64,000 bases of DNA from Branchiostoma floridae (taxonomy: Eukaryota > Chordata > Leptocardii > Amphioxiformes > Branchiostomatidae). The first letter of the stretch is position 1; every line of letters begins with the position of its first letter. Positions 1 to 64,000 of the stretch are shown piece after piece. The notes under the pieces were generated by a model that did not search any database, was not told the DNA's origin, and saw nothing but the letters and a program-made list of their open reading frames with translations. The DNA lies in the NCBI RefSeq assembly GCF_000003815.2, contig NC_049991.1:10362821-10426820 (forward strand), in the 5' to 3' direction. A program made the translations under genes and the position numbers.

Positions 1-1256
1 AGAAAGTACAGCATTATTGCAATCACTTCTATGTCCTCTCAAACACATTTCTGGCTAGCTATGGCCCGTTTTGGAAGCTAGAATATGACATTTCTTGGAT
101 TACCACATACTTATGCTATGGCAAAGTCGGGACTCTTAGTTAAACAAAAAACAACAAAATTATATAAACCTTTAACAGCGACACCTACCGGAGTGAGTGT
201 CCTTTCTTACTGACTGTCTTGCAAAATCCTACATTTTTACCGAACTAAAAGCCTCATCGACATTAAACGAAACATAGAAGTTTGTCCAAACTCATTTCAA
301 GTGTACTAAAATGTCAACGCGTCGTACTTCAAGTGACAAATTTAACAGACAGCAAGGCGTAATAACGTCAGAGTGCCATAAAGTTGACATATGCGGTCAT
401 ATGGAAGCCAGAGCGGGTTTCAACCATTTTAATCGCATTAATAATAATAGCTTCATCGACAATAAACTAAACATACAACTTCAACCAAACTCTTTTCAAT
501 TACACCGGTGTGTCTACGCTACGTACTCAAAGTGACAAATTTAACAGACATCAATGCGTAATGACGTCAGGGTACAATAAAGTTGACATATGCGGTCAGA
601 AGGAAGTCAGGCCGGGTTTTCCATGCTATTGACCTAATTGAAAATTCATATACAATACACTAAACATACAACTTCAACCAACCCCCTTCTGTTTACACCG
701 GAGTGTCTCCGCTACGTATTACTAGTCTCAAATTTAACAGACATCGAGGCGTAATGATGTCAGAGTGCCATAAAATTGACATATGCGGTCAGAAGAAAGT
801 CAGGGCGGCTTTTCCACTGTTTTGACCTAATTCAAAAAGCCATAGACAATAAACTAAACATACAACTTCGACCAAACTCTTTTTCATCACACCGGTGTGT
901 CTACGCTACGTACTCAAAGTGACAAATTTAACAGACATCAATAGGTAATGACGTCAGGGTATCATAAAGTTGACATATGCGCTCAGAAGCAAGTCAGGGC
1001 GGCTTTTCCACTGTTTTGACCTAGTTCATAAAGCCATAGACAATAAACTAAACATACAACTTCGACCAAACTCTTTTTCCTCACACCTGTGTGTCTACGC
1101 TACGTACTCAAAGTGACAAATTTAACAGACATGAATGGGTAATGACGTCAGGGTACCATAAAGTTGACATATGCGCTCAGAAGGAAGTCATGGCGGCTTT
1201 TCCACTGTTTTGACCTAGTTCATAAAGCCATATACACTAAACTAAACATATAACTT
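1..1256 (+). repeat. Left inverted arm: outer terminal segment plus ~5 tandem ~190 bp units
   Basis: Bases 1-300 are a unique outer segment that matches the reverse complement of ~10976-11246. From ~300 a ~190 bp unit repeats. It contains a conserved block with AAATTTAACAGACATC, then a TGACGTCA palindrome, then AAAGTTGACATATGCG, then TAAACATACAACTT. The array runs into an assembly gap. Confidence 0.85.
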
Positions 1257-1551
1257 NNNNNNNNNNNNNNNNNNNNNNNNNNNNNNNNNNNNNNNNNNNN
1301 NNNNNNNNNNNNNNNNNNNNNNNNNNNNNNNNNNNNNNNNNNNNNNNNNNNNNNNNNNNNNNNNNNNNNNNNNNNNNNNNNNNNNNNNNNNNNNNNNNNN
1401 NNNNNNNNNNNNNNNNNNNNNNNNNNNNNNNNNNNNNNNNNNNNNNNNNNNNNNNNNNNNNNNNNNNNNNNNNNNNNNNNNNNNNNNNNNNNNNNNNNNN
1501 NNNNNNNNNNNNNNNNNNNNNNNNNNNNNNNNNNNNNNNNNNNNNNNNNNN
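1257..1551. other. Assembly gap (295 N)
   Basis: A run of N inside the left repeat arm. The repeat unit is in one orientation before it and the opposite orientation after it, so the join is uncertain. Open frames crossing it are meaningless. Confidence 0.99.
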
Positions 1552-1679
1552 TAAGTGGGGGGGGGCATCAGAAAAACAGCAGAGTAAACCAAAACGGCCT
1601 TGTCCCAGTAATGGAGAGTTAAATAATGCACCCTCAAACACGTATGTTAAGCACTCCCCGGTGTGAGGGATAAGAAGCT

Positions 1680-2885
1680 TAATGGAAAATGTATGTTTAA
1701 GTTTTTGTCCATGGCCTTTTGGACTAGGTCAAAACAGTGGAAACCCCGCCCTGACTTGCTTCTGAGCGCATATGTCAACTTTATGGTGCCCCGACGTCAT
1801 TACGCATGAATGTCTGTTAAATTTGTCACTTTCAGTACGTAACGTAGACACCCCGGTATAAATGGAAAGAGTTTGGTCGAAGTTGTATGTTTAATTTATT
1901 GTCGATGAAGCTTTATGAGCTAGGTCAAAACAGTGGAAAAGCCGCCCTGACTTCCTTCTGAGCGCATATGTCAACTTTATGGTACCCTGACGTCATTACC
2001 CATTCATGTCTGTTAAATTTGTCACTTTGAGTACGTAGCGTAGACACACAGGTGTGAGGAAAAAGAGTTTGGTCGAAGTTGTATGTTTAGTTTATTGTCT
2101 ATGGCTTTATGAACTAGGTCAAAACAGTGGAAAAGCCGCCATGACTTCCTTCTGAGCGCATATGTCAACTTTATGGTACCCTGACGTCATTACCCATTCA
2201 TGTCTGTTAAATTTGTCACTTTGAGTACGTAGCGTAGACACACCGGTGTAATGAAAAAGAGTTTGGTCGAAGTTGTATGTTTAGTTTATTGTCTATGGCT
2301 TTATGAACTAGGTCAAAACAGTGGAAAAGCCGCCCTGACTTCTTTCTGAGCGCATATGTCAACTTTATGATACCCTGACGTCATTACGTATTGATGTCTG
2401 TTGAATATGTCACTTTGAGTACGTAGCGTAGACACACCGGTGTGATGAAAAAGAGTTTGGTCGAAGTTGTATGTTTAGTTTATTGTCTATGGCTTTATGA
2501 ACTAGGTCAAAACAGTGGAAAAGCCGCCCTGACTTCCTTCTGAGCGCATATGTCAACTTTATGGTACCCTGACGTCATTACGTATTGATGTCTGTTAAAT
2601 TTGTCACTTTGAGTACGTAGCGTAGACACCCCTGTGTAAATGGAAAGAGTTTGGTCGAAGTTGTATGTTTACTTTATTGTCAATGACCCTTTCAATTAGG
2701 TCAAAACAGTGGAAAACCCGCCATGATTTCCTTGTCAACTTTATGGTACCCTGACGTCATTACGCATTGATGTCTGTTAAATTTGTCACTTTGAGTACGT
2801 AGCGTCAACACACCGGTGTAAATGGAAAGAGTTTGGTCGAAGTTGTATGTTTACTTTATTGTCAATGACCCTTTCAATTAGGTAG
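1680..2885 (-). repeat. Second left array of ~190 bp units, reversed orientation
   Basis: About six units of the same ~190 bp repeat, now in the reverse orientation. The GGTCAAAACAGTGGAAAA block recurs near 1924, 2117, 2310, 2506 and 2699. The array stops at ~2885 without the outer terminal segment. It has the same orientation as the right arm, so with 1-1256 it forms a local palindrome around the N gap. Confidence 0.85.
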
Positions 2886-3225
2886 CTAGCGCAATTACCC
2901 CCTATACGCCGCACGGAAAATGACTCCCACGCGTTTACGGGCCGCGATCGGCCAACTAAAAAAATTCTAGAAAAATAAATTTAATTTTCACAATCACCAA
3001 ACTTCTTGTGATTTCTAATCAATATCTTATCTCTATGTGTACTAAATTTCTTTTAAAAATAAGTCACCGATGTTGAGTTAGAGCGTGATTAATGGGCAGG
3101 TACGCCCGCCCGGCGCCCGGCGCTCGCCGCGGACCCCATTTCCGCCGAACGCAAAAATGCGTTCCACACTTTGACCCCGTTTCCGCCGGATATAGCAAGA
3201 ATTATGGTCCATGGAAACGTCATGA

Positions 3226-3283
3226 ATATATAATAGAGGCCCTGAGCTACATTTTGGTGTGTGATGCAAATCTCTACGTGCAA
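3226..3283 (+). promoter_or_regulatory. Possible TATA box and short 5' leader exon of the element gene
   Basis: A TATA-like stretch (ATATATAATA, ~3226-3235) lies ~50 bp upstream of a good 5' splice site (CAAG then GTAAGTCC, ~3283). A matching acceptor (TTGTTATAG, followed by GCACCATGG) lies just before the long open frame at 4332. A short non-coding first exon spliced to the coding exon is therefore plausible, but the N gap at 3839-4163 lies in the proposed intron. Confidence 0.3.
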
Positions 3284-3838
3284 GGTAAGTCCATTTATGG
3301 CTCCTTCAAAAACTTTGGTCGCTGTTTTTGCCTCTATGGAAATCAGTTATATATTTGCATCACCAGAAATACGATAGAACATGTTTTTAGCTTTAATTTG
3401 ATACCATATTTGTAGCATTAAGTTGGGGATATAGTGGCGGAAATGGAATTTTCCGCGCTGTGCCATGGCGCGAAATCGGCCATGCGTGAGACTTGGGAGG
3501 GGGGCGTGGCGAACGTAACTATAGTAAGGTGATTTCTTACACGTTTCTCGTCTTGAAAATCCCAGTAATTAATTTTGACACATATTATGAACCTAGATGG
3601 TATCGAGTCCAGAATCGAGAAGTATTGTTGATGAGTTAATGAGTTTAGCGGCAAGTAGGTGTATTGTAACGTTGTAAATATGCCTGTTTGGAAAAAGGAG
3701 GGGATTGTCAACACATGCAGGATTCTGTAATCTTTGCCTGCTGGTTTATTGCCTTTCACTTATTGTCAATTTTGTGCTTACATGTAGGTTGTCCTGAGGT
3801 TCAGTGATCCAAGAGAAACCTGTGGACTTCTTCAAAAA

Positions 3839-4163
3839 NNNNNNNNNNNNNNNNNNNNNNNNNNNNNNNNNNNNNNNNNNNNNNNNNNNNNNNNNNNNNN
3901 NNNNNNNNNNNNNNNNNNNNNNNNNNNNNNNNNNNNNNNNNNNNNNNNNNNNNNNNNNNNNNNNNNNNNNNNNNNNNNNNNNNNNNNNNNNNNNNNNNNN
4001 NNNNNNNNNNNNNNNNNNNNNNNNNNNNNNNNNNNNNNNNNNNNNNNNNNNNNNNNNNNNNNNNNNNNNNNNNNNNNNNNNNNNNNNNNNNNNNNNNNNN
4101 NNNNNNNNNNNNNNNNNNNNNNNNNNNNNNNNNNNNNNNNNNNNNNNNNNNNNNNNNNNNNNN
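3839..4163. other. Assembly gap (325 N)
   Basis: A run of N between the left array and the element's coding exon. It may hide promoter or 5' exon sequence. Confidence 0.99.
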
Positions 4164-4331
4164 TAGTTAGGCTGCTGGTCTTGTATAATTAACTTTTATG
4201 GTGATTAATATTGCCAATAATATACAGTAAGCATCCTATCCACAGTTTCATATTGTAAATATGATCAATATTCGATGACATGGATAGACTATACTAATTT
4301 CTGTTTATATTATGTGATTGTTATAGGCACC

Positions 4332-7300
4332 ATGGCAACAGTCGGGGATGTGCTTGACTTCTGCGGCCAGCACAAACAGCTAAAGATGAAAGAGAAGATG
4401 GAGCTGCTCAAGGAAACGTTCTCTTCCATTGACAGCAGAGCAGAACCAAAACAGCTCTGGAACAGTGTCACACGCGTTGCAGGGAGAAGAAAGAAATTGT
4501 CAAAGGAGAAAAAACACCAGAAACTGAAATCTCTCTTAAAAGAGACTTTCAATTCCCCAAAGCAAAACCAAACTCCACAGTCTCGAGCTCCATGGACACC
4601 GAGAAAGAAGAAACTTGCAAAGCATCTGGAAGAAGCAAGAAAGGCCAACAAACATTTGAAGAAGAAACTGGGTAGTGCAGAAGAATGGAAGAACAATATG
4701 CAGTGTGTGCAAACAGAGCTGGAGACTTTGATCAGTGAATATACATCTGCTGTGCAAGAATGCGACAAGATCACTGAGGACACAGAAGAGAAAATGAAAC
4801 TGATGAACAACAACAATGGCGAGCTGGAAAAGTACATCAAGGAAATAGAGAATGCTTTTGACTCTCAATCAAAAAAGTTACAAGACGCAACAGAAAAACT
4901 GAGCAAGTGGAATGTAAGGAACTTCAACAAAAGGGAGAAGTCAAAAAAAAAAAAGATCTCAATCTGTGAAGAAAAACTGAAACATCAAGACACACTCATA
5001 GCAGAGATGATGGCAAGGATTAAGGACTTAGAAGTCACCAACAAAAAGCTGACTACAGAAAAGGTCCACCTACAGAAGAAAGCCTCAACACTGAAAGCAA
5101 AGCTGAAAATGGAAAGTCCACAAGCTATTGTGTGTGCTAACACAGAAAAGATAGACAAACTGGAGCAAGAGAAGTGTGAGCTAGAGGAAGAAAACACCAT
5201 GTTAGAAGATACAGTGAAAGCAATGAAAACACTTGAAACCAAACATGACAAGGGATATACAAACCAGATAAGGGAAGTTGTGATAGATCTGCTGTCCAAA
5301 AATGTGAGTGTCAAGCATGTTAGTTCTGTGATAAGAACAGTTTTGGAGAAACTGGCAAAGATGAACATCACAGGACATTTACCTTCTGAGACTTTGATCA
5401 GAACTTTGGCTGTTGAAGGACGAATGCTCTCAGTGATACAGGCAGGCAAAGCCATGCTGGAGGGTCACGCAACACTTCACAATGACGGGTCAACACAGGA
5501 GAAAAAGAAATTCAACACTACAAGTGTGACCACTCCATCAGGAACCCTGTCACTAGGACTCTACGAGATGGCCGAGGAGAATGCACAGGCTGTGTTCGAA
5601 GGCAACAAGCAGACGCTGAAGGAGGTAGCGGAAATTCTGGCAAAATTTGACAATACTGACCCAGAAATGGAACTGACCAATCTGTTATCAATGATAACAT
5701 CAACGATGTCGGACAGAGGTTCAGTAATGAAAGCATTTAACAGTGCTTTTGAAGAGTGGAGGGGGGAGATAATCAAGGACACGTCAAGCTCAGTAGAGAA
5801 AGTCAATAACTTTTATTGTTATATGCACGTCCTTATCAACATGGCTTCTGTTGCACTTGATGCATTAAAATGTTTCGATGTGTGCGCCATTGAAAAGAAA
5901 GGCATGCCAACCAAAAATGGAAGGGCTGTCACTGAGGATGCACTGTATGCAGCTTGTCGCACGTTTCAAAAACAGTGCGATGAAAGAACGGGGCAAGCGG
6001 CGGCTTTCCAGGCTTTCCTGTATGGGAAGGAGCCAGGTAGAAAGTGCCAGTTTTCCAAATTAATCGGGAATAGATGCAACATCCAATTTGTGAATGGTGC
6101 GGCCTTCTTCTTTCACTTGGAGGACATGAGGGAGTTCTTAGAAATCTGGAAAGGTGGTGGTACCCTAAGTATGTCCCACTCTTGTCTGCAGCAGCACTTA
6201 TCCAACAAAGTTGCTATCGCTGGATGCAGGGCGCTAGGTATCCTGGAGAAGAGAGTGACCACGCCAATGTGGCGAGAAATCTTAGCTGCTACCAGCATCC
6301 TCGATCTGAACAGACAGTCTCTCACAATGAGAGCGGAATTCCTTAGACTATCAGAGGACTCATCAGAACTACTTGTGCCTGACAATAAAACCATATTTCC
6401 CGGCCGGGAGGTGGTTGATGAGGATGATGTGTGCCATGCCCTTTTTAAAGATTCTGAGGATGCTGAGCTGGATGCTCTCACCATCAGTGCCCTGGAGCTG
6501 ATCTTCTCGTCCTGGGTGATTCTGATAGAAAAACAGCTCACCGACTACTTACCTGGAGGAATGTATGATAATCCTGATGAAAACCTGAAACAGAAATCTA
6601 AACATGTTCCCACAACAAATGTCACATGTGAAAGAAGCATTGGGTACCGAAATAGGTTACACCAGCTGAAACCATCTGCAAAGACCTTACACATCGAATC
6701 ACTGCTTCTACTCTCTACAAACCACACAGTAGACTGGCTGGGAAAACTGTCTGAAGATGACAAAGAACGTGCATTAGAGACAGCTCGAAAAGCTGCTCCA
6801 GGATGCATCAAGAAGCAGAAAGAACGAGAACAGGAAATTCTGAGCCACCGCCTCGAACTGCTGAGGCAGAAACAAGATGAGAAGGAAAGAAAGATAAGAA
6901 GGGTATCCCAGGAGAAATCCAAGATTTGTGAAGCAGTAAGGCAAGATGGCGGTGAATGGAAGACTCCAGAGGAGGTTGAGCAGAGACTCTGTGAGTGTGC
7001 AACTGATTCAAAGAAGAAAGAGAAGATCCTTGCACAGCTCAGATTTCACAAAGTTGTTCTGGAGGACCCTCTACCAACAGACAAAAGATACTTGGTTCAA
7101 CAACAGATGACTGTGAATGGGTCGGTGAAAAAGTTTTCAATGTCAGAACTAAAGGAAAACTTGCTTGAGCTGATAGGTATGAACACTTTAAGATGCAATA
7201 ACAACAATGAGGAGGATGAAGATGAGGACTCAGATCAGGAAGTTGAACAGGGTACAAAGTACATGGCTATGGACAGACGACTAGAACTGATACAGGCAGA

Positions 7301-7349
7301 AAAAGCAAAACTGAAGAAGAAGCGAGACAAGCAAAGAGAGAGACTTTAG
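4332..7349 (+). CDS. Unrecognised 1005-aa coiled-coil protein of the giant foldback element
   Basis: A single uninterrupted 1005-codon frame. I start it at the ATG of CACCATGG (4332), 6 bases after an acceptor-like AG; an in-frame ATG 57 bases upstream extends the frame but has no comparable context. Residues ~30-330 are Lys/Glu-rich and mostly coiled coil. Residues ~350-760 look globular. Near residue ~770 is CERSIGYRNRLHQLKPSA, followed by a hydrophobic ESLLLLSTN and TVDWL. Next come a second Lys/Arg/Glu-rich helix and an acidic NNNNEEDEDEDSDQE run. The C-ER-L-E-LLLL spacing faintly recalls the hAT transposase C-terminal dimerisation region. I cannot locate a catalytic DDE triad and do not assign a class. 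Its position between the inverted arms suggests that it mobilises or packages the element. The intact frame suggests recent activity. Confidence 0.7.
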   Translation: MATVGDVLDFCGQHKQLKMKEKMELLKETFSSIDSRAEPKQLWNSVTRVAGRRKKLSKEKKHQKLKSLLKETFNSPKQNQTPQSRAPWTPRKKKLAKHLEEARKANKHLKKKLGSAEEWKNNMQCVQTELETLISEYTSAVQECDKITEDTEEKMKLMNNNNGELEKYIKEIENAFDSQSKKLQDATEKLSKWNVRNFNKREKSKKKKISICEEKLKHQDTLIAEMMARIKDLEVTNKKLTTEKVHLQKKASTLKAKLKMESPQAIVCANTEKIDKLEQEKCELEEENTMLEDTVKAMKTLETKHDKGYTNQIREVVIDLLSKNVSVKHVSSVIRTVLEKLAKMNITGHLPSETLIRTLAVEGRMLSVIQAGKAMLEGHATLHNDGSTQEKKKFNTTSVTTPSGTLSLGLYEMAEENAQAVFEGNKQTLKEVAEILAKFDNTDPEMELTNLLSMITSTMSDRGSVMKAFNSAFEEWRGEIIKDTSSSVEKVNNFYCYMHVLINMASVALDALKCFDVCAIEKKGMPTKNGRAVTEDALYAACRTFQKQCDERTGQAAAFQAFLYGKEPGRKCQFSKLIGNRCNIQFVNGAAFFFHLEDMREFLEIWKGGGTLSMSHSCLQQHLSNKVAIAGCRALGILEKRVTTPMWREILAATSILDLNRQSLTMRAEFLRLSEDSSELLVPDNKTIFPGREVVDEDDVCHALFKDSEDAELDALTISALELIFSSWVILIEKQLTDYLPGGMYDNPDENLKQKSKHVPTTNVTCERSIGYRNRLHQLKPSAKTLHIESLLLLSTNHTVDWLGKLSEDDKERALETARKAAPGCIKKQKEREQEILSHRLELLRQKQDEKERKIRRVSQEKSKICEAVRQDGGEWKTPEEVEQRLCECATDSKKKEKILAQLRFHKVVLEDPLPTDKRYLVQQQMTVNGSVKKFSMSELKENLLELIGMNTLRCNNNNEEDEDEDSDQEVEQGTKYMAMDRRLELIQAEKAKLKKKRDKQRERL

Positions 7350-7383
7350 GAATTTGTTTGATAATCATTATATTTGTTGTAAT

Positions 7384-7462
7384 ATGGCTTTGATCAGAAG
7401 ACTTGAACTGATAAAGCAAAAGTGAAGAAGCGAGACAAGCAAAGAGAGACAGTAGGAATTTG
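7384..7462 (+). pseudogene. Degenerate tandem copy of the 3' end of the element gene
   Basis: This segment repeats the last coding segment and stop region (about 7264-7360): ATGGCTTTGATCAGAAGACT, a shortened AAGCAAAAGTGAAG, then GCGAGACAAGCAAAGAGAGA and AGGAATTTGTT. It carries small deletions and an in-frame stop, so it is a local duplication and not a separate gene. Confidence 0.75.
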
Positions 7463-7559
7463 TTAATATTTGATATAATATATATAGATACAATAGTATT
7501 CACATATTTCTGCAGAAAAAAGATATGACTTGTAAAAATTATGTAATTAATATGCAAAA

Positions 7560-8400
7560 AAGTAATTGATGTTAATTATTTATTTATGAAGTGGATGACA
7601 AAAAGTTTAATAAGTAATCTTGAAGTAATTAAGTCAAAAACAGTTGAAAACATAGTATAAGTGCATTTTAATTTTCTCAAACCCATGAATTGATTGGATT
7701 ATTATTTATTATATGCATTATTGGTCTAATTAATATGCAAATATGCTAAATGATTATACAACAAGAATTGGTATGATAACTTGAACTTGCTGGTCACCCA
7801 TGCTGTGTCAGCTGCCAATTGTATAATATATGTATTTTTTTAAATGTATCTAATGTAATTTATGAAAGCTGCAGTGATTAGAATGCTGAAATTGGATTAT
7901 TTATATTATTTACCTTATAAATATTGCAAAACACTAATCATATACTAATTAGAATACTTAAAATCATCTATTTGTTAGCTATATTGTGACAGCTGCCAGT
8001 TCCATTACTCTGTTTAGAGGTGGGCATAAAAAAAGTGTGTATGTAGATGATGTCTATCCAATTTGATGGTTTTGTCTAATTAATATGCAAATATGCAAAT
8101 CAGTCATTACATAAGAATTTAAATACAACTGACACTTTGCTGATCATGTAGTGACAGATGTCTGAGGTAACCTGAGAGAGAAATGTAGCCTGAATGTGTA
8201 GAGGATACTTGAATATAGTATGTAATATTAACCTAATTAGTATGCAGACATACTAATTTCAATAATTAACATAATCATTTACTAATTATAGACTAAGTGT
8301 ACTGTCTACTTGCTGGATTTGGTTAGACAGTTGCATCAACTTGAATGTCTGTTGGTGTTAAGAAAATAAATCTATGCTAATGATGCATATAGGGTGTGTG
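7560..8400 (+). repeat. Diverged AT-rich repeats downstream of the element gene
   Basis: The phrase CTAATTAATATGCAAATATG occurs at ~7735 and ~8073, with a weaker copy at ~8232. A second phrase, GACAGCTGCCA or a close variant, occurs at ~7808 and ~7988. These look like old tandem copies. Each contains ATGCAAAT octamer-like motifs. No coding potential is seen. Confidence 0.5.
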
Positions 8401-8640
8401 TAGTGTATTGATTTGCACTAATTACAGGTCCCTCCGGTGCCATTTGGGCCCCATTGAACTAATGATTAAGGTTTTCCACAAAAATACCCAAATTAATTAC
8501 TTCAAAATTTAATTTCTAGACTTAAGTTCATCCGATTTGAAATCCGAAAACGGCATTTTGTTCGGGGCTGCAAGAGCTATAATTTAAGATAGATTTCACT
8601 GTGTTATCACATTAGGAAAAAAATCACCTGTGCTAGCTNC

Positions 8641-11246
8641 TTTGGTGCAAACAGAAGGAGTTTGGTTGAAGTTGTATGTTTAGTTAATTGTGTATGAATC
8701 TTTCAATTAGGTCAATTGTGTGGAAAACCCGCCTTGACTTCCTTCTGACCGCATATGTTAACTTTATGGCACCCTGACGTCATCAGGCTTTGATGTCTGT
8801 TAAACATGAGACTAGTAATATATAGCATAGGCACTTCGGTGTAAACAGAAGGAGTTTGGTTGAAGTTGTATATGATTTTTTAATTAAATATAGTGGAAAA
8901 CCCGCCCTGACTTCATTCTCACTGCATATGTCAATTTTATGGCACTCTGACGTCAACACGCCTTGATGTCTGTTAAATTTGAGACTAGAAATATGTAGCA
9001 AAGGCACTTGGGGGGTAAACAGACGGAGTTTGGTTGAAGTTGTATGTTTAGTTTATTGTCTATGAATCTTTTAATTAGGTCAATAGAGTGAAAAACCCGC
9101 CCCGACTTCCTTCTGACCGCATATGTCAACTTTATGGCACTCTGACGTCATCACGCCATGATGTCTGTTAAATTTGAGACTAGCAATATGTAGCAGAGGC
9201 ACTTGGGTGTAAACAGACGGAGTTTGGTTGAAGTTGTATGTTTAGTTTATTGTCTATGAATCTTTTAATTAGGTCAATAGTGTGGAAAACCCGCCCAGAC
9301 CTCTTTCTGCCCGCTTATGGCAACTTTATGGTACTCTGACGTCATCACGCCATGATGTCTGTAAAATTTGAAACTAGCCATATGTAGCGGAGGCACTTGG
9401 GTGTAAACAGAAGGATTTTGGTCGAAGTTGTATGTTTAGTTTATTGTGTATGAATCTTTTAATTAGGACAATAGGGTGGAAAACCCGCCTTGACTTCCTT
9501 CTGACCGCATATATCAACTTTATGGCACCCTGACGTCATCAGGCTTTGATGTCTGTTAAATTTGAGACTAGTGATATATAGCATAGGCACTTCGGTGTAA
9601 ACAGAAGGAGTTTGGTTGAAGTTGTATGTTTAGTTTATTGTGTATGATTTTTCAATTAGGTCAATTGTGTGGAAAATCCGCCACGACTTCTTTCTGACCG
9701 CATATGTCAACTTTATGGTACTCTGACGTCATCAGGCTTTGATGTCTGTTAAATTTGAGACAAGTCATATGTAGCGGAGGCCCTTTGGTGTAAACAGAAG
9801 GAGTTTGGTTGAAGTTGCATGTTTAGTTTATTGTGTATGAATCTTTTAATTAGGACAATATAGTGGAAAACCCGCCATGACTTACTTCTCACCGCACATG
9901 TCAACTTTATCGCACTCTGACCTCAACACGCCTTGATGTCTGTTAAATTTGAGACTAGTAATATTTAGCGGAGATACTCTTGTGTTAACAGAAGGAGTTT
10001 GGTCGAAGTTGTATGTTTAGTTTATTGTGTATGAATCTTTTATTTATAGGACAATAGGGTGGAAAAGCCGCCTTGACTTCCTTCTGACCGCATATGTCAA
10101 TTTTATGGCACCCTGACGTCATCAGGCTTTGATGTCTGTTAAATTTGAGACTATTAATATATAGCATAGGCACTTCGGTGTAAACAGAAAGAGTTTGGTG
10201 GAAGTTTTATGTTTAGTTAATTGTTTATGATTTTTTTGAATTAGGTGAGAACAGTGGAAAACCCGCCATGATTTCCTTGTCAACTTTATGGTACCCTGAC
10301 GTCATTACGCATTGATGTCTGTTAAATTTGTCACCTTGAGTACGTGACGTAGACACGCCAGTGTACTTTAAAAGAGTTTGGTCGAAGTTTTATGTTTAGT
10401 TTATTGGGTATGACTTTTTGAATTACGTCAAAACAGTGGAAAACCCGCCATGACTTTCTTCTGACCGCATATGTCAATTTTATGGCACTCTGACGTCATT
10501 ACGCCTCGATGTCTGTTAAATTTGAGACTAGTAATACGTAGCGCAGCGGAGACACTCCGGTGTAAACAGAAGGGGGTTGGTTGAAGTTGTATGTTTAGTG
10601 TATTGTATATGAATTTTCAATTAGGTCAATAGCATGGAAAACCCGGCCTGACTTCCTTCTGACCGCATATGTCAACTTTATTGTACCCTGACGTCATTAC
10701 GCATTGATGTCTGTTAAATTTGTCATTTTGAGTACGTAGCGTAGACACACCGGTGTATTTGAAAAGAGTTTGGTTGAAGTTGTATGTTTAGTTTATTGTC
10801 GATGAAGCTATTAATGCGATTAAAATGGTTGAAACCCGCTCTGGCTTCCATATGACCGCATATGTCAACTTTATGGCACTCTGACGTTATTACGCCTTGC
10901 TGTCTGTTAAATTTGTCACTTGAAGTACGACGCGTTGACATTTTAGTACACTTGAAATGAGTTTGGACAATCTATGTTTAGTTTAATGTCGATGAGGCTT
11001 TTAGTTCGGTAAGAATGTAGGATTTTGCAAGACAGTAAGAAAGGACACTCACTCCGGTAGGTGTCGCTGTTAGAGGTTTATATAATTTTGTTGTTTTTTG
11101 TTTAACTAAGAGTCCCGACTTTGCCATAGCATAAGTATGTGGTAATCCAAGAAATGTCATATTTCAGCTTCCAAAACGTGCCATAGCTAGCCAAAAATGT
11201 GTTTGAGAGGACATAGAAGTGATTGCAATAATGCTGTATTTTCTCC
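8641..11246 (-). repeat. Right inverted arm: ~12 units of ~190 bp plus outer terminal segment
   Basis: From ~8641 to ~10975 the ~190 bp unit repeats in reverse orientation (TTGAAGTTGTATGTTTAGTT, then GTGGAAAACCCGCC, then CATATGTCAACTTTATGG, then TGACGTCA). Units diverge modestly from one another. The last ~270 bases match the reverse complement of the window start. Small open frames such as 8783-9007, 9985-10173 and 10723-10941 are by-products of the repeat. Confidence 0.85.
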
Positions 11247-11253
11247 CCTACAG

Positions 11254-11396
11254 GTACAATGGTACAGTCTGGCCCCCTCTCCCCGGCCTACTCTCCTCGG
11301 CCTGTCCTCCCCATATGGCTGGCACCGGGAGCGCTCCTTACCCCACTCCTGGCGGTCGACACTGTTCGAAGAAAGAGACACTCTGCGACTGAATGA
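11254..11396 (+). CDS. Possible terminal coding exon of an unidentified upstream gene
   Basis: A strong 3' splice site (TTTTCTCCCCTACAG, ending at 11253) is followed by GC-rich sequence with coding-like composition. One frame reads TMVQSGPLSPAYSPRP, then a hydrophobic VLPIWLAPGALLTPLLAV, then RRKRHSATE and a stop at 11394-11396. This would suit a membrane segment with a short basic cytoplasmic tail. Two other frames are also open for part of the stretch, so the frame is uncertain. No upstream exon is visible because the giant element fills 1-11246. I do not recognise the protein. Confidence 0.3.
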
Positions 11397-13558
11397 AGTA
11401 CTGCAACACGAGCTGTCAGCAACTTCTCTTCATAACCGAATGTCGATCTTAAACGCGATGGTAGTTTTTGTATTCGAGTCCATTTTTGCGCCTAAAAGAG
11501 AGCTTGATAGACTTGATTTAATAAATGTCTTTGGTTTGCATGGCTGGTAGCCTTGCGTAAAAATCGGTTTGTTTTGAGTACGGTTGCAATACTTCAGTTA
11601 GTCGCATAGTGTCTCTTTTGAACCGTGCAGACTGTGCGTATGTAAATTTAACACGTTCACTGTTTTATAATCAGGAAACTGCATCGTAAGTAAGCCGTTC
11701 AACAATACAGTCTATTGCTTGATTGAAACAGAAACTATATGGATTCTTGTGGTGCATGTAATGTGATCATATGGCTGGCGTTTAGGGACACTCGGTTGAA
11801 ATTGTCGGTTTAACAAGGAGACCACTTAAGAGAATTGATTGAACACGCCGAGTTATATACGTTTGTGCCAATTTCATCATCCCCAGCACTAATAACATGC
11901 TTTATTGTGTAGGATTCTTTTCAATTTTTACTCAGACTATATTTCCCTCCTTTAGTGGACTGTTTTCATTTGTTGAAAACGTTTGTTAATGTACACTCAC
12001 TCATGATGAGTAGGTTATGGCTTTGGTTACCCCAGGAAGACAGAATATGTGATATAGTTTGAAAGTCACCCTATTTTCTAAATGCCATACATATTTGATA
12101 TCCATGCTACAGAAAGAGCATTACACTCTCTGTGTTCACTGGACTCTCAACTATTACTTGTCAAACTTTCATCAACCAAACAATGTACATACGTAAAATA
12201 GACAGTTTATTTTGAAACTTATAAACACTATTGTATAAAACACACAGCACAGTCGATGCATACAACTACCGTGCCGACAGCACTGACTCTTTAGACGGTA
12301 CATGTACATCACTTATCCATCATCCCGTAGTGTTTTTTGGAACCTTGAGTGTAGGTGTCATTAACATGGACATAGCTGACTGTACGAATGTATACTGGTA
12401 ATTCAACGTGCCTTGTCACGTCGACACACGTTGCCTGGAAAACTAACCATCACGATCTACTACATATTAACAATGTTCACAAGATGGAATGATTTAAACC
12501 AGGTTAAGATCTGCCATGTATATGACAGATACGTGTTATCTACAGGCGAATCTACTGTTTTCAATGTTGACCGTGCACGTGCGCTACCTTGCGGAACCTC
12601 GCGTTAGCACAGCTTCCCTACGTTTTTCATCCCACACTGTCACTGGATCCCACTTAGGAAGTCATAGAACATCAAACATGTACCGTCTGTTGTATACGTC
12701 ACACTGTGTAACATCGATTTTGGATCTTAACTTCTTTCTAAACACATTTATATGTACAATCACCCTTTCAACAACATGATAGTCTTACTTAGTTTATGCT
12801 GAAAATCATTCATAGCCCTTGAAACAATGTGACACAATATTACATACAAAGACATACCCGCACCTTATTCAGTAACCAGCCCAAATAGCACAATTTGTAT
12901 ATCAATGTCCAAGCAGATGTGCTGTACTAGTCTCATTTTCTACTGTTTGTTGGATAAGAACTAGATCAATATCGTAGTACGATGTATAAGAGAAATCAGT
13001 ACAGCGTATCTGCTTAGATATGTAGTACAATGTACATACGTACGTAAGTATATGTACATACATTAAGCAGCAAAGACATGGTACAATACCTACAAAACAC
13101 CCCTGACTTTAAACATATGTGATTGACAACAGCCGATGGCACATCGTGAAGTCATTTCCTGCTTCGTTGGGACTGAAGCCCCTCAGCAATAGGGAATGGC
13201 CGTTAAAGTTGTTTTGTTCAAACCGTGCCATCTTGTAACTGATGTTCCACAGTAGCAAAGATTGGACGGCATCGAAAATTTGTCATCTTGCGATAGGACT
13301 ATTCCATCAGCAAAGTCAATGGCAGCCCCCAGAAAAAGTCAAAATTAAAGAAATTGGGAGGTGAGTATTCAAAAAGTGGGCTTTAAACTATTTCTTAGAA
13401 TTTTAGACCAACGCATCCCTCGGCCAATTTTCACACACAGGTAAGGTACCTTTGGCACTCCTCAGACAATTATCACATAATATCAAGAGAACCAGCTCAC
13501 AGGCAAATATTTCATGAAGGATAAATTTTAAGGATAAGAGATATAATTTTTTTCTGTT
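11397..13558. other. No gene recognised; possible 3' UTR then intergenic
   Basis: AT-rich sequence without long frames, domain-like translations or convincing exon pairs. A short alternating GTACATACGTACGTAAGTAT stretch lies near 13030. The left part may be the 3' UTR of the putative exon at 11254. Confidence 0.5.
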
Positions 13559-16500
13559 CTACAACATAGTAGCTAGGAGTGCAAGCAGACAAGCGGCGAT
13601 CATAACTGTGATACTTTGCCGCGTAGCAGGAACGCCCCCTGTCAACTGCTGGGTATTGCATCCTGTGGTTGTGCAGCATTGATAGCATAGGGTAGAACCG
13701 CCGGACGCTGACTGGCAGTACTCGCTGCCGTAACCGTTGGATGAAGACGTGCAGGCGTAGGTAGTCCCCTCGAAGGTGTAACATCCGCGGGTCACCTCTA
13801 CAGTGCCGTTATCGTATGTCTTGTGGAACACCTGAAAATACAAGTCGATATTGTCATAAATAAGTCAGGTGACAGTGCAACAGTCACAAAATGTAACGCA
13901 AATACAGAATTGAAGTTGGAAGAAGAGTGATTTGGCATAGCTAATAATGAATAGCATCACCAGTAAGTTTTCACACTATCGCTAGGGTGTCTACCATAGA
14001 AAAATATATATATATACATTCATCTTATTTAGTAAGAGAAAGTGTCTGAAAGACATGCTTGTTGAAGCTGATATGAATGAGAGAAAGCTTACATGGCAGG
14101 ATGACTGTCCGGTACAGTTGGTGGTGGTGGTGTCCGATCCTGTCCCGCAGGTGTCACTGCTGTTTCCGGTACAGGAGCGGCACGACAGGGGCTGAAACAG
14201 TAGAGAAAGGATAAGTCATGCATTTCCTTGTGTTCAAACAAAAACGAAATATCAACAACGTATTTTCTTAAAGATTATTTTCTGAATAAGATGCCCAGAT
14301 TGCAATAACGTGTTGGTAATGGATACAATGCAAGGAGCCGAAAGCTTACCGCGACCGTTGTTGCGGCAGTTGAGGGTGCGGCGGTGGTGGCGGCGGCTGT
14401 GCCGGCGGCATTGGTTGCTGTGCCAGCGGCATTGGTTGCTGTGCCAGCAGCAGCTGTGCTCGCAGCTGCACCTGCTGTAGTCGCTGCGTTTGTTGCACCA
14501 GAGGCTGCTGCAGCGGTTGAGGCAGCTGCAGTGGAGCCAGCAGCTGCAGTGGAGCCAGCAGCTGCAGTGGAGCCAGCAGCTGCGGTGGATCCGGCAGCTG
14601 CGGTGCTGGCAGCTGCGGTGCTGGCGGCCGCGGTGGACGCAGCAGCAGTTGTTTGGGCAAAGCCTGCATGAAAATAATGCATATTAGAAAATAATACTTT
14701 CGTCCTCTATAACTGTTAGCAGCTTCTTGCTAAAACGACTATTGGTAGCAATATTGCGTGTGATCAGCCCACTTTAGACTCGGCCGTACAATCAGCCAAC
14801 GTTAAGGCGAACGTCCCATTTCCTACCCGGGGCCCGGCCGGGATGTTTGCGAAACGAAAAAATTAAGTTCATACATGTACCAATTAATGGCATGTTGTTG
14901 AATTATTTTTGGTCCGTTTTTTTGTTTCTTGTCTATTATGTCATACTCGCTTCCCAAAACTTCCCCTTTGTGGAAATGTGACGTTATCCTTATCGAGCAT
15001 GTCGGTAACTAGCTTGTCTCTGTTAGACAGTCAACACAGATGCCACGGTCTACTGATGGCTTCAGTATGCCCCGCCCCAGGCGGGTACGATTGTCAATAT
15101 CCGCCGACCCCCTCAAAGATACCCCTTTATTACACGTTCAGAAAACAGACCGTGTCAACATGTGGCTTTCTCGTAGTCTCTGTAGTACCCCATTCAGGGC
15201 GCGTTCACATGCGATGACACAGTAAATGACAGTTACGCTTGATTAAAACTGACAAGCCTCGCCCGTGCTCTAGCCAATCATAACGCCGCCCTGCCGTTCA
15301 CCATGACTTGGTATAATTTTGTTTCTCTCCGTTTCCATGCCGAGGGGTTTACAGGTACTCTAATGGGCAAATAATACACACCTTTATGCCTATTAGCTTT
15401 TACGCCCCCTTGAGGCTACATTCGTGTCATTGCACATGTCAGGAATGCAAATTTACAAAGTGCCAAGTCTTGACTCCGAGCCAATGTGACCTCCGTGCTT
15501 CAGTTAACGTACGTCCAACCAATATCGTTACAACAAACATGATTATTGTGTTTGGCTTCCGACGCCGTATGTTCTCCTTTCAGCTGTATAGATCTGCTAC
15601 CTTACCCATTATGTTGTTTCAATGCGGACGCAAATTTTGCTTTGAACAATACCCAAAATAGCCCATCTTTTGGCGGAGGTATGACACGTTGCACACCTAT
15701 GTTTAATTGCTGTCAGCCTAGAGGATAGGACTGAATACCCGTATTGATACACCCCTGTTGGATTGCTTAATGAGTCCCGTGTCGTCATGGATACCCCAAA
15801 CCCCACCATATAGTATACAAACAGACTCGGTAGCCATAGCGACGACCTTGTAACAATCCCTCCGGCAGTTCTCTGACTCAGACATAAGCCATGTTTACAC
15901 GTCTCTTCACCTCACTTTATATCCCAGCTTACCCAACAGCAGATATACGTACATGTCATGGATTCTGCACACACAGACACACAACAAGGCCTTAGAACAG
16001 CCATGTTTACCATGCTATCGTTACCCCATAACATGCCCATTAAGCTATCAAAGAAGCACTTCTTAACGCGCCAGAAATTTTGTTGTCGGCAATTTCGAAT
16101 AGAAATCTAAGCTTGTCATTGAATATGTAGAGATTTGTGTTTGTTAACGAAAAGATAGCCTTTCCAATTAGCCTAGTCAATTTTTCATGGACGTTGATAC
16201 GCGCTACATTAAGGTATATCAAAGATATACTATATCAAATCCCGATTTCGTGACTTATCAAAACCACACCTTTGGCTAGGTAATCCCTATGTACATGATA
16301 AAAGTCAACCCGCAGATCACGGTCCTTTTAAATGCCATTCCACATCCAAAATTTAACGAACGTAAGCTGATGTAAGGCTTCGCATATTTTCTTTGAAAAA
16401 TCTGCAATGCGTGCTGACTGTATTGGCTGGATTAAAGGTTGACGCGCCACTGTCACCAATACCCCGTTAAGTACAATACAGTGCACGTGTGTATCTTGCG

Positions 16501-16584
16501 GTTCAGGAAATGTAAATCATAAAAAATCTTACCTGATCTACAAATAGCAAGGAAGAAGAACGCTGTCAGGATAAACTGCTTCAT
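13559..16584 (-). CDS. Secreted, probably GPI-anchored mucin-like protein with a Ly6/uPAR (LU) domain
   Basis: Four exons join in frame with GT-AG introns: 16584-16533, 14663-14350, 14191-14093 and 13831-13559, giving 245 aa. Exon 1 encodes a signal peptide (MKQFILTAFFFLAICRS) that ends with FAQ in exon 2. Residues ~22-122 are a low-complexity Ala/Thr/Ser/Gly stalk of repeated STAAAG units, likely heavily O-glycosylated. Residues ~123-215 form one LU domain: CRSCTG start, NCTGQSSC, a TRGCYTF centre, and the diagnostic CCTTTGCNTQ end. The last 18 residues (SITVMIAACLLALLATML) are hydrophobic with no cytoplasmic tail, as expected for a GPI attachment signal. The likely site of action is the outer cell surface. 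The family is clear from the motifs; the ligand and role are unknown. Intron 1 carries a MITE. Confidence 0.8.
14809..14985. mobile_element. MITE family B, copy 1, in an LU-gene intron
   Basis: Inverted ends GAACGTCCCATTTCC and GGAAATGTGACGTTA flank GC-rich CCGGGGCCCGGCCGGG and an AT-rich centre. A second copy with the same layout lies at 22968-23157. It is non-coding. Confidence 0.55.
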
Positions 16585-19082
16585 CTTTTCAGTCTTGTCT
16601 TGTCTCTTTGGCTTGAATTCTGTGAGAACAAATGATCGGACCGGGTTACAATTATGATTGAAACACTGAAGCCTGTATTCACATCCCACCTGGCAGTGCT
16701 TTAGACGGATCTGCGCGCATTCGGGGTAAATCTCACCACCTGATGTTCCTCTTGATGTAAGGGGAAGGCTTTGCTGCGTGAATGAGTTGCATGCGAAGGC
16801 AAATCCCCACATAACCCGTCCGCGTCACTGTCACAGAAAAGCCCGCGGGTAGATAGCAAGTGCGTCACCATAAAATCATCGGTAATTTGTGTTTACCTGA
16901 GCGAAATCTTTCGCTCTCTGTGAGTGAGGATACTTCAATCTATTGAGTATCAGTATTGGTACGTTTTTAAAAGAGGGAATTTGGTTAAGATGGCCCTACA
17001 AGGTAAGGATCAGAAACTAGAGAGGAGTCACCTTGCGTGGAGGCGCTCACGTAGGCGTCACGAGTTTTTGCTGGCGTGGCTCCAAACCGCACCTTGCGAA
17101 ACATGTATTGAATGCGGAAATCCACTCCTATCTTTGACTTTCAGGGGAACGGCTCAACCAATAATGAGAATGAGAAGCAAATGTCAGACCCATTATTCAG
17201 GTATGGAAGGCTTACAATATTACCTTTTGATGAGATTTATCAGGCTTTAACATTGTGCTATAATACTGGGCCACCGCGTGTCACCTGAACAGGTCGCGTC
17301 ATCTTGCTTGACCGTCAGCCGCGGAAGATGTAACGTTAGATTTCAAGTGGGCGTAAAACAGAGAAGGTAGGCAGCGTTACATTACTTCTGTAGGGTCGTC
17401 CTGCTCTAGAATCGACGTACGATATGTGGTTTTGCGAATGCGAAACCCCTTGTGTGAAACGCGACGTTTTATCCGACGCCTCTTCATTTTTAGTTTTGTT
17501 ACAAAAAACATTCGAAAAGGATCGTACTAATGGTTACAAATTATCTTTTGGATTCAAGAACGTAGTTTTAAGGGTGAAAGGATCGTTTGGCGATATCAAA
17601 AATAAAACTTAATTTTTTCATAACCACAACGAAAAAAAATGTTTTCAGAACAAGATATGCTAAAGAAACACTCAAATTATTCAGAAATATGCATATTGCC
17701 GATGTATGTTAAGAACTTTAAGCATGGCAAGGAAATAAAAAGAAAGAAACTAACGCTAACGCACCTGATGTTAGCAGTGTCCGGGCCTGATGCTCAGTAT
17801 GACTGTCGCGCAGGTGAGGTGACGCTGCATATATGTATCCCCCGTTACCAAGCAACGCGCCATGTTTTGTCAATATTGTATCACCACCACAGAAACATGT
17901 ACATAGACACAAACACACTCGCATCACCAGACACGCCTTACTACTACAAACAACAGTTTTCCTAAATTCTGCAATATATGTTTTGTCCCGTGTTTCTGTT
18001 AACTGGAATGTCGTCATCATTGCACAGAAACTAAAACAAGACTTTTGCCCACTGAACATGTAGAAAATTCGGCGGAAAAATTACACGTGGGTACCTATGT
18101 AGCCTCTGAAAGTCTTTGGTAGTCTTTTTACGAAGGTTATAAGGAACGGATACAAATGTGATCTTGACTTTCTAATTTACAGTTGAAGAATTTGCGCGTT
18201 AAATCGGAACCAATTCCTAAAATTTGTCGCAAAAGTATTCTTTGATACACGATTGACGGGGTTTTCTATGTTTCATTTAGTAGCGGCCTTTTAACAATTC
18301 ATTAGCTACATGGGGTTGGCTTACTAGTATTTTCTCGCTTCTGATAACGGTTTTGGTATTTGAAATTCTACTCAGTGTATTGAAAGTTATTATTTTATCG
18401 AGAAAATGCGTTTCATTACGTCCTTCTTGATTTTAAGATGGCACTTCTGTCTTACAGATAAAATGGCAGCAAAGCGTAAGGACAGACTTTAGACAAGGTT
18501 GAGAGGATGATATAAGAAGATAATCCCCAGTTTATACGTAACCATGGTTACTGTGTACTCAGTAGCTTCCAGAGGTGATAAACCCCAGGTATTACAGAAA
18601 TGCCCCCTGTAAACTGCGTATACCCCGGGGAATACATGGCCATGTAGGTTCATATGTAAGAATATTTGTTTCAAACAAAATTAATTTGTTTTTCATCGGC
18701 ATTTAAGGGGGGTCACCATAAACTCTTAAAAAATTGTAAATTTTTACGAAAACAGTAATTCAGTATGTCAAACCCGTGTATTTACTTTGATTCGGTTTAC
18801 ATAAGAAAAATACACAAATGTAGAATAATCTGTAAGCATTCGGGTAACAAAAAACATCCTGAATTAAGAATGATCCCTGTTTTCGTTGAGTGTCCGAAAC
18901 GGATCCGATTACTGGTGTATCACCTGACTGAATTTTCAATTAGCGCGACAACAATTTAAATTTGTGGAATGAAAAAGAAGAGGGGTTGGTATGTATGACA
19001 TTTCAGGTACATGTATATGTCCTGAGGGAGGGGGGGGGCTGTGTTGAGATGATTTTTCCCTAGACACCATTGTGATGTGATG

Positions 19083-19307
19083 TGGTGAGTATCTCATTGC
19101 ACTTGGGGCACCGTTGCGGCACTGCGGGGTTCGTTCACTGCGGCACTGTTTTGTTATTTTCGCCTATTGTTTTATAATTTAGATATTGCGTAATACGTAA
19201 AAGTATAACTTAGAAGACAACAAACTACACAAAACGTAAGAAAATTCGTTCTTTATCTCTGAAATTCGTTGAGTAGTCTTTCGAGCCAAGTGCAGTGATA
19301 TACCACC
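19083..19307 (-). mobile_element. MITE family A, copy 1
   Basis: Ends TGGTGAGTATCTCATTGCAC and GTGCAGTGATATACCACC form an imperfect terminal inverted repeat. The interior (CAACGAATTTCAGAGATAAA on the minus strand, then ACGAATTTTCTTACGTTTTG) matches 23775-23996 in the opposite orientation. About 225 bp, non-coding. Confidence 0.65.
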
Positions 19308-22300
19308 TTTACCGTTCTGGTCATTGCGTTTAGCGTGACAAACATGAAGGTGACCACGGTTACCGGTCCCCAACACTGACGTAACCTGTCAATAAACGGT
19401 TTACCCTCCTGTCGTGTCATGTGTGAGGGACGGGACATCGGCCAGTCAGTCAGTCCGTGTCAACATTTAACAAATGTCACACCGACCCAGAGGAATTAAA
19501 CACCAAGCGACATCTAATTAAGAGACGGACGTCATCAACAGATATCAACATTTGGTGAGGAATCAATCAAAATACAATGAAACGCACACACAAATCTGGG
19601 TGGTTTATATCAAAGTCCAAAAGTGGACACTGACAAAAAAGGTGGTAAAATTAGCTTCTTCAGTTAACATTGCTTGTACATTTGCACTGTTGTGTTGTGG
19701 AATGCAAGTTTATAACCCCCCCCCCCCACCAGTCGACACTGTTTTATAATTACCACCGTACGGCGTATGGCATGTGAAAGCGGACAAGTGCAGTGATTGT
19801 TGAAAAGGAAACTGCGTGTATTTTATCTACGTCTCATTAGGTTAACAAGGGGATGAAACAAAAATACCAACACAGAAGAACTTGAAATATTTGAGATCAT
19901 TCATATTTCTATATTGACCTGTTTTCCCAACATACGATGTACACGGTACGGGTGAAACCTATACAATTACGGCCAGGTTTATGTCGCTATCAACAAAGAC
20001 ATCTCTGAAAGCACAACAATCGTTTTCTCCATATCCTTGTTAAGAATGCTTGGTGGTAACAACAACCGTTTACTCCATATCCTTGTTATGGTAGGTTTGA
20101 TGGTATTGTTTGCTACCGCAGGTGATATCACCCGGACGACTACGCTTTGACAGAAGAACGCGTGGTAAACATGTACCGGTGTTGTTCGTGCATTTTCTGT
20201 GACATCTATTTTGCCTATTTATGTGTATTTCTATCGATCGTTGGTTGTCGAAATTCAAAGAGCACGAGTCAAAGATAGTGGCTAAATTGCGCACAAAACG
20301 GTAGGGGGGGGGGGGTGCACCAGCCCCTGATCAACATTGAGATATTGAGCGACACTGACAGGCTGTCAAACTTTGACTGGTCTTACAATACAAGGAAAAT
20401 GCTTGATTGAGAATTTTTGCTCGCCTCTTTTTACCCCTCCGATGCAGTTTCCCCCGAAAAGAACTGTTTACCTGTCGCCGCTGTTCGGCTTATGAACAGT
20501 AATCGTATAATCCTCGCGTTAAGCACAGAACGGTGTACAACGCAACAATGCAGCTTTGGTATGGACTGAATCAAATTGCTATCAAACAGAGGCTTAGCAA
20601 ACTAAACGGTGGCCTTTGAGGTCATGCGCCATTCATAGTGCAGAGTAATTCAGTTAACGTTTGTTAACGTTACCACAATTCAGAAATGTAAAAGGGAACT
20701 GTAATAGAATCTACAGTTTGCTTTGTAACTTCAAGTCGAACTTGCACTACGAGATTCAAAGGTCCACGAAGTTAATTGGCCGCTTGTCTCTCTCGAAAAC
20801 GTTACGATGTCAGTGCACTTGTAGACGCTGTATTATAAACTTCATATAATTGCGCCTACTCTGAAGTAATAGATACCAGTGTTTGAACTCCTTTTGTCCT
20901 CGTAAATGGATCAGAAACTAAGCTAGATAGCACAATTTATGGTGCAACATGTGGCGCCGTGCAGCGCTATCGAAAACACTTAAATCTCTGGCAGTGTGCC
21001 GAGCTAGTCAAACCATCCTCTTATTGTACCAAATTCTCCACTAATCTCTGCACCTGTCCCCTGCCGAGCTTGTGAGGTACGTTACCAGGAGTAACGACAC
21101 GGAGCATTGGATGACCAATAGAAGGCGACGTTACAACATCGTTAGCCAATGTGCATCTCTGTCTCTCCAAACATCATGAGAGAAAGAACCCAACGAAACG
21201 ATGCATAATTCATTTCGTCTGACGTTTGTTGAACAAACACCAAGTGTTTTCATGTATCCAATACAAATAATTTTACTCCCACCATAAAATAGAAGATTAA
21301 AGTGTCGCCATCCGCTGTAGAACCTTTATTAGGTTTAACAGCAGGATCTTACCGTGTGTAGTTTATTGTTTATTGTGTACAGAACCTGCAGAACAAGAGG
21401 ACCCTGAATACACAGTTTACGAAGGGAGCCCATAAAAAAGTATTAAGACCACTGACAATGAAAATCGCCGAAATCTTCAACATAGAAAAAAGGACGGTCA
21501 TCTTTCTGCCCTTCATTAGAACAACTGCTCTCTATTATCATGTTCTCGTCGCATCTTTTCATCATATTTCAGTGTTCAGCCATTTGGTCACTTATTTTCA
21601 TCGCTATCATCTGAAAAAGACGGGAACGTTGCATGACCCTCCCCCTAATTCTTTAGATGACAGTTTGATAGCCCCAGGTATAGGTCGCATGGCAGAGGTC
21701 ATTTAGTCGAGTTCGAATAACAAGAAAAGCTTTCTTTTTCTATCTTATTGGTGTGTTACAAGCTGAGTCTTGCAACCCCCCATTTGTCTCCCCACCACAT
21801 ACACACACACAAAGAATTCGACAAAAAGAAATCAAAGATCTGAAATTACTTTGAGCTTTTGTGCAATTCTTGTTTCTACGTAATTCTGTCATGAAGTTTC
21901 ATGCCGTCCTGCGGGATCGACGCTGGACCAGGACAAAGCCAACCTTCCCATCCTGACAGTCTCTGTTTGTACCATCTTCCACCTCACATCCTAGGCCTGT
22001 CACTCTAGAATATTCAAATTACAGCGACAAAAAAAAAACAAAAAAAAACACCACCGATCGAAAACATTGCCTTCATTTCGATGGAGGTAAAACATTTTGT
22101 TTTCTTCAATGCACTATCTTTCTTTACTCGGCTTGGAAACAGAAACTCCCCTGATCGATTACGATATTGACTCGGGTGTATGGGCTACTAGTGTTTTATG
22201 TCCGTTTGTTAAAATCTTGTCTACTGGCACGGTGACAAGGGCTAAGACCGAAGGTTCATGCACATTCATGCACTTGTACATAATCCTAAAATGGGTGGGA

Positions 22301-22967
22301 GACAATGCGGGTGAGTATAGTGTTCCGAACAGGTGACAACAAACAAGTGGAGAATGGTTGCTAAGCTTAAGTTGGCTGGGCTGGGTTTCCGGCCGAAAAA
22401 CAAAGCCTTTTGAAATATGAGCTTTTCTTTTTGCATGGAGACGGAAATGTACCTACAAAATTACATAGGGGGCATGATAACAGTAGAATGTTGTGCTGCT
22501 ATCTACTTGTTAGATGAGTTATAGAGGCAAAACAAGTGCCATTGGGGAGGGGTGGGTGGGGCTTACGCCAAGGTCTAGGTCACATAAAACCGAACTATGC
22601 CACTTTCTATATCTATAAGTATGATTAATGATATTTGATAGATGTGAATGTTCAACCTCGTACGTAATGACTGTAGTAATAAATTGATAAAACAGTCTTG
22701 GACTAATAGAATAAATGATGATTGATTGTTAACTTCAAAGAGGAAAAATATTTGTTATAAATGGATAACACGCTTTACTGCCTCTTGAAATACTGAGAAA
22801 AATGCTGTTAAGAAGTTTATTAAAATATATTTCTCTATTTTCAAGAGATCGTACAGAAAACAGCTTCTCTGGCGCGCATGTTTTTGCTCAGCAGTCATCA
22901 CCCACTCTTTTTTAATAAGTGTAGTGGGTTCTTTTAAGTGCAGGAGTTTGACGCTGGGGCCCATAGC

Positions 22968-23157
22968 TAACGTCACATGAACCGGGGCCCGGTCGGACTG
23001 TTTGTGGAAACGAAAAATAGAAATATATACGTAAAAATATACACCAATAATGCCCACGCATATTCTCTTTACATCTTGCGTAGTTTGGTGTATTTTATAT
23101 CACACTTTTCGTTCCTGAAAGCTTCCCGGCCGGGCCCCGGTTTGGAAATGTGACGTA
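22968..23157. mobile_element. MITE family B, copy 2
   Basis: Left TAACGTCACATGAACCGGGG and right CCCCGGTTTGGAAATGTGAC form the inverted ends around an AT-rich core. Same family as 14809-14985. Confidence 0.6.
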
Positions 23158-23774
23158 TACCTAAAGCTCCGGATCCCCATACACGGGGCCGGCGGCATTA
23201 CGCCACCCTCCGAAATGACGAGGCGACTCTTTCCAGTCGTGCCCAGACCCAGACTGAAATACCACTAGCTACTTGAACAAGCATCATACTAGCCTCAGTT
23301 GAGGATGACTGTTTTACATTTCGCCGATATCGGCCCTATACATGCGGGCATGAATTAGAGTTGGACTTGGCCAGGATTAAACCAGGCAAATCTATACGCA
23401 GAATACTGTATGAATGTTGTGTTGTCAATGACACGTCACCTGTATTTGCTGTCAATCCCCCCCAGCTCAGATATTGTGATTCACCCCGAGCGCTTCATAT
23501 CAGTTATCATATCTAGTATAGTACACAGCAAACAGAATTCACAGAAAGGAAGTACTTACCTGCAAAGTCTACCAGTATGTGTCCTATGCCGTATCTTCTG
23601 TTGCTTGATTCAAGCGTCTGTCAGAGACCGCTCTCTTATGCCTGTTGTCACCCCGCCGTCCGGAAATATGGCTTTACCCCTGAGTATCCTATAATTTACA
23701 CGGTAAACCTGCCTACGTCAACAGGTGATGCAGATGCCACAGTTGATACACCAATGATACCTTCTCACTGAACT

Positions 23775-23996
23775 TGCGTCACCGGTGCGGCACTGCGGGG
23801 TTCGAAAATTCTCAACGAATTTCAGAGATAAAGACGAATTTTCTTACGTTTTGTGTATTTTGTTTGTCTTCTGAGTAATACTTTTACGCATTACGCAATA
23901 TCTAATTTATAAAACAAATCGTCGAAATTTCGAAAATAACACACCAGTGCCGCAGTGAACGAACCCGCGGCCGGCCGGTGCAGTGAGATACCACCT
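23775..23996 (+). mobile_element. MITE family A, copy 2
   Basis: The interior matches the reverse complement of 19083-19307 with few differences. The right end (GGTGCAGTGAGATACCACCT) keeps the terminal repeat. The left end is less well preserved. Confidence 0.65.
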
Positions 23997-25463
23997 TAGG
24001 GGACACTACCAGTACTGGTATATCCCACACTGTTGCCAATACAATAGAGACATATTCACGTTCGACCTTGCTTGACGGATCCGGAACATGGACAGTCTCT
24101 AATTTCTAGGGCAGGTGTCAGACGTTTCTATAGCATTACGATCATATGACGACTTTTATATGGAAGATAGATAATTGTTGTCTGTGTCTCATTCACTCTG
24201 ATTGACTTTTTATGTCTCATCCATCTTTTATATCTATGATGTATTACCGTTGTTTAAGTCCCGATTGATCTACAATTCCCCAACCATCAGAAATATGATC
24301 CCTGGTTGTTGTCATCTCGCTGAATGGGTATTCTGAGAAACATGGGGATCATTACAATAGAAAGAGTCCATTATCTAAATTGGTGTGTTGTTGACATGAC
24401 AGTGTTGTCAGCCAGCGACATGTCATAATACACTTAGGCGATCATTGTAAATCATCCCTATCGACTCATGGAAGTACTTCAGATAGTTTGCCCCAGTTTC
24501 CTAGAAGTGTTTGCAGTCGCTACAACGCCGGGCATAATTGGTAACTTGTTCAGGCTAGGCTTCGTTACGCAAGAGGCATCAAACCAGGCTGGTGAAAAAG
24601 CTCCTCTCGGCGATAATGACTTGCACTGCAAGTGCAAATGGAAGCAACTGCTTATTCCTTAAAAACCAAGTTTTACTTCAAAACGCATCATTTCCCACAG
24701 GCGTTCTGTGCATAGGATAGATGCTTTAACTTCCATAAATCCTTCATTTGCTTGCTAAACTATAAATTCAGTTGGCTCCCTACGGGTATGAGCCAGTTAC
24801 AGCCCTGGATAGCAGATTATGCGTTCCTTACTACATTGTATTTGTCTGCCAGTCGTAAGTCTTCTGAAATTTTTTACAATTCAAGCACTTCTTCAACTGG
24901 GCATACAACATGACAAAATGCCAACAGGCTCGGGAAAAACCAAATCTATTTCACCCCAACTGGCCCAAGGCAGCAAAATATTTTTGTCTAATTTCAGACT
25001 ACATGTGCCAGGTTAGGTTGAGTTTCTATTTGTTCTTCTATGCATCTTCAAAATAGTCTATTTCTTGTAAAATCTGTTTAAAGCCAACCATTTCATAAAG
25101 GGAGGGCATAGTTGGGGGACAAACTTAATGTTGTAAAGCAAGCTTTTAAATGCCATTATCTTTTTTCTTCTCTCTAGAACCATACCAAGATCATTAATAC
25201 CAGTTACATTTACTTGGAACTGTAATTTTATCAGAAAGCAAGCTAGTTCCACAATCATGGCATATTGTCAGGAGCTGACTTTACTTCTCTTTGTCCAGCT
25301 ATGCTTTGGATGGGAAAATGGGCTGAAATTCTGTGTTTAATGTGTGTTCATTCAGCAAGACTCACATTAATAAATCTTTATTACAATACTGTGAAAGCTC
25401 AGCACCTCAACTAATAAAGTATGGACAGAAGAAGACATGGCCATAGACAGAGGTTGACTCTTC

Positions 25464-25469
25464 TTTATT
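25464..25469 (-). terminator. RPL10: RPL10 polyadenylation signal
   Basis: AATAAA on the minus strand about 40 bases after the RPL10 stop codon, within GGAAAATAAAGAAG. This gives a very short 3' UTR, usual for ribosomal protein genes. Confidence 0.7.
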
Positions 25470-25507
25470 TTCCTTTGTTGTGATATTTTACATGGTTTCC
25501 ATGTTCT

Positions 25508-29079
<3,572 letters not shown>

Positions 29080-29256
29080 TTTGCTGTAAGAAAATAGACA
29101 AAAATGACTTAACCAACCAACAAGAAACACTCAGATAGCTTTGAAATTTCCTATTCTAACGGTTGATGGTAATAAATTCTTTATATGATGTTTTAATACG
29201 CAGGATGACTAAGGATTTTAAGACGATATTGCATCAATCCCCATTCGGAATCTTAC

Positions 29257-29283
29257 CTTGCGAAAAAGGAGGCAGAGAGGAAG
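29257..29283 (-). promoter_or_regulatory. RPL10: RPL10 non-coding leader exon with a pyrimidine-rich (TOP-like) 5' end
   Basis: On the minus strand CTTCCTCTCTGCCTCC and TTTTTCGCAAG precede a consensus donor GTAAGATT. The next acceptor (TTTTCTTACAG) sits four bases before the RPL10 ATG. A leader starting with C followed by pyrimidines is the TOP signature of translational control by mTOR/LARP1. The exact start site is inferred. Confidence 0.65.
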
Positions 29284-29641
29284 TTCCCGGATGAATGACC
29301 TTTGGGATGTTACAATTTTTTATAGGGGTGTTTTGAATAGCTTATTTGAAGCAAGCATATTTGTACCTCATGCATATCATATGATGAATGATTATTGCTT
29401 TTAGAATATCTTACCTTATCAAAACTATACTATTTATCGAAAATACATTGAAATAGAGACACATGACGAATATTTTTACTTATGCAGTGGAGTTGCTGAG
29501 TGGAGTAATCCAAGATGACCTGACCGTATTTTGGCTGAGTGGGGAGAGGAAACGATGGAAGTGGAGTGAAGAAATCTCTTTTATGTAGAATTTTGCTTCC
29601 CTTTTTGAAGAATCGCAGTGCGTCAGCGGGAAGAAGAGACT
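29284..29641. promoter_or_regulatory. Divergent promoter region between RPL10 and SNX29
   Basis: About 360 bp separates the inferred RPL10 start from the SNX29 start codon, and part of it must be SNX29 5' UTR. No canonical TATA box is obvious at the expected distance on either side. A shared bidirectional promoter is an inference from spacing. Confidence 0.45.
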
Positions 29642-32600
29642 ATGAGCGGTAAGACAGATTCCCTTATGTATTGTCTGACCCTTGTGTTATTCAGATACGC
29701 TCAGTAGATTGCCGAGTTTTGTGGACTTCAGTGACGGCATTCAGAGTAGATTTTGCTGATGCTTGTCAACATGTGATGTGATCTTGTGACACACTTGTTT
29801 GGACCGGCGTCCTGTTTACATGCTGGCTGTTCAAACTAGACCCAAGTGTCACTCTGTACCCAGACAGATTGGCTACTAAAAAATTCGTAATGATGACAGG
29901 TCAGAAATACGCCCTAATTATGTGAAGTCTGTTGCTCAAATCTAATTAGCACCACTAGGATTCACTAGTAAATTGTTGCAATTGTGGGCACGTAACCGTT
30001 ATGCATATGTCGTCAGATATGCATACATAAGCATAACGTCATTTTTCATTGAAAGAACAAGCAAACAAAGAACTTATATGAGAAGCAAAAGATTCAGAAG
30101 ATATCTTGTTTTGGAAGAATATTGTTTACAACTGGCACATCAAGCACATGTAGTCAACAGAACAGAAGAATTGTCTGATCAAATCATGAAAATCAATAGG
30201 CCACAATGCGCATTTGCTTGTCCTTATTTTGTTTATTTGATGTTAATGTATTTGCAATAGTCGGTTTGAGTAGACAAACTTCAGTAGGACTTCATCACAT
30301 TTAATAAACATTCTGTGGCTTGCATTTGAGTTGTTTTGAGACTGTTTGAAGTGTCAGGTATGTATATACTAAGTACCTAACCTTTGTCCAGCTTGCTCTT
30401 CCCATGTGTACGGACACGTGTTGATAGGTTTGTGAAACTCACGTGTTTTACTTATTACATAATTGGGTCACCACATCACTTAGTTTTCTGACAATGCCTT
30501 CAAGAACTGCGGTTCTCTTCGTACTTGGTTCCTGTTTAGTTTCTTCTCATCACAATATTCTTTGAAGAGAGTTTATGTCATAAGGCCTATATTCACCATG
30601 AACTTGATGTATGTGGATTGGATGGGTAGGTCATATGTTTAAAATACATTTTAGATATGTAACATTAATATATGTTTTAGAATACAGGCCTAATGATAAC
30701 TGGGGTATAAGCAATGATATCTTGAATAAGATGGACCTACAGACCTGGATATTTTGTTGTCTTTGCTCCTTTTCAGCCTTAAAGAAATGACAGTAAGCTT
30801 AAAGTTTACCAGCATGAGTAGAAGACAAAAGGTAGCTGCTGATGTTTTATTGTTTTGTTGTATTATTCATTAGGTGCACCTGCAGACCCTCATCAGACCG
30901 AGCGCCAAAACCTGTTGGACAGACTTCTGGATGGAGTCAAACAGGTAGTTTAGACATTATCAATATAGTTTTGCTTTTTTCTTGCATTCCTTTGTGCTAC
31001 AGTAAAATTGTATCATATAATATTATAGATGATACATTTCATGTGCAATGGCTGTTTTTTTTTTTAGATTTATTTTACAAATGTTTTCGTTACTCTTCAG
31101 TTCAGGAGTTCTGATCTTTTAATAAGGAAACTCCCCTTTTTCCCTGCAGTGTCAGATCAGGTTTGGTGGCAGGACAGAGCTGGCCACAGACGGTGACAGC
31201 AGGTGGGTGGAGGCAATCCTCTATTACTATTAGACTATTACTATTATTACTACTATTAGAGTGTGGAACTCATTGCCACCAAGTACAGTAGGGCTAGGGG
31301 CATACACACAGCTTAAAATGACGCTAAGGTAATACATTTGTACAGGTAGATGTGCAAAGGTTAGCTTTGACAGGTTGTTCAGTGTTATATAACCAGCCAC
31401 TGCTACACTACATGTACCTGCATAGCTGGTGTGCTACAACAAAGGGCTATTTTACAGATACTAATTCTGATTTCGCTATCAAATGCACCTTTAGGCAAAT
31501 GCCATTATCTCTCTACAAATTATAAGACACATACATTGGTCTCCCAGTAGCCCTGTGTTGAATAACTGTATCTGCAAACAATGATTCAATTCAAAGCAAA
31601 AAAACAGATTAAGCATGCAAGTTTGCATATAATGTAGATATGGTATTTTCTTGTAGCAGGTATATAGAGATTGGTTCATGTGGTAAAATGGTAGCTTGGA
31701 GTGCAACAATATCTTTATTTTGCTTTCAACAAACTGTGAATAAAGCTGACAAAGTACTTTTGCAGAGAGAAATCTGCAACATCAAGACATATCATGCCCT
31801 GTAATAATGTGGTTGTTAATTACAATTTTGCAATATAATGTTTTATATTTGATATGTTGAAACTGAACTTCATCTTCTTCTTTGCTTTTGTGTTTAACAA
31901 TGTACAAATAAAGTACATGGCTATTCTGTTTTTGCCCAGGGTTGTGTGCTTGTTGAACCAGTTTGAAACAGTGCTTCAACATGGGATGAAGAGAGCCAAG
32001 GGACTAGCAGCAATCAAGTAAGTTTTTATCAGTTACACATTGCACTGATTGACTGCAAATGTCAGCCACTTTTGTTTCCTCAGCATTTTGTATTGTACTA
32101 TTGACTTACATGACTTTGTATGATCTCCTTTTCAGACAGGTAACACAACAAGTGACAGGTATCAACATGAAAGGTGAAACAGAACCAGGTTAGTGAAATA
32201 TCTTGTTATGGTTTTGTACCTTAGTTTGCTTCATAAGTTATTTCTAAATTTTGTGAATGAAAGTTGGTAAAAAATTTGACCCATTTAAAGCCCTATTAAG
32301 TAACATTAGGATAGTATACATTTGTAGAGAGTAGATTTTCCAAGCATCATTTTATATAGTAAATTAGATCAGTTCTAAAAGATTGTATGCCAATATTCGG
32401 GAAGGAATGTTATAACATCATTGTATGAGACAAACATGTTTAAAAACTGTAATCCTCCAAACCAGCACATGGACACACACGTGTGTCTGGGATCTAGCCT
32501 GTGTTTACACAATATCTCGCTGGCTGGGGTTAATGACCCCCTCCTCTCCTACAATGTAGGTGGTGGCAACTGTAAGACATGCCGCTAGGAGTACAATTTT

Positions 32601-35600
32601 AGTCAAGCTAGCCTGGAGTCCAGCCATGTGGTCCTCTCCTATCAGTCTACACTCTGCAGAGTAGTGAGTGTTGGGAGCATACCAAACTAACTCAAGCTTG
32701 ACTCTAGGCTTCACACATGACAGACCACATTGTGTGCTTCTTACAATCATTCCACGTAGGTGGCATTAAAACCCACGTGAGCAAATAAAGTTATTAATAT
32801 TAGTCTGACTGCCTAGTGTGCCGTAGCCAGTTCACCACAGTTTCTGCAAAACCTTATCCTTAACAGAGTTCTTTCAGTTTTGAAGGAAAATTAACCATTA
32901 TCAACCCTCCCCACCCTAGTGTTCTGGCAATGTCTGAGAGAACATCTGAACAAACACGAGCTACAGCGGTACCTGATGTTACAGCAGGTTACCACGGACG
33001 CAGGGCGGGGCAGGGCATGGCTCAGGTCAGCCCTGAATGAACACTCGCTGGAGAGATACCTGCATTCCTTACTGGGAGACACTAATCTACTCAGGTACTT
33101 GTGATGAATGTTATTTGTATAGGGGAGTCTTTGATGACTATGAAGTACTGTTACAGTTTTAAGGAGTGATGGTTAGAATATTATTGTTGACTTCAGAAAA
33201 GTGGGTAACCTCAGATTGAGAATGAAGCTTGACATAGTAGCGACTAGTGTGACTTCAGTATTAGCATATAAATTGGATAACAAGTCTAAATGTTCTATAC
33301 ACCTATGTAACTGTAATTCATTTTCCTAAAGCATCAGCGAACGTCTACAACTTATTTCTTGATTTTAAGCCTGATAATTTTATAGCAGAAGCTCACCATG
33401 TCTAATACAAGTGATGATTATGTATTGACAGAATAAGAAGGAACAGTAAGGATGGTCTAACATTGTCCAATACTTGATTCCAGACAACACTATGATGACT
33501 GGGCCTTTGTCCTTGATGATGAGAGATCCAGCATGCTCCCTAATATGGCAGCAGGTAAACAACACTAGCATTTGTACTGTATATCTAGATATCTAGATAA
33601 TCATATCTACTACTGTAACAGTAGGACATTACTGAATGTTCAGAATATATGATATAACACTTGCAATGCAAAAACTTGATCATCTTATTCCTAAGATACT
33701 TGCCTTTTAGTATTTTTATGTGATTTTCCACCTGATTTCTGACAGATTTCCCTGATTTGCATTGGTTAGCATACATCACTTATGTTTCATTGATGATAAG
33801 AGCATTTCTTTAAACCTCCAATATTGTTACCAGTACATCCTTTTTCCAAATCATAAGTTTTGCCTTCTATAATGAAAATGATTCAAATAGAATGAAATAA
33901 GAGGATAGTGTTGTAACAGTCCTACATGTACTTAACTCCCATTCTGCACACCTGTTGTTTTCCCCTAGGTCTGGGTTCTATACTGTTTGCCATCAATATA
34001 GACAAGTCAGAACTGAACACAGTAAAGCAGGCCTCTGCCACCTCCCTACTGGAGCCCCTGGCCACCATGGTGGGGAATGTCACCAGCGGAGTCAGCAGTC
34101 AGAAACCTGGGGACGAACCACAGCCTGTGTATGCATTAGATGTGCCCAGTGGAGGTACATGTAAGTGTCTTTTGAAGACCTTCATACTTGTCTAGGTATG
34201 AGTGGCAATTGTCATCAAAACAACAGGTGTGACTGGATAATGATGTCTACACAAACCAAGTGTTATTCACCTAGCCAACGTTATGTTTACTGTCTGTTAT
34301 CTTCCTCAGAGCAATACTGACTCATTCTACTTTGCACAATGTCAGCCAGGCAAAAAAACACTTGGCTGTGTATTTGCTACCTTCAGATCCCATGTCTATG
34401 GTTTTGGAAGGTTGCAATGGTGATGTCAAGACAAAATTATGTAGCTTTGGATACCAGAACTTGATGGCAATGGTACATGTATGTGACATTGGGCTTTAAT
34501 TATAAATAGTAGTGTTCCAATCAAGTAGATTTAAGTGATTCTGTTAGTATGTAATGTACAGTTTAATGTAGGACACATTTTTTTCTTACAGACACATCAT
34601 CCAGCAAAGACAAAAAGAAAGACAAGAAGAAGAAGAAAAAGAAAGTGGCCACCATTATTGACAGTGACTCTCCTCCAAGCCCCTTCTATGCTTCCAAGTC
34701 TCATTCAACATCTGAAGGCTCAGGAGCTTTCAAAGAGCCAAGCCTTGACTATGGAACCGGGTCCCCACCTATAGCAATCACACAATCTGATAATCAACAT
34801 CTAGCAAGGAGCTATCCTAGTGACAGCCCCGACCTATCTTATTTGTCTTCTTCCTTCCCTACAAAGACTCCTCCCCCTACTCCATATGATTCAGCAATGT
34901 TGACCTACCAAAGTCAACTTCTAGATGGCTCGGACTACATGAACGCTAGACTGAACGCGATGTCGATGGAGCAAGGGGAGGATGAAGGGATGACCGCCGG
35001 GGCACCGCAAACCCTCTCCACGTCCTTCCCAGTCAAGACCCCGCCTCCTACGCCGTACGATTCATCAATGATGAAGTACCAGCATGCCCTGGAAGAGGAG
35101 ACGGATTACATTAGCAAGAAGCTGAAGGAAGTTTCCTCCCAAGAAATGTCGGAGAGTCCGTCAGCACCGAGGTGGTCCTTCAGTACGGGGGGCTCCAAGG
35201 ATCTGGGAGACTCCCAGTCTTACGATGAGGACAGCATGGGGGAGGATATCAGGAGGTCGTCTGATAATGGTTCTGGTAATCTCATGTTGTACGGTGAAGA
35301 GAGGACGGGTGAGGCTACAGATCTGTTTCCTGTGACTGTGGAAGACGACTTTACCACATCCTCAGGTAACTGAACATGATTTGCCAAGATATCTGACTCT
35401 GTTCTCAGTTTGTCAGAACTTATTTGGTTCACTGTCATCTGTACTTATTGAGTACTGAGTGTAATAGCCTACAGAATGACATCTTGTACATGTACAAAAT
35501 GTGTAGGTCTAAGTAGTTGTATGTTGAACAGTATTACCAATGATGATCATCATTCTATGTGAAATGAATTGCAGAGACAATGTCAGAGTCCCACACCAGG

Positions 35601-38600
35601 CCAGAGTCGTTTCCCCGATCGGATTCCCTCCCACACTATGGAGCAGACATGGAGAGTGCAGCCATGGCAGTGGCACTGGCACAACAAGGCCTGGACATCA
35701 GGTTAGTGGAGTCCCATGTATCATACATTGAATTTCATAGACACAAACTACATGATATGGTGTCCACTTGCTGGTGTAACACTTTCTGCTGCTGTTTTCA
35801 TTTCTTCACCCTTCACAAACAACTTTTTTGTTGGTAAATGTAATCTGCAAGCAGAGGTATCTATAGTGTGTGTGTCCTACCTACCTACCTAATTATTGTA
35901 TGTCAGGGCTCGAAATTTATTTTTGGGATCAGGTGCACTGGTGCACCCAGCTAAAACAATTGGGTGCACCAAAAAATTTTGGGGTGCACCACTTAGATTT
36001 AAGTAGAATGTCAGAAAACCTAATAACAAAACTTAGTTACAAGCTTTCAAATTCTTAAACAAGTACCATGACAGACATTTTTATTATCTTTCCAACACTT
36101 AGATGTCAAGACTATGATATACATGTATACTAGCATACTTGATATCTTTACATACATAAATCTAAGAAAATATTTGGGTGCACCCTGTGCACCCACAGAA
36201 AATGATTGGGTGCACAGCTCCAATTTTGGGTGCACCTGGGTGCACATACACCCAGTATTTCGAGCCCTGTATGTGTACATGTATGTAAAGTCAGAAATAA
36301 GTTAGCACACAAGGCCTATTTAGATCAGAACAATATCCTGTCTTAGCTGGTGGTTCAGTTTTTGTGTTTCTTCCCTCAGACTTCCATCTTCAGCACACCT
36401 GCCTACACACATCCACACCAGGTGTGTTAAAAATCTACAAACATCTCTTCCTTCTACTTGTTTCTTCTTTCTGTATGCATAATCAATTGCACAATGTCAT
36501 GTCATACTTAATAATGGTAAGTAAATATAACACTATGTCAAATTCCTTTCCACCATTCTAATAGACACTGCCTAAATCCCTGATACATGTAAGTCTAAGA
36601 TGAATAATTCAAAGATTACATTGTGTTGCAATGACACTGGAAGTATCTTTCCATTTTACAGTTCAGTGAGAACACAAGGAGATGGCAGTGTTGCTACGTT
36701 ACCAGCATCGCCTAGACATGAAACCATGTCAACAAGTGAGGGACCTTTGTTTGTATAGAATCTACTACAATAAGTCTACAATAAGCAGACAGAAGTTTGC
36801 TGGATTAGCCGTTTTTTCCTTCCCTAATTCAGTTCAGTTCAGTTCAGTTTTATTTGAGTCCAACTTGCACGTGCACTGTACAAACAGGCGCATGAAATCT
36901 GTTGGCCCACAAGGGCGCTGCACATTAAGACCGTATAATGCAAGATAATACACAGGTAGGATTAAAATCACTTAAAATACAATTTTCAATAAAATTCAGA
37001 TAGCACATACATTATAAAATCTGCTATACTGTACAGCTCTTTGAGTAGAGTTTCAGTGCACGGGGCATGAAAGACTGGGCGTGCCTATTCGTTCTACTGA
37101 AAGAGGGGGTCGGTTGTTTAGGACGTCGCAGGCTATAGTTGCTCTGTGTGGTAGATAATTTTTTATTAGAATGCTCTTTGACTCAATTGTGGTAGCATGA
37201 ACCTTCAACCGAGGTACATGAGACTTTAAGTACAAGCCACCATACATGCGCCAAGGTTAAACATTGTACATGTATTATGCAAAAAAATGGACAAGTCACA
37301 GACATATTCCAATGTAGAAACCTTTGGCCATCTATTGGTAAGATGAAGTTGATTTTGATTTTGTCTATTTTCTTTCTCTTCATCTTCAGGTGAGTTGAAG
37401 CAAGCTGTCGTGGCCATGATGTTAAGAAAAGACGAAGTAGAGGAACAAAACAGGTAAAAACAGTTTTGTGAATTTTACATCTCCAATAACTGTTAACATT
37501 TCAATGTGATATTCAGTCTATGTGCTGACACAAACCTAATGAGCTTTCATTGTTTGGGAAGGTCCATGAGGAGTTTGCTTGATGCAGAAATGGAGAACTC
37601 AGCAAGGTTAAGAGTGGAAACAGAGGAACTAAAGAAGAAGCACAGTTTGCAACAGGAGAGAAGCACAACCAAGATACAAGCTCTAACCAGGTAGGGCAGT
37701 TCAGAAATTTTAATGGCATGTTATCGTGTTTGTAAACTACATGTACATGTATGGAGAATAGCTGACATTTGATTAAGGTTATAGCATTAGGAAGAAGTTG
37801 AACATTTTTCTTTTTTTTCTTTTGCCTCTTTAAGAGAGAATGAAGTCCTGAAGCATCAGCTAAAGAAGTACGTAGGGGCTGTACAGATGCTGAAGAGGAA
37901 AGGGGCACAAGGAACTGAGAGTAAGTACAGCACTCTACATGTAGATCTTGGTTTGCTGCATGTATTTTCAATAGTATGATGTCTGCTTGTTGGTATATTT
38001 GTACATTATCATAGGAAGATAATCTTCCACTGTTTCTTTCAACAGAATTTACGTTAATTCTAATTGTCCAAGTGTTAATTCTTTAAAATATTTATTCAAT
38101 TATACTAAGCTGTCCAAACTGTGGACAGATGTCCAAAGACACCCGATTTGTTAATTGGTCAAACTTGTGTCACTGGAACATCTGCTAATAGCAATAGCTA
38201 CTTTACTGTCATGTCAAATGTATGTAATAGTACATATGATACACTTATGATCTCAAAAGTGGTAATGAAAGTCATGAAAGCCATATAAGGATTGAACCAC
38301 GTTTTGCACTTTCCAGTTCTAGCAGGACTAGTGAAGGTCCAGGAGGATGAACAGCCGCCCCCCCCTCCCCCTCCTCCTGAGGGAACTGTAGACTACAGTG
38401 AGGAGGCTGCACAGTACAAGGAGAAACTCATCCAGGTCTGGTATCACATGTGTTGTTATCAATGGCTTTACTGTAAAGTAGGGAGGTTCTTGTGTATAGT
38501 TATAGTCTCAGTTAAGTCTGACTTTTATATCATCTGAAGTACACTTGACAGTATATTGTTTGTATGTTTGGTCTCGACACCATCATATACATGATATAGA

Positions 38601-41600
38601 AGCCTTCTATCCCAGGTTCCATGTATATGTACAAATGTATTTATGAGAACAATGCAGTAACACTAGTTAACCTTTATCCATGGGGTAACCTACACTGTAT
38701 ATTTGTTGTTTTTAGAAACAGGGTAATTGTTATGTCAAGTCAACGGACTGTGGCTTCAAACTGATTTGAAAAAAATATTGCAATTTGAAACCACCAACCG
38801 TTGACTTTTAACATCCCTAAGTAAATACCTTGTTTTTTAAAACAACGGATAAAGGTGAACTATCGTTACATGTAAAATTATGTTGAATGTATCCAGGTGG
38901 CAGAGATGCATGGTGAACTGATGCAGTTTAATGAACATCTCCACATGGACCTGCTGTCCAAGGACAACCTCATCCAGCGGCTGAAGGAGGAACTAGTGGA
39001 GCTCAGGGGACCTGTAAGTCTTCATGCAACATGCTCTTTGAAATAGCCATAGTAAATACAAATCATTTCACCGTGTGCTGTCAGGCTTAGGGTATTCATC
39101 ACACTATTTAAATATGCTGGGATTGTTTGGACTCTAAGCATATAGAAAAGAAATTTGTCAAAGGCTTTTTCTTGATCCTGAATACTAGTACTAGATATCA
39201 TGGCCACAAATTTTTATTCTGTCCTGTCCACAGCTACCTGAAGACAGTGTTACAGAGGAGACCAGTGGGACTGATGCTGACTTGTGAGTCTCTGCTTTAT
39301 CCATGAAAGGATACAACTAACTTAACCCCAATGATATTTACATCTAACACTCAGCTTGCACATGCACATCTAATGTATTTTAGAAGTAGATTTAGTACAC
39401 ACAATGAACATATTGCAAAAGTTTAAACTTTGTTCCAACACAAAGAAGGGACTCACCATAAATTTTCGGTCGAGCACTCCGACCTTCTTCAGATGAAATG
39501 ATTCGCTGACTAATCCGGAAGTCGTCGGATGACGTCAGGTAGCAGCGAATCATAAATGGCAGGAAGGCGAAACCTGCCACCATCACGGTTCAACGAGGGT
39601 GCACCGAATCATACATTGGGGAAACGGAACGACCATTAAAAACCCGGTTCTTAGAACACAGACATCGCAGCTCAACATCTTCANNNNNNNNNNNNNNNNN
39701 NNNNNNNNNNNNNNNNNNNNNNNNNNNNNNNNNNNNNNNNNNNNNNNNNNNNNNNNNNNNNNNNNNNNNNNNNNNNNNNNNNNAATCCCATACAGATTTA
39801 GGCACGCCTATGCACAAAAGATGTCAAGCAGATGCACAGAAGATGGCAGAATTCCAGATATAACAAAAGACTTCTTGAGTTGTATGATGAGCGGGAAATG
39901 CTCACAGACTGATAGAGTACGAAGCTGCGTCTGTATGTAAAGGCCGATTTGAACATGGAGCGCGCCAAACAGGAGTGGTTCCTAAAGAGCGTCAAGGAAG
40001 CTATCTACATTAGGGCACATCAACCCTCGTTGAACCGTGATGGTGGCAGGTTTCGCCTTCCCGCCATTTATGATTCGCTGCTACCTGACGTCATCCGACG
40101 ACTTCCGGATTAGTCAGCGAATCATTTCATCTGAAGAAGGTCGGAGTGCTCGACCGAAAATTTATGGTGAGTCCCTTCTTTGTGTTGGAACAAAGTTTAA
40201 ACTTTTGCAATATGGAATTTACCAACACAGATGAGCTTTCATTCGGATACACAATGAACATGTATATGTGAGCCCTTGTAGTTGTACTTTAGAGATAAGT
40301 TATTGGTGTATGATTATTTATTTACAGAATTATCTTGTCAAAGTTTTACCTCACCATGCCTAATAAAAGTATGTCTTGTCCTGCAGGAGTCTGGTTACCC
40401 GAGCCCTGGTTAACATCTGGATCCCTTCAGTCTTCCTGCGTGGCAAGGCTTCAGACACTCACCATGTTTACCAGGTACTGTCCTGTACACTTACCTTGTA
40501 ACAAACACATGGTAAACAAATGGTAACAACATTTCAGGAGAGGGCTTACAATGTACAGTCACTCTGCAATTGTACTGTAAATGCAGAAATGTTCGCGGTG
40601 GTTTTATGTTCGGGGTTTTTAAAACCAACACGAACATTTTTTCCATGGCAGTAAGAGACTACAGTGCATGGTGCTACCGCGAACTTAAAACCACTGCGAA
40701 CAGTCCTTTTTCCCACTACCGTGAAATTAAATCCCTGCGAACTAAAATGTATTTACAGTAGCAAAGTAATAGAATATCATACGTTGTCAAAAGGTGCAAT
40801 ACATGTAGCTTGTAAGACTCTCTGGTCCATTTCATGGAAAGCATTCTGTGGCAGTGCCATTAGTCCTACACATTTTCCACTACTGGTAGCACCCTCACAC
40901 TCAGGGTTGACATCGCGGCAAAGCCTAACGATATCACCCCTGACAATTCAGCCAGGGTATTTGGGTATTTGGGGCGTGGCTTCTAACCAACTGTCAGCCT
41001 ATCGGCTTTTTGTTGTCGAAAGCTCGGAAAGGCGCCATATAAGGCGACTCATTAATATTCAAGAGCAAGATAACAGTACCGGCGTAACGTTCTTTCAGCG
41101 TCCAGACGTCTTTATCAGGTACCAAATTTAACATTTGTCGGTTCTGTGGGTATAGGGTAACCACGGCATCACCGTATACATGTACCGACCTAGCATACGG
41201 AAAAAAAAAACATTACCATCACGCAAAGATAAACAGATCTTTGTACACGCCGCGCCATACGCTGTTTGTTCGAAACTTGCAATCCGGTCGCTGATTGGCC
41301 TGCGACAAATCAGGCAAGCTCATTAATATTCATAAGCAGGGCGCCCCAAATACCCAAATACCCTGGCTGAATTGTCAGGGGTGATATCGTTAGGCTTTGC
41401 CGCGATGTCAACCCTGAGTGTGAGGGTGTACTGGTAGCTGCTATGGGCATTCTATTCTATTTACGAATATACCATTTGTCACCTAGGTGTACATCAGAAT
41501 AAGAGACGAAGAGTGGAACATCTACAGGAGATATGCTCAGTTCTATGAGCTCCACTCTCAGATGAAGAAGAAGTTTCCCTCTGTGGCATCACTGGGCTTC

Positions 41601-43288
41601 CCTCCCAAAAAGGCCATAGGAAACAAGGTGGGAGTCATGGTCTGTGTGTATGTTGCTGCTCATAGGAAACTTCAACAGTATCTGATGTTTATCCTCCCAA
41701 ATGGTATCTATATTAACATTTAGCACACTAATTTAAAAGTAGCTACCATTTGTCTGTTGGTTGTGTGGTAAGGCAGCTTGAAGAAGGTTGAGACTCTTTG
41801 TAGTTTGAGCTGTACATGTACATGCGTTGTTGATTTTTTAAGACCAGTTTCACCATCTACATTTTTATACTAAATTCTAGGATTTGGTACATTTACTATT
41901 GTTATGTTGTTATGTGCTGTGTTGATATTGTAATGCCTACATGCTGAAGCTTCAGTGTGTAGGCATTACGAGTGAATCTGTAGTGTTGACTATCTGTATA
42001 GAAATATGTATAACGTGTATACCTTATAACGTGTATACCTTATAACGTGTATACCTTATAACGTGTATACCTTATAACGTGTATACCGTATAATGTGTAA
42101 TACTATACCTTATGTAAATGTCATTCTTGATTTGACAGGACTCCAAGTTTGTAGAAGACCGTCGCAAGAGACTGCAAAACTACCTACGCCACATGATGAA
42201 CATCGTGGTACAGAACACCCAGGGTCTGGTGGCAGGGGCAGGCAGGGAGAGGCTGGTGGCTGTCCTGCCCTTCTTTGGGTGAGTCACAACCCCAATATCC
42301 CTTTTACTACACGGTGGTGGAGATTTTTTGAATGATAATACTGAAGTTTCTTTATTGACGAAAAGCTCTAACCTGTAACCTTGGAGTGGTCTTTGGGTCA
42401 CGCCTTGAAATGACCTGCAGGTCTTGTTACCTGGTGACCATTAACCCTTAGACTGCCAGAGTTTCAGTACAGGTATTATAAAATGCTATCAGTGCCAGAG
42501 TTGGCTGCTGACCTCCAAAAAGAACCCCCCTAACTTCCGGGGTTCGTGTGCTACGCCCGCGCAAAGTTGCTACTTCGGGGGAATATGCTATCCCGGATAT
42601 ATCCGGGTGCGGCACACAGGACATGTATATGTGTGCCGGATATATCCGGCTTTGGCAGTTAAGGAAAAAGAAAAAAAAAAAATTTGTAGCCTGAGTGTGC
42701 TCCAACTGGCTCAATCCTTTTGTGGTTAGCATGCAAAAGGATTGAGCTAAGGGGTCACTGCAGATGCTGGCTACAAATTTGCTTCCTGGCTGCATTTTAT
42801 TGAGGTCTTGAGGGAAGAGATAAGGTTCAAACAAAATATGATAAAGATACAGATCATGTGATTGAAGTCCATAATTATATATATATATGAATCCAGAAGC
42901 AAATGTTTGATTTCTCTCAGTATAAGAAACTAGGCCTAAGTGTATAGTTTTGCTCTCATGTAAGGGTTAGCTTTTAAAACAGTTGTAAACCGTAATGTAG
43001 CTCCAAGAAATTCAAGTTGGTATACAGGCTTGTCATAAAACATCATGAGACTATGAGGAAGCATTTTAGTGCATTTATGTATTTCTGCTCTAAACTTGTA
43101 AGGTTGCTGTGTTTTTTATTGATTGATTGATTGATTTCTTGTTTACCCACAGTGACCCGTACCCACCCATAGCTAGTAAGCCATCCCGGTCGGGACCATT
43201 CGGTCGCAGGAAGAGCAAACAAGAAGCACCAGCACAACAAAAACAAAAACAACAACAACAAGGCCATCAGTCCTATATGGGGCTGTGA
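29642..43288 (+). CDS. SNX29: Sorting nexin 29 (RUN, coiled-coil and PX domain protein)
   Basis: Twenty-two coding exons join in frame: 29642-29648, 30874-30944, 31150-31202, 31940-32017, 32136-32188, 32920-33094, 33484-33554, 33969-34160, 34592-35365, 35575-35701, 36380-36421, 36662-36735, 37390-37453, 37562-37690, 37835-37920, 38317-38435, 38897-39013, 39234-39283, 40387-40474, 41487-41627, 42139-42278 and 43153-43288. The total is 928 aa. Residues ~27-185 are a RUN domain (LNKHELQRYL, GRGRAWLRSALNEHSLERYL, DERSSMLPNMAAG). A Lys-rich stretch (~238-250) and a Ser/Pro-rich linker with two PPPTPYDS motifs follow. Residues ~565-745 are coiled coil (LKKYVGAVQMLKR). Residues ~762-885 are a PX domain (VYIRIRDEEWNIYRRYAQF, FPPKKAIGNK). 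PX domains bind phosphoinositides on endosomes. The first two exons, the 42 bp exon and the Gln-rich tail are the least certain parts. Confidence 0.93.
35904..36269. mobile_element. MITE with CAGGGCTCGAAAT ends in an SNX29 intron
   Basis: The element starts CAGGGCTCGAAAT and ends ATTTCGAGCCCTG. TATGT on both sides is a possible 5 bp target duplication. The interior has several GGGTGCACC blocks in both orientations. The end sequence resembles non-autonomous hAT elements, but an 8 bp duplication is not evident. Confidence 0.65.
36827..37180 (-). mobile_element. 3' end of a non-LTR retrotransposon (LINE), truncated
   Basis: On the minus strand the frame ending at 37024 reads NYSLRRPKQPTPSFSRTNRH and then AQSFMPRALKLYSKSCTV. 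This is typical of the extreme C-terminus of LINE reverse transcriptases. It is followed by ~175 bp of 3' UTR and a short (ACTGA)n tail next to AATAAAA (plus-strand 36827-36850). It is 5'-truncated; the clade is not assigned. Confidence 0.65.
39684..39783. other. Assembly gap (100 N, probably nominal length)
   Basis: A run of exactly 100 N inside the Penelope-like endonuclease frame. The true length is probably unknown. Confidence 0.99.
40126..40165 (+). ncRNA. Candidate hammerhead ribozyme core in the Penelope-like terminal repeat
   Basis: CTGAAGA (40131-40137) fits the CUGANGA core. GGTCG and CGACC (40139-40143, 40151-40155) form a stem II with a 7-base loop. GAAA (40156-40159) follows directly. 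A weak stem I could pair TTCAT with ATGG. Stem III would be only about two pairs, as in minimal retroelement hammerheads that act as dimers. The inverted arm carries the same motif on the minus strand (39464-39492). Penelope-like elements are known to encode hammerheads. Confidence 0.5.
40890..41428. mobile_element. 539 bp MITE with perfect 87 bp TIRs and a 9 bp target duplication
   Basis: Bases 40890-40976 (starting CACCCTCACACTCAGGGTTG) are an exact reverse complement of 41342-41428. TACTGGTAG lies immediately outside both ends. A 9 bp duplication with long TIRs suggests a Mutator-like (MULE) relative. The interior is non-coding. It lies between SNX29 exons 19 and 20. Confidence 0.85.
42009..42089 (+). 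repeat. 16 bp tandem repeat, about five copies
   Basis: ATAACGTGTATACCTT is repeated about five times head to tail in an SNX29 intron, with the last copy diverged. Confidence 0.9.
42441..42663. mobile_element. Possible MITE with a GGATATATCC hairpin
   Basis: AACCCTTAGACTGCCAGAG at the left and CTTTGGCAGTTAAGG at the right are imperfect inverted ends. Near the right end GGATATATCCGG and GTGCGGCACAC pair with GTGTGCC and GGATATATCCGG. Evidence is limited to these symmetries. Confidence 0.35.
42680..42780. other. 101-nt nested hairpin of unknown nature
   Basis: AAATTTGTAGCC (42680-42691) pairs perfectly with GGCTACAAATTT (42769-42780). Inside, CTCAATCCTTTTG pairs perfectly with CAAAAGGATTGAG across an 11-base loop. 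It is either a tiny foldback repeat or a structured RNA in the last SNX29 intron. Confidence 0.5.
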
Positions 43289-44659
43289 TTTACTCAGGCT
43301 TCAATTGTGTTTAGATAGTCCAGAAAAGCCAAGTGCACAGAACTTGATAAATGTGCATTGTAAACTTTGTACTTGTATTGTATTATTGTTGACAGCGATA
43401 GAAAGTGCGATGAAAATATCATCGACTTTAATGCCAAATTGTTTTTCCATCATTGGGAATGTTGCACTGAGAGGGGCATGCAAACATTATACAATATATA
43501 TGTAATGGCAGTTTTAACTCTGACATACCTAGTATAGCAAAACACCAATTGTAAAGATTGGTAGGCTTACCAAAACACCAAATGTCTTTGATTTAATGTT
43601 GTCAATGCACTTCTAATGATGAAGAGAATTCTATAGACTGTACTTAATTGATGTTGCTATGATTGTACAATTTTTATTTGAAAGTGCAGTCCATTGAAAT
43701 GCTACATGTATGTCCTTTGCTTGGTAGGAACTAAGTCAGGAATCTTCTCAATGCAAGGCACCAAAGAATTTTAGCATTTTGAAGTTTTGCTTTTACTCAT
43801 TTGTAAGTTTTGAAGGTTTGATAATATTTAACATAAATGATTTAATAATGTTTCATGGCTGTATGTATCAGTATGGCACTATTATAAAAAAATTATAAGG
43901 GAAAGTTACAAAAGCCACATAATTGAAAAAAATGCATTTTGTACAAAAAAAGGACCCAATGAGTTGAAGTCATACTCCAGAAATTATAAAAAGTTGTTGA
44001 AAAAGGAAAGGCTTTTTTTGGAGCAAGAGCATAATTGTTGATGCGTATTATGAATCATGTATTTCCTAAGCTAATTCTATACATGTATGCCAGCTTATGA
44101 TGAATTTCCTTACACAAAGGTCAATGACATTATGCTATTTGTTGTACAAATGTAACAACAATGAAAGCAGCTCACAAATAATGGGAGAATAGGGTTTATT
44201 ACATTTGCTCAGTAATAATCATAGGAAATGCAACAATGCTTAACACATGTTGCATGTGCATGTAGAGTTGGATCACGGGAACAAATACAATTTGCTATTT
44301 ATTTATGCAAACCACGACATTAACTTTGTCAACTGAGAAGTATATATAGTTTGCAGTACATTCAAACAGCAATATTTTTATCATATACTGTATGTCTGGT
44401 ACTATGTAAGATGTAGAGCATCAACTTTTCCTGACTTGACTGTAATTTTTGCCAGATTCTTACCAAACTGTTGCACTCACTCTTGAGTGGTACCATTGCC
44501 TTCCTGTAACATGAACGGTTGCATATTATAATGTTGACAAATTTCACTTAACATTGCCATATATATGTCATGTACCTTGCCAGTGTCCATGGTGGGCATT
44601 GTTACACACAGTGTTGTCAGTCTTCCTACTGTATCAAATCTACCAACCAGATAAATAAA
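43289..44659 (+). other. SNX29: Probable SNX29 3' UTR region
   Basis: AT-rich non-coding sequence follows the SNX29 stop. Candidate AATAAA signals appear only at 44654-44659 and 44760-44765, which would give a ~1.4 kb 3' UTR. Earlier variant signals cannot be excluded. Confidence 0.4.
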
Positions 44660-44821
44660 ATCTTTCATGGATTTCAGTTTACAGTTTTCTTTTGTTCGAT
44701 TCACTCACTTGGCAACAAACGAAGGAAATCGTCTTGCATATATTTTGTCATAGAGTCTGAATAAATGACGAGATAGTGACAATTGATACAAGTAAGTGTT
44801 ATGGAAGGGACCATGAACATA

Positions 44822-45262
44822 TGAGGGGTGATCAGTTCTTAGACTCACCCAGGAGTAAGAGGGAGCAAAACCCTTATAGTATAAACCCTTTTTTATCAGC
44901 ATCCTCTAACTTTCAAAACATCCTTTTGAAGCGTGGAGGGGAAAATGGCTGAACTGTAATCAGAGCTGTGTAGGTTGTGTTCCTCACAAGATGAATTCAT
45001 AATGAGATTGTCAACAGGTTTGATAAAGAATCCCTTTATATTTTAGCTAGAAAGACGTGGGTATTGACATTGAGCAGAGTAAATTGACATGAAAACCTCA
45101 GGCAGTAGCCCTTGTTTTTTCCTTCTCTCACGCTACTGTGTATCACCTGCAAAGTAATTATCACAATGATCTGAGTTTTGATTTTATAACAAAGCCCTGA
45201 AATTTGACTGACTTTTGCACCTCATTTTTGGACGAGGCCAAGAACTAACTGATCACCCCTCA
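44822..45262. mobile_element. Mariner-like MITE with TA target duplication
   Basis: The ends TGAGGGGTGATCAGTTCTTAG and CTAACTGATCACCCCTCA are inverted repeats. Each is flanked by TA (44820-44821 and 45263-45264), as expected for Tc1/mariner. The 441 bp interior is non-coding. Confidence 0.7.
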
Positions 45263-45264
45263 TA

Positions 45265-48214
45265 CATACATAGAAACGGTTATAGCCATACACACTGGAA
45301 TATCACAAAAATATGAAGAGGAGCACAAATTTTAACCAAACTAATGTTACGTGCATCATCACACTTAAAACTTTGTTCCTTCTGTAAGTTAATGTAAACT
45401 TACTCTTGTAGAGGTATTTTGTAGCTGCAAAAACTAAATCCTGACCCTTAAATTTTAACCATTACCTGAGTTTTAAGAGAGGTAACAAACAAGAAATAAG
45501 TCCAACTGTCGGTGGTGTTCTGCAGTGGTTTGAAAATTACCCAAACTTGTGTATAGTTTCTTTTTGCTTATTTATCATATGTTATATAGTTACTTTTATA
45601 TATTTGCTATAGACATTTACCATTTACATTACATCAAATAATAGTCAACAATAAACATGATGGTGAAATTTACACTACATATCAAGATATGTAGAGTCTG
45701 ACAAAGCTCTGTATACCATCCCAAGTTTTACAAATATATCCAAACATTGTACTATATATTACACTAACAACAATACGTCCATTAGTAACTATAGTGATGT
45801 ACATGTACATCATCATACCGGAGTCTGGACTGTGTTTTAAAACACAACATCAGTTGTACATGGGACAAACCACAATCTTGGAAAAGGTTCGAGCTCTAAT
45901 AGACCGATCCTGACTGTCCATCACAATTAGCAGTTCAACCAATGATAGCTTGGCAATTAGCAGTTTAACCAATGATGGCAATTAGCAGTCTTCATGTCTA
46001 GATTTTGACTGAGGTGGGTGGGACTATGGGATCGGTCCATTCTTGATTTCACCTTAGAGTACATCTATACAAAACAACTCTAAAATTGTTGACAATCAAC
46101 AGCTACATCAAACTAGGCATTGACATTAAAGTGTGAAGATATGGTGTGAACAAATCATCACCTATAGGAAGAACAATATAGCATTCTAGGTCCCTGTAAT
46201 GGGCTAGGAATGCACCAAGTCAAGTCAATCACAAGCAGGGACAATCCTGATATCATTATGATACAACACTTTCAAGAAATTTGCATATGAATTGGAAAAT
46301 CCCAATGGTCCTACCTGTACGTGTATAAAATTTAAAAGTAGGGCCTCCATATCAAAAACGGGGCCTTGCCCTGCAAATATATGTAGTTGGAAGGACAGTC
46401 AACCTGAATACATGACATATTAAGACCTCTATATAAGGACCACAGGTTCATGCATTGTGATCACTTTTTGTTGATCCCATATGACAGATAATTTTTCCCC
46501 ATTGACTCAACCTTTAGGAATCGTGTCTACAGTGGCCAAAAAGACCAGATTTTCTCGTACCCTAGTGACTGGTCATCTTGGGCAGTTTTGACTGTGATTG
46601 AAAAATATGGTTCTACAACTTTTACAAGCCAGTTTTCTCCTCAGAGATTCTTGTAGAAGGTTTGATAAAAGCAGTGAGGATATTGGACATCCTGTAGTCA
46701 TGGCAGTTTTTGTCAGAAAATATAATGGGATTTTGGTAAAATACAAAAAATTGTCATTCACTTCAACAATGTGCCAAAATCAAAAGTAATAAGATAAAAT
46801 TAAACACAACTCTCAGAGTGGCATTTCAGAAACATCATGATAAAGTGGTATAATATGTTGGCACATCAAAAGATGAAAATAATATTTTACATCATTTCAT
46901 TGTGAAACAAAGATAATTAGATGCTCATTTTCATTCTCTATGTCTTAAATATACATTGTTTTGTTCATAAACTCATCAATACATACATGTACTTATCAAC
47001 TAGGTCATCTCAATGCAAAGCACATGACAACTATTATTCACTAATGTGGCATATTTGAGTGACTACCAATAGCCAGAACGTTTATAGTACTTATAATTGC
47101 ATCACTGCACAACTCTGTATCCGTGATATGTAAATATGATATTATGTAGCTTCGTTTTCATGGTTTTATTGGTTAATAACCAATATGTAGATTGCTCCCA
47201 ACAGTTCCATTCGCATATGTGAATAGTTTAATCAGGTAAGTCACTGTATAACAAAGTCCTTTGTACACAACAAAGACTTTTGTGCTTTATCCAAGACCAA
47301 CATTTTGCTGAATATCTAGATCTGTCACCTTCCTCAAATGAGTTAGAGCGATTCTGACTGCTAACAGATGCAGTCACAATTTCACTCACAAACATAAAGT
47401 ATTTAGTATACACATAACATTACATAGACAGAGAGTACCTGGCGTGTTTACAATACTTTTTGTTTGTGACCATATCTGTTAACAGCAACGCCTACAAATT
47501 CACAGAACCTTTCAGAATTACCCTGAGGAAAATGACAGATGGTCACCAAAACAGTGGTCAAGAACAAATCACTTGTGAACAAAGAAATTTGTTATTCACA
47601 ATTTCGAATTGACAACATTTCTGACCTTTTGCAAACACTCAGTTTATACCCTGTCAGATGTCTTTTATTCAATCATGCTCAATATGGATAATCACACTTT
47701 CAAAGTAGTGGGGCTAAAACAGTACAAACACCAATGTACTGTATGAGCAAGTGAGAAGTTTTATGGATGTGCTTTTTATCCATATCAAGTATGAATGAGT
47801 CAAGTGGCTCTCAGAAAAAGGAGTACTTATCTCTTGTGTTCAATTGGTTTGAGGAGAAGTTCTTCACCACTGACTTAAAGAAAATATAAGGCATTATTAA
47901 GATCATCTCTATTTACTTTTCCGTAGGCATGGTGAAACATGATAGCACATTAGCTCTGAATATCACTTCATGAACATGCTAGCCATATAGGTAAACCAAA
48001 CAATGCACATAGTAATGAAAATGTACCACAGAAGTCACATAGACAACTTCAGAAGACCTACAATAACAGGAAAAGCATACCTTTACCTGACAGCCACTTT
48101 AACATCACTTTCTTCTTCCCACTCAACTATATCCACTTCCTGATGACAGTGCAACTTTCAGTGATTTAACGTGCCCAAGCTTCCATTGCCTCCATATTTC
48201 CACATGTGTACCTT
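45265..48214. other. No gene seen; contains a short tandem duplication at 45923-45990
   Basis: AT-rich sequence lies between the convergent SNX29 and CPPED1 genes. It probably includes the CPPED1 3' UTR on the minus strand. CAATTAGCAGTT(C/T)AACCAATGAT is repeated at ~45924 and ~45954, with a partial third copy. Confidence 0.5.
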
Positions 48215-50931
48215 TCAGAAATCCACCTTTTGAGGAATGCTGTCCATGTCGTAATACTGGTGTGCGACTGCGTCTTCTGTCACTTTCACAACTCGTAGCC
48301 CGGACTTGTCCTTTCCCAGCTGGCAGCCAATGGCAGAAGTGATGACATGTTCCATGTTGTCGTAGAACGCTCCGGCGTTGCGATGATAGTGCCCACAGAA
48401 GATGGTTCTAACACCTGAAAACCATTAGTATTGAAATACAAGCTCTATAATGCATATGGCAAAGAACACTTTTCAGATTATCCATCTGTCAGTCAAAAAC
48501 TAGCTCAGGTATGCAAATTCTTTTGAGTGCTTTACAAAATCAGTAAGTTATATGACTTAAAACCTTGTAACTTGACTCACATGTTTGTATATATATATAT
48601 CATGTTTAAACGTTATGTAAACGTTTTTGACTACTCCTATAAAAAATTACATGTTTACAGTCAGAAATTAAACAATAAACACCTAATAACAAATACTCTC
48701 TATCTGGCCTTTATTTGGTTACGTTATAAACACATTCAATGATGTACAATATGTAGTTAACACTTACCCGCTTCCTTAAACTTTGCCAACATGGTCTTCC
48801 GAACATCCCGATCAATGTTGAAGTATTCGTTGTCCTCGTCAACAGACTTCAGGAACCAGGGAATGTGCTGGAATATCACGAGATGCTTGCAGTTGGAACT
48901 CTTCGCCTCTTCCAACTCCGCATCCAACCAATCGTCATGCTCCTGTTTGAGTTCACCCACCACCGAGGGGTCCGAGTAGTTGGAGGGGTAGTAGGAGGAG
49001 TTGATGACCAGAAACTTGACCCCGCCCACCCAGAAGCTGAAGTAGTCGTCGCCCCAACTGTCGCGGTACTTCAAGATGGACTCCCGCGTAGGGCTGTTCC
49101 CGACGTCGTGGTTCCCGCACACACAGACCAGGGGGACGTCTGATCTCAGGTCCGTGAAGGTCGCCTTGAGATCCCGTTCTTGTTCCTCGCGATATTTTCC
49201 ACCTGTGGAATTGTTGTAGGAATATGTGGATTTAAGCAGTTCCACTGAGAGAACACCTAATATGGTTGGTCATGAAAAGATTAATCAAGAAAAATGTATC
49301 CTGTATGTAGAGTCTTGATATAAAGTTAGTTTTAAAACAATAATAGCATATCTGAAAGTTTTTACAGCCAAGAAGCCAATCAAATCAAAACATTATGCAT
49401 AGCAGTTTACATGTTAGTCCACAACTTTCTTTACCAACACTTTTTGCAATTCTAAATATATTTTTCATCTAACAGGTCTTTTCAGATGAAATTTGGTGCA
49501 ATAGTCTAGGAACTGTCCTAAATAATCTGTATATTGTGCATGGTGTAAATCATGCACGTGCAAAGGTCATGTAAAATTAACTCCTTAACAGAAAATTCCT
49601 GAACACCACCACTCTCCTCTCTTTCATCATTATACAAAACGCAATTGACACTAGTGCAATACGATGCCAAACTCATAATTTTGCGTCTAAAGTTAGGTGA
49701 CCCTCCGTTATGTCCTTTCCTTACCTGGCCAGGCGTGTACCAGATCCCCACACACGATGAAGAACTTGGGGCGTGGCTCCATGGTGTTGGCCGCCTGGAT
49801 GGCCTTCTTGGTGAGTGCCATCTCCTCCTCCCACTCGTTCCCATCCCCCCTCCCCTCCCAGTCATTGATCATGCCATACTGAGTGTCAGCTGCCTGGATG
49901 AACACAAACGGGCCCTGCCACTCTCCCTCCACATCTGTGGGGAAACACCACAAAAAATATACATGATCTGTATCTGTATCTGACAGTGTATAGCCGGTAT
50001 AAAGTTTTTGCCATATCATAAGCATATTCTTATGTGGCATTATGACTTTGGACAAGGTTTAATTTCATATTCTGATAAATAAGTGGACAACTGTTGCTAT
50101 TGGTAAACAATAAATACATATCATGTAAACACACTAAAATAGACAGTCTATATTTGGTTGATTAACATTAATGTTCTATCATGGGAATATATATCATGTA
50201 CTGTATCTATAAATTATTGTGAAATTAAGTCCTCCTTGCATATCAAGTCTAATACGTGGGTTTGATAAATAACAGACATTTACAGCACACAACAATAACA
50301 TTGAAATATCAGATAAAATTACTGAATTAGATGCTAGTTTTATATACTTTTTTATACGTCAGAATGTTAAGAAATGAATCCCTCTCTTTTATTCATCACA
50401 AACAGCTATCGTGACGTTCGAAAAGATAGCATTTGACATCATAATATTTCTACCCTATCCGACATCACAACTAATTTCTTTGTCCACCTATCTCTTACAT
50501 GCACATGTATCGTCCCTTATGATATAACCAAGGAGGTTAAAAATCATCCTTGATATAACGTTATGTTATGATATAACGTAACATTTGAAACATTTGATTT
50601 TAAACACCAATTTTAACGATCGACGTTACGTTAGCCACTGAAAGATACTAGAGTTACGCACTCAACAATTGGTGGGAGGTCTTCCAAAATATAGCACATA
50701 CGGTGTCGTTTTAGATCATTTCCATTCGCGACCCGCCCCTCCCCATGTATCAGACATCACGAGGTATTATTACCGATTCAGAGCAGTGTGATACTAAAAG
50801 GAGATACGAAACGGTGAACCATATCTTCACAACAATTGTACAAGTATAACCGCAGACGTACCTTTGGTTAAACCTTCAAACTGGTGGTTTTTAGCCCTCT
50901 TCACGAATTCGGGATCTCCGGAAGACGCCAT
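48215..50931 (-). CDS. CPPED1: CPPED1, calcineurin-like metallophosphoesterase (Ser/Thr phosphatase)
   Basis: Four exons join in frame: 50931-50862, 49934-49725, 49202-48768 and 48414-48215, giving 304 aa (human ~314). The metal-binding motifs of the calcineurin-like fold are all present: D40-x-Q42 in IQAADTQYG, GDLVHAWPG (86-94), GNHD (123-126), H206 in FQHIPWF, and GHYH (246-249). WGDDYFSFWVGGV (143-155) is characteristic of CPPED1. In mammals the protein is a cytosolic phosphatase reported to dephosphorylate AKT1. That activity is carried over here only by homology. ATG at 50931 is chosen because the frame starts there and aligns with the short N-terminus of the family. It is convergent with SNX29. 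Confidence 0.94.
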
Positions 50932-52297
50932 ATTTGTGATGAAGACGTTGCGCCTCCCCAGCGGACCAATCAAAGTGTCCTGGGACAATATTTACCTGTC
51001 CCTGAAACTGGTTCATGAATGGAACCTCATTAACGTTACTTCGCTAAACGTTCAATGGTGTCCATGAAAGGGGTAACTTACACCCTTTAACGGTTTCCAG
51101 CATTCTTTTGCTAATAACATTTCTGTTTTTCTATATAGAAAGTAAAAAGTGTGTGGTTTCTTCAGGGATGCTTTATACCCTACAAAACCACCTTGGTTTG
51201 AGCAACAGCCCAAACCAAGTAGGCGTTCGTCTCTGAATGGTTTGTAATGTCTTTTTAGGCCTTTTCATTGTTTTCTATTTCGTAAGGGTTCCTTTTCGCT
51301 TGGCGAACCACTGCTTGGAGATTGAGTGCTTGGAGAGGTCAGGAGTGGCTATAAAAACCCAGATTATGATTGGACACTTGCCCACACGGTTTCATTTTAC
51401 ATGTTGCTTGCTACACCTACCTACGCCTGCTGATCTGGCGCTGATCCCAATACACGACGTTACCCACTAATACACATATCCCCTGTACTGAGCTCCATCC
51501 ACAGAAGTGAGAAGATCATAGAACACTGGTCGCTATCACATCTGTCCTTGGTGCTGATTGCCATCCACAGAACATAGCTAATATACGGTCAATGTAGACA
51601 CTTATTTGAAATGTTAATTAATGGATGAATGAATGAATGAATGATAGAACTTAATTGTACATTTACGATCTGACAATCTAAGTACGCGTAGTACAATCGG
51701 TACCGATATGGTGTCCAGCGTAGCATATCATTAAAAGTACATTTCCGAAATCATCTTGCGACATTTTAATGGTTGTAATACAGAACGCAAAAGCCTCACT
51801 CTGAATGCATTTCTTACTCGTCTAATATTATCTTAACATGTATGTGTTCAAATCCGTGAGTAAGTTATCAAAACCTAACCATTTTCTGGCAACTGGCGAT
51901 TGGGTGCCGGGAGTTTGAGCTCAAGTTAGGGCCCCTGCCCCCATTGGGCATCAAATCATTTAAATCTTAGATTGGTCGACAAAAGAGTGTTTTCTTGCAT
52001 GATTACTTAATCAAGGAATCTTTGGCATTAAGAAAATAATTTTGAAACTAATCAGACAGATAATGTTTACGTTTACCTGCTCGCTAACAATAGTATAAAA
52101 GTGAAATCTGTAATGACGTTTTTATTGTTTACACAGTACTGTACACTGATTGTAACGTAGCAACAAATCGTTTGCTTTACAGTTCGTAAAAGTCTTTCAT
52201 CAACAAAACAGTCCTCGACGTGGTCGTTCCGTGCCTGTCGAAGTTCGTACGGAAATGAAAATGTAAAAAATAGCTAATTGATTTGTTTTGGTCTGAC
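50932..52297. other. Intergenic, no gene recognised
   Basis: CPPED1 upstream region followed by AT-rich sequence with a short (ATGA)n run near 51637. No convincing frame. Confidence 0.5.
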
Positions 52298-52334
52298 TAT
52301 ATAAACTGCGTGAGTTGGACGCCTCGTCAGAACA
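52298..52334 (+). promoter_or_regulatory. TATA box and initiator of the bark beetle-like gene
   Basis: TATATAAA (52298-52305) lies 31 bases before the A of a TCAG initiator-like motif (52327-52330). The ATG follows at 52335. If used, this gives an extremely short 5' UTR of about six bases. Confidence 0.5.
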
Positions 52335-55300
52335 ATGAAGTGCGGGGTGAAACACGGAGTCCACCTGCTGGTGGTCCTGTTACACCTGGCGTCAGCGCAA
52401 GGCATCCAATATGTCTATGTCATCGGGGGATCTTACTACCGTGACCATACACTGCCTCTATCTAGAAGCCCGTACATAGCCAGCCATGAGATCATTGTGG
52501 GGGAAGAGGCCACGCTAACTATAGAGGCTGGTGTTGAAATCCTGTTCGACGAGGGGGTCGGCATGACCGTCGTCGGACAACTTCATGCGGTCGGTACGGC
52601 CGACAAACGCATCGTTTTCGATCGGAATGAAAATCCTCCAAACGACACCATCCGGAACATCACTCGGGACCCGAATGTGCGGCTGGTGGGGCCGACAGTG
52701 AACGAGGGGCGTCTGGAGATCCGCCATGACGGACAGTGGGGAACTGTTTGTCGTGATACAAGCTGGAGGTGGTCCGAAGCGCAGGTAACATTGACTTCGA
52801 CTAAAATCAGTCTGTAGACCTTGCAGCCTAAGATGTCGGAATGCGAAGCCCTTTCTTCCGTACATCTTCTTTTTTTACAGCAAACTTCCTTATTGACTCT
52901 CTTCTGTCTGTACCTATTTTCAGCTCTAGACTTGCAGCTCTCTCTGTAAATAGTTCCTGTTTGAATTTATCACAACGGTCGGTCTGACACAGCTGGTAAA
53001 AGGGCCAATGTATGATTGCAGTCTGACCGAATGACGACCACGGTGAGCATTTGTCATTTAAAGGCGTTTCACGCCGCTGTCACACAACACAAAAATCAAA
53101 TCAGCCGACGTGTCTGTGATCATGAGTTCTGAATGATGTTAGGATCAGTGATAAGCCCGTTGTTTTCTCAGTCATTGCGCGAAGTGCCCGAGCCCCGTTC
53201 ATTGTGATGCGTTAGATTTTCAGGAGAAACATACACGTGACCCTCCGTCGGTTTTAAAATCGGCTTCATGAATTCAATTGACCTTCTGATGATCAACAAA
53301 TACGACCGAAGTTTTATTGTCAACTGATGACTATGACACAGCTAGTATCAATCTACATCCCACAGGTAGCATGCCGACACCTGGGATTCACCACAGGAAG
53401 AGAGGACAGTCAGTACGGTAACGGCAAGGGCAGGATTACCATGAGCGACCTTTTCTGCTCTGGGAACGAGAAGAATCTGTACGAGTGTCGCTACAGAGAC
53501 ATGGGAACAGCTCCGGACTGTGGTGAGCACCTACTCAATCCTCTTCTCTTTTATTTCCTTGTGACTTATCTGAGAGTAACCAGTCGTAGACACTGTCACT
53601 GGCCAGTGAATACAAAGTACTGTTTACTAGACAGTCAAATTTCATGTGTACATATGCACATGCATTTTTATACTATGAGTTCGAAGAAGTCTCCAATGGA
53701 GTCACACATTGACTATTCAACGGAACGAATGTTTTCGTGTGAACTTAAAGTACCAATGCGATAACTCCACTAAGGTCATGTTTCCAACTACATTTTGTAT
53801 ACGTAGGTTGGTTTGTAAAAAGTTTGATTCAGAACGCCATGAATAGCTTTTGGTTGGTTGGTTAGTTGGTTGGTTGGTGGGTCGATCGGTCGGTTGGTTG
53901 GTTAATTGGTTGGCGGAGAAATTTCTTAAAAGTTCTGAAGAGATATCATTACCTTCGCCAAGAATGTTTTCGATTAAGGCCTCATGTTGTGTCCCTATAT
54001 GTAGGTCAACAGCATATAACTCGAGAAGCTGTATATGGATTTTAATGGTATTTGGTATTTGAGTAGCGGTTGCGGAAACCGGTCTTGTTCGAAAATGGTT
54101 GGCGTAGCCTTTTTCCGTCAGGACGGTAGCGGGCCGAATGTGTGCGTCCGCTTCCTTGTGTACAGCATAACTCGAGAAGCCTTGAATGGATCCTGATGAT
54201 ATTTGATAGCTGTACATGTGGGTAGGGGTCAGGAACGCATGGTCTTTTTAGCGAATGCCCACAAACGCCCACTCTAGAGAAGTCCGCGCTGCACGAATCT
54301 CATTTTTTTTGCTTGGAATATGTCCACGTTGTGCTCCCATGTATTAATCCTGAGTTTCAAGTCAATCCATTGACCCGAAGTGACATAAATCAAAGTTTTC
54401 GATTCTCGATGGTCTTTTTAGCGAGCGCCCAGCAAAATGTCTTTTTAGCGAATGCCCACTATATCCACAAAAATATCGGCCGTCGCGCAACGACACCTAA
54501 ACCTACCGCCACAAACATGTTCAAGATGGTGTCCCATTGATGTGTACGGAGTTTCCGTGCTTTACAAGCATTTTAAGTCCCTGTTTTTGGTCAAAATGTA
54601 CGGCGACGATACTACCATACTTTAACTATAGCAATTCAAAATGGCGGGCACTAGTCATGTGACCTCCTTGCGGGACTGTTCTATAAGTATCGCGGGAGGG
54701 ACTGTTGTAGCATAGCTTCTCATACAACCATTTTAGAGTGAATTCTGAACAAGATTTTCATTTCATAGTGCTATCATCTGACTGATATTTACAATGTGGT
54801 CATTTTTTCTGTGCTATTATTACCCAGGTTTGAGGAACTTAGTGCAAATTTGGATATTGATTCACCTCAGTGCCCAATTAATGTACAAAAGGCTCAGACA
54901 CATTAGTGTTATAAACCTGAATAGGGGCAGGTAACCAATACTAGAAAAACATAGCTATTTATTATTAACAATACTATTTACATTATAATAATAACTCTTC
55001 ACCAAACTGGACTTTTCTTATCTTTATTTATCACAGAAACATTGTTACAATGAGGATTTGATTAGATGAGTATCTGTTACAGTGTGTACAAACTTATTTC
55101 AAATACAAAAATGTATTTCGTTTCACTTCCTAAATGTTTTTGAAGTATTGGAAGAAGTTGACACATAAACAATATTAATTGCATTATTTATGTGCAGTAA
55201 AATGTGACCACATGCTATCAATAGCCTAATAAAATGTTGGAACATGGCACAAGCGGGCTCCTCTTCTGAGTACAGAAAGGAAATGTTTTATAACATTTAG

Positions 55301-58300
55301 TTATGACGTAGAAAATTTCCATTGTAAAATGTACCTTTATTAACATTTACAAACAAATTGTTTTTTCTCTTCTTAATAAATGACAACAATACAGGTAAGT
55401 AAGGTGTGTTTCCTTTTATAACAGGCCAGGTAAGACGCCGTACAGGTAAGTAAGGTGTGTTTCCTTTTATAGCAGACCAGGTAAGACACCGTACAGGTGA
55501 GTAAGGTGTGTTTCCTTGACTACAGACTAGGTAAGACACCTTACAGGTGAGCAACGTGTATTTCCTTTCATTACAGACCAGGTAAGACACCGTACAGGTG
55601 AGTAACGTGTATTTCCTTTGATTACAGACCAGGTAAGACACCGTACAGGTGAGTAAGGTGTGTTTCCTTGACTACAGACTAGGTAAGACACCGTACAGGT
55701 GAGTAACGTGTATTTCCTTTGATTACAGACTAGGTAAGACACCGTACAGGTGAGTAACGTGTATTTCCTTTGATTACAGACCAGGTAAGACACCGTACAG
55801 GTGAGTAAGGTGTGTTTCCTTTTATGACAGACTAGGTAAGACACCGTACAGGTAAGTAACGTGTATTTCCTTTCAGTACAGACCAGGTAAGACACTGTAC
55901 AGGTGAGTAAGGTGTGTTTCCTTGACTACAGACTAGGTAAGACACCGTACAGGTGAGTAACGTGTATTTCCTCTGATTACAGACCAGGTAAGACACCATA
56001 CAGGTGAGTAACGTATATTTCCTTTGATAACAGGCCAGGTAAGACACCATACAGGTAAGTAAGGTGTGTTTCTTTTTATAACAGACCAGGTATGACACCG
56101 TGCATGTGAGTAACGTGTATTTCCTTTGATTACAGACCAGGTAAGACACCATACAGGTGAGTAACGTGTATTTCCTTTCATTACAGACCAGGTAAGACAC
56201 CGCACAGGTGAGTAAGGTGTGTTTCCTTTGTCTATTGACCAGATAGGGTATTACACAGGTGAGTAAGGCGTCTTTCCTTTGCCTATATACCATATAGGCC
56301 ATTATACAGGTGAGTAAGGCGTCTTTCCTTTGTCTATAGACCAGATAGGGTATTATACAGGTGAGTAAAGCAACTTTCCTTTGCCTGTAGACCAGATAGG
56401 GTATTATACAGGTAAGTATGGTGTCTTTCCTTCGCCTATATACCAGATGGGGCATTATAAAGGTAAGTAAGGTGTCTTTCCCTTGTCTATATACCAGATA
56501 GGCCATTATACAGGTGGATAAGGTGTCTTTCCTTTGCCTATATACCATATAGGCCATTATACAGGTGAGTAAGGCGTCTTTCCTTTGTCTATAGACCAGA
56601 TAGGGTATTATACAGGTGAGTAAAGCAACTTTCCTTTGCCTGTAGACCAGATAGGGTATTATACAGGTAAGTATGGTGTCTTTCCTTCGCCTATATACCA
56701 GATGGGGCATTATAAAGGTAAGTAAGGTGTCTTTCCCTTGTCTATATACCAGATAGGCCATTATACAGGTGGATAAGGTGTCTTTCCTTTGCCTATAGAC
56801 CAGATAGGCCATTAAACAGGTGAGTAAGGTGTCTTTCCTTTGCCTATAGACCAGATAGGCCATTATACTGGTAAGTAAGATGTCTTTACTTTGCCTATAG
56901 ACCAGACAGGGTATTATACAGGTGAGTAAAGCAACTATCCTTTGCCTATAGACCAGATAGGTATTAAACAGGTGAGTAAAGCAACTTACTTACCTGTATA
57001 ATGCCCTATCTGGTCTATAGGCAAAGGAAAGACGCCTTACTCATCTGTGCGGTGTCTTACCTGGTCTGTAATCAAAGGAAATACACGTTACTCACCTGTA
57101 CGGTGTCTTACCTAGTCTGTAGTCAAGGAAACACACCTTACTCACCTGTACGGTGTCTTACCTAGTCTGTAGTCAAGGAAACACACCTTACTCACCTGTA
57201 CGGTGTCTTACCTGGTCTGTAATCAAAGGAAATACACGTTACTCACCTGTACGGTGTCTTACCTGGTCTGTAATGAAAGGAAATACACGTTGCTCACCTG
57301 TAAGGTGTCTTACCTAGTCTGTAGTCAAGGAAACACACCTTACTCACCTGTACGGTGTCTTACCTGGTCTGCTATAAAAGGAAACACACCTTAATTACCT
57401 GTACGGCGTCTTACCTGGCCTGTTATAAAAGGAAACACACCTTACTTACCTGTATTGTTGTCATTTATTAAGAAGAGAAAAAACAATTTGTTTGTAAATG
57501 TTAATAAAGGTACATTTTACAATGGAAATTTTCTACGTCATAACTAAATGTTATAAAACATTTCCTTTCTGTACTCAGAAGAGGAGCCCGCTTGTGCCAT
57601 GTTCCAACATTTTATTAGGCTATTGATAGCATGTGGTCACATTTTACTGCACATAAATAATGCAATTAATATTGTTTATGTGTCAACTTCTTCCAATACT
57701 TCAAAAATATTTAGGAAGTGAAACGAAATACATTTTTGTATTTGAAATAAGTTTGTACACACTGTAACAGATACTCATCTAATCAAATCCTCATTGTAAC
57801 AATGTTTCTGTGATAAATAAAGATAAGAAAAGTCCAGTTTGGTGAAGAGTTATTATTATAATGTAAATAGTATTGTTAATAATAAATAGCTATGTTTTTC
57901 TAGTATTGGTTACCTGCCCCTATTCAGGTTTATAACACTAATGTGTCTGAGCCTTTTGTACATTAATTGGGCACTGAGGTGAATCAATATCCAAATTTGC
58001 ACTAAGTTCCTCAAACCTGGGTAATAATAGCACAGAAAAAATGACCACATTGTAAATATCAGTCAGATGATAGCACTATGAAATGAAAATCTTGTTCAGA
58101 ATTCACTCTAAAATGGTTGTATGAGAAGCTATGCTACAACAGTCCCTCCCGCGATACTTATAGAACAGTCCCGCAAGGAGGTCACATGACTAGTGCCCGC
58201 CATTTTGAATTGCTATAGTTAAAGTATGGTAGTATCGTCGCCGTACATTTTGACCAAAAACAGGGACTTAAAATGCTTGTAAAGCACGGAAACTCCGTAC

Positions 58301-61300
58301 ACATCAATGGGACACCATCTTGAACATGTTTGTGGTGGTAGGTTTAGGTGTCGTTGCGCGACGGCCGATATTTTTGTGGATATAGTGGGCATTCGCTAAA
58401 AAGACATTTTGCTGGGCGTTCGCTAAAAAGACCATCGAGAATCGAAAACTTTGATTTATGTCACTTCGGGTCAATGGATTGACTTGAAACTCAGGATTAA
58501 TACATGGGAGCACAACGTGGACATATTTCAAGCAAAAAAAATGAGATTCGTGCAGCGCGGACTTCTCTAGAGTGGGCGTTTGTGGGCATTCGCTAAAAAA
58601 AAACGAAGGTGAAGTTCGATTATGGCCCCCTAGAGGCTCCCTAAGGTACTACAGCAAAACTTTTGACATCTCGTCTTCTAGACATGCTGTGGTCATGATT
58701 TTTGCAAATCAACAGCTAATTTGCATAATTAATGAGGAAAGTTCATAAATCCATGCCAACAGCATATAACTCGAGAAGCTATATTTGGTATTTGAGTAGC
58801 GGTTGCGGAAAGAAAGGTAGAGTTCAAAAATGGTTGGCGTAGCATTTTTCGCCAGGACGGTAGCGGGCGGAGTGTGTGCGTCCGTTTGTTTGTGGAATGC
58901 ATAACTCTAGAAGCCTTGAATGGATCCTGATAATATTTGGTAGGTGGGTAGGGGTCAGGAAAACAAAGGTTGAGTTCGATAATGGGCTCCCTAGCGGCTT
59001 CTTAAAGTACTGCAGCAAAACTTCAATTTTTGACATCTGGTGCTCTGAACATGCTGTGGTTGTGATTTTGGTAGATAGCCAAAGTGATGACTTACATAAT
59101 GTAATACTAATTCTGTAAATCAACAACTAATTTGCATAATTAAGGAGGAAAGTTCATAAACCCACTGAATTCCATGATAGGACTTTCAAACTTGTCACAT
59201 ATGTAGCTGAGTATGAGAAATGTCCAATACATATTAATAATGCAAATGGCGACCTCATTTACATAATTAATGTTGACAGATCATGATGATTCTTTGGTAT
59301 GAGATAGCCTAAGGGAAGACTTAGATAGTGCTATACTTATTATATATTGTATTTCAACAGCAAATTTACATGAGGAAAGGTTACAAATCCACTGCATTCC
59401 ATAATACGAGTTTGAAACTTGTCACATATGTAAAAGAGAAGGAGAGAAATGTCAATACATGTTAATTATGCAAATGACGACCTATCAAAGCCCCTATCAT
59501 AATTTACTATTCGGCCAGGCCGGAGTCTGGTAGAGACTACATTATTTTGACAAAGCACTATGAAAGTTGCGCTGGAAAGTATCACAACAGTGTACGTATT
59601 TCATTATCACCTTTGCCAAGAAGTTTCTGTTTTTGGTAGCGTTTGTGTGTTTGTTGGGAACACACGTTCATGTAGTCGTTTGCTATTGGGGTAAGTACTC
59701 TTTAGTAATACATGAAAAAGACCTTTAAGTCTTGAATAAAGGCATAATCATTTGGCGAAGGGATGTGTTCGTGGAATGCTAGTTGTTATGGATGTGATAG
59801 GAAAATTCCATGGAGACATATACGATGGCATAAGGAATCGTGGCATTCTTAATCAAGTGTGTGTCATTTGAAAGCGACCCCAACAAAAATTGCTTGCTTT
59901 TCCTATGAGATATGATGGTGCAGGTTACGTACTGACTTGCTTTTTCTCTGCTTGTTTTTCAAGCCTTCGCTCTCTTTGTATATTTTTTCAAGTCTTGAAT
60001 GAATTTTGTGACTTATGTTTTATGTGTTAGAAAGTTTTTTATTTGTGCAACGAAGATTGTTGCGGGGACTTCGGCGACTTTGGCATTATACTTGAATTTA
60101 TGACAGCGGGCAGAAAAGATTGTTTACCTTGTACGTACGCAGTGACGGCACACTCTAGTTGTCGTGTACCTGATGCCATAAAAACCATAATCAATAACTC
60201 GTTTACTTTGTTTCTTTGTTATACACAAGTAGTACCATCCTTAAATCAACATATCTGTAATACTAAAGGAACAGCCCAAAAGAAAATTTCTAAAGCAATT
60301 CTCCTGTTGTTGTTAGTTCCGGCTTTCATGACTGGTCACGACTGTACCGTTATCCGTCTAGTAATCTAGATAGTTTTCAAACATATCAGATCTGGTACAG
60401 AAATGTAGGGTTCGACGACATTGTTGTGTTCTGTGAGGTGGTCTTACCTTTGCGTCTTGTGGGGTAAAAGGAACAGGCGTCCATGGTAAAACATTTCAAA
60501 AGTTGCAAGAGTAAGCACTAAAATATTGTTGTGTAGTGGTATACGTGTAGTCGCCAACGTTTGTCGAGCTATTGTTAATTCTCAAGGCTGTGTCTGAGAA
60601 AAAGTCAGAAAGCTCGCTCAAAGCAATTACTTGTTTACTGACCGTACGGGATTTAGAGAGGGGGGCGGTGGGTTTGGGAAGGAAACTTTTGAAATATTTG
60701 AAATATTGAGCCGGGTGGGAGGGCATCGGAAAATTTATTTGACCTGTGGGGAGGGCCAAGGAAAATTTAGTTAGTCTGGTCTGCCAGCAAAATTCGTCCC
60801 TTAAAATGCAAGAAATGGCGTTTCCGAGGGTCAAGATTTCAAATGTTTCTGGACCTCCGCAAGGGATTGCCCGATGTCGGCGCAGGACACAGTGAAAATG
60901 CGTTGGGGTAGGGGCAAGGCTTATGCATCGCCCTCGATAACCCTTTTCACTTACAGAAATGTCATTAAACTCTAGATTAGCCTGCCAGCAAAATTTACCC
61001 CTAGGGCCATCAAAATGCAAGATATGGCGTTTCAGAGCTCGAGGGTAAAGATTTGCAAATTTCCCTGAATCCCTTTTGACCGTCTTCGTGCCTTTGGTGG
61101 TCGACATCGTGATAACTGTGTTCGGGGACGTTGCTCGCAATAACTGAAGCTGAAACCCTTGTATTTCTAAAAAAAATGCCATTAAACTTAGCTTTGTCTG
61201 CCAGAAAAATATCCATCAAACTGCAGAAAATAGCTTTAAAGAGGGTCAAGATTTCAAAATTTCCCCGGACCTCCCTGTTGACGCCGCGCGCCCTTCTCGC

Positions 61301-64000
61301 CTTCAAAAGTTAAGCTGAAACCCTCGTGTGTTTTTTTTTATAGAAATGTCATTAAACCAGCAGATTTGCCCATCAAATTTCAGAAAAAAGTGCTTCAGAG
61401 AGTTAAGATAAAAAAAATTTCCGGCGCCGCACATGCTGAAAATTCGCTCAGTGATATACTTAGTATATATTTCGCCGGCAGCTAGAGAGAGGCGACCGGT
61501 CGACCCCGCCGTGGGAAAATCGGAGTCGCGAGTTGGCACCCCCTTCCTCACTACAGTTTTGGATAGTCGCAACGTGCTGTCGTTTTTGTTGGCATTTTCC
61601 CTCGATTTACCATCAGTTATTGCCACAACAGAACCAAGAAAAAGTTCGAAATATTGGTAAATCGAAAATGGTTTCCGACAAGCCGCTCAGACCCCACGAG
61701 CTTGCAAAGGGGCGAAGCGCGCGCCGCAGAAATCCAGGTACTTTTCAGGTGTTGTTTGGATATCAAAACAATGAAAAAGCTTCTATAAAACAAATATCTA
61801 TGCATCTTTGGAGTAGATATTCATCCCTCAATCAATCATATATTCTAAGGCATTTAGTTTCCCTTCTTTGCTAGGGGTGAGAGATCTGCTTCGCGATGAA
61901 AACCAGCATCATAAGTATGGCGCAAACATGGCAAAGCACACTTCCAAACGGGAGCGCTGTGATTTATTGGCGACTTATTATTTTTGTTTAATTGATGGGG
62001 GGGGGGGGGGGGCTAGCAAAAAAAGTTTGACTTGGAGGAAGGGCCTAGGAAAAATATTTGATCTCACTAGATTCCGTACGGTCCCCAAAATACCAGATGT
62101 ACTCGTCTACATTATACCGGATATGTGTTATATAGGCTGTTTAGATACTTATAAACTAAGATTGTGACCTGCGACTTCGGTCATACGGAACGCCTTAGAC
62201 TCGACTGTCTTTGTGACACAGATGAAAATCTTTGCGTTTTGGTACCTTTATTCGTGGAGTTGGTATAATCGGCTAGCGGTAGCTTTGCTCACTTTTTGTT
62301 TTAATGCGGCAGTATACTCCAGAAGCGGGTATTGTAATTCCTCAGAATATAGATAGCTATGCTTGAATCAAGTTTGTTTGGTCAAATTTACCATAAGTTA
62401 AAGCCTGAACGCAGGGTGAACATTGTAGCGAACGAGTTCTTTAATTCCCCTGAGAACCCTTCCTATTGTGCACTTCGACCATGGGAACAGGTACCGGTTT
62501 GTAATGGTAAAATTTTCGATACTATGATATTTCAGGATTACTAACTCTGCGTGCAGAAACATCCCTTTTAGATAGCACAACATGGTCCATAAAAAGAGGC
62601 CAAATCTCAGCATTCCAATCAAGGGTCGCTAGTCTTCAAAGTTTTTGTGTACCATCCTAAATGTCTCATAGTCACTGTCGATAGCTTTGCGACTCTATCA
62701 ACCTTATACCCGACCTAGGTCACAAGTAGTTTTGGCGCCGCCATTTCACGCTGACCTAATTTCAACTACTTATACTTAAATGTCCAAATCTCTACATCAA
62801 ACCATTTTTTTTTATCTCCCTAAATGTGTGATAGTCAATAGACGGCCTTTTCAATCTTATCCCGACTACGGTTAGCAAGAAAGTGTGACGGAAGTCGGCT
62901 ATGCTGGAAAATCGTACACAGCACAGTACATTAGAAGCGGGACCGTATGTAGGTACTTTGATTTAGAAAATTATCATTGTTGAAATGACAAATGACAAAA
63001 GTCGGGTGTATTTTTGGAAAAAAGAGTAAACTGACAAGAATGATACCCACGTGTTTACTATCAACATCACTGAAACACCTGGCCTTCACAAATCTCATTT
63101 GTAATGGCTAATTAGCTTCCTTACTTGTTGCCTCATTCTCTTACAAAGTGTCATCACCAAACGTTTAGGGGGTCGGCGAGACCTAGGGGTGGTATGTGAG
63201 GGAATCAGTCCAGTCAGCTCCACCTATTGGAACGGAATCCGACTGGTGCCGTCCTCTGCTGGGACGGTCTCCAGACTCGAACATGTCGACGTTCTCCATG
63301 CGGGACAAGACGATGGAACAGGAACAACAGCGGCCATCAACATAGAAACATATCCACCTGTGCTCAGAGATGTCAACGTCAAGTACAGTCCAGGTGCAGG
63401 GGTCAAGGTTCAGGGAGCAACTACGGAGGTCAACACCGTGGGCTGCAGCATAGAGGAAAACCAAGGCCCAGGCATCATCATAGAAGACCAAGCTGCAGAT
63501 GTCAACATACAAAACACCAGGGTCTCTAAGAACTTCCCATACGGTGCTCACATCACCCGCGGCAGTGCTGGACAAAAAATTACGTTTACTGATTCTGCTT
63601 TCACTGAGAACTTTGGAACAGGTCTTCTCCTTGATACAGTCGGAAGTGATGTTGTAGTATCAAACAGTAACTTCAGTTCCAACACTCACTTTGGCTTAGA
63701 CTCCATCAACAGTAAAACGCTACAGATTCAGAGCTGTACCCTGAACTCAAATGGACTGGACGGCGTGTGGATACAAGACGAAGTATACACCCTGCCTCAA
63801 ACCGAGAAGAGCTTTTCTATCGATCAGTCTAGCATATCAGAGAACCTTCGAAGAGGAGTGACAGTTTCAATCACCTACCCATCATACAACTGCCGTAACC
63901 ATCAAACCGCCTTCAACATCGCAGGCAGCGAAGTTAGCGCGAATCCAGAAGGAGCCATAGACATCAGCGTAGAAAGATCAACCCGGACATGTTATCCACG
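52335..64000 (+). CDS. Bark beetle-like protein, 5' part (SRCR and parallel beta-helix); runs off the window
   Basis: Three exons are visible: 52335-52784, 53366-53522 and 63169 to beyond 64000, with phases 0 and 1 that fit. Residues 1-22 are a signal peptide (VHLLVVLLHLASAQG). Residues ~23-100 (SPYIASHEIIVGEEATLTIE, then GVGMTVVGQLHAVGTADKRI) match the N-terminal region of Drosophila Bark beetle/Anakonda. An SRCR domain spans the exon junctions: VRLVGPTVNEGRLEIRHDGQ, WGTVC, VACRHLGF, DLFCSGNEKNLYECRY, and its last cysteines in RRDLGVVCEG at the start of exon 3. Exon 3 then gives beta-helix turns (GAGVKVQGA, GTGLLLDT, GLDSINS). In flies the protein builds tricellular septate junctions. The role here is inferred. 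The remaining domains and the stop lie outside the window. Confidence 0.82.
53850..53915 (+). repeat. (TTGG)n microsatellite, imperfect
   Basis: About 65 bp of TTGG/TCGG tetranucleotides in the second intron of the bark beetle-like gene. Confidence 0.85.
54006..54238 (+). repeat. Dispersed repeat, copy left of the palindrome
   Basis: CAACAGCATATAACTCGAGA, GGTATTTGAGTAGCGGTTGC, AATGGTTGGCGTAGC and CTTGAATGGATCCTGAT recur in the same order at 58748-58980. Confidence 0.8.
55396..56985 (+). repeat. 51 bp tandem array, left orientation (~31 units, two subtypes)
   Basis: Subtype 1 (to ~56220) contains ACAGGTGAGTAACGTGTATT, TCCTTTGATTACAG and ACCAGGTAAGACACCGT. Subtype 2 (~56220-56985) contains CAGGTGAGTAAGGCGTCTTT, CCTTTGCCTATA and CCAGATAGGG(T/C)ATTATA. 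Within subtype 2 a 255 bp (five-unit) block is itself duplicated (CATATAGGCC at 56291 and 56546). Because 51 is a multiple of three, long minus-strand frames with 17-residue repeats appear (e.g. 55832-56863). I treat these as by-products. Confidence 0.92.
56986..57455 (-). repeat. 51 bp tandem array, right orientation (~9 units)
   Basis: Same unit as 55396-56985 in reverse complement (TTACTCACCTGTACGGTGTC, TTACCTGGTCTGTAATCAAA). The array is much shorter than the left one, so the unique arms are symmetric but the arrays are not. Confidence 0.92.
58605..59500 (+). repeat. Cluster of diverged dispersed repeats
   Basis: GGTGAAGTTCGAT(T)ATGG with TACTACAGCAAAACTT recurs at ~58610 and ~58970. TAATTTGCATAATTAATGAG or a close variant recurs at ~58719 and ~59128, followed by GAGGAAAGTTCATAAA. 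Copy 58748-58980 of the left-flank repeat lies within the cluster. Old tandem or nested non-coding repeats. Confidence 0.65.
59501..60769. other. Intron sequence, nothing recognised
   Basis: Part of the 9.6 kb intron of the bark beetle-like gene. Small open frames here lack protein-like features and splice partners. TTTGCCAAGAAGTTTCTGTT at ~59611 resembles a phrase near 53945 and is probably repeat-derived. Confidence 0.45.
60770..61440 (-). repeat. Degenerate ~200 bp tandem repeats, 3-4 copies
   Basis: CTGCCAGCAAAATT or a close variant, followed 40-60 bases later by GGGTCAAGATTTCAAA or similar, recurs at about 60782, 60992, 61198 and 61362. Some copies carry AGAAATGTCATTAAAC upstream. Long frames here come from the repetition. 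Confidence 0.55.
61441..63168. other. Intron sequence upstream of beta-helix exon; poly-G tract
   Basis: No coding feature recognised. A run of about 16 G lies near 61998. The acceptor ACGTTTAG at 63161-63168 ends the intron. Confidence 0.5.

Follow-up and report, generated by a model that had tools for sequence, protein, structure and literature searches.

The window, here the whole stretch of 64,000 nucleotides of Branchiostoma floridae DNA that was analysed (C13:10362821-10426820), carries one long open reading frame near its left end, with tandem arrays of a 194-bp unit and assembly gaps around it. Its features were compared with the genome (513 Mb, 431 contigs) and are as follows.

1-1256, minus strand: left arm piece of a foldback, with tip (1-215) and 194-bp array (312-1256) and an N gap at either side.
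1257-1551, no strand: assembly gap (N), where the array sense switches.
1690-2882, plus strand: 194-bp array left of the gene-bearing transposon.
2883-8639, plus strand: gene-bearing hAT-like transposon of ~5.76 kb, ends TAGCTAGCGCA... and ...TGTGCTAGCT(N).
3839-4163, no strand: assembly gap (N) within the gene-bearing transposon, 5' of the gene.
4332-7349, plus strand: transposase frame of 1005 codons; N-terminal ~300 aa probably coiled coil, predicted RNase H-like core with D385, D461, C496xxH499 and E767.
8640-10940, plus strand: 194-bp array, right arm of the foldback.
11030-11348, plus strand: right tip of the foldback, terminating ...GGAGCGCTCCTTACCCCACTC.
11349-11356, plus strand: 8-bp target duplication CTGGCGGT; the same 8 bp precedes the foldback's left end, which lies beyond the window at C13:10358199.

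The outer segments 1-215 and 11030-11244 are inverted and 97% complementary, and the ~194-bp tandem arrays run in minus sense at 312-1256 and in plus sense at 1690-2867 and 8720-10915. Inverted outer segments and ~190-bp arrays on both sides of the gene had been described by an earlier, sequence-only reading and are indeed present, but the arrays on either side of the gene (1690-2882 and 8640-10940) have the same sense and are not mirror images; the inversion falls in the gap at 1257-1551, to the left of the gene. The parts of the proposed element of about 11 kb were likewise confirmed, while its ends were not. Window position 1 comes directly after an N run of about 2.2 kb, the right arm runs past 11246 to its true end at 11348, and the outer left arm starts before the window, at C13:10358199 (window -4621), next to the same 8-bp duplication. 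Since the partner of the right end lies there, 4.6 kb outside the window, the foldback at this locus spans 15,970 bp, 3,993 N included.

A second left tip starts at window position 1, between two gaps, and the region from -4621 to 1256 holds two left-arm tips, with gaps between, versus one right-arm tip. The right tip is nearer to the inner left tip (97%) than to the outer (87%), and the target duplication is shared with the outer. The second left tip may stem from two allelic contigs assembled one after the other, or from an arm that is nested or duplicated. Within the right arm, the array beside the gene transposon (8640-10240) consists of its own subtype of the unit, which differs from the outer part of that arm and shares about 75-80% identity with the left arrays. 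A second foldback-like structure was observed at 54245-58599. Its inverted arms, 1615 bp in length with 98.5% identity, contain 51-bp tandem arrays; its outer ends read TTTTTAGCGAATGCCCAC, and no clear target duplication was seen there.

The tip (11030-11246) has at least 42 genome matches, a lower bound, as 40 of 69 candidates were scored. Among the matches listed, at least 13 outward-facing tip pairs were identified beyond the window locus, 1.5-11 kb apart. The target-duplication table has 18 rows, with both ends readable in 11 pairs and one end or none in the other seven rows. An exact 8-bp duplication was present in eight of the 11 readable pairs (C18, C4, C17, C7b, C9, C10a, C11b and the window locus); the flanks of foldback C5 agree at 6/8 positions, and those of foldbacks C13b and C11a do not match. 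In all 11 readable pairs (tips L021-L050) one terminal pentamer is of GAGTG type and its partner of CATCT type (TATCT in a single case), despite nearly palindromic bodies.

Five foldback copies were fetched, and each consists of tips and arrays folded back on themselves, with nothing else seen and no gene-element match at E 1e-5 (0/5). C4 and C11a are gap-free and without a sizeable middle domain, and the other three contain N gaps totalling 0.7-2.0 kb, which are too short to hide a whole gene element. Thirty tip loci were examined, the window locus contributing three; 29 (all but L039) have an array on the inner side, and none has gene-element DNA of at least 60 bp within 1.5 kb. By its structure, paired copies and duplications, the outer element is a genuine foldback family without a gene of its own: it has long inverted tandem-repeat arms, dispersed copies and target-site duplications at the arm ends. 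The sequence-only reading had placed the locus as an autonomous member of a foldback-like superfamily; a dispersed foldback family whose arms consist of tandem repeats was upheld, but its autonomy through a single intact gene was not.

A 1-kb probe from the gene matched at least nine places in the genome, including the window. The eight other loci were fetched with 10-20 kb of surroundings and compared by matches of at least 150 bp. The left ends of the four copies having one fall at window 2878-2883, and the matches stop at 8638 at 7/8 of these loci; C165 is only a fragment that gives no match of at least 150 bp, and the left part of C8 is broken by a gap. The terminal sequences are TAGC(TAGC)...GCAATT and ...GTGCTAGCTA, with an inverted similarity of about 10 bp as judged by eye. 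Exact 7-bp flanking direct repeats were identified at three of the five loci examined, C10 (ACTACTG), C1a (GCAAAAA) and C1b (CATATAT), and none at C9 or the window copy. The left junction of the window copy (2882/2883) is continuous sequence without N, and a single N stands at 8639. In addition to these ends and duplications, the transposon has an intact frame in three copies, with low dN/dS. The copy nearest to that of the window among those compared is C1b (99.5% aa, dS 0.011), and no identical copy was found; C9 and C7 carry internal deletions.

The 5' part of the transposon (2883-4626) occurs in two forms differing by about 12-18% (window versus C10, C1a, C9 and C7), and from about 4650 onward C10 and C1a match the window at 97-99% identity. 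With two divergent 5' forms and a near-identical remainder in C10 and C1a, the copies are mosaics. An apparent cluster of diverged transposase-gene relatives and fragments was also observed on C6, at about 20.0-27.6 Mb; 13 of the 44 matches listed lie on this contig.

Neither the foldback tip nor the 194-bp unit was found at E 1e-3 at any of the eight other gene loci (with left-side N gaps at C1c and C8). The genome search that the sequence-only reading had proposed, for copies with both arms and the gene, thus returned the gene without arms and arms without the gene, and gene copies lacking arms were the very observation it had named beforehand as fatal to a single element.

The frame itself was confirmed as uninterrupted over 1005 codons from the ATG at 4332; from the first ATG it extends over 4275-7349 and encodes 1024 aa. 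Residues D, D, CxxH and E are invariant in the window protein, in two copies nearly identical to it and in five divergent paralogs, which retain these catalytic residues at 18-35% identity. Pfam searches of the window protein and the five paralogs gave no hAT match, only hits below the cut-off, and no P-element transposase or THAP match; none of the six proteins gave a BED finger hit, and N-terminal coiled-coil matches were found in its place. Searches of the PDB by sequence gave, in turn, E 0.02 in the coiled-coil part, no match, a best E of 0.16 and a best E of 0.002 (coiled-coil proteins and other weak hits). Four pattern matches in IMG/VR included no relative, and phage records gave no match.

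The core was modelled with AlphaFold using the divergent paralogs, and the predicted model has a Hermes-like RNase H fold with a helical insertion; a model of the whole protein, from four near-identical sequences only, reached pLDDT 35.9. Alignment of the predicted model with the Hermes structure (VIA-align) extends to Hermes residue 609. Of the remote-homology and structure-prediction work suggested earlier, the sequence searches (Pfam, PDB) gave no placement, and the core model did. The protein that had seemed unplaceable can hence be placed, via conserved residues and predicted core fold, as a hAT-like DDE transposase that looks like a distant hAT cousin, with an N-terminal ~300 aa that is probably coiled coil.

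The gene transposon's protein has the D, D, CxxH and E residues of hAT transposases and, in the predicted model, their RNase H fold with helical insertion. The transposon differs from hAT (Hermes) in having duplications of exactly 7 bp at 3/5 loci and none at two, rather than the 8 bp that hAT elements classically make (PMC4763223, available excerpt), as well as TAGCTAGC ends, a probably coiled-coil N-terminus and no hAT or N-terminal BED match by profile. The length of 7 bp is shared with Galileo, a Drosophila foldback-like element of the P superfamily described in the excerpt of PMC3573991 as flanked by 7-bp sequences; Galileo, however, is a single element with both the repetitive arms and a transposase of P type, whereas they are separate here and no P-element transposase or THAP was found by profile. 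Dada elements, as far as the accessible part of PMC3706591 describes them, make 6-7 bp duplications, have a DDE core with a DxxH/CxxH motif and include a family listed from Branchiostoma floridae. Compared by description only, the gene transposon resembles them in duplication length and core motif, and is set apart by its one open frame, since Dada genes are intron-bearing except in Perkinsus; many Dada families target small-RNA genes, and zinc fingers flank the Dada core.

Inverted arms with tandem repeats are known from FB/NOF and sea urchin TU elements, and the outer element shares them. In the sequence-only analogy with FB/NOF the protein sits between the arms and is carried by the element, whereas here it belongs to a separate transposon, and the whole 11 kb does not carry its gene in that manner. 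Among the comparators, the outer element is closest in structure to Tetris of Drosophila virilis, for which the available portion of PMC4079207 reports long inverted arms, an outer flanking domain, ~220-bp tandem repeats, 8-9 bp duplications in three complete copies and no transposase found. The likeness is one of structure; the unit here is 194 bp, and C4 and C11a have no sizeable middle domain. Tm1, a Mutator-type foldback, makes mostly 9-bp duplications with a range of 8-10 according to the excerpt of PMC3169594; all eight exact cases here are 8 bp and not the usual 9 bp of Tm1, though by length alone they fit the Tm1 range. None of the comparisons with Tetris, Tm1, Galileo or Dada makes the window one element. 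A literature search pairing amphioxus, transposable elements and foldback found nothing, which does not show absence from print.

The locus is very probably two unrelated DNA transposons stacked on one another, a gene-less foldback outside and a 5.76-kb cut-and-paste hAT-like transposon inside. The foldback, a tip of ~315 bp plus a 194-bp tandem array folded back between 8-bp target duplications, would have inserted first, leaving the duplication CTGGCGGT; as a non-autonomous element it would be mobilised in trans, by a transposase that did not turn up in the analysis. The inner transposon has inverted ends of ~10 bp, 7-bp duplications and a single open frame that encodes a DDE transposase of 1005 aa. 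The predicted core of this enzyme is an RNase H fold of Hermes/hAT type with a helical insertion, and the enzyme may bind its own ends and excise via a hairpin as Hermes does. The hAT-like transposon would later have entered the foldback's array. We infer this last step: the junctions show no target duplication, the right one coincides with an N, and the arrays to the left and right differ in phase.

The same observations would be expected from a scaffold misjoin, in which the foldback was joined to a transposon copy from elsewhere with no nesting. The N at 8639 falls precisely at the right junction, further gaps occur before position 1 and at 1257-1551, and a single right tip is matched by two left tips. 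The unbroken left junction and a window copy identical to none of the copies compared, C1b included, argue against such a join, which we consider unlikely. It is less probable still, and in our view rather improbable, that the gene transposon or a paralog is the autonomous partner mobilising the foldbacks in trans: the paralog family in the genome is diverse and the 8-bp duplications of the foldback are those classical for hAT (PMC4763223, available excerpt), but the window-type transposon differs in its duplications (7 bp) and in its ends (TAGCTAGC, versus the GGGTAAGGAGCGC tips of the foldback), and tip and gene element have in common only two 11-bp matches (E 0.8). One autonomous foldback with arms and gene mobile together is almost certainly wrong and was rejected as a general model, for although arms and gene are adjacent in the assembly and the outermost ends bear an exact 8-bp duplication, gene copies occur without arms (0/8 loci) and arm copies without the gene (0/5), ends and duplication lengths are separate (8 bp versus 7 bp), and among the matches listed, gene and tip matches are at least 90 kb apart everywhere but in the window.

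The stacked pair preferred here replaces an attractive one-element reading and keeps apart two transposon families that annotation would otherwise merge. We tentatively suggest that the transposase may represent an undescribed, superfamily-level branch of the hAT fold (coiled-coil N-terminus, 7-bp duplications, TAGC ends), diverse in this genome and invisible to Pfam, and that one of its paralogs may supply the transposase of the 194-bp foldback family. This transposase branch has intact copies, low dN/dS and no Pfam model above cut-off, and would allow asking how a hAT-type active site cuts with a 7-bp rather than an 8-bp stagger. The foldback family, with near-palindromic bodies and one GAGTG and one CATCT-type end in the 11 read pairs, is a natural case for how tandem-repeat arms are kept and moved.
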